A DNA stretch of 29,652 bases from a virus: positions 1 through 29,652 of the IMG/VR virus record IMGVR_UViG_3300029826_000145. One strand, given 5' to 3'. Below the pieces are notes generated by a model. That model was not told the origin of the DNA, searched no databases, and worked only from the letters and a program-made list of their open reading frames with translations. Positions 1 to 29,652 of this stretch are shown here, piece after piece (the first letter of the stretch is position 1; each line of letters begins with the position of its first letter). The translations under genes were made by a program, and so were the position numbers.

Positions 1-99
1 CATGTCTTGCAAGTCTTTAAACATGCCGGTGGTGGTCAATGCCTCGGTAAACCCGGTAATGACCCCGTCCATAACCCCCTGGGCTAGTGCGTCCTTAAG
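1..99. repeat. Terminal direct repeat, left copy (circular joint)
   Basis: Bases 1-99 are identical to 29554-29652. An exact overlap of 99 bases inside a single reading frame that stays open across the joint is the usual result of assembling a circular or circularly permuted molecule. It is more likely an assembly overlap than a biological terminal repeat because it lies inside the tape measure gene. Unit length is then 29,553 bp. Confidence 0.9.
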
Positions 100-2694
100 G
101 ACCACGCGCCAGTCTTGGCCCTTACTCGCGGCTGTCAGCCCTGCGGTTAAACCTGCTTTGGCGGCCGAGTCTATACCGGCCTGCAGTTCCACCCCGTACT
201 CCTCCGCAACAATAGTAGGGCGCGGGGCGGTTTGTGGTTCTGGCCGCCTACCACCACCACCACCACCACCACCACCCATGGCGGCCTGGTCGGCTCTGCG
301 GGCCTCGGCTGCACGGGCACGTTCTGCAGCTGCGCGGGCCTTTTCAGCCGCTCGCATTTCTTCCACTTTCTTAAGCTGCCCTTGCAAGTACCGCTCACCC
401 TCTGACAGCTCCTTAGTCTGTTCTCCCGCGGCTGCCGCGACCTCTCCGTATAGCTCCCCCTGTTCGGCCACTGCGCCGTTAATGTCGCTCTGCAGCTGTT
501 GCGTCTTTTCCTGTCCGTCGGCCAGCCCGCCCGCAGCCTCCGTCTGGTCGTCTCTTAGGTCCTTCTGTTCGCCCAATGCCTTATTGGTCTCGTCTTCCTT
601 CTTCTTTATTCCTCCTGCCTCTTCCTGCATGGCACGTAACTTGCTAACCATTCCGTCGGCCTCCTCCGGGTTAATTAGCCCAGAGGCCAAGCTGCGCCCA
701 ACCTCACTAATTTGCCGGTCGAAGCTGTCCAGGGCATTGGTGCCAGTCTTGGCTTTGTCAGCAAGGCCACCAACAGCCGAGGCAGTTTTAGAACTACCTG
801 CGCCAATGTCCTTAAGTCCATTGCCCAGCTGGGAAAGGCCCGAGGGCAGGTTCTGGCCCATGCCAGCAATGGCCGAGTTAAGGCGCTCTAGCTCACTGGC
901 CGAAGAGGCCGCCGCTCCCCCTGTGTCGGCTATTGCATTTGCCGCCGCCCCCGCGACTGGGGGAGTCCCGGCCAGGGAGGTATTAAGTCCCTCCGCCGCC
1001 TGGCCCATGGTGCCTAGGCTAGCTGCGGCTGGCACGGCCCCCTCTTCAATGGGGGCAAATGCTGCCCTAAGCTCCATTAGCTTTGCCTTAGTGGTCGTAA
1101 CTAGGTTAGTCGCACTTGTGGTTAGTGGGCTTGCGACCGAGGTGTCAAAAGCTAGCCGTATACGGGCACCGCCCGTTTCAAGCTGTGCGCCTGCGGCATT
1201 TAATGCCCCATTGAGGCCGTTGAGGTTAAGACTATTAAAGGCCTGTGACCAGGGCGTGGTTATGGCCGTGTCAGCAAACTGCATGGTGGCCTGTTTGGCT
1301 GGCTCGGTTATTGCGGCCAGCCCTCCGTTAATTAGGGCGCCCATTTGCCGCACACCTGCCTGGGCCGCCTGACCGGCTGCAATTATGTCACCGGTCATGA
1401 CCTGCTTAAATGCGGTGCCAAACTGGCTAATACCGCCCATGAGGCTGGAAAATATGCCAGCCATGGCGGCTGCCCATGTCTCAATAACCCCTAGCCCCTG
1501 GGGCAGGGCTTGTATGGACTCGACCAGGGCCGTAAAGCCGGTACCGACTAACATGCCTATGGCCTGTAACAGAACGCCTAGGGTTTGGGTGAGGCCCAGG
1601 ACAGCCTGGCCCGTACCAATGACCACGTCGCCCACCCGTGCCATTATGTCGAGCCAGGGAATAGTGACTGAGCTTGCCTCAATGAACCCGCGACCGAATT
1701 GCACTAGGGCTGCAATGACTGCTGTTAGTGGGTTACGGACTAGGGTCAAAAGTCCTTTTCCCAGTGCGGCAACCGCCCCGCCAAACACGCCGACCACCGA
1801 CCTAGCCGCGACCAGTCCGCCGGCCAGAAGGCCGGCGGCGGCTCCTACCTCCGCGACGCTGACGGCGGCTGCTTTAGTCTCGGTAGGCAGCCCTCGCATT
1901 GTCGTTACTAGTTCGTTAAGCCTAATGACCACGTCAGTTAGGGCGGGAAGCACCTGCTGCCCCAAAGAAATTACTAACTCGTCGAGGTTAGCCTGTAGCC
2001 TTGCAACCTGGCCGGAATAGCCGGCCGTGGCAGTGCCTATTAGCTCTACCTCGCTTCTAGTTTCGGCCAGAATAGGAACTATTCCTGCCTGTATGCGCTC
2101 CTGCAGGGTGAGTTCCTCAACTGTTTTGCCCAGTGAACGGGCGTAGGCCTGCTGTGCTGGCCCTAGGTTGGTAATAATGCCCGAAGTTTCAAGGAGTTCC
2201 GACCGGCCCGTGACCACGGCGGTGGCCACATTAGTCCAGGCCTGCTGTATGTCAAACCCGGTCAGGAGCGCAGACGCACCTGCTGCCTGCAATAGGGCGG
2301 CGGTTTGCTCAAGAGTCGCGCCCGACCGTATTAGTGTGGCTGCTGCGATTTGGGCCTGTCCACCTGTTAGTCCGAATTGGCCCGCAACCTCGTCTAGGGC
2401 CTTGGACAATGCGCCGAAGTCCACCGAGTTCTTGGCCGCCACCACTTGCAGAACCGAGAGGTTACGTTCAGCCTCAGCCGCTTTGTTGGCCGCAAATAGC
2501 AAAGCTCCGCCTAGTGCAGCTCCTGCTCCCGCCGCCATTTTGCCTAATGACATAAAGGCCCGGTCTATTTCAGCCAGGCTTTGGCGAGTTTGGGCACCAA
2601 ACCTACTAATGGCAGCACCCGCCTGGGTCAGGCCCCGGTTAAGGCCGGTTATATTGGCGTCTAGCGTAACGAGTATGCTGCCAAGGGTTGCCAT
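1..2694 (-). CDS. Tail tape measure protein, N-terminal part (continues at 29553)
   Basis: This is the first 898 residues of a protein of about 1384 residues whose gene crosses the circular joint. The frame is open from ATG at 2694 to base 1, continues in frame at 29553 and stops at 28093. The length (the longest gene), alternating hydrophobic and Ala/Gly-rich helical segments, a Gln/Glu/Lys-rich likely coiled coil at about residues 660-800 and a nine-glycine run near residue 805 fit a tape measure, which sets siphovirus tail length and lies inside the tube. The N-terminal MATLGSILVTLDANITGLNR resembles the start of many tape measures. The start is supported by TAGAAT (minus strand, 2702-2707) seven bases before the ATG. 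The next gene is a tail-tip protein coupled by an ATGA overlap, as expected for this role. Confidence 0.9.
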   Translation of the reverse strand, partial: MATLGSILVTLDANITGLNRGLTQAGAAISRFGAQTRQSLAEIDRAFMSLGKMAAGAGAALGGALLFAANKAAEAERNLSVLQVVAAKNSVDFGALSKALDEVAGQFGLTGGQAQIAAATLIRSGATLEQTAALLQAAGASALLTGFDIQQAWTNVATAVVTGRSELLETSGIITNLGPAQQAYARSLGKTVEELTLQERIQAGIVPILAETRSEVELIGTATAGYSGQVARLQANLDELVISLGQQVLPALTDVVIRLNELVTTMRGLPTETKAAAVSVAEVGAAAGLLAGGLVAARSVVGVFGGAVAALGKGLLTLVRNPLTAVIAALVQFGRGFIEASSVTIPWLDIMARVGDVVIGTGQAVLGLTQTLGVLLQAIGMLVGTGFTALVESIQALPQGLGVIETWAAAMAGIFSSLMGGISQFGTAFKQVMTGDIIAAGQAAQAGVRQMGALINGGLAAITEPAKQATMQFADTAITTPWSQAFNSLNLNGLNGALNAAGAQLETGGARIRLAFDTSVASPLTTSATNLVTTTKAKLMELRAAFAPIEEGAVPAAASLGTMGQAAEGLNTSLAGTPPVAGAAANAIADTGGAAASSASELERLNSAIAGMGQNLPSGLSQLGNGLKDIGAGSSKTASAVGGLADKAKTGTNALDSFDRQISEVGRSLASGLINPEEADGMVSKLRAMQEEAGGIKKKEDETNKALGEQKDLRDDQTEAAGGLADGQEKTQQLQSDINGAVAEQGELYGEVAAAAGEQTKELSEGERYLQGQLKKVEEMRAAEKARAAAERARAAEARRADQAAMGGGGGGGGGRRPEPQTAPRPTIVAEEYGVELQAGIDSAAKAGLTAGLTAASKGQDWRVVLKDALAQGVMDGVITGFTEALTTTGMFKDLQDM
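251..281 (-). repeat. GGT-type trinucleotide run encoding polyglycine
   Basis: A run of CCA/ACC triplets on the plus strand encodes nine consecutive glycines in the tape measure, between the coiled-coil region and the next helical segment. It is probably a flexible linker, and such a run can change length by slippage in steps of whole codons. Confidence 0.7.
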
Positions 2695-2717
2695 TAGTTA
2701 CATTCTATAATATGTAT
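2695..2717. promoter_or_regulatory. Overlapping divergent leaderless promoters
   Basis: Only 23 bases separate the tape measure start (2694, minus) from the start of the plus-strand gene at 2718. They hold TATAAT on the plus strand (2706-2711, six bases before ATG) and TAGAAT on the minus strand (2702-2707, seven bases before ATG). The two -10 boxes share two bases, so only one polymerase could occupy the site at a time. No ribosome binding site fits on either side. Confidence 0.65.
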
Positions 2718-3038
2718 ATGGCTTACTCTCTCGACGCGCATGTTGTGGCCAAGTCAGGCTCCTACCTGCCCTTGGTCCTGACCGGCGGGTTACTAACTGA
2801 CCTGACTACCGGCACAGTCACGGCCAGGTTCTCGCGTGGCGGCGTTCTGGGGCCGGTCGAAACTCTGCCAGTTACCGTCTATTCATATGACGAACGTATA
2901 GTCTTGGTTGACCTGGCCGGCGTAGAACCTGGGGACATAGAGCTAGAGGTTGTAGTAACTGTCAGTGGGCGAGAGTACCATTACCCGGACGACCAAAGTC
3001 TAATAGTCACCGTCCTAGCCTTCCCCGGTTTTGTATAG
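2718..3038 (+). CDS. Unknown protein, predicted beta-rich
   Basis: 106 residues, unrecognised. The sequence alternates hydrophobic and polar residues with many Val/Thr/Leu and a C-terminal strand-like end (LIVTVLAFPGFV), suggesting a small beta-sandwich as in many phage structural accessory proteins; this is inference. ATG 2718 is chosen rather than the in-frame ATG at 2712 because TATAAT at 2706-2711 lies exactly six bases upstream, the arrangement repeated in this genome. It is followed 25 bases later by another plus-strand gene with its own TATAAT, and both point against the surrounding minus-strand late genes. Confidence 0.75.
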   Translation: MAYSLDAHVVAKSGSYLPLVLTGGLLTDLTTGTVTARFSRGGVLGPVETLPVTVYSYDERIVLVDLAGVEPGDIELEVVVTVSGREYHYPDDQSLIVTVLAFPGFV

Positions 3039-3050
3039 AGTGGCTCCGGG

Positions 3051-3056
3051 TATAAT
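3051..3056 (+). promoter_or_regulatory. -10 box of the gene at 3064
   Basis: Consensus TATAAT seven bases before ATG 3064, so transcription would begin at or next to the start codon. No convincing -35 hexamer is visible at 16-18 bases upstream. Confidence 0.6.
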
Positions 3057-3063
3057 AATTTGT

Positions 3064-3453
3064 ATGGCTAAGTCACTTCAAACCCGACGCATTGAGAAAG
3101 TCTTTGGCGGCAACCGTGGTATTCTTCCCGACCTGCCCACACTCCCCTTGCCCAACCTACCCATTTTCGGCCTCATTGGGCAAATTCTAGGCGCTGCTCG
3201 TGGCGCTCTGGACTTGGTCTTCCGTGCAGGCACCGCCTTTCTGCCCGACTTTGCCGGTATTGCCGACGCCTTGGAAGAGGGTGGACTCATTAAACGGCAA
3301 GTAGCGGCCGAGCTACGCGAGGCCCTCCTTGAAACCGCCCACCAGTTCGCCGACGCCGTAGACCCAGCGGAGGCCCTCCTCCTTCTGGCCGGCGCACTCG
3401 AAGATACCGCCGCGGTATTACGTAAGGCCGCCGACACCCTCGACGACGACTAA
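3064..3453 (+). CDS. Unknown protein with hydrophobic centre and acidic helical tail
   Basis: 129 residues, unrecognised. A basic N terminus (AKSLQTRRIEKVFGGNRG) is followed by a Pro/Leu-rich stretch (about residues 20-35), a hydrophobic segment around residues 36-60 (FGLIGQILGAARGALDLVF) and Ala/Leu/Glu-rich amphipathic helices ending in DTLDDD. It could associate with membrane or form a helical bundle; no function can be assigned. The start is set by TATAAT just upstream. A strong terminator follows the stop, making 2718-3453 a self-contained plus-strand unit inside the late region. Confidence 0.75.
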   Translation: MAKSLQTRRIEKVFGGNRGILPDLPTLPLPNLPIFGLIGQILGAARGALDLVFRAGTAFLPDFAGIADALEEGGLIKRQVAAELREALLETAHQFADAVDPAEALLLLAGALEDTAAVLRKAADTLDDD

Positions 3454-3473
3454 CCATTAGGTGAAATAGAGAA

Positions 3474-3501
3474 ACCCGGCCTTAGTGGGCCGGGTCTTTT
3501 T
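3474..3501 (+). terminator. Rho-independent terminator
   Basis: Stem ACCCGGCC (3474-3481) pairs with GGCCGGGT (3488-3495) around loop TTAGTG, followed by CTTTTT. It ends the plus-strand unit at 3453. Read on the minus strand the tail is only weakly T-rich, so it may also slow transcription leaving the gene at 3515. Confidence 0.85.
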
Positions 3502-3514
3502 GCTGTTGCGAGTC

Positions 3515-3781
3515 TTAGCCCTTAGGCCTGACCGACGCCACCAAGACCTCATAGACTGCGTTCTCGTCTACCATTAAACCAAAGAACTTGGGCGTCATTT
3601 CGTCACTGTACCAAACCCCAATAAGTTCGGCCTGGTGAACCTTACTAAACGAGTCCAAGGCCCGCAACTCTGCCCCATGGGGGTCTTTGGCCCACACGGA
3701 GAGGTTGAGGCTTTTACCGGGCAGGTTGCCGACAAGCCTTACGGCATAGGCGTATAATTCCGGCTCGTCGGGTTTAGTCAT
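3515..3781 (-). CDS. Unknown small protein
   Basis: 88 residues, unrecognised. ATG 3781 is preceded by AGGGG at a usable distance; the frame stays open further upstream but that part overlaps the preceding gene and lacks a ribosome site. The protein is mixed alpha/beta in appearance (YAYAVRLVGNLPG, FFGLMVDENAVYEVLVASV). It is the last of three consecutive minus-strand unknown genes after the major capsid gene and before the tape measure, so a virion or assembly role is possible but not shown. Confidence 0.7.
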   Translation of the reverse strand: MTKPDEPELYAYAVRLVGNLPGKSLNLSVWAKDPHGAELRALDSFSKVHQAELIGVWYSDEMTPKFFGLMVDENAVYEVLVASVRPKG

Positions 3782-3797
3782 AGTAGTTCCCCTACTT

Positions 3798-4469
3798 CTA
3801 CCGCGGTTCCAACGCTTTGACCCGGCCATATAAGTGACTATACAGCTTAACAGGGTCTTCTGGGTACGCATTGCGCGGCCAAGGGTTAGCTTCATTTTCT
3901 GCCTCAAAAGCCTCTGGCGTGGGCAATACGGCCAGGGCAGCTTTTAACCTACGCCACCCGCCCACAAAGTGCAGGCCCATGGCGGGAAGCCAGCCGTCCT
4001 CCAATGCCTTTATACCTAGTTTGGCAAAACCCCACTCACAATTGCCCGACTTCGGGCGGTTTATGAAGTTCGCGTTGCCGTACCAGTCCAGCCCGAGGAA
4101 CTGGACGACCATTCTCTGCCTCTTGTCCTTGTTCTTGTACTCCTCGTCCGACACCCAGGGCGTCCAAGGCAAGTGTTGCGACAGGCCCAGCACTACCTGG
4201 TCGCGGTCTGCTGACGTATTGGCCCTCTTGTACTGCTCGCCTATGTTCTCTACACCAAAGAATGAGTTACCCACTATTACCGGGCTAATGCCTCGCGGGT
4301 GCTCAATGAGGTAAGCCGGCTGTCCGCGGTGGGTGCCCTTAGTAATGGCCCTGGCCACAAAGCCTTCCGGCTCTGGCTCCAATTCGTCACGGCTAGGAGG
4401 TGGTGGGTCCCCCAAGAGTTGCCGGAGGTAGTCCGCCACCGCCCTGGCCTCTGGACTATACGTTGGCAT
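3798..4469 (-). CDS. Unknown protein (223 residues)
   Basis: No family recognised. The ATG at 4469 follows GGGAGG closely and overlaps the end of the preceding gene by 14 bases, implying coupling. Features include an acidic Pro-rich stretch near residue 20-35 (DPPPPSRDELEPEPEG) and a Trp/Gly/Phe-rich middle and C-terminal part (FLGLDWYGNANFI, GLHFVGGWRRLKAAL). The preceding gene (4456-4833) shares the opening MPT. The position, downstream of capsid in the late strand, is normally occupied by head completion or decoration genes, but the sequence does not look like these. Confidence 0.75.
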   Translation of the reverse strand: MPTYSPEARAVADYLRQLLGDPPPPSRDELEPEPEGFVARAITKGTHRGQPAYLIEHPRGISPVIVGNSFFGVENIGEQYKRANTSADRDQVVLGLSQHLPWTPWVSDEEYKNKDKRQRMVVQFLGLDWYGNANFINRPKSGNCEWGFAKLGIKALEDGWLPAMGLHFVGGWRRLKAALAVLPTPEAFEAENEANPWPRNAYPEDPVKLYSHLYGRVKALEPR

Positions 4470-4833
4470 TTACGACCTCCCTCACTGGCGGGTTGCTTTG
4501 GTCTGTATAGGTGGAGTACTTGGCCTTGCCCGAGTGGTACACCCACCACCAGTTGCGGCCACCTACGGTGCCACCCTTGTAATAAGTCTTGGCACCGTTG
4601 ACTACGGTCTCGGTGTCTAAGGCCTTCAAACCCTGGGCACCCCAAAGGTCGGCCAGGGTAATGGTCAGGTAAGAACTCCTCATACGCAGCCAGGTATTGC
4701 AGCCGCGCACCAGAGACCGAAGGCCGTGAGGGGTGGCGGGAACCATGGCCTGGTAGGCCTCGGCCCCGTAGGTCAGGGTCAGGTCGAACTGCTCGAACCG
4801 CCTGTTCATTACAATGTGCCATGCTGTTGGCAT
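4456..4833 (-). CDS. Unknown protein (125 residues)
   Basis: No family recognised. Aromatic and basic content is high (GGRNWWWVYHSGKAKYSTY). An ATG at 4839 is also in frame, but ATG 4833 is preferred because TAATAT (minus strand, 4840-4845) lies exactly six bases upstream. That -10 box sits in the nine-base spacer of a perfect 13-bp inverted repeat, so the gene may be individually regulated. It overlaps the next gene by 14 bases. Confidence 0.75.
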   Translation of the reverse strand: MPTAWHIVMNRRFEQFDLTLTYGAEAYQAMVPATPHGLRSLVRGCNTWLRMRSSYLTITLADLWGAQGLKALDTETVVNGAKTYYKGGTVGGRNWWWVYHSGKAKYSTYTDQSNPPVREVVNANV

Positions 4834-4860
4834 GCCCATATATTAGCTGGGCATGCCAAC
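4826..4860 (-). promoter_or_regulatory. Leaderless promoter inside a perfect inverted repeat (operator candidate)
   Basis: GTTGGCATGCCCA at 4826-4838 is repeated in inverted form at 4848-4860 without mismatch, nine bases apart. The spacer carries the minus-strand TAATAT box for the gene starting at 4833. As DNA it is a plausible operator that would cover the -10 box and start codon. As RNA from the capsid gene upstream it would form a 13-bp hairpin, but no T-run follows, so it is not a standard terminator. Confidence 0.6.
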
Positions 4861-4880
4861 AATGTCAAGAGTTAGAGAAC

Positions 4881-5723
4881 CTAGGCGGTAGCAGTAATGG
4901 CGACAGTGGCCAACCGGGCGGGGTTGGGAACCGCCGCACCGTAGACTAGAAGGCCACGGAAAAGGTCGCGGAACCGGTCTTGGTCGCGCAGGGCCTCGAC
5001 CTCTTGCAGTTGGGTGGCGACGGTCAAGCTTTCGGCGTCACCGGCAATAATGTGGTGCACGTTAGTAGAGGCACCGTCAATAACTATGGCGTTGCTCATA
5101 TAAAGTTCAAACCCGGCCAACATGCCCAAGGCACCACCCTGTACAGTCTGGGCCTGGGTGGGAATAGGTGCGACCACGACCGGGCTTTGAACAATGAGCG
5201 AGTAAATTAAGGGACTTACCACGACCCACCGGCCTGCACGGGGCACGTTCTGGACGTCCAAGGCAGCGGCCAATGAAACCATGGTCGAGTAATAGTTGGA
5301 AGGGTCGGCAGCCGACCAGGTGGCGGTTAAGGAGTTGGCAGCCAAGGCCTCGGTGTAGAGGGTGGCAAGGTATGTGTCAATGTCCTCAGCCAGGGCAACG
5401 CCTACGCGGTTAGTGTAGACGTCAACAAGCGAGACATTGGCTTGAGCTTCGTCAATATCTTCGACGGCAAAGGCAACGTAACGCTTCTGGTCAATGGTTA
5501 GGTCAGTTTGGGTCGAAGTAGGGGCCGCGTAGGTAATGGCACCCGAGGCCGGGTAATTGGCCACTACCAAGTCCTGCGGCATTTGAATATGCACCACAGA
5601 ACCCACGCCCGCAATTTCGCCTTCCCAGTTGCGGTTGGCCAGGTTGCCAAGGGTCAAACTGCGGTCCAAGGAGCTGGCGAGTCGGGCTGACCATAGTTCT
5701 GGAATGAAGTTAGTAACGGACAT
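4881..5723 (-). CDS. Major capsid protein
   Basis: 280 residues. The opening (NFIPELWSARLASSLDRSL), the N-terminal arm with residues predicted to pack against neighbours, a central helix region with YYSTMVSLAAALD, and the GRWVVVSPLIYSLI and GMLAGFELYMSNAI segments match the general pattern of HK97-fold coat proteins of the P22-like phage capsid group. The gene follows a scaffold-like gene by 63 bases on the same strand, the standard order. A TAATGT box (minus strand, 5730-5735) lies six bases before ATG, so the coat mRNA can start at its own initiation codon. The family call is by recognition, not alignment. Confidence 0.85.
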   Translation of the reverse strand: MSVTNFIPELWSARLASSLDRSLTLGNLANRNWEGEIAGVGSVVHIQMPQDLVVANYPASGAITYAAPTSTQTDLTIDQKRYVAFAVEDIDEAQANVSLVDVYTNRVGVALAEDIDTYLATLYTEALAANSLTATWSAADPSNYYSTMVSLAAALDVQNVPRAGRWVVVSPLIYSLIVQSPVVVAPIPTQAQTVQGGALGMLAGFELYMSNAIVIDGASTNVHHIIAGDAESLTVATQLQEVEALRDQDRFRDLFRGLLVYGAAVPNPARLATVAITATA

Positions 5724-5729
5724 ATACTT

Positions 5730-5735
5730 ACATTA
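5730..5735 (-). promoter_or_regulatory. -10 box of the major capsid gene
   Basis: TAATGT on the minus strand, six bases before ATG 5723. The 63-base gap between scaffold and capsid genes is AT-rich compared with the genome and also contains a TTGAAT. Confidence 0.45.
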
Positions 5736-5786
5736 GCATATTCCGTACACGCGCATATAACTAATTCAACATACACGTATTATGGG

Positions 5787-6290
5787 CTAACGTTTGACCT
5801 TAATGCGGGTCTTGGTTTGGCCGGTCCCCTTGCCTAACTTTTCCCACTGCGCGTTAATTTCGGCCGGTGTCATATGCTTCAAGTCCTCAACGGTCAAGCT
5901 CGGTGACTGCGGCGGGTTAGGCGCAAAGTGGCCAGGCTCGGGCGCCTTGGCCCAAGGCCTTGCGGTCAGGAACTCTTCCGCGCTCTGGCCCGAGTCGGCC
6001 AGGAGTTGGGTTAGGTCGGCTAATAGGTGGGTGGGCACCCCTTGTGCCCTTAATGCGTTTTCGGCCTTGAGTCGAGCAACCTCTTGGCGCAGGGCTTCGA
6101 CGTCTGCAGTTTGGGCTTTTGGCTCTTGGACTTTAGGCTCTGGTCCCTTTGACTCTTGGCCCTTTGCCTCGGTGGGTTTTGACTCTTGGGCTTTTGACTC
6201 CGTAACCTCGACGGCTTTAGGCTCAACGACCTCAACGGCCTGGGCCTCTACTTCTGCGGTATTAGTAACCTCTTGGTCGGTACTGTCCAT
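5787..6290 (-). CDS. Capsid scaffold-like protein
   Basis: 167 residues. The N-terminal third is an acidic, low-complexity stretch of Glu/Lys/Gln/Pro with an irregular repeat around ESK, KAQ and EPK (about residues 8-60), then a short coiled coil (VEALRQEVARLKAENALRAQ, 63-82), a linker and a basic C-terminal tail (TKTRIKVKR). Acidic helical body with basic C terminus, placed directly before the coat gene, is typical of scaffolding proteins, whose basic tail binds coat subunits during procapsid assembly. TAAAAT (minus, 6297-6302) six bases before ATG fixes the start and gives it a leaderless promoter. Confidence 0.8.
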   Translation of the reverse strand: MDSTDQEVTNTAEVEAQAVEVVEPKAVEVTESKAQESKPTEAKGQESKGPEPKVQEPKAQTADVEALRQEVARLKAENALRAQGVPTHLLADLTQLLADSGQSAEEFLTARPWAKAPEPGHFAPNPPQSPSLTVEDLKHMTPAEINAQWEKLGKGTGQTKTRIKVKR

Positions 6291-6296
6291 GCCTAT

Positions 6297-6302
6297 ATTT
6301 TA
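6297..6302 (-). promoter_or_regulatory. -10 box of the scaffold gene
   Basis: TAAAAT on the minus strand with six bases to ATG 6290. It diverges from the plus-strand TATAAT at 6359-6364; the 80-base gap between the two starts holds both promoters. Confidence 0.55.
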
Positions 6303-6358
6303 CTACCCGCTTACAAGCCTAGAATACATTGCAACTTCCGTAACCTTGGGCCAGTACC

Positions 6359-6364
6359 TATAAT
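6359..6364 (+). promoter_or_regulatory. -10 box of the lysis-type gene pair
   Basis: Consensus TATAAT six bases before ATG 6371. No good -35 hexamer is seen. It drives 6371-6837 against the surrounding late strand. Confidence 0.6.
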
Positions 6365-6370
6365 ATAGCT

Positions 6371-6595
6371 ATGAACATTTTCGGAACCGTCTCCTCAGCA
6401 CTCATGCTAGTGGCCGCCCTCGTCGGGGAACTCAAGGACGAAACCCCTGAGTTCGAAGACCTCAACAAGGCCGTCGACATGGTCAAGCAAATTGTGACCG
6501 GCGCCCTTGGCCACTGGCCCTCTTTTATTTCTGACGAACTTCTGGCCTCGGCCCTCCAAACCGCTGTCAGCTTCATTAAGGGACAGGGCAAGTAA
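6371..6595 (+). CDS. Small protein of the putative lysis pair
   Basis: 74 residues with a hydrophobic N-terminal stretch (IFGTVSSALMLVAALVGEL) followed by an acidic linker and a second amphipathic helix. The first segment could insert in membrane but is short and weakly hydrophobic, so the holin assignment rests mainly on pairing with the next gene, two bases downstream, which has a clear membrane helix. Leaderless promoter upstream. Function uncertain. Confidence 0.65.
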   Translation: MNIFGTVSSALMLVAALVGELKDETPEFEDLNKAVDMVKQIVTGALGHWPSFISDELLASALQTAVSFIKGQGK

Positions 6596-6597
6596 CA

Positions 6598-6837
6598 ATG
6601 GCTGACCAGGGTGGTGGTGAGGACTTGAATAACTCTCTTTACGTGAGGGTTGCTATTCTCGAAGCCACTCTGGTCGCCATTAGCAAGCACCTCGACAAAA
6701 TAGACTCCTTGACCGAAGACATGGCCGAAGTCCGAACCTCGGTTTCAGGCATTGAGAAAAGCCGCCTTAACCCGTGGAACCTCATTCTGGCCCTAATGGG
6801 TTGGGCGGTCGCCCTAGGCGTTGGACTATTGCAGTAA
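6598..6837 (+). CDS. Holin-like membrane protein (XhlA-like layout)
   Basis: 79 residues: a polar N terminus, a predicted coiled coil (about residues 15-52, VAILEATLVAISKHLDKIDS) and one C-terminal transmembrane helix (WNLILALMGWAVALGVGLL). This order, coiled coil then a single C-terminal membrane helix in about 80 residues, is that of XhlA/haemolysin-type proteins found beside phage lysis genes. It may help release the endolysin, which here is encoded elsewhere (10165-10743). It lies two bases after the preceding gene and its 3' end overlaps the convergent chaperone gene by 12 bases. Confidence 0.65.
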   Translation: MADQGGGEDLNNSLYVRVAILEATLVAISKHLDKIDSLTEDMAEVRTSVSGIEKSRLNPWNLILALMGWAVALGVGLLQ

Positions 6838-7182
6838 GGCCCTAATGCGGTCAAGGCCTATAAGCTGCATTAGGTCTTGGCTTAATAGTTTGTTGGTCAG
6901 TAACCACACAATACTCTCGTCTGCCTGACTACTCACGCCCTTGGGACTCGCCCAGGGGGGAAAGAAGTCAGGCAGCTTGGCTTTACCACCGGCAACCCTG
7001 CCCACCGAGAAAGCACTAACTAGGCCGGAGTATTGCCGCCTATACTCTAGCTCGGTCACGTGCTCCATTAGGGCCATTGCCTGACCTAGCGGCATATAGG
7101 CCGCAGACCCTGGGTCTATTGAGTAGTAATGACTCAATAGGGCAATGACTCGCCCTATGTCCAGGGCTTGGTTTATTCCGCT
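6826..7182 (-). CDS. Tail assembly chaperone, -1 frame extension (GT-like)
   Basis: This frame carries no good start of its own: the only usual start is a TTG at 7137 without a ribosome site. It is open in the -1 frame relative to the upstream gene back past the slippery sequence at 7182-7188. A -1 shift there gives a fusion of about 248 residues: 130 from the upstream gene and 118 from this frame. That matches the lambda G/GT arrangement, in which a minority product extends the first chaperone to bind the tape measure. The extension contains ELEYRRQYSGLVSAFSVGRVA and a C-terminal amphipathic helix. The 3' end overlaps the convergent membrane protein gene. Confidence 0.8.
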   Translation of the reverse strand, partial: SGINQALDIGRVIALLSHYYSIDPGSAAYMPLGQAMALMEHVTELEYRRQYSGLVSAFSVGRVAGGKAKLPDFFPPWASPKGVSSQADESIVWLLTNKLLSQDLMQLIGLDRIRALLQ

Positions 7183-7571
7183 TTTGGGTCTTGCTCCTGG
7201 CCTGAGTCCTCAACCTCTTGGGCCTGACTTGCCGCGGCCACCAGTTTGTCGGTCAGAGGCTTAACTACCTCTAAGGCGCCGGTAATTAGGGCGGTTTCGT
7301 CCGCAGGGTCTAGGTTCTGGCGGCTTAACTGTCCCCAGGTTACGCGCTCACTCAGTTGCCGGTTGAGTTGGGTGGCCAAACACCACATGCGCACGGCCCA
7401 TTGAGTCGGGCCTATAGCACCCGAGCTAAGAGAACCCATTAAGTCGGCGGCCTCTGCCTGCACGCCCAGGGGCAGGTCTTCCAATGACTCAATGACCGGC
7501 GTGCTAATGCCTAATACCTCAATTCTGTCTTTAGGCGTCCAGGCCTTAGTTCCTTTTAGTTTCAATGGCAT
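7173..7571 (-). CDS. Tail assembly chaperone (G-like)
   Basis: 132 residues, acidic C terminus (QEVEDSGQEQDPKAE). Start ATG 7571 is preceded by AGGAGAG. Position after the tail tube genes, small size, mostly helical content and the terminal slippery heptamer identify it as the first of the two overlapping tail chaperones that hold the tape measure before tube polymerisation. In most siphoviruses the tape measure gene follows directly; here lysis-type, scaffold, capsid and unknown genes lie between. Confidence 0.8.
   Translation of the reverse strand: MPLKLKGTKAWTPKDRIEVLGISTPVIESLEDLPLGVQAEAADLMGSLSSGAIGPTQWAVRMWCLATQLNRQLSERVTWGQLSRQNLDPADETALITGALEVVKPLTDKLVAAASQAQEVEDSGQEQDPKAE
7182..7188 (-). 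promoter_or_regulatory. -1 ribosomal frameshift slippery site
   Basis: Minus-strand heptamer CCCAAAA sits as C CCA AAA in the frame of the upstream gene, four codons from its end (AAA GCG GAA TAA). This is the X XXY YYZ form: both tRNAs can re-pair in the -1 frame (CCC, AAA). The frame entered is open for 118 codons. Confidence 0.85.
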
Positions 7572-7573
7572 AG

Positions 7574-7795
7574 TTAACTCTCCTGTACTATTCCTAGAAT
7601 AACCTGGGCATGTGCACCGGCTTCAAGGTAGACCTCTGCCCTAAAGGTATTGCCTCGGTCGTCGCGCAAGGTATAGACTCCGGCCATTGTTTCTAAGGCG
7701 TAACATTCCTCGGCCTCTAGGAGAGTGCCGTTATATGTCACACCTAAAGCAATAAACCGAGGCTTACCCTCACTCTCGACCGAATAGGCGGTCAT
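7574..7795 (-). CDS. Small unknown tail-region protein
   Basis: 73 residues, beta-rich in appearance (FIALGVTYNGTLLEAEECYAL, AHAQVILGIV). The ATG overlaps the stop of the preceding tail tube gene (TAATG), so translation is probably coupled; no clear ribosome site is present. It lies between tail tube and chaperone genes. No family recognised. Confidence 0.7.
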   Translation of the reverse strand: MTAYSVESEGKPRFIALGVTYNGTLLEAEECYALETMAGVYTLRDDRGNTFRAEVYLEAGAHAQVILGIVQES

Positions 7796-8265
7796 TAAAG
7801 ACTGGGGAAGGCCACCGCGTTTACGTCTTCTACGTAGGTCGCACCGTCGGCAATGTCTAAAGTGACATTAGACTGGACGACGCCAGGCAAGGGTTGGTCA
7901 TAGCTGAACTCACTAATGACGTAGGTGCCATAGGTCACTATGTTCTTGGCAGCCGCCGCGGGTTCGTCACCACGTACGACCAGAATGTCTAGGGTACGTT
8001 CAACCGAGGCGTAAGCAGTCCGGAACACGCCCTGCGAGGCGTCGTCCGGGTCCGCAACCAAAGTCATAGTAATTTGAGAGTCTTTAAGGTCGGCGACGCG
8101 AAAGGTTGCGGCCTGGTCATAGGTCGACCAGTCGAAAGACTCCGAGGTGGCCGAAGTAGTGACTTCCATTACGCCTGACAGCCGGTCGCCGGAGTCAAAA
8201 GCAGCTGCGGTGGTCGTGTGGGCCTTTGCGTAAACTGCAATTTTGCCACGTGTCTGAATAGCCAT
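7795..8265 (-). CDS. Tail tube protein 2
   Basis: 156 residues. It begins MAIQTRGKIAVYAK and shares with the preceding gene product the MAI-TR opening, a Y-K pattern at positions 11-14 and a C-terminal LPGVVQ with following hydrophobic strand. Beta-rich sequence, length and place just before the chaperones fit a major tail tube protein. TAATAT (minus, 8272-8277) six bases before ATG gives it a leaderless promoter, suggesting high output. Which of the two paralogues builds the main tube is not decidable from sequence. Confidence 0.7.
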   Translation of the reverse strand: MAIQTRGKIAVYAKAHTTTAAAFDSGDRLSGVMEVTTSATSESFDWSTYDQAATFRVADLKDSQITMTLVADPDDASQGVFRTAYASVERTLDILVVRGDEPAAAAKNIVTYGTYVISEFSYDQPLPGVVQSNVTLDIADGATYVEDVNAVAFPSL

Positions 8266-8271
8266 AGTTAC

Positions 8272-8277
8272 ATATTA
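8272..8277 (-). promoter_or_regulatory. -10 box of tail tube gene 2
   Basis: TAATAT on the minus strand, six bases before ATG 8265, in the 12-base gap after the preceding stop. Confidence 0.5.
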
Positions 8278-8766
8278 CTATATGGGTTGAAGGCCAGTAG
8301 GAGCACGGTACACCCATAGGCTTCCACCACCTGCAATTGTCATATGCATTTGCACTACACCGGGCAGGCTGGCGTTAACTTCTAAGGCGGTACTAATAGT
8401 ACTCACACCCAGGAAGGAGACACAGTCAGCTTGACCAAACTCGCCATAAACTAGCTCGAAGTCGTACCTCTGACCCAATACAGGAGCACCCACGGTGTCG
8501 GTCTGGTACTCCGGCTCTACCAAGAGAGACCAGACCTCGGTCTGGTCGCCAACCAGAAGGCAGGTAAAGTCTAGGGTATATTCCGAACTAATGGGAATGT
8601 AAGGGTTAAAGCGGTAATTGGAGAGCTTGTATTTCTGGCCTTTGTTGCTAATGTTCAGTCCCACCGACATAAGGCCGGGCACCTGGTGTGCCGCAGTAAA
8701 TGACACCGCGCCCGCGTCCTCCCGTTTTATGTATAACCGTACTTGTTGCCGCGTCCCTATTGCCAT
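8278..8766 (-). CDS. Tail tube protein 1
   Basis: 162 residues, beginning MAIGTRQQVRLYIKRE, with the C-terminal SLPGVVQMHMTIAGGG that resembles the second tail protein. The paralogy is visible only at the ends; the middle has diverged. The start overlaps the stop of the preceding gene (TAATG) and follows a G-rich site (AGGGGGC). Probable tube or tube-related protein. Confidence 0.7.
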   Translation of the reverse strand: MAIGTRQQVRLYIKREDAGAVSFTAAHQVPGLMSVGLNISNKGQKYKLSNYRFNPYIPISSEYTLDFTCLLVGDQTEVWSLLVEPEYQTDTVGAPVLGQRYDFELVYGEFGQADCVSFLGVSTISTALEVNASLPGVVQMHMTIAGGGSLWVYRAPTGLQPI

Positions 8767-9140
8767 TACTGCCCCCTATATGACCATATAGAGAGGTTAA
8801 TGGTCGTTAGTGGGCGGCCCTCAGAGTCCAGCTGGCCGGGTAGGTAAGACTCGACATATACAGGGAACTTGCCCAGGGTAGGTATTAGGTTCGCGAGTAA
8901 CTCGTTTGCGGCAAGAACCAGCTCGTAAGGCTTACCCAAGAACCCCCTTAGCCTTACCTGGTACCCACTACCCACTAACCCCTCTTGGGCATACTCGTGT
9001 GACAGAGTCACGACCTGGGTCTCGTAAATGGTCAGGTTGTAAGGTGCGCCCTCGTCTGTAGTGCCTATAGTCACGGTGTACCAAGGCAGAACTAACCATG
9101 CCAAGTCTGCAATGGCGGGGGCGTGGTCTACTAAAGTCAT
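8766..9140 (-). CDS. Tail terminator/completion-like protein
   Basis: 124 residues, mixed alpha/beta. In order it follows the HK97 gp10-like gene and precedes the tail tube genes, the usual place of the tail terminator that closes the tube at the head end. The sequence (WYTVTIGTTDEGAPYNLTI, VVTLSHEY) is beta-rich with a helix near residue 80-90. Start ATG 9140 has AGGAG upstream and overlaps the previous stop by four bases. Assignment is mainly positional. Confidence 0.6.
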   Translation of the reverse strand: MTLVDHAPAIADLAWLVLPWYTVTIGTTDEGAPYNLTIYETQVVTLSHEYAQEGLVGSGYQVRLRGFLGKPYELVLAANELLANLIPTLGKFPVYVESYLPGQLDSEGRPLTTINLSIWSYRGQ

Positions 9141-9508
9141 AGTCTGAACTCCTGTCTAAGGCGGGCCATAACACGCGAGTTAAACCCCGGCCTAGCTCGG
9201 TTGAGTGGGTCGGCCAGGTAACGGGCCTTAGTGGGTGGTTGGTGTTGCCAGCCTAGGTTTTCGTGTACCTCTAGGGCATAGGGTGCCGTGTACCCAATTT
9301 CAATGTTCAGGCCTTCTGGCGTGTCGTGCGGCGGAGTAATGTACCCGCCCGACTTCAAGAAGCCCGTGTCCACCGGCACCTCTGTTTGGGACTCGGCGAA
9401 TATTGCAATGCCCTCCGCAAAAATGGCCCGCCCTACTGCCGGCCTAGCCCGGTCGCCTAGTTGCCTAAGTCTGTTTAATAACTCACGGTCCCCACGTATT
9501 CCGCTCAC
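9137..9508 (-). CDS. HK97 gp10-like head-tail connector protein
   Basis: 123 residues. The VPVDTGFLKSGGY segment (about 41-53) with the later IGYTAPYALEVHE (70-82) is the hallmark of the HK97 gp10/minor tail component family found at the head-tail joint of siphoviruses. It starts at GTG 9508 after GAGGTGA, overlapping the stop of the preceding gene (GTGA). It belongs to a tight run of overlapping connector genes from 10148 down to 8766. Confidence 0.8.
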   Translation of the reverse strand: MSGIRGDRELLNRLRQLGDRARPAVGRAIFAEGIAIFAESQTEVPVDTGFLKSGGYITPPHDTPEGLNIEIGYTAPYALEVHENLGWQHQPPTKARYLADPLNRARPGFNSRVMARLRQEFRL

Positions 9509-9810
9509 AGAGTCACCTCGTAGAGGTTATAACCGTCGAGGCTCATGGCTGCCTTAACCGCTTTGACCACGTATTCCCTGGGGTCTTTGCCGTAAGGCCC
9601 GGAGAGTATTTGCACTAGGGACTCAGGCGGTAGTGGCTCCATTGTCACTAAGGTGTATGCCGGGAAGAACTCGCGGCCTGTTGCGTCAATGGTGCGTTTA
9701 CCGCCCTGTTCCACTCTGGCCGAGGCATACTGCAAAGCCCCATATATTGGGCCGTATTGGTCACGGCCCAATATTGCCTTGAAGCCCACCAGGTGCCCGA
9801 GTAACTGCAC
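9505..9810 (-). CDS. Head closure/adaptor-like protein
   Basis: 101 residues. Start GTG 9810 with TAGGAGTG upstream and overlap with the preceding stop (TAGTG). The product is compact alpha/beta (YTLVTMEPLPPESLVQIL) with no recognised motif. Its place between the first adaptor-like gene and the gp10-like gene is that of head closure proteins; the call is positional. Confidence 0.6.
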   Translation of the reverse strand: MQLLGHLVGFKAILGRDQYGPIYGALQYASARVEQGGKRTIDATGREFFPAYTLVTMEPLPPESLVQILSGPYGKDPREYVVKAVKAAMSLDGYNLYEVTL

Positions 9811-10148
9811 TAGAACACACTCCTAAAACTTAGTGTGTAGTCGTGCAGTGGCATGTTGCCGGTTAGCTCGGCAATGGCCTCGTCTATTCCCCTTCCTGCG
9901 CGGAGAATGTCCTGGAAAAACTCGCGGGGCTTGCGCCTTGAGTCTGAGGCACTCAACACGGAGCGAGTGTGCGCCCAGTTGGGGTTAGCAAGGAGGCTCT
10001 GCCCTGCTGCCAAGTGCGGACGGTAGTAGGTAACGCCATTATGCACAATGGCGGTTTGGTCTAGCCACATGTCAGGCGGCGAGTACCAGTCCGGCCCTAA
10101 GACCGACCAGTACCACTCACTAGCCCAAGCTCTCGAGGTAACGTCCAT
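9810..10148 (-). CDS. Head-tail adaptor-like protein
   Basis: 112 residues, Trp-rich N terminus (RAWASEWYWSVLGPDWYSPPDMW) and a basic helical middle (SDSRRKPREFFQDILRAG). It opens the connector run; TACAAT (minus, 10155-10160) six bases before ATG 10148 provides a promoter. No family motif is recognised, so the adaptor role is inferred from order. Confidence 0.6.
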   Translation of the reverse strand: MDVTSRAWASEWYWSVLGPDWYSPPDMWLDQTAIVHNGVTYYRPHLAAGQSLLANPNWAHTRSVLSASDSRRKPREFFQDILRAGRGIDEAIAELTGNMPLHDYTLSFRSVF

Positions 10149-10154
10149 GTTCTA

Positions 10155-10160
10155 ATTGTA
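10155..10160 (-). promoter_or_regulatory. -10 box of the connector run
   Basis: TACAAT on the minus strand, six bases before ATG 10148, in the 16-base gap after the endolysin stop. Confidence 0.5.
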
Positions 10161-10164
10161 CTAA

Positions 10165-10743
10165 CTATTTGGTTTTGCTCTGCACGTAGGTCTTGGCGGG
10201 GTTTGTGGCATTGACTATAGCGCCCGGCCCTTCTACCCGGTGGCCGGTTATGTCCTGGCCGTCCAAGTAAACCCTATGGGGGGGGTTCTCCTCTAGCTCG
10301 CAGGCCAGGAGGTTAGCGCTTGCAAGCCTACGCGCCCACCCACGGCCAAAGGTACCCCAACCGGCCAAACTGGTGTAGTAGGTAACTCTCTTATTGGTGT
10401 ACTCGCCTAGTCGCTGCTCCGGGCCGGTATACATAGACTTGGCTCTAGAGGGGCCGGCATTGACTCCGTGGTCGAACATTAGGAGCGCAAGGCCCGGCCT
10501 GCCTGCTTTAGAGGCCCCTAGGGCGCCTGAGTCCTGCCAGTAGGTCCAATAAATGGCCCGTAGCTCCGAGTCACTCATGGACTGGACGGGCCTAGGCTCA
10601 AGGCCATATTTGGCTCGGTACCCGTTGTAAGTTCTCTGGGTAACTCCTTTATAAGTCGCTCCGCCTGGGTCTTGCGGGTGGTCGGAGTAACCCCCCTCCC
10701 AAGTGAGGACAAAGCCTAGGGCGCGGTCAAAGTCGGTCGCCAT
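10165..10743 (-). CDS. Endolysin, glycoside hydrolase family 108 type
   Basis: 192 residues. The N-terminal FVLTWEGGYSDHPQDPGGAT (11-30) is the family 108 signature; Glu16 is the expected catalytic acid. It is followed by GVTQRTY and a helical body, with LLMFDHGVNAGPSRA (residues 86-100) as a second conserved block. These enzymes cut the glycan chain of peptidoglycan. The last about 45 residues form a Pro/Gly-rich tail without a recognised binding domain. There is no signal peptide, so release through a holin is expected; candidates are at 6371-6837. TATAAT (minus, 10750-10755) six bases before ATG gives its own leaderless promoter, overlapping the stop of the fibre gene. Confidence 0.9.
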   Translation of the reverse strand: MATDFDRALGFVLTWEGGYSDHPQDPGGATYKGVTQRTYNGYRAKYGLEPRPVQSMSDSELRAIYWTYWQDSGALGASKAGRPGLALLMFDHGVNAGPSRAKSMYTGPEQRLGEYTNKRVTYYTSLAGWGTFGRGWARRLASANLLACELEENPPHRVYLDGQDITGHRVEGPGAIVNATNPAKTYVQSKTK

Positions 10744-10749
10744 ATATAA

Positions 10750-10755
10750 ATTATA
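10750..10755 (-). promoter_or_regulatory. -10 box of the endolysin gene
   Basis: Consensus TATAAT on the minus strand six bases before ATG 10743; its TAA is also the stop codon of the fibre gene. Confidence 0.6.
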
Positions 10756-13444
10756 GTGGCCGTTTTAGACCAGACCGTTTAATGGGCATGGCCCCGGCCC
10801 GAGTGTACCGGGTAAGTCGGCCAGGGCCTAGACTCAACCCCTCTTGGGCCTCCGCGGTTGCGGCAAGGGTGGCCACTAAGCCTATATAGGCATAGGTACC
10901 TTGACCGGGTATGTAGCCGCTACCTACTAGGGCGGCCTCGGTCATGACGTCCACGGTCGCGGTTACTGTCTTGGCCGGTACTCCTTGGGCCTGGGCTTGG
11001 GTGGCAACTACTGCGGCGCCTGCTGCAATTAGAGCCGCGTCTACTTGCACTAAGGCGGCGGCGGTTATGGCGGCCTCTGCGCCGGCCATGCCCTGAGGTT
11101 GGGCTTGGGCCGTGGCAGCGGTTGAGGCCTGAGCTTGGGCAACCTTGACGGCCCGGCCTAGGGCGGTGGTGGCTGCTACAGCTTGGGCCGTAGTGACCGA
11201 GGCCCTAACTCTTGCAGGCACCGCAACCCCCAGGGCCTGAGTGGTAATGGTGCCACTTGCTACGGTACTACCTAGGGCAGTCGCGACTAGACTTGCCTGG
11301 GTGGCGACTGTTGCGGCCACGGGGTTAATGACTAGGGCCGAGGCAATGCCTAGAGCCGCGGCTTGAGCCTGCCCTATGGCCGAGTTAATGGCCCGAGCTT
11401 GGGCGGTAGTAGTGGCCGAGGCGGCACTAACCGCAGTACCTAGGCGGGCAATTGTCCCTAATGCCTCGGCGGTACCTATGGCCTCAATGGTGCCACTGGC
11501 TTGAGTACTGCCCAAGGGCGCGGCTAGGGCTGAGGCATGGGTTGCAATAGTAGAGGCCGCCGAGTTAACGACTAGGCCTATTGCTTGGCCAATGGCCTGG
11601 CCGACAACCGTAGAGGCCGCCAAGTTAATGGCCAATGGCCCGGCCTGTGCTAGGGCCTGGGTGGTAATGGCACCTTGGGCAGGGTTAAGGACTCGGGCCG
11701 AGCTAGTGGCTAAGGCCGCGGTGGTAATGGCGCCTAGGGCAGAGTTAAGAACTAGGGCGGCTGCAGCACTTGAGGCATAGGTAGTAATTGCCGCACCCGC
11801 AGAACCGGCCACCGAGGCAGTACCTTGGGCCAAGGCTTGGGTGGTGGCCGAACCTACCGCCGAGTTAAGGACTAGTGGCGTGGCCTGACCTAACACCTGA
11901 GTGGTAATAGTTGCGGTCGCAGGGTTAAGAACCGTGGCCGAGGCGGTGCCTAGAGCTTGAGTAGTAATGGCACTCTGGCCCAGGTTAATAGCTAGGGGCG
12001 CAGCCTGTGCTAGGGCCTGGGTAGTTATGGCGCCTACCGCCGGGTTAACGACTGAGGGCGCAGCTTGGCCTAGGGCATATGTGCCAATTGCTGCGGTGGC
12101 CGGGTTAACGACTCGGGCGGAGGCCTGTGCTAGGGCTTGAGCAGCTACCACCCCCTGGGCCGGAGTTAGAACTAGGGCGGTGGCAGTACCTAGGGCCTGG
12201 GTAGTGACTGTTGCGCCGGTAGAACTTACGACCGAGGCCATGCCTTGAGCCAGGGCTTGAGTGGTTGCCGCACCTTGTGCGGGGTTAATGACTAGGGCGC
12301 CGGCCTGGCCTAGGCCTTGAGCAGTAATAGCGCCTTGTGCGGGGTTAACAACTAGGGCAACAGCCGAGCTTGCACCCGTGGCGGTAGAGACACCCTCTGC
12401 AGTAATTACGACTAGGGCGTTACCGGCCAGGGAGGCTAGGGTGGAGGTGGTGCCGGCCGCGTCTATGGGCGGTAACGCAATAGTTGCGGTGCCACCAGCC
12501 TGACTTGCGGCTAGTGCGGTACCCGCCGCGGGTATGTTGAACGTGCCCCAACCGAAGAGGTTAACCGCGGTATTGCCAAAGTAGGCCTCATGCGCGGTGG
12601 AGGTCATATAGTGCTGCCAGAAGCCGCCACGGGCCACGGCGGTACTGTCAAATGGCGCCGTGGCTGTGTCACTACTCGACCGCCGCCACCCGGTTGAGTA
12701 GTTGGTGGTACTACCGCCAAACGAGGAAGCCAACCACAACGACCGGCCAGAGGTAGAGGTAAGCCAACCGGTCGTTGTGGTGTCAAAGTAGGTAGGCGTG
12801 TAGGCAAGACCCTGCTCGGGCATTAGGTAGCCCAATACGGCAATAACCGCGTTTTGAGGTGCCACTAACTGGAAGTTGCCGGAGCCGTCCAGAGGGACCA
12901 TAAAGCTACCGGCCGAGTTAGCAACCTGGACCCTTGAGTCCCATGAGGTTTGCCCCACGGGCCTAAGGCCGACTATTGAGGTAGTAGTTATGGTATTAAG
13001 GGTAATTAGAGCAAAGGCCGCGTTACTAGGAACTCCGGCACTAGTTACACTAAAACTTGCAAAAGAACCGTAACCACTGGGCACGGTCATAAATACCGGC
13101 TGAGTAAATAGGGTTATGTCCCCGGCAATGTAATGGGTGGCATAGAGGTTTAAGTTGGTATTAGCTCGGTTAACAATTATAGAGGCAGTAGTGCCAGTAA
13201 CACTTGCCGCAGTCATGAACAGCCACTGGCCCACGTAGTTGCCGGAGTAATACCGCGTCCGGGTCGTTGAGTCGGGGTGGAACATGCCGAACTGGAAGGC
13301 GCCAATTCCGCCGGCCCTGTATAATCTAACAATAATGGCCTTAGTGTCAGCCGGGACGCCCTCTATGTCGTAGGTGTAGAAGGTAGACCCCGTCGTCGGG
13401 GTCATGGTCACGGGGGCGTCCAGGGGCGCAACGACTAAGGCCAT
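10751..13444 (-). CDS. Large repeat-containing tail fibre protein
   Basis: 897 residues. Residues 1-344 are beta-rich, Thr/Ser/Gly/Tyr-rich and typical of fibre or receptor-binding modules. Residues 345-844 are 25 consecutive 20-residue units without a single gap, loosely V-x-N-P-x-x-x-A-I-T-T-Q-A-L-x-Q-A-x-x-L, extremely rich in Ala. The last 53 residues are distinct and end in a basic tail (IKRSGLKRPL). A rigid shaft built from repeats fits a trimeric fibre or solenoid; this is inference. TAGGCT (minus, 13451-13456) lies six bases before ATG. It is nine bases after a small fibre-associated gene and followed by the endolysin. Confidence 0.8.
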   Translation of the reverse strand: MALVVAPLDAPVTMTPTTGSTFYTYDIEGVPADTKAIIVRLYRAGGIGAFQFGMFHPDSTTRTRYYSGNYVGQWLFMTAASVTGTTASIIVNRANTNLNLYATHYIAGDITLFTQPVFMTVPSGYGSFASFSVTSAGVPSNAAFALITLNTITTTSIVGLRPVGQTSWDSRVQVANSAGSFMVPLDGSGNFQLVAPQNAVIAVLGYLMPEQGLAYTPTYFDTTTTGWLTSTSGRSLWLASSFGGSTTNYSTGWRRSSSDTATAPFDSTAVARGGFWQHYMTSTAHEAYFGNTAVNLFGWGTFNIPAAGTALAASQAGGTATIALPPIDAAGTTSTLASLAGNALVVITAEGVSTATGASSAVALVVNPAQGAITAQGLGQAGALVINPAQGAATTQALAQGMASVVSSTGATVTTQALGTATALVLTPAQGVVAAQALAQASARVVNPATAAIGTYALGQAAPSVVNPAVGAITTQALAQAAPLAINLGQSAITTQALGTASATVLNPATATITTQVLGQATPLVLNSAVGSATTQALAQGTASVAGSAGAAITTYASSAAAALVLNSALGAITTAALATSSARVLNPAQGAITTQALAQAGPLAINLAASTVVGQAIGQAIGLVVNSAASTIATHASALAAPLGSTQASGTIEAIGTAEALGTIARLGTAVSAASATTTAQARAINSAIGQAQAAALGIASALVINPVAATVATQASLVATALGSTVASGTITTQALGVAVPARVRASVTTAQAVAATTALGRAVKVAQAQASTAATAQAQPQGMAGAEAAITAAALVQVDAALIAAGAAVVATQAQAQGVPAKTVTATVDVMTEAALVGSGYIPGQGTYAYIGLVATLAATAEAQEGLSLGPGRLTRYTRAGAMPIKRSGLKRPL
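10913..12412 (-). repeat. 25 tandem 60-bp units encoding 20-residue repeats
   Basis: Within the fibre gene, 1500 bases make 25 units of exactly 60 bases. Units share a core like NPAQGAITTQALAQA, best conserved in the N-terminal half and drifting toward the C terminus, where the NP is lost but the spacing of small hydrophobic residues holds. On the DNA level the units are imperfect, with related GTTAA, CTAGGGC and GGTAATGGC blocks. Confidence 0.85.
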
Positions 13445-13453
13445 AAGTCGAGC

Positions 13454-13840
13454 CTAGTCGAGACTTACAGTAATGGCACCGGCTGCAAACCGTAGAATGT
13501 CACTAACGCCAATGGTTACTGACGCGGTAAGGTTGCCGTAGACAATAAGGGCGCCCGCCGTGGGTGCGTCGAATATACCCATTGAGGTAACTGTTCCCCA
13601 AGCTGCAGTCGCGGCCGGGAACTCCACGACTGCCGAGTTAGTGACTGAACCAGAGGCCGCGGCTCCAAATGTTACGGCCTGGCGGGCGTAGGCACCACCG
13701 GAGACCTCGGTGCCTGCGGCCGAGTCGGTCGGGGTGGCGGTGAAAACGCCAATGTACACAGTAGTCGGCGGGGTGTAGGCCCCGTTCCTAAAGACGTGGT
13801 TTAAGAGTGTATTTTCGTAAGAGTCCGTAAAACCTGGCAT
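13454..13840 (-). CDS. Fibre-associated phage protein
   Basis: 128 residues. MPGFTDSYENTLLNHVFRNG followed by YIGVFTATPTDSAAGTEVSGGAYARQAV and a C-terminal beta-rich part is a pattern I recognise from proteins encoded beside phage tail fibres; no exact role is known. The frame is open to 13903, but ATG 13840 is the likely start because TATAAT (minus, 13847-13852) lies exactly six bases before it and the family starts there. It leads the late strand after the early-operon terminator. Confidence 0.8.
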   Translation of the reverse strand: MPGFTDSYENTLLNHVFRNGAYTPPTTVYIGVFTATPTDSAAGTEVSGGAYARQAVTFGAAASGSVTNSAVVEFPAATAAWGTVTSMGIFDAPTAGALIVYGNLTASVTIGVSDILRFAAGAITVSLD

Positions 13841-13846
13841 ATGTGT

Positions 13847-13852
13847 ATTATA
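13847..13852 (-). promoter_or_regulatory. -10 box at the start of the late minus-strand block
   Basis: Consensus TATAAT on the minus strand six bases before ATG 13840 and just downstream of a terminator for the early operon, so it is the first late promoter on this strand. Confidence 0.6.
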
Positions 13853-13883
13853 CCTAGTGACTACCTGAATAGTGGCCATGCCA

Positions 13884-13910
13884 CAAGAAAAGGCCCTGAC
13901 CACTAGGGCC
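13884..13910 (-). terminator. Rho-independent terminator of the early operon
   Basis: On the minus strand GGCCCT and AGGGCC (13905-13910 and 13892-13897) form a stem around a seven-base loop, followed by TTTTCTT. It lies 26 bases after the last early gene and separates early from late transcription. Confidence 0.7.
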
Positions 13911-13935
13911 GGGGCTAAGAGAGTTTAGCTAGGGA

Positions 13936-14412
13936 CTAGAACGGCACAGGCAGAGGCTTGGTGTCCTTGACGGTGTTGCGGGTGCTGTCCTTGTTGTAGC
14001 CAACCTCAATTAAACAATTGCCTGGTATGAGGTCTTCCCCGTTAACTTTAATGTAGCTCACCTGCAAAGGCCGCTCGCCCTTAGTGAAAAACATAGGCAG
14101 GCTGTCCTCGTCTAAGTCGGGCAATTCCAGTGTGTCGCCCACGGCCAGGCCACCACCGTTCAAGGCCTCAAGAACCTTGAAGAAATTGGCCTTGGGGTTG
14201 TAGCGCCCGTACAAGGTGTAGGGGAAGGTGGACAGCTCATAAGTCTGACCGGACTTCCCAACCACGAACTCGAACTGGACACAAACCACCGGCCGCTCGT
14301 CAGGCTTGCCATAAGGGGCCAGAAGGCCCGCGTAGGCGCCCACGCAAGTGGCCGTGTACATACCTGGTGTAAGCAATGCTTGACTGGTCTCGTTAGTAAC
14401 TGCAATTTTCAC
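13936..14412 (-). CDS. Putative single-stranded DNA binding/DUF669-like early protein
   Basis: 158 residues from GTG 14412, which has AGAGGTG five bases upstream; an in-frame TTG at 14436 has no such site. The pattern of short beta strands with VVCVQFEFVV, STFPYTLYGRYNPKANFFKVLEAL, a Gly-rich turn and EDLIPGNCLIEVGY resembles early phage proteins of OB-fold or DUF669 type that sit near replication or recombination genes. The identification is by general resemblance only. It is the last gene of the early operon. Confidence 0.6.
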   Translation of the reverse strand: MKIAVTNETSQALLTPGMYTATCVGAYAGLLAPYGKPDERPVVCVQFEFVVGKSGQTYELSTFPYTLYGRYNPKANFFKVLEALNGGGLAVGDTLELPDLDEDSLPMFFTKGERPLQVSYIKVNGEDLIPGNCLIEVGYNKDSTRNTVKDTKPLPVPF

Positions 14413-14469
14413 AATTTCACCTCTACCTTTTGCCAAGAGAGCCGGGCCTAGGGCCTGACCTCGAATGGC

Positions 14470-14853
14470 CTAAACCTCACCTTCTTCTACTGGGTCTACT
14501 AACTCTATACCGGCGGGCAAGTTGCCCTTGGCGTTGGCGCAGTTGGCCAACAATTCCAAGGCGTCCTGGTCACTCACAAAAGCCCGGTACTTGGAGTCAA
14601 GCCAACCGGCGGTCAGCTGCCAGTCACCGGGGTTACAGGTCGGGTGGACTTCCACCTGGGTGCCTCCAATGGTCAGAGTGCCCGCGACCAGGTTGAGGTC
14701 CACGCTCACAAGGTCAGACTCTGCTTCCGGCAACCCTTCAAATTTACCGTAGTCGAACATAACCTCTTCCTCCTTTAACAACGCGCTTCCAAAGTCTACC
14801 GCCCTAATTCCCGCTGCACCAACCTGGACTGCTTCTGCTGCAAACCTTTTCAT
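14470..14853 (-). CDS. Unknown early protein with two possible starts
   Basis: 127 residues from ATG 14853, preceded by AAGGAGG at ideal distance. A second in-frame ATG at 14760 has its own AAAGGAGG, in almost the same local sequence (GTTGTTAAGGAGG versus GTTGTTAAAGGAGG). The short form (96 residues, MFDYGKFEGLPE) begins where a globular domain appears to start, while the first 31 residues are helical and look like a separate module. Both products may be made. Function unknown. Confidence 0.65.
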   Translation of the reverse strand: MKRFAAEAVQVGAAGIRAVDFGSALLKEEEVMFDYGKFEGLPEAESDLVSVDLNLVAGTLTIGGTQVEVHPTCNPGDWQLTAGWLDSKYRAFVSDQDALELLANCANAKGNLPAGIELVDPVEEGEV

Positions 14854-14894
14854 TGACTGCCTCCTTAACAACGAGTATATGTTAACACGTCTAA

Positions 14895-15089
14895 TTAGTC
14901 GTTGTCAATAGGGGGCTCGTCAAAGTAGACTTCCGTCGGCCTCTCACTAGGCACCGGCATAAAGAAGTACCTCTTGCCCACCTGGACAGCCCTATGAAGG
15001 CGCCCGTGTTCATGGTATTCTTCCCCCACCATGACAGTCGTGGCGTCAGTCGTCTGGGTTGTAGTCTTTGCATATACCGTTATTTTCAT
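14895..15089 (-). CDS. Small unknown early protein
   Basis: 64 residues, acidic C-terminal end (DEPPIDND). ATG 15089 follows GAGGTAGGTA and lies inside the 3' end of the nuclease-like gene upstream (44-base overlap in another frame). Beta-rich with TVMVGEEYHEHGRLHRAV. Unrecognised. Confidence 0.6.
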   Translation of the reverse strand: MKITVYAKTTTQTTDATTVMVGEEYHEHGRLHRAVQVGKRYFFMPVPSERPTEVYFDEPPIDND

Positions 15090-15390
15090 TACCTACCTCA
15101 AAGTAGGGCAGGGCGTCCCTAAGCCGCACAATGACATAAGAGTCCAAGTACTGGCTGCCCGGTTCGTGCACAATTACCACCGGCGTCTTCCCGGTGCCCG
15201 CCGCCGCCCATAAAGCCTGCCCCATACCCTTAGTCAACCATTGGGGCAAGGCCCGACGCTTAACCTCGACCGCCATTTTTGCGTGCTCAATGTCTGGCTG
15301 TCCGCCCCTTCCGTCCACAGGTACCCTCCTGCCACCCACTAGTTTTGCCAAAGCCCGCTCACTCGCTTTCCATGCCGTTCTAGCTGCCAA
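15046..15390 (-). CDS. PD-(D/E)XK-type nuclease, resolvase-like
   Basis: 114 residues. The layout W-x-x-x-E-R-x-x-A ... GGRRVPVDGRGGQPDIEHAKM-AVEVK gives the catalytic D (QPDI, about residue 33) and E-x-K (VEVKRR, about 42-44) of a small PD-(D/E)XK fold, followed by LPQWLTKGMGQALWAA, which such phage resolvase-like proteins share. It could process recombination or packaging intermediates. Start TTG 15390 has GGAGGTGGG upstream and overlaps the preceding gene by 11 bases. Specific substrate unknown. Confidence 0.7.
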   Translation of the reverse strand: MAARTAWKASERALAKLVGGRRVPVDGRGGQPDIEHAKMAVEVKRRALPQWLTKGMGQALWAAAGTGKTPVVIVHEPGSQYLDSYVIVRLRDALPYFEVGNENNGICKDYNPDD

Positions 15391-15901
15391 TTTCCCACCT
15401 CCGTATTAGTAGTGCCAGTTCCGGCCAGGTCTTGGCGGGTGAGGCTAGTGACCACAGGGTTAAGCCCATGGCCTCGGTCATTTTAGCCTCGGGCAAGTCT
15501 GCAAACCCCTGCCAATAGAGTTCGGCCTTTTGTAGTCGCCGCTCGTGCCCGTGGCCCAGGAAAGCCACTAATAAGACCGCGTCGCCGCGGCCATATTGGA
15601 CTCGCATGACGCGTGCCTGGGGCCTAGAGGGGTGGGTAATGTAATAGCCGAGGTCTCCCCAGGTTGACTTAGCCTCGAGGTACAGGAGTCGGCCATGGTA
15701 CTCTATGACTCCGTCAACGTCGCCCGGCATGCCTGCTGCTATATGGCCCCTCAAGCCGGTCCAGTCAATTGTCGAGGCATGGTAAGCCATTGGACTGCGC
15801 ACGTGGGCGGGTGTGTCTAGTTCGAGGCGGTCCGTCACCTCGCCTTCGGTTAACTCTATTACATAATAGGTGGGCTTAACCACACCTATACAATATGTCA
15901 T
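15380..15901 (-). CDS. Second PD-(D/E)XK-like nuclease
   Basis: 173 residues from ATG 15901, which has GAGGAGG immediately upstream. The segment MPGDVDGVIEYHGRLLYLEAKS has a D (GDVDG) and an E-A-K separated by two beta strands, the pattern of PD-(D/E)XK nucleases. C-terminal helices include LLIRRWEIGS. It overlaps the previous gene by 26 bases and the next nuclease by 11, so both nucleases are made together in the early operon. Role unknown: host DNA breakdown, recombination or defence against competing DNA are options. Confidence 0.6.
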   Translation of the reverse strand: MTYCIGVVKPTYYVIELTEGEVTDRLELDTPAHVRSPMAYHASTIDWTGLRGHIAAGMPGDVDGVIEYHGRLLYLEAKSTWGDLGYYITHPSRPQARVMRVQYGRGDAVLLVAFLGHGHERRLQKAELYWQGFADLPEAKMTEAMGLTLWSLASPAKTWPELALLIRRWEIGS

Positions 15902-16343
15902 AAACCTCCTCTGCACTCGCCGACCACTTCCCAGCATGAGTCTGAATAACAACACTTTGCGCCATGACCACGGCCACGGCGGCCTCTATGGTCGGGACTT
16001 GGCGGGTAATGCCTCGACCTTGAGGCTCGACGAATACCCGCGAATAAGGAATATGTGGCCGAGGTGGTACCTCAAATATGGCCCACTCGGTAAGGTCGTA
16101 AGCCCGTAGGGACTGGCGGCCAGAGTGGCGGAGTGCGGTGGTCACTTCCAAGTCCGGCAAGAGCACAGGCGGGCACTTACCACTCAAGAGGTAAGCGGCG
16201 GCTCTGGCCTCTACCACCGAGGCAAAGACCAAGACCCGCCTACCTCTGGACCCGTCCCTAACCAACTGGGTGAGGTGACGGCCCACGGAGACCAAGGTAA
16301 TGGGCAGGGTCTCCGTAGGCACAGGCTTTTGGCTTTTAGCCAC
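15876..16343 (-). CDS. Unknown early protein (155 residues)
   Basis: Starts at GTG 16343, overlapping the preceding stop by eight bases, without an obvious ribosome site, so probably coupled. N-terminal basic stretch (MAKSQKPVPTE), then alpha/beta segments (RRVLVFASVVEARAAAYLL, VPTIEAAVAVVMAQSVVIQT). No family recognised. Confidence 0.65.
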   Translation of the reverse strand: MAKSQKPVPTETLPITLVSVGRHLTQLVRDGSRGRRVLVFASVVEARAAAYLLSGKCPPVLLPDLEVTTALRHSGRQSLRAYDLTEWAIFEVPPRPHIPYSRVFVEPQGRGITRQVPTIEAAVAVVMAQSVVIQTHAGKWSASAEEVYDILYRCG

Positions 16344-16890
16344 CGTGGCGCCCGTACCACACCCGCCCGGCAGTCACTCGACTGCCAGCCTGGGCAGCTA
16401 GCCGGTCGAGCACTAAGCGGGTAGTGGCCTTATAGAGGTCTTTGTTGCCGCAGTAGGCGTTAAGACCATAGGCCGGAGGAATACTGTCCTCCACCAAGTC
16501 GTAGAGGTGTAAGGCCGTTTCTGGGTCAAGGTCTGCAAGGGTTATAAGGTAAGGCGTAGTCTGCCCATTACCACTAGTTACCCAATACCAAACAGAACCT
16601 TCGGCCACCCCCCCAAACCGGAGAGAGTAACCTTTGGCCTCGACAATGGGCAGAGTCGCGGGGTTGTCGACCACCGTCCAGTTCGCGGCCAGGTGGGCGA
16701 GAGTGAGAATTTTGGCCGGGACATTTTCAGCCAGCCAGTCGTTAGCCTGGTCTACAGCCTGGACGCAACCAACCGGGGTGGCCGGTGCCTCTATTTGACA
16801 TTCCCCCTTTGAGCCGTAAAGGCCTAAAGTGAAAACCTCGGCGCCGGTGTCCCGACCTAGCACAACCCTAATTGACGTTTCATTCTTCAT
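16336..16890 (-). CDS. Unknown early protein (184 residues)
   Basis: ATG 16890 is selected because AAAGGAGG lies at good distance, although the frame opens upstream at 16932. The protein is alpha/beta with a Trp/Thr-rich middle (EGSVWYWVTSGNGQTTPYLITLADLDP) and a basic C terminus (VTAGRVWYGRHGG). Two short segments (WYWVTSGNGQTTPYLITLADL) faintly resemble the late protein at 4456-4833 (WWWVYHSGKAKYSTY and YLTITLADL), which may hint at shared ancestry. Function unknown. Confidence 0.65.
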   Translation of the reverse strand: MKNETSIRVVLGRDTGAEVFTLGLYGSKGECQIEAPATPVGCVQAVDQANDWLAENVPAKILTLAHLAANWTVVDNPATLPIVEAKGYSLRFGGVAEGSVWYWVTSGNGQTTPYLITLADLDPETALHLYDLVEDSIPPAYGLNAYCGNKDLYKATTRLVLDRLAAQAGSRVTAGRVWYGRHGG

Positions 16891-16946
16891 ATTGCCTCCT
16901 TTATTGAGTGGCCCGGACTCACTCCGGGCCACCTTTCCTTTAAAGC

Positions 16947-17492
16947 CTATTCCTCGTCGTAATTCCAGCTGCGGTCGTCGGCCACGTACCCCTCAATGGG
17001 GGCGTGGTAGTAGTCCTCGAACCGGGCCCGGTCCCGCAGGCCTACCCAGCCGGTACCGACGGCCAGGCCAATTCCCCAGCCCAGGCCCACAAGGCGCGAG
17101 AGACGGCCGTAAGGCATTGAGACGTCGGTCATTACTTGGTCACGGCCCAAGAAGGTAGGGCCGACTTCTTCGGCCAGCTCCTTCAGGCCGGCCAGGGTCT
17201 GCGGGTCCACATTGAATAGAACCAACATACCGTTAGGCGTTGACTGGTAGTCGAAGGTAATGCCCCAGTCCTGAAGGACTGGCCGCGCACACCGGAACAT
17301 AGACAAGGACGCAAACCCCCAGTCGGAGCCGCTCACAGCCTCGAGGACAGCCTCCAACCGCACGACCAAGTTCCCACTCGCGAGGTCAGGCCCGTAGGCC
17401 TCCATTACCCCCTGGGCGGCCTCCCGGCCAATTCCAAAACCTTCAACCGAACTCTCAACCTTGACTTCACCAGTTACATTAAGTTCTTCCAT
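16947..17492 (-). CDS. First gene of the early operon, unknown (181 residues)
   Basis: ATG 17492 with AAGGAGGAAGAC upstream. Acidic overall (MEELNVTGEVKVESSVEGFG, ... DDRSWNYDEE). A Gly-rich segment near residues 134-150 (LVGLGWGIGLAVGTGWVGLR) might be a tight turn region or a short hydrophobic hairpin. Being the first gene behind the strongest promoter in the genome, it is a candidate for host takeover; nothing in the sequence names a target. Confidence 0.7.
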   Translation of the reverse strand: MEELNVTGEVKVESSVEGFGIGREAAQGVMEAYGPDLASGNLVVRLEAVLEAVSGSDWGFASLSMFRCARPVLQDWGITFDYQSTPNGMLVLFNVDPQTLAGLKELAEEVGPTFLGRDQVMTDVSMPYGRLSRLVGLGWGIGLAVGTGWVGLRDRARFEDYYHAPIEGYVADDRSWNYDEE

Positions 17493-17513
17493 GTCTTCCT
17501 CCTTAACAAGTCA

Positions 17514-17542
17514 ATTCTACAGGGTGGAAGTGTGAATGTCAA
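17514..17542 (-). promoter_or_regulatory. Main early promoter
   Basis: On the minus strand TTGACA (17537-17542), 17 bases, then TAGAAT (17514-17519): near-consensus housekeeping sigma promoter. It gives a leader of about 15 bases containing the AAGGAGG of the first early gene, so this operon, unlike many others here, has a conventional leader. It is divergent from the promoter at 17589-17618. Confidence 0.8.
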
Positions 17543-17588
17543 GATAGGCATACCTCTAAGGGTTAATGTCAGTTAACTCCTTGGGTAC

Positions 17589-17618
17589 TTGACTGGTAAA
17601 GGCCGCGAGGGTTATTCT
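17589..17618 (+). promoter_or_regulatory. Divergent early promoter
   Basis: TTGACT (17589-17594), 18 bases, TATTCT (17613-17618), five bases before ATG 17624. It directs plus-strand transcription into the poly-G-interrupted gene. Confidence 0.55.
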
Positions 17619-17623
17619 TAGTC

Positions 17624-17957
17624 ATGGAACTAACACAAGAGTTCTTGTTGTACCCAGGGGGGGGTTAATGTGGCACTCGTCCAGCGACTGGACGCGGCCA
17701 CGGTGGCAGTCAGGACTGCACCACCCTCAGAGTTCAAGAAGGAAGTCTGGAAGAACTTCCTCGAGGTGACTCGCGAGAAGTTGGTCTGGAATGACGAGCT
17801 AGGCGTCTGGCTCTGGACTACGTCCGGGCCCAGACAGTTTGTCAGAGGCATGCTACAGTCTTACGCGGCTTACCCGGTCGTTAAGTTCATTGACTTCCCA
17901 GGTGCGGTATGGCCAGAGGAGGGGGTACCACCAAAGAGGCCTGGGCGGAGAGGGTAG
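17624..17957 (+). CDS. Early gene interrupted at a G8 run (frameshift or phase-variable)
   Basis: ATG 17624, right behind a promoter, opens MELTQEFLLYPGGG and stops at a TAA directly after eight consecutive G (17657-17664). Skipping one G joins it to the frame that continues to 17957 and gives a coherent product of about 110 residues (... LLYPGGVNVALVQRLD ... EFKKEVWKNFLEVTREKL ...). The downstream part also has a GTG at 17670 behind the G-run, which could act as a ribosome site, yielding 95 residues. Sequencing or assembly error, phase variation and translational slippage are all possible. The product is unrecognised, with a Trp-rich helical middle and a Pro/Arg tail. Confidence 0.6.
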
Positions 17958-17960
17958 CGG

Positions 17961-17989
17961 CCAGGGCTTAGCGCGGCGCTAAGCCCTGG
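17961..17989. other. Perfect 13-bp hairpin
   Basis: CCAGGGCTTAGCG (17961-17973) pairs without mismatch with 17977-17989 around a three-base loop. It begins three bases after the stop of the gene ending at 17957 and precedes a normal terminator. It lacks a T-run, so it may protect the 3' end, act as a processing signal, or be a protein site at the edge of the origin region. Confidence 0.6.
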
Positions 17990-18001
17990 GTAGGGAATGG
18001 A

Positions 18002-18034
18002 GGAAGGCCCTAACAGGGCCTTCCCTGTTTTTTT
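18002..18034 (+). terminator. Rho-independent terminator
   Basis: GGAAGGCCC (18002-18010) and GGGCCTTCC (18016-18024) form a 9-bp stem with loop TAACA, followed by CTG and seven T. It ends the plus-strand early transcript just before the iteron array. Confidence 0.9.
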
Positions 18035-18042
18035 GTCAGGTC

Positions 18043-18415
18043 GGGTGACAGCGGGTGACAGCGGGTGACAGCAAGCTTTTAGGGGGTGTCACCCTTTAAA
18101 GCCCGTCCAGGACGGGGGTGGTGACGGGTGACGGCGGGTGACGGCCTTTTCTCTAAACTTTTCAAAAAAAAGAAGAAGAATAGTAATAGGGAGTAGAAGG
18201 AAAAGTTTGCTTTTTGCCCGTCACCCGCCGTCACCCTTTTTCTGTTACTTAAAACCTGCCACCTGCTCTCACTCCTGGCCATATTTCCCAACAAAAAGGC
18301 CCTAATTCTTGCGCGGTGTTCAACAAAACACCGGTTTTTAGCTCATTTTCCCTAAATGACGGGTGACGGGCCTTTTTAATTCTGCCCGTCACCCTAAAAC
18401 TTTTTGCTGTCACCC
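18043..18415. other. Putative replication origin with iterons
   Basis: A gene-free stretch with about eleven copies of the decamer GGGTGACRGC or close variants. Three tandem copies lie at 18043-18072, two at 18126-18145, then inverted copies at 18216-18236, one direct copy at 18361-18370, and inverted copies at 18384-18394 and 18406-18415. Copies on both sides of an A/T-rich segment (18146-18215, with an A8 run) form a large inverted repeat, and 18361-18371 with 18384-18394 form a perfect 11-bp one. Iterons plus an A/T-rich unwinding region beside the primase-helicase gene are the classic form of a phage origin. Confidence 0.75.
18314..18339 (+). terminator. Weak terminator-like hairpin within the origin region
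   Basis: CGGTGTT (18314-18320) and AACACCG (18327-18333), loop CAACAA, followed by GTTTTT. No gene lies just upstream on the plus strand, so it may be a backup terminator or an origin element. Confidence 0.4.
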
Positions 18416-18420
18416 GGTCG

Positions 18421-20955
18421 TTAGTAGTTCTTCGCGTTACCTAGACTTGCCATATGACTGTCAAATAACTCCTTGTCTACTACCTCCAACCGCCAGAACC
18501 GAGTCTTTTTGGTTCTCCCACCAGTGACCTTAATGCCTATTGCGAGGAACGCGTCTGCGTTTTCCCGCAGCCTAGCGCCCAACACCGCCCCGGTCTCTGG
18601 GGTCGTCCGGGCATAGGGTCCCCACACCTGGCTACTCCTTATAGTTAGAAGTATTTCGTCAGCCGGTGCCTCAAAGTAGCCAGGGTTGGCAAGTTGTGCC
18701 GCATAGACTAGGGGAATAGTGGTAGTCAGGGTCTCACCCTGCCTGGCCGAGTGGACTGCACCCTCTCGCACGTCGTCTATGGCCCGGTCAAGCACTCTGG
18801 CCCGCTCAGGGAATACCAGCCTAAAGAACCGCTCGGCCTTTGTGTTACGTACCTCCTTCAGGTCGCCACTGTCAACCCAGCCACCTTCGGCATGTAGGCG
18901 CATAGCCTCTGCCACTAGAGTCAGGAAGGCCCCCCACATTTTGGGGAAGTCCTCCTTAAAAGCCGCTTTAATTTCGTCGTCGTCCCTCTTCTTGCCCTTA
19001 GCCCTTGGCTCGAACTCGACAGTAAAGACGCGGTCTAGGGTGTCGAGCTTAGAGAATATGGGCGAGAGTGAGGTGACTATGCCGCCACCGTCAATGCGGG
19101 CATGTACCATTGTGTCTCGTGAGTACGCGGCCCTGTAGGTATATATACCTCCAGTGGCTGCCACGTCTATGGTGTTAGCCAGTGCCATTGTTGCGTGCAC
19201 TAGGTTGTCCACCAGAATGCACCACTGTTGCGCTTTGTATTTCTTTAAGTCGTCTTCATTGTCCTTGACGGTATGTCGGCCGGTCGGGTTGACAAAGTTC
19301 AATACCCACTCTGCGGCCGAGCTTTTACCTGAACCCTTACGCCCAACAAAGTTGAGCCAGAATTGCGGGTTGTCGGGCGTGTACCAAGAGAACATAGCCA
19401 AAATTATTAACGCCTGTTCCTCCTCTCCGACCTGGACATACTCTTTGAATAGCCGCGTAAAGGTGCTCTTGGCTTCCTCGACACCACCCGCAAACTCCGG
19501 CCGCGGCATTTTCTCCACGTCGTCGCGGCTAAACTTAACGCCCTCGGGCAGTTCCCAGTCCTCAATGACACGCCACCCACCTGGCGTTATTTCAACAATG
19601 CCATTACCGGCAGTGTCGAGGTACACGGCCCTGCCTAGTGGCGCAATACGCCGTCTTAGCCTGTAGGTGGGGACGTCCATGTCCAAGAGTGCGCGAGCAA
19701 CCTCGGTGACTGCCTCACCCACCGTCTTTTGTTGCATGCCCGCCGGGTCTAGTATTCTCACAAACCGGGCAATTAGGGCACCGTTTAGAGGTGACTCCCA
19801 GAGTATGGGGAAGTCGCCCATTTCCGTGCTCAGGTAAATTAGGCGGTCTTCCTCGTTCCTATAAATGTCGGTGACTACTTGGCCCCATGCCCCAGCCCTC
19901 ACCCTGGCCTTCATGAGGTTTAGGGCCGAGACCTTGCCTTTACCTGTAGGCTCTGTCTCCGGTGCCGTGTTGCCAATGGCGCCGAGCTTAATTGGCTCGG
20001 GGTACTTTATGACCTCGCCTACCACGGCTGGCGCCTGTCTTTGGCGTCGAGGCTTCCACCAGTCAGGGTCAAAGCCCATAGGGTCTGGGTCTATTTTTAA
20101 GGGCCGGTCGCGGCCCTTTAACACGGCCCAACTCACGGCACTCCATGCCTCAAATTGCGGCAACCCGCACGCCAGCCCAGCCTGGTACATTGTGTCCCAT
20201 ACCCGGCTCTCTGGCATGCCATGTGCAATAAGGCCAGCTGCCGAGAGCCCATTGTTAATTAGGGCGCCATGCCTCCCGCCTTCCGGCGTGGTGGCTACAT
20301 TGTCGGCAAACTTGTGTAAGAGGCCCTCTAGTCGAGGCGTTGAGACCTGGGTGGCAGTACGCCGGGCAATTTCCTCCTTACTAATGGGCACTAGCATTTG
20401 GCCGTAGTTACCGGCGGCTTTCTGGAGATGCTCTAGGAGGCTTGCCGGCACCATAGGCAGGTCTTCAACTGGCACTAGTGGCACTACCCACTCATAGCCC
20501 TGGCCGTCGTACTGGGAAGGCGTGGCGACTAGGTAGGTAGTCCCCAGCCCGCGCAAGTCTAAGCCTTTGGCTAGCTTTACCTTAGAGGTTAGTCTTGTAC
20601 CTAGTGGCACTCGCATGAATACATGCACGCCACCCGGCGTTTTCTGGGCTGGGTACTCTCCTAGTTCCGGCCAGGTGTTAAAGAACATTTGACGGGCCTG
20701 CTCTTCGTCGAAGTCAAGAACTAGAACATTCTCAGGTGGTGTAATGGCTAGGTTGTGGGCCTTGCCCTTAAACCACCTCTCTAAAGTGGCCTGGTCAGTG
20801 GTGGCATTATTCTTGCCATTGCCCACAAGTTCAGTGACCGGCGCCTTGTTATTCTCGTTCTTCTCGTTCCTACCAGTCCTGACCGGCAAAACCGGCCAGC
20901 CCATTTGGGCATATTGCAAAGCCCAGTCTAATAGTGTACTATTTGGTTGGTTCAC
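18421..20955 (-). CDS. Primase-polymerase/helicase replication protein
   Basis: 844 residues. Residues 1-180 are a bifunctional primase-polymerase domain: VLVLDFDEE (Asp81, Asp83) holds the catalytic D-x-D, TPGGVHVFM the conserved His111, and GLDLRGLGTTYLVATPS the following conserved strand. A helicase-type ATPase follows: FVGRKGSGKSS (about 536-546) is Walker A and WCILVDN (about 578-584) Walker B. The C-terminal 150 residues may be a DNA-binding domain. Together the enzyme can prime and unwind at the adjacent iteron origin. The start is GTG with AAGGAG seven bases upstream. No separate DNA polymerase is encoded, so extension likely relies on this protein or the host. Confidence 0.9.
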   Translation of the reverse strand: MNQPNSTLLDWALQYAQMGWPVLPVRTGRNEKNENNKAPVTELVGNGKNNATTDQATLERWFKGKAHNLAITPPENVLVLDFDEEQARQMFFNTWPELGEYPAQKTPGGVHVFMRVPLGTRLTSKVKLAKGLDLRGLGTTYLVATPSQYDGQGYEWVVPLVPVEDLPMVPASLLEHLQKAAGNYGQMLVPISKEEIARRTATQVSTPRLEGLLHKFADNVATTPEGGRHGALINNGLSAAGLIAHGMPESRVWDTMYQAGLACGLPQFEAWSAVSWAVLKGRDRPLKIDPDPMGFDPDWWKPRRQRQAPAVVGEVIKYPEPIKLGAIGNTAPETEPTGKGKVSALNLMKARVRAGAWGQVVTDIYRNEEDRLIYLSTEMGDFPILWESPLNGALIARFVRILDPAGMQQKTVGEAVTEVARALLDMDVPTYRLRRRIAPLGRAVYLDTAGNGIVEITPGGWRVIEDWELPEGVKFSRDDVEKMPRPEFAGGVEEAKSTFTRLFKEYVQVGEEEQALIILAMFSWYTPDNPQFWLNFVGRKGSGKSSAAEWVLNFVNPTGRHTVKDNEDDLKKYKAQQWCILVDNLVHATMALANTIDVAATGGIYTYRAAYSRDTMVHARIDGGGIVTSLSPIFSKLDTLDRVFTVEFEPRAKGKKRDDDEIKAAFKEDFPKMWGAFLTLVAEAMRLHAEGGWVDSGDLKEVRNTKAERFFRLVFPERARVLDRAIDDVREGAVHSARQGETLTTTIPLVYAAQLANPGYFEAPADEILLTIRSSQVWGPYARTTPETGAVLGARLRENADAFLAIGIKVTGGRTKKTRFWRLEVVDKELFDSHMASLGNAKNY

Positions 20956-20968
20956 GTCGTTCTCCTTG

Positions 20969-20993
20969 TGCCCGGTCGCTTCCGGGCATTTTT
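20969..20993. promoter_or_regulatory. Hairpin in the primase leader, terminator-like on the plus strand
   Basis: TGCCCGG (20969-20975) and CCGGGCA (20982-20988) with loop TCGCTT, followed on the plus strand by TTTTT. On the minus strand it lies in the primase leader between the -10 box and the AAGGAG. The minus strand also holds an ATG at 20989 opening a 16-codon frame (MPGSDRAQGERREPTK) that overlaps the primase GTG, a possible leader peptide. Confidence 0.5.
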
Positions 20994-20994
20994 C

Positions 20995-21000
20995 ATTCTA
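20995..21000 (-). promoter_or_regulatory. -10 box of the primase gene
   Basis: TAGAAT on the minus strand, five bases before the leader ATG at 20989 and 39 bases before the primase GTG. A TTGACC further upstream (21024-21029) is 23 bases away, too far for a standard pair. Confidence 0.45.
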
Positions 21001-21162
21001 GCTCTATTGCGCCTGCCCCGTCGGGTCAATAGCCCTTGTGGGAAGTTAACAAAGCCTATGTTACTACTTCTGGGCCAAGCACCCGCCGCTCTTGCTCAGA
21101 GGGGCTAACGCCACCAGCCCGCCAGCCAGGCCGACTATACTAATGAAGTCATATAAAGACCT

Positions 21163-21204
21163 CCGGCGCCAGGGCCTTCCTCCCTCTGGCGCCGGTTTTA
21201 TTTT
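21163..21204 (+). terminator. Strong rho-independent terminator
   Basis: CCGGCGCCAG (21163-21172) pairs with CTGGCGCCGG (21086 + 100 to 21195), extended by GG/CC across one bulge, followed by TTTTATTTT. Nothing recognisable is encoded upstream on the plus strand, so it may end a short RNA starting after the TATACT box at 21136-21141, or block readthrough. Confidence 0.75.
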
Positions 21205-21234
21205 GCCTTGACCCCTCCAAAACCACCCGCCACA

Positions 21235-21333
21235 ATGCCCTACGAGGCCCCTCTCAAAAGTCGGCAGAGTAATTGGCCCGCCCTAGTACAGGTACCTCTC
21301 CTCGTGGCTTGTAGTGCCTGCCATGGCCATTAG
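21235..21333 (+). CDS. Possible micro-protein with CSACHGH end
   Basis: 32 codons, ending ACSACHGH, a metal-binding-like Cys/His cluster similar in spirit to the C-terminal CESC of the next small gene. There is no ribosome site, and the only promoter is a weak TTGACC-N17-CACAAT whose -10 box touches the ATG. Weakly supported; listed because of the neighbouring Cys-pair proteins. Confidence 0.25.
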   Translation: MPYEAPLKSRQSNWPALVQVPLLVACSACHGH

Positions 21334-21347
21334 GCCTGTTTAGGCCT

Positions 21348-21353
21348 TAGAAT
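21348..21353 (+). promoter_or_regulatory. -10 box of the tRNA-like RNA
   Basis: TAGAAT followed by exactly six bases and then G21360, the first base of the predicted acceptor stem. It uses the same spacing as leaderless mRNAs here, so the RNA can begin directly at its mature 5' end. Confidence 0.65.
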
Positions 21354-21359
21354 TGTTGC

Positions 21360-21453
21360 GGGGACGACTAGGTTCGACCGGTCTAGGGCGCAAAGCCCGG
21401 CCCGCACCTTATGGGCGACTGGGACGCGGGTGCAATTCCCGCCGTCTCCACCA
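21360..21453 (+). ncRNA. tRNA/tmRNA-like RNA, 94 nt, with encoded CCA
   Basis: GGGGACG (21360-21366) pairs with CGTCTCC (21443-21449) in a 7-bp acceptor stem whose third pair is G-U, the main identity of alanine tRNAs and tmRNA. Then come A (21450) and CCA. A T-arm (GCGGG, loop TGCAATT, CCCGC; 21426-21442) joins directly. The 5' side has ACTAGGTTCGACCGG, like the GGUUUCGAC block behind the acceptor of tmRNA, and a CTAG/CTAG D-like stem. The middle folds as a GGC/GCC hairpin and GCCCG/TGGGC (21400-21416) with a seven-base loop CACCTTA. A normal tRNA is unlikely: no U33, an extra hairpin, G instead of T in the T-loop. A full tmRNA is about 350 nt, so the message domain is missing. Confidence 0.65.
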
Positions 21454-21472
21454 TTGACTATTTCCCGAGTAG

Positions 21473-21478
21473 TAGAAT
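21473..21478 (+). promoter_or_regulatory. -10 box of the 41-residue Cys-pair gene
   Basis: TAGAAT, six bases before ATG 21485. Confidence 0.5.
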
Positions 21479-21484
21479 ACGAAA

Positions 21485-21610
21485 ATGCACCTTGTAGCTA
21501 CTCCTGAAGTATGGGTACTTGAACCGGTGGAAGAACCCGAGTTACCGGCCTGGCGGTTTGGCCCGTCCGACGAACTAGAAGGCGGTTACTGTGAGTCGTG
21601 TGCGGGCTAA
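21485..21610 (+). CDS. 41-residue protein with C-terminal CxxC
   Basis: The product is acidic and ends GGYCESCAG. The leaderless -10 box at the genome's usual spacing supports it despite its small size. It begins 32 bases after the tRNA-like RNA and is followed three bases after its stop by a second Cys-pair gene. The two CxxC halves could bind metal alone or jointly. Function unknown. Confidence 0.55.
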   Translation: MHLVATPEVWVLEPVEEPELPAWRFGPSDELEGGYCESCAG

Positions 21611-21613
21611 GTC

Positions 21614-21832
21614 ATGCCCGACTCCGGCCCTGGCCCAAAGGAGTCAGGACAAGCCCTGACACCTAAAGCCGAACTCTGTCCAGGCTGTAAGCTCAAGAGT
21701 CCGGCCTACCGCGCGGCCCTGGTCGCGGAGGCTTTGGGACTTAGGCCGTCAATGCCTAGAGAGTCCTATAGGCCAGAGTTGCCGGGTTGTCAGTTTTGCC
21801 CTAGGAACTATTCCGGCAAATTGCCCACGTGA
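21614..21832 (+). CDS. 72-residue zinc-ribbon-like protein
   Basis: Two Cys pairs, CPGC (about residues 22-25) and CQFC (about 59-62), 33 residues apart, as in small zinc-ribbon or treble-clef proteins, separated by a helix (SPAYRAALVAEALGL). No good ribosome site; translation may be coupled to the gene three bases upstream. Such proteins often bind nucleic acid or polymerase, but the target is unknown. Confidence 0.6.
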   Translation: MPDSGPGPKESGQALTPKAELCPGCKLKSPAYRAALVAEALGLRPSMPRESYRPELPGCQFCPRNYSGKLPT

Positions 21833-21864
21833 GAGCTTGGCATGGCGTGTTTCCGTGCCCATGG

Positions 21865-21870
21865 TAGACT
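21865..21870 (+). promoter_or_regulatory. -10 box of the helix-turn-helix gene
   Basis: TAGACT, six bases before ATG 21877. Confidence 0.5.
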
Positions 21871-21876
21871 GGGCCT

Positions 21877-22143
21877 ATGAGCTTGAGTAAGCCTAACGTA
21901 AAGACGGAGGTAACTAAAAATGGCAAGACTTACGTAAGTCTTGCCGAGGCCGCCCGGAGGCTTGGAGTCTCTAGGCAACGGGCCAGCCAGTTGTTTATGA
22001 GCTTCCCTACCGAGGACGTTGTTCCGGTGGGGGCCCGGAACTTTGTCTCTGTGGACTGGGTTGAGGCTATGCAACCGGCCAGGGAAGAGTTCAGGGCCCG
22101 TACCACCGAGGTGCCGGTTATGGTCGAGGTTGAGCAGGACTAG
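21877..22143 (+). CDS. Helix-turn-helix DNA-binding protein
   Basis: 88 residues. YVSLAEAARRLGVSRQRASQLF (about 19-40) is a helix-turn-helix of the MerR/excisionase type, followed by a likely wing (VVPVGARNFVSVDWVEAM). It is the only clear transcription-factor-like protein in the genome. No integrase is present, so a regulator is more likely than an excisionase. Its own gene contains a perfect 24-bp palindrome at 21922-21945. The last four bases overlap the convergent MuF-like gene. Confidence 0.75.
   Translation: MSLSKPNVKTEVTKNGKTYVSLAEAARRLGVSRQRASQLFMSFPTEDVVPVGARNFVSVDWVEAMQPAREEFRARTTEVPVMVEVEQD
21922..21945 (-). terminator. Perfect palindrome inside the regulator gene; terminator of the late minus strand
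   Basis: GGCAAGACTTAC followed at once by its reverse complement. Read on the minus strand it is followed by ATTTTTAG, a 10-bp stem with ACGT loop and T-run, 195 bases past the last late gene (stop at 22140). It is therefore a credible terminator for the terminase-portal-MuF transcript while coding for protein on the other strand. A symmetric 24-bp site may also bind a dimeric regulator. Confidence 0.65.
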
Positions 22144-22787
22144 GGCCTAAGCCCGCGCCTAATTGCCTCGGGGTAAGGAATACCTCGAGGCGTTATTTTC
22201 AATGCCTGCTCCAACTGGGCTGCCGTAGCTCGGTGGCTGTACACCAGCCCGTGCCCACAATTCACCCACTCCCCTGGGTCAGGGTCTCTGGCCCAGTCCC
22301 GAGGCCCAAATACCCTTTTGCCATTGGGCAGAGTGAAGAGTGCGTCCCTAGGCAAGGAGGCGCCATTCAACATGCCGTGGTCCCGACTAGTCTGCCTGGG
22401 CATTATGCGCGTCCAGGTTTTCCACCCGGCCTCTGCCTCTACCGCCGCGCCGTAACTGCCCGAGTCGTGGCCCTGTAGAGTGCCACCAAGTATTAGCTGC
22501 CTAATTCGTTCTTGGACTGCGGGCCGCTCCATACCGTACAAAGGCGCCATAGCCGCAAAGAGTCGCTCTGCCTCTTGTCTGGCTGCACCCACCAACCTGG
22601 CCGGTGGTGGTGCCTCTAGTTGCAGGTAGTTGGTGGCCGCCGCCCACCCAGCCAAGGTGCCATTAAGGGTTGCAATGGTCAAAACCCTTAACAAGGCGTC
22701 TTCCGTAGGGTTGGCAATGGCACTGGCTGCGGCTTCCCCGCGCACTAGGTTACTAACTAACCGGGTGAGTACTCCCCCTAAGCCCAT
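22140..22787 (-). CDS. MuF-like head morphogenesis (minor head) protein
   Basis: 215 residues. The C-terminal part has TWTRIMPRQTSRDHGMLNG, a proline-flanked block around GPRDWARDPDPGEWVNCGHG, matching the Mu gpF-type minor head domain (R-x-x-H-x-x-x-G ... N-C-x-C/H). It follows the portal gene by two bases, as usual. Such proteins join the procapsid at the portal and may enter the host with DNA. No toxin-like fusion is visible. It is shorter than many family members (often 250-400 residues), with a compact N-terminal helical domain. Confidence 0.8.
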   Translation of the reverse strand: MGLGGVLTRLVSNLVRGEAAASAIANPTEDALLRVLTIATLNGTLAGWAAATNYLQLEAPPPARLVGAARQEAERLFAAMAPLYGMERPAVQERIRQLILGGTLQGHDSGSYGAAVEAEAGWKTWTRIMPRQTSRDHGMLNGASLPRDALFTLPNGKRVFGPRDWARDPDPGEWVNCGHGLVYSHRATAAQLEQALKITPRGIPYPEAIRRGLRP

Positions 22788-22789
22788 GA

Positions 22790-24052
22790 CTACAGTCCCA
22801 AGGCGTTAATGGCTTCCTCTGGCGTCATGGAGGTTTCCCGCCTAGAGAGGAAGGCCTCCAATTCTTTGTCTGACCATTGAGGCAGGAGTTGTTGGGCCAG
22901 AACTGCCACCGGCCTTAATGGAATGACGCCCTCCCGGTAAAGTTGCAGGGCCATGGTGAGCTTAGTTTGAATTTCATACCCTTCATAGGGTTCTACTACT
23001 ACGGTCGGCGCACCCAGTCCAGTCATTTGAGCGTAGGAGGTCAGGGCCTCTGACAATAGGTTAGTAAGTACCGAGGCATAAACCCGCGACTGTGAGGTGT
23101 AGTTCAACCTGGCCTCGGCCAGGGCCTCGCCACTAGGCCACTCGGCGCCCGACACCCGTCCAGGCAGGGAGAACTGACTACTTAACATGGCGTCCAGGTC
23201 ATTGCGCAGGTCCCGCAACTGGCCCACGTCCCCCGAGTCCAACCTATGCAAGCTGCCTTCATTGTCGAATACGAAAGTCTTGTTAGGCCCGACTTCCTCG
23301 AGTTGGTTAATAATGCCCTGTACCCAAAGTATTGGGTAGGCGTGGGCGTCGGCCACTCGTTCAATGCGCATAGTAGTGGCTGCGTACCCCAGAACAAGGC
23401 CTAGCATGGAGCTACCCTCACCAGCTGAAGAGTCGTCGCAAGTACTGCCTAGCTGGGCCCAGCTAGGCGCAGGCACCTCGACCTCACTACTGGGGCGCCC
23501 AAACCGAGTTTCTAGCATGGTGGTTGGTGGCCAGGTCCGCAACAGGGCCCGGTCGCCGTCGAACACAAAAGTGCGCACTACATATTCAAGGCGCAAACCT
23601 GCAGTTTGCGTAATTTGCATAATGCCCACGACATTGTCGTTATTGTCCGGGTCGCGTATTAGCTCGAGGTACCCGCCGAGGCGCCCTAGCCGAGTCTGGC
23701 CATTTGGGTCTCGGTAGCTAGTGACTGCGGCTAGGCCTTGCAGAAACAGGTCGTCGTAGAGGTTGCGGGCTAGCTCGGGCAACCTCAACCGCTCGAACTG
23801 GGCCGAGCCGGTCAAGGAAACTTGACTCACGGCCCCGGCCCGGCGGGTATTTAGAATTGACCGGCCTACTGAGGCAGTCCGGGCAAAGAGGCGTTCAATG
23901 TCCTCTCGCAGGGTGCCTGAGCTGGGGGCACTAATGGGTATGTCCTGCAACCTTCCGTTGCCCAGGTACCAAAGGCGGGCCACTTCCACCCGTTGCATTG
24001 CTTTTCTTAACTGCCACCACATATTTGAGGCTAGTTGCTGGTCTAAAGTCAT
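22790..24052 (-). CDS. Portal protein
   Basis: 420 residues. It follows the large terminase and precedes the MuF gene. Typical portal features: N-terminal helices, a beta-rich wing region, a long central alpha segment with the conserved SQFSLPGRVSGAEWPSGEALAEARLNY-type block (about residues 290-316, ligand- and membrane-like GEALAEAR helix), and helices near the C terminus. The dodecameric portal forms the DNA channel and connector. TAGAAT (minus, 24059-24064) six bases before ATG gives a leaderless promoter. Confidence 0.85.
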   Translation of the reverse strand: MTLDQQLASNMWWQLRKAMQRVEVARLWYLGNGRLQDIPISAPSSGTLREDIERLFARTASVGRSILNTRRAGAVSQVSLTGSAQFERLRLPELARNLYDDLFLQGLAAVTSYRDPNGQTRLGRLGGYLELIRDPDNNDNVVGIMQITQTAGLRLEYVVRTFVFDGDRALLRTWPPTTMLETRFGRPSSEVEVPAPSWAQLGSTCDDSSAGEGSSMLGLVLGYAATTMRIERVADAHAYPILWVQGIINQLEEVGPNKTFVFDNEGSLHRLDSGDVGQLRDLRNDLDAMLSSQFSLPGRVSGAEWPSGEALAEARLNYTSQSRVYASVLTNLLSEALTSYAQMTGLGAPTVVVEPYEGYEIQTKLTMALQLYREGVIPLRPVAVLAQQLLPQWSDKELEAFLSRRETSMTPEEAINALGL

Positions 24053-24058
24053 AATACT

Positions 24059-24064
24059 ATTCTA
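24059..24064 (-). promoter_or_regulatory. -10 box of the portal gene
   Basis: TAGAAT on the minus strand, six bases before ATG 24052, in the 14-base gap after the terminase stop. Confidence 0.5.
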
Positions 24065-24066
24065 GT

Positions 24067-25320
24067 TTACCCGCCTGTTAGCTTATGTATTAACCCGTTC
24101 TGGTTAGTTCGCCTGGCCGCTGAGTAGGCCATAGCCAGGGCCATAACAATGTCGTCGTGCGCTCCACTAGGCGCAGAATATTTAACTCCGCCATTAGGCA
24201 ACCTTGTTGCCTGCATTGAGTTAAGTTCCTCTACCATGTTCTGGTCATTAAGGGCTAAGAGTCGCCCTGACTCTAGGGCCATGGCCAGTTCTTCAATAGC
24301 TGAAGCCTTAGAGGCATTAGTAGTCGTAAACCGCACCACCGGCAAGCCTGCTCGAGCTAACCGCTCCGTGTTAGGGTCGCCTAGCCCGTTAGTTTCACTA
24401 ACTACGGCCCGAGGCCTGTAGGAGTTGTATAGTTCCACTACCCGCGCATGCTGCAGGTCGTAACTAGTACCAACTGACCTGCTAAGAGCAACAACCCTAT
24501 GCGGAGTGCAGTCAGTACGCACTACCACCGCAACTGTTGCGTCGGTCGTGCGTCCCCAGTCCACGCCCATGACGTAAATGCCGCCCTTAACCGGAGACTC
24601 TGCCGGCGCAGTCTGGACTTCCTTAAAGACTTTGGAGTCCGAGACCTCTACAAATTCGGCCAAGTACTCCTGTCGGTAAACCCAGTCGGGTAATGAGGCT
24701 TTGGCCGCTTCTAGCTCTGCCGCAGGTATATGGGGGTTAGTAGAGGTGGGCGCCCTAATAGCACCCCACTCCATGTCGGTCAATGCCAGCTGGGCCAAGG
24801 TGTAAAAGTCATTAAACCCCCTAGGGGTACTCATGAACAATGCCCGCCCTTGGTAGTCGGTCAAGGTTGGCCTTAAGGCAAACTGCCAAATGCCCATTAA
24901 CCCTTCGACCATTGCGGCCTCGTCTACGACTAACAGGTCATAGGCCCTACCTCTGGCCGGGTCCTTGCCATACCTACCCGAAGCCGTCCAGAATTCGGCC
25001 ACTCCTTCACCCAACTCTATTCTCCTTTCCATTACGTTAGAGTTCGCGCTAGGCAGGGCCCTGGCCAAACCTTGGTAGGCTTCTAACAAGAGTTTGTAGT
25101 TTGGCGCAAGCCAGCCTACCCTCATGCCCTTGGTCACTAAGGTCTGGGCCAGGGCGACGCCAAAAGTGGTTTTCCCCCAACGCCTACCACATGCCAAGAC
25201 GGTAAACCGGCGTTGGTTATAGGACTCAAGAGCCTCTAGCTGCCCGGCATGTAGGGTAATGGCTTTTGGCTTAGTGGCTTTGGTGGCCTTCTTGGGTGGT
25301 GCCCTCTTACCAGGAGTCAC
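24067..25320 (-). CDS. terL: Terminase large subunit
   Basis: 417 residues. ATPase: CGRRWGKTT (44-52) is the Walker A with the conserved arginine-rich start, LLVVDEAAM (129-137) the Walker B with catalytic Glu, FMSTPRG (162-168) the coupling motif. Nuclease of RNase H type: MGVDWGRTTD (Asp254), VVSETNG (Glu309) and HDDIVMALAMAY (Asp389/390). It packages DNA into the procapsid and cuts concatemers. N-terminal Lys/Pro-rich tail (KRAPPKKATKATKPKA) of about 20 residues. Start GTG 25320 is four bases after the stop of the preceding small gene. Confidence 0.95.
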   Translation of the reverse strand: MTPGKRAPPKKATKATKPKAITLHAGQLEALESYNQRRFTVLACGRRWGKTTFGVALAQTLVTKGMRVGWLAPNYKLLLEAYQGLARALPSANSNVMERRIELGEGVAEFWTASGRYGKDPARGRAYDLLVVDEAAMVEGLMGIWQFALRPTLTDYQGRALFMSTPRGFNDFYTLAQLALTDMEWGAIRAPTSTNPHIPAAELEAAKASLPDWVYRQEYLAEFVEVSDSKVFKEVQTAPAESPVKGGIYVMGVDWGRTTDATVAVVVRTDCTPHRVVALSRSVGTSYDLQHARVVELYNSYRPRAVVSETNGLGDPNTERLARAGLPVVRFTTTNASKASAIEELAMALESGRLLALNDQNMVEELNSMQATRLPNGGVKYSAPSGAHDDIVMALAMAYSAARRTNQNGLIHKLTGG

Positions 25321-25324
25321 GACT

Positions 25325-25549
25325 CTAGGCCTGGGGCGACCGACTAGGCACCTTTAGTTCGGTCCCCGTCTCTTCCTCGCCTTCTTGCGCATTGGCCATG
25401 TCCACAACCCGGTCTGCCACCTGGACGACCAGGGCCAAAAGCTCATTTATTCCGGCTCTTTTAAGGCGGTCAGGGTCGGCCGTTATGTCAATGGTCACGG
25501 TCCTTAGTAGCTCTAATAGTAGGAGGTAGAGGGACTTGTATATGTCCAT
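25325..25549 (-). CDS. Small helical protein before terL (possible small terminase)
   Basis: 74 residues: N-terminal amphipathic helices (DIYKSLYLLLLELLRTVT, ELLALVVQVADRVVDMANA), acidic linker and polar tail. Its position directly before terL suggests a small terminase subunit, which binds the packaging site, but it is shorter than typical (over 100 residues) and no helix-turn-helix is visible. A weak TAAACT box lies five bases before the ATG. Confidence 0.45.
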   Translation of the reverse strand: MDIYKSLYLLLLELLRTVTIDITADPDRLKRAGINELLALVVQVADRVVDMANAQEGEEETGTELKVPSRSPQA

Positions 25550-25562
25550 GACTTAGTTTAGT

Positions 25563-25961
25563 CTAGAAGCTCACCGTAACAGGGCCGACTAATAGAGTAG
25601 AGGCAACCAGGGCCTGTAACGAGTCCTGTCTAATGACCCTGTAAGTAAAGCTAGTCCTGGCAATTAGTGGCCTAGTTATTAGAGTGGCGTCGGCGTCGTC
25701 GGTAACTGTGACGGTGGCCGAGCTGCCCAAGTCCTTATATACGTCGTAGACCTTTGCATATAGGTCTAACTCTGTCCCCGAGGCAATGGTAACTATTAGC
25801 TCTATGGGCACCTCCACCATGTCCTCTGTCTGTGGGCCAGAGACTGAGTTAATCCACACAAAAGGCCCTCGCATTAACTGGCCCGGCCAGGAAGAGGTAA
25901 ACAGGGCCTCGGCGCTTTCTTGGGTTACTGTGTAAACAGTCGAGTCTATTTTTACTCTCAT
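25563..25961 (-). CDS. Unknown tail-region protein (132 residues)
   Basis: Beta-rich with alternating Val/Thr/Ile (PIELIVTIASGTELDLYAKVY, SATVTVTDDADATLI). The start ATG 25961 has GGGAGAG upstream. It resembles Ig-like or other small beta-sandwich virion proteins and lies between tail-tip and terminase genes; no family recognised. Confidence 0.65.
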   Translation of the reverse strand: MRVKIDSTVYTVTQESAEALFTSSWPGQLMRGPFVWINSVSGPQTEDMVEVPIELIVTIASGTELDLYAKVYDVYKDLGSSATVTVTDDADATLITRPLIARTSFTYRVIRQDSLQALVASTLLVGPVTVSF

Positions 25962-25970
25962 ATACTCTCC

Positions 25971-26441
25971 CTACCAGGGCGGCATTGCATATACGAAGAC
26001 TGTAGGGTCGAATATTCCGCCGGTGTCCCTGCGCAGTATTTCTTCGTTCATTGGGTATAGGGTGACTGCCACTATTGACCCTATGCCTATGGGGTTATAG
26101 TGCTCTAACACTACCTGCCCATATTTAGGGTACAAGAACTGGTACCAGCCTGTAGCGCCTAATAATGGCAGGTCGTAGCTGCCATTATATGGGTATCGCA
26201 ACGAGAACTCCATACTAACTCCCTCTGCAATATATTCGCGTAGCCTCTTCCACAGCCATAACCCGTCCGAAGTCCTAATTCTTAGGGTTATTGGGTGCGG
26301 CTCCGTCCAGCCGTCGCCTAGGCGGGCGACCCCTCCCGTGTGCTCTAGGAGGCTCATGCTCTTTTGGTAGGTTGCGTACTCGTCGGTTATTAGGTCAAGG
26401 TTTGTGTAATTGGTGTTGTCCTTGTACAGTCGCCAGCTCAT
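25971..26441 (-). CDS. Tail-tip protein, Dit-like position
   Basis: 156 residues. ATGA overlap with the preceding hub-like gene and AGAAGGGA upstream of ATG 26441 indicate coupled translation. Sequence is beta-rich and aromatic (GWTEPHPITLRIRTSDGLWLWKRL, SYDLPLLGATGWYQFLYPKYGQVV). Its place downstream of tape measure and hub is where distal tail proteins are found, but the order is reversed relative to the common tape measure-Dit-Tal order, so the role is tentative. Confidence 0.6.
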   Translation of the reverse strand: MSWRLYKDNTNYTNLDLITDEYATYQKSMSLLEHTGGVARLGDGWTEPHPITLRIRTSDGLWLWKRLREYIAEGVSMEFSLRYPYNGSYDLPLLGATGWYQFLYPKYGQVVLEHYNPIGIGSIVAVTLYPMNEEILRRDTGGIFDPTVFVYAMPPW

Positions 26442-28096
26442 ATGCGTCCCTTCTGGCCTTTAATGGTGGCTGTTGCCTGCCTGTTAATGAACGGGTCAAC
26501 CCCCGAGGCCGCAAACATGCGGGTAATGGCTCCCTCTTCGTTGCTCATTGTGTACTCACAATGGTCAATGGTAAATGTCGGGTAACCAGGGGCTGAAACG
26601 GTTAGCCACCTATGGGGGTCTGTATAAGGCGTAGCTACCGAATAGGGCACCGGCACAGGTGCTCTGGCCGTAACTATGGAATTTATATTAGCCTGTGTGG
26701 TTACAAAAAAGTCCATATACACAGAAACAGTAACCGACGCGGCCAGAATACTTGCATTACGCAATACAACCATAGGCTGCCACATGGCACCGGTTGCGGC
26801 CTGTATAACCGCGTAGTCGCGGTAGCCGGTATATACCTCACCGCCGGCCGCAGCTGCGGCCGAGGGGGTAGACCGTACCCATGTTAGGGTATGCGCGTTC
26901 TGGCTAAAGTCATTCCACTCACTCGCGGTAGTGGCAACGCGCCTATAGCCACTCTCTGCCAGGCTAAGTATGTGAGCGCCAAGACTGCCCGAGGCAGGTA
27001 GCCTCTGCCCACCCGCGCCCATAATGGCTAGGTCTGTGTCCACGGAGGAACTAAATGCAACGTACCAGAGACACCCAACAATTGCAGAGGTGGGGCTAAA
27101 TAGTGCCGCAGGTGGTGAGAAAATGAGGCCGGCGTTCGCGTCTAATGCAAAGCTTGCGGTGGCCGTCCCGTCATTAGTGAGGCTGGTTGTCGTACCTAAC
27201 ACCCCCGTGGAACTAAACCTACGCACTTCTATACTTGCGGGCACGCGTGACTCGTACGCCTTGCCGTCACCCACCCCGACCGAAATGTAATAAGGCTGCG
27301 TCGCGTGTTTGACCGGGTCAGTAATTACACTCTGGCCCAAGGCAAATTGGGGTACCGCCCCTAGCCCTTTGGGCTGCTCGGTCTGGTATAGCTCGGCGTC
27401 CGTCCGTGAACTCCATGCCTTGCCCCCTACGTCATTAAGCCTGACCCTCACGGCTGTATATGGCTCGTCTTTAACCGCTGGCCCCGCGACTACGTAATAA
27501 GTCCCACCGGGGACATAGTCGGCGAAATAACCTGGACCTCTAATATTCAGGCCGTTGTCCGCAACCGACCACGTCCCGCCGGCCAGGGCAACCAGGTCGT
27601 CAAGGGCCGCGGCTGCTGACACATGCCCCGCGTACCAGTATTCAACCGTCTGCGTCCAACCTACCGAGTCATTAACCGCAATGGGTACTAGTGGCGGTAG
27701 TAGGGCTAGAATGTCGTTAATTGGCTCGGTAATTAGCCAAAGGTACTCCTTGCGAGGTGCTGGTATACCCTCTAATAGCCGCCTTAGCCCCGAAACTCTC
27801 ACGGTGCCGGCATAACCCCTATTACTACCGGGCACCTCCGTGACTAAGCCTGTAAATGACAGAGTTTCTGTGCCGTCCCCATTGAAGTCCGTGTAAAGGC
27901 GCACGTACTCGCCCAGGGAAAAGGGTTTTTGGGCCAAGTCGGCCTCAAAAGTCAGCTCGCGCAGGTCTCCCAGGCGGCCGGTAGACCATTGGAAGGGACT
28001 ACCCAGCCCGAGCTGGGAAGCGTCATTGGCGTCACTAACCCACTCATTGAGTACAGTTCCGGCCGTGTCTATTTTCTGCAGTCGCCAGCGACTCAT
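26438..28096 (-). CDS. Tail hub/minor tail protein
   Basis: 552 residues, directly coupled to the tape measure by an ATGA overlap, with AGAGG six bases before ATG. The N-terminal part (RELTFEADLAQKPFSLGEYVRLYTDF ... SFTGLVTEVPGS) has the pattern of baseplate-hub proteins (strand, loop, Phe-Thr-Gly-x-Val segment), followed by beta-rich Tyr/Ser/Thr-rich domains and VDPFINRQATATIKGQKGR at the end. It likely forms the tip through which the tape measure exits, perhaps with host contact. A peptidase or lytic motif is not visible. Confidence 0.7.
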   Translation of the reverse strand: MSRWRLQKIDTAGTVLNEWVSDANDASQLGLGSPFQWSTGRLGDLRELTFEADLAQKPFSLGEYVRLYTDFNGDGTETLSFTGLVTEVPGSNRGYAGTVRVSGLRRLLEGIPAPRKEYLWLITEPINDILALLPPLVPIAVNDSVGWTQTVEYWYAGHVSAAAALDDLVALAGGTWSVADNGLNIRGPGYFADYVPGGTYYVVAGPAVKDEPYTAVRVRLNDVGGKAWSSRTDAELYQTEQPKGLGAVPQFALGQSVITDPVKHATQPYYISVGVGDGKAYESRVPASIEVRRFSSTGVLGTTTSLTNDGTATASFALDANAGLIFSPPAALFSPTSAIVGCLWYVAFSSSVDTDLAIMGAGGQRLPASGSLGAHILSLAESGYRRVATTASEWNDFSQNAHTLTWVRSTPSAAAAAGGEVYTGYRDYAVIQAATGAMWQPMVVLRNASILAASVTVSVYMDFFVTTQANINSIVTARAPVPVPYSVATPYTDPHRWLTVSAPGYPTFTIDHCEYTMSNEEGAITRMFAASGVDPFINRQATATIKGQKGRI

Positions 28097-29652
28097 ATTA
28101 GACCTCTGTTAGGTATGGTAGGCGCAGCTTGGGCCGTGGGAGTCGCTTTAAGTTCCTTAACGCCCCGGCGGAACTCGGCCACCGCGTCTGCGAAGGCCTC
28201 AGCCTCTTGTGCCTGTGCTGGTACCATAGGCGCCCCAGGGCCGTATGACCCGCCAAAGAGGCCGGAGTTATAAAACCCGCCTATAGGGTTGTTAGGGTCG
28301 TAGGGGGAGCCAGCCGGCCCAAAGCCACTGCCAGTTGCCCCGCCGCCGGGAGGCACAAAGCCTTGCTGAGGCTTGCCCACCCCTCCCCCTATTTGGGCCG
28401 GCATTTGTGCGACCGGAGGGGGAGTACTACCACTAACCGCAGCCTCTGCAACAGCCGGAGCTATACTATTGACTGCGTTCTGGAACTCGCCAACCGCGTC
28501 CGTGAAGTCTTGGGTGGAGTCTTCCATACCGGTCTGGCTTGCAATTGCCGGGTCTTGGTACTGTATGCCGGCAAGGTCTAGGGGGGCCGTGGTGGTTGGG
28601 GTTTGTGCCTGTGCGTCCTCGGGGGAGGGTAGTCCCCATGCCTCGGGCGCAAATGCCCCGAACAATGGCCCCAATACCTCTGACAGGGTCGCCTCGACCT
28701 CTGGCATTTGGGCTATTATTTCCTGCACTCCCACCGCCGCCCCTGCAATATTGCCGTCGCGTATTGCAGCTATAATGCCGTTGAGTATGGGTTGGAACAT
28801 ATTCTCAATTATGCCCTCCGTAATAATTGCGTCCAGGAGGCCATTAAGGGTTGCAGTCCGTATGGACTCGCGCAGGGACTCCTTCCAGCCGGCCTCGCCC
28901 TCTAAAAAGTCAGTCATGCCCTGCGTCAGTCCGTCTGTTGCATAATTCTCGAAATATACCCGCATGGTGGCACCCTGGGCGGCTATTTCGTCCATTATTC
29001 CGCCCAGGTCTTGGGTTAACTGGGCTATTAGCCGGTCCGTTTCACGGAAAACCCTCCGCATGGCCGAGCTGGTGCCTCTAGTAATACCTCCCGCAATACG
29101 GTCTAATAGCCCCTCATACCGAGTAAGTAGCTGCTCGGTCAGTGAGGTTGCAAGCCCTTGCAGGACTGCGTTATACATGCCCTTACGTAACTCCTCGCGC
29201 CAGTCACCGCCTGAGAGTGCTGCTGACATGGCCGACGAAACCGCGGCCCCTAGCCCACTCCCGACCTGCTCCGTGACTTTCGTGCGCATGTCCTCGCCCA
29301 AGAACGTCCCTAGCTGCTCAAAAATTGGCTTTAGGGCGTCGACCGCCTTTTCTGCGCCCTTCATGAACTGGTCGAAGAACTTACTAATTGTTTCAGGGGT
29401 GCTCATGCCCTGCAAGGGCATGGCCTCAATTCCCGGCGCGCCGCCTATACCCAGGGAGGTGACAGGGCCGAATTGGTTAGTACCGTAGGTTTGCGCCTCG
29501 CCATTTATACGGTCTAGTGGCTCCTGCAGGGCGTTAGTCAGGGAGTTACTTAACATGTCTTGCAAGTCTTTAAACATGCCGGTGGTGGTCAATGCCTCGG
29601 TAAACCCGGTAATGACCCCGTCCATAACCCCCTGGGCTAGTGCGTCCTTAAG
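28093..29652 (-). CDS. Tail tape measure protein, C-terminal part (continues from base 1)
   Basis: Last about 486 residues of the tape measure. Bases 29554-29652 are a second copy of 1-99, so the unique part is 28093-29553. The segment has helical regions with repeated hydrophobic spacing, then a Pro/Gly/Gln-rich tail (about 28100-28620), a likely flexible C terminus. The methionine at 29625 that would be the first in this piece is internal: the same codon lies at base 72 of the left end, where the frame is open upstream to 2694. The stop TGA at 28093-28095 overlaps the ATG of the downstream tail gene (ATGA), indicating translational coupling. Confidence 0.9.
   Translation of the reverse strand, partial: LKDALAQGVMDGVITGFTEALTTTGMFKDLQDMLSNSLTNALQEPLDRINGEAQTYGTNQFGPVTSLGIGGAPGIEAMPLQGMSTPETISKFFDQFMKGAEKAVDALKPIFEQLGTFLGEDMRTKVTEQVGSGLGAAVSSAMSAALSGGDWREELRKGMYNAVLQGLATSLTEQLLTRYEGLLDRIAGGITRGTSSAMRRVFRETDRLIAQLTQDLGGIMDEIAAQGATMRVYFENYATDGLTQGMTDFLEGEAGWKESLRESIRTATLNGLLDAIITEGIIENMFQPILNGIIAAIRDGNIAGAAVGVQEIIAQMPEVEATLSEVLGPLFGAFAPEAWGLPSPEDAQAQTPTTTAPLDLAGIQYQDPAIASQTGMEDSTQDFTDAVGEFQNAVNSIAPAVAEAAVSGSTPPPVAQMPAQIGGGVGKPQQGFVPPGGGATGSGFGPAGSPYDPNNPIGGFYNSGLFGGSYGPGAPMVPAQAQEAEAFADAVAEFRRGVKELKATPTAQAAPTIPNRGLI
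29554..29652. repeat. Terminal direct repeat, right copy (circular joint)
   Basis: Exact copy of bases 1-99. Joining 29553 to base 1 keeps the tape measure frame intact: 2694 + 1461 bases = 1385 codons including the stop. Confidence 0.9.

Follow-up and report, generated by a model that had tools for sequence, protein, structure and literature searches.

Bacteria use tmRNA to free stuck ribosomes. Its tRNA-like domain (TLD) is the part recognised by alanyl-tRNA synthetase (AlaRS), EF-Tu and SmpB, and SmpB substitutes for the anticodon arm that the domain is missing.

Mycobacteriophage DS6A has a tmRNA that consists of the TLD only (PMC4131195, PMC11915505), and is the only phage named as carrying one in these two papers. 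According to their passages on this RNA, which cite Mao 2009, tmRNA is strongly inhibited by a DS6A-like TLD molecule, perhaps because this ties up SmpB (PMC4131195, PMC11915505); the corresponding passage of the 2014 paper adds that inhibition does not need charging (PMC4131195). A 2025 tmRNA database holds nine 'standard, no CDS' and 72 'permuted, no CDS' entries among 97,179 sequences, 79 of them from phages (PMC11915505). Mitochondria have retained tag-less tmRNAs alongside SmpB, and a role in dealing with incomplete mRNAs is still ascribed to them (PMC11915505). In the open-access literature we found no description of a wide phage family of TLD-only tmRNAs. The window analysed here, a tailed-phage contig of 29,652 bases that is possibly a fragment, carries a gene for a tmRNA-like RNA of this kind.

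Results

A 94-nt tmRNA-like RNA

The gene occupies positions 21360-21453 (+), giving an RNA of 94 nt from G21360 to A21453 with the layout GGGGACG-ACTAGGTTCGA-CCGGTC-TAGGGCGCAAAGCCCGGCCCGCACCTTATGGGC-GACTGG-GAC-GCGGGTGCAATTCCCGC-CGTCTCC-ACCA. Its 5′ terminus (ACTAGGTTCGACCGG) and 3′ terminus (GGGACGCGGGTGCAATTCCCGCC) are the two conserved ends of the TLD. Using cmscan against Rfam, the RNA was assigned to the tmRNA family RF00023 (53.5 bits, cut-off 47, E 1.5e-18), the sole family that reaches its cut-off within the window. The alignment runs from the first to the last position of the model (1-374) with the interior deleted, indicating that tag message, resume codon and pseudoknots are missing. 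In the minimum free energy (MFE) fold (-42.5 kcal/mol, z -1.6) the acceptor stem, P2 and the T arm all form. The acceptor stem (GGGGACG/CGTCTCC) is paired in 7/7 positions, contains G3-U70 and is followed by A73 and an encoded CCA; P2 has 6 bp and the T stem is paired in 5/5 positions, while the T-loop, TGCAATT, is atypical and without T-psi-C. The features of the RNA are as follows (all + strand).

21360-21453, TLD-only tmRNA, 94 nt (RF00023, 53.5 bits; model R1, 49.4 bits; MFE fold)
21360-21366, acceptor 5′ strand GGGGACG, holding G3 of G3-U70 (7/7 pairs with 21443-21449)
21367-21377, D region ACTAGGTTCGA, conserved tmRNA 5′ motif GG(T)TTCGA (alignment)
21378-21383, P2 5′ strand CCGGTC (pairs with 21417-21422)
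21384-21416, insert replacing message and pseudoknots (MFE fold; no GCN-to-stop tag frame)
21386-21398, insert hairpin 1, GGGC/GCCC (MFE fold)
21400-21416, insert hairpin 2, GCCCG/TGGGC (MFE fold)
21417-21422, P2 3′ strand GACTGG (fold, alignment)
21423-21425, GAC linker, conserved in tmRNA (alignment)
21426-21442, T arm GCGGG TGCAATT CCCGC (5/5 pairs)
21443-21453, acceptor 3′ strand CGTCTCC with U70, A73 and encoded CCA (sequence)

ARAGORN called neither a tRNA nor a tmRNA in this region. In no frame of the 94 nt does a stop follow a GCN resume codon, so the RNA has no tag. By its model score and predicted fold, the 94-nt RNA is a tmRNA reduced to the tRNA-like domain (TLD-only, CDS-less). 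The preliminary description of the locus had given the same 94 bases, with the 7-bp acceptor stem, G3-U70, a T-arm, an encoded CCA and ends close to those of tmRNA, and had reported the tag message and pseudoknots as missing, together with the U33 and T-psi-C of a real tRNA; our analysis confirms these points and shows no anticodon arm.

Promoter and genomic surroundings

The RNA lies in a noncoding stretch between a Prim-Pol gene on one side and two small + strand ORFs on the other:

18421-20955 (-), Prim-Pol primase gene
21324-21353 (+), weak promoter-like site, TGGCCA, 18 nt, TAGAAT (9/12 match, unproven)
21614-21832 (+), ORF of a CxxC-pair protein
21877-22143 (+), small ORF with a weak excisionase/regulator match

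TAGAAT, at 21348-21353, stands exactly six bases before G21360, as had been described. That the RNA has its own promoter is unproven, because the site matches in 9/12 positions with a poor -35 element (TGGCCA), and two sites of that quality were found in 1.3 kb versus 0.4 expected. Similarly, the block of Cys-pair proteins and a regulator proposed earlier is present, but its position 'away from structural genes' was inexact: the portal/terminase block starts 1.3 kb downstream of the RNA, with Prim-Pol on the other side. The record also encodes a terminase large subunit, a major head protein and a weak portal match. We found no SmpB or RF-1-domain protein, and no tyrosine integrase (PF00589) or resolvase (PF00239) domain, in this record, which may be a fragment. 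Nor was a close phage relative of the window found: capsid and terminase matches among phage isolates are below 40% identity among the matches listed, and a terminase search for sister phages gave only a 25% relative.

The noncoding stretch before the RNA also contains a terminator-like hairpin at 20968-20989 (+) and a second one at ~21162-21195 (+), identified by eye because its loop exceeds the length that the scan allows. This stretch may give rise to other small transcripts.

A family of TLD-only RNAs in phages

Relatives were sought by scanning IMG/VR with DNA patterns that place the 5′ TLD motif near the 3′ TLD motif. The scans found at least 111 distinct TLD-only RNAs in phage contigs, the window RNA included, all with the 7-bp acceptor stem, P2, the T arm and G3-U70. 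Among the matches listed, their lengths lie between ~65 and 126 nt and cluster strongly around 80. Together with four cultured-phage loci (114 in all), the carrier loci form at least 71 DNA-similarity groups with GC contents of 27 to 70%, and each of five carriers that were spot-checked has tailed-phage genes. Among the matches listed, 24 of the 111 metagenomic RNAs lie within 500 bp of a called tRNA. Left out of the family were most acceptor-pattern matches, which are ordinary phage tRNA-Ala with the acceptor GGGGACG, and nine 3′ tmRNA fragments from phages and genomes in which the acceptor stem only partly fits (L062, L069, L089, L102, L106, L224, L225, L230 and L231).

One of the IMG/VR patterns, which covers the canonical GGTTTCGAC that GGTTYGAC misses, was also applied to the GTDB genome collection. 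Among 22 distinct matches six fit the TLD-only plan, and five of these six are on contigs that carry phage-like genes, some by weak match only; none was found near the sixth (L245). The remaining matches that were inspected are 3′ tmRNA fragments. The phage-like genes on these GTDB contigs suggest that TLD-only RNAs are phage-borne.

To score the window RNA against its relatives, we used a covariance model, R1, built from 20 TLD-only RNAs of other phages with the window RNA left out. R1 matches the window at 21360-21450 (49.4 bits, E 3.3e-11) and nowhere else, and other tRNA-like matches in the searched loci reach at most ~29 bits. Both covariance models, RF00023 (above its cut-off) and R1, thus bear out the tmRNA-like reading. 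Many ~80-nt members (about 40 of 49 non-redundant later ones) share a P2 cap, AAAR-CCN-loop-NGG-A, with a short P2 and a 3-bp hairpin; the cap is not in the window RNA, which has two longer hairpins instead. Judged by model score and layout, the window RNA is an outlying member of the phage TLD-only family. ARAGORN does not call most members, which is why annotators miss these genes.

Three contigs of the collection show further features. L077 carries two different TLD-only tmRNAs, at 88-200 and 798-865 (+), ~600 bp apart. In L189 a TLD-only tmRNA is preceded on its own strand, at a distance of ~105 nt, by a Pistol ribozyme (RF02679, 51.9 bits) at 6093-6154 (-), which might process the transcript. 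L242, a contig binned with the archaeon Nitrosotalea, has a TLD-only tmRNA at 2593-2678 in the vicinity of a phage-type RNA-binding protein (phrog_850), and is probably a misbinned phage contig.

TLD-only RNAs in cultured phages

BLAST of the 94-nt RNA against phage isolates returned 3′ TLD pieces only, and those examined include three permuted tmRNAs, of Bordetella phage PHB04, Tunturiibacter phage Tunturi_4 and Caulobacter phage CcrPW, which are of a different kind and were rejected as relatives. In all three records (L005, L006 and L007) the permuted two-piece tmRNA has no annotated RNA feature. A gene for an RF-1-domain, release-factor-like protein lies directly upstream of the permuted tmRNA in Tunturi_4 (L006, 618-965), and the two form a possible phage ribosome-rescue module. 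With family members as queries, BLAST identified six named Streptomyces phages, LuckySocke, GiJojo, pSt2308, Shaeky, Alone3 and BRock, whose copies score 60-91 bits with R1; when further members and the window RNA served as queries against the isolates, no match was obtained at 1e-4. The RNA is unannotated in all six records, and GiJojo has a hypothetical protein annotated across the locus. Five of the phages, the larger ones, carry the RNA directly after tRNA-Val within a tRNA array; an RNA ligase gene follows downstream wherever the sequence was inspected far enough. In Shaeky the RNA lies between tRNA-Phe and tRNA-Leu. This synteny with tRNA arrays argues against an attachment site or a relic.

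Two other phage RNAs came to our attention. T4 stable RNA C (species 1 RNA; NC_000866 70908-71046; L259 4909-5047, -) scores 23.9 bits with the mini-tmRNA model, above the T4 tRNAs of the same stretch; its 3′ part is TLD-like, with G3-U70 in T4, and BLAST matched it in 721 phage records. In more distant T-even relatives the pair is G3-C70 or A3-C70. Alanine identity is thus not conserved, and we rejected RNA C as a diverged mini-tmRNA with an alanine TLD. Aeromonas phage Ah1 (L009, 1917-1990, -; same sequence in L008) has, among its tRNAs, an unannotated 74-nt RNA, GGGGACG...CGTCTCCACCA, with the acceptor GGGGACG/CGTCTCC and CCA, no GGTT motif, no tRNA called and an R1 score of only 18.7 bits.

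Selection on structure and on alanine identity

The pattern applied to both IMG/VR and GTDB constrains the acceptor stem at U70-C71-C72 alone and leaves P2 free. Among the matches listed, the acceptor is paired in 7/7 positions in 89 of its 90 distinct viral matches, and P2 has at least 5 bp in 79 of the 90. In an alignment of 20 members, 98.3% of cells are paired, versus 68.9% after shuffling (0 of 500 shuffles as good), and no slid register comes near the observed pairing. The stems of the family covary strongly: 17 of the 21 pairs change on both sides, and the 3-bp hairpin of the P2 cap covaries too. Selection on the window copy is inferred from the family, since this copy has no close relative.

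G3-U70 and A73 are the classical identity elements for alanyl-tRNA synthetase. Across 78 non-redundant members, acceptor pairs 4-6 show four or five pair types, while pair 3-70 is always G-U, a constancy to be read with the search in mind (it fixed U70, some patterns also fixed G3, and the finder required the full acceptor stem and P2). Where the search left both G3 and A73 free, both are invariant in 83 of 83 members among the matches listed. Alanylation of TLD-only RNAs therefore seems to be under selection, and these RNAs are probably charged with alanine. We also looked for hidden short tags: a GCN-to-stop frame of at least four codons occurs in 17 of 78 relatives, versus 9.2 in shuffles, and no frame is shared. 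As most relatives have no such frame and none is shared, the family is not a tag system.

Discussion

The interpretation offered in the preliminary description was largely right: a tmRNA-like, tag-less, probably alanine-chargeable RNA that may act as a decoy fits the sequence, the Rfam and R1 scores, the relatives and published precedent. The mechanism we favour, with modest confidence, is inhibition by an alanylated decoy, which would draw SmpB and stalled ribosomes away from host tmRNA. The trimmed RNA would be charged with alanine by host AlaRS, bind EF-Tu and host SmpB, and replace host tmRNA in the A site of stalled ribosomes. Lacking a resume codon, it could not tag; it would titrate SmpB and block host trans-translation during infection. 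As a result, unfinished phage proteins might be spared tagging, or a host quality-control or defence response might be blunted. Two features of the window RNA, the lack of the common ~80-nt P2 cap and the atypical T-loop TGCAATT, count against the decoy. Inhibition is reported, in the passage concerned of PMC4131195, to need no charging, and strict conservation of G3-U70 would accordingly be superfluous in a pure SmpB titrator. This conservation, with that of A73 and the cap, argues for a step beyond titration. A more tentative proposal, which we think somewhat doubtful, is that the RNAs are a dedicated family across many phage lineages, with the window RNA outlying, in which a TLD charged with alanine and bearing a short P2 arm, often with the cap AAAR-CCN-loop-NGG-A, enters host ribosomes with SmpB for dead-end capture or tag-less release, beyond soaking up SmpB.

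Since the inhibition described for the DS6A-like molecule does not depend on strict G3-U70 and A73, charging probably contributes to what the RNA does, and tag-less rescue consequently remains the main rival to the decoy. The nascent chain of a stalled ribosome would then be transferred to the alanylated RNA with SmpB, and a hydrolase (Pth, ArfB or a release factor) would release the peptidyl-RNA, which would free the ribosome with no tag added. Such an RNA would be a stripped but working rescue RNA and not an inhibitor. The invariance of G3 and A73 where the search left them free, which a pure SmpB titrator would not need, is consistent with such a role, as are the persistence of mitochondrial tag-less tmRNAs with SmpB (PMC11915505), the location of the RNAs in translation cassettes of Streptomyces phages and the RF-1-domain protein adjoining the permuted tmRNA of Tunturi_4. 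We nevertheless regard it as unlikely, given that a similar RNA inhibits tmRNA (in the DS6A passage of PMC4131195) and that the record, perhaps a fragment, shows neither SmpB nor an RF-1-domain protein.

A functionless remnant, either a host ssrA that lost its middle or an attP carrying tmRNA ends, is improbable. It is true that ssrA often serves phages and islands as attB, that some contigs carry 3′ tmRNA fragments (L062, L069, L089, L102; L224, L225) and that the record has no SmpB, but an attP site holds the 3′ part alone, and the window RNA has both ends and a paired P2; furthermore, the family's stems covary, the RNA is syntenic in several Streptomyces phages, and the record, though perhaps incomplete, shows neither a tyrosine integrase nor a resolvase domain. 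We give almost no credence to the RNA being an atypical tRNA-Ala or supplying the acceptor piece to a permuted two-piece tmRNA. G3-U70, A73 and CCA are present and RF04321 matches the 3′ half, but only there and with 26.1 bits versus 47; there is no anticodon arm, ARAGORN calls no tRNA, and RF00023 is the only family to reach its cut-off. A longer split tmRNA with its coding part elsewhere, which the preliminary description had raised as the outcome that would speak against it, finds no support either: the order is the standard 5′-to-3′ one, RF04321 gives no full-length match, and no second, coding piece was found in the window.

The TLD-only tmRNA as a kind is already known from DS6A, and the decoy has an experimental precedent in the passages cited above. 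What is new, judging from the genomes compared, is that the kind is widespread in phages, strongly conserved in structure, alanine-specific by its identity elements and present in cultured phages. At least 111 distinct examples from many unrelated phages indicate that stripping tmRNA to the TLD is a recurrent phage device, one that probably jams or bypasses bacterial ribosome rescue. If this is true, ribosome rescue joins the host systems that phages manipulate with RNA mimics. Because the alanine identity is invariant, the RNA is probably charged and its function is testable, and its presence in cultured Streptomyces phages makes deletion and reporter tests feasible.

The closest known RNA is the DS6A TLD-only tmRNA (tmID 11587), likewise a phage gene with little beyond the TLD and no tag (PMC4131195). 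The window RNA has a two-hairpin insert in P2, and DS6A is likened to it by description and not by sequence; the window phage has no close relative in the collections searched. With the standard tmRNA (RF00023) the RNA shares the 5′ and 3′ TLD motifs, the G3-U70 acceptor, P2 and CCA, but that model has 374 positions with tag message and pseudoknots, whereas the window RNA has 94 nt and neither. Mitochondrial tag-less tmRNAs (jakobids, oomycetes; RF02544) have also kept the TLD and lost the reading frame, but they are usually permuted and organellar, with a nucleus-encoded SmpB (PMC11915505). The plastid tmRNA of Mallomonadaceae (~65 bp) has no CDS either (PMC11915505), and differs in being organellar and shorter. 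Finally, the permuted two-piece tmRNAs of phages (RF04321; Bordetella PHB04, Caulobacter CcrPW, Tunturi_4) are phage-borne with a similar 3′ TLD, but in contrast to the window RNA they have the 3′ piece upstream of the coding piece and keep the tag region.
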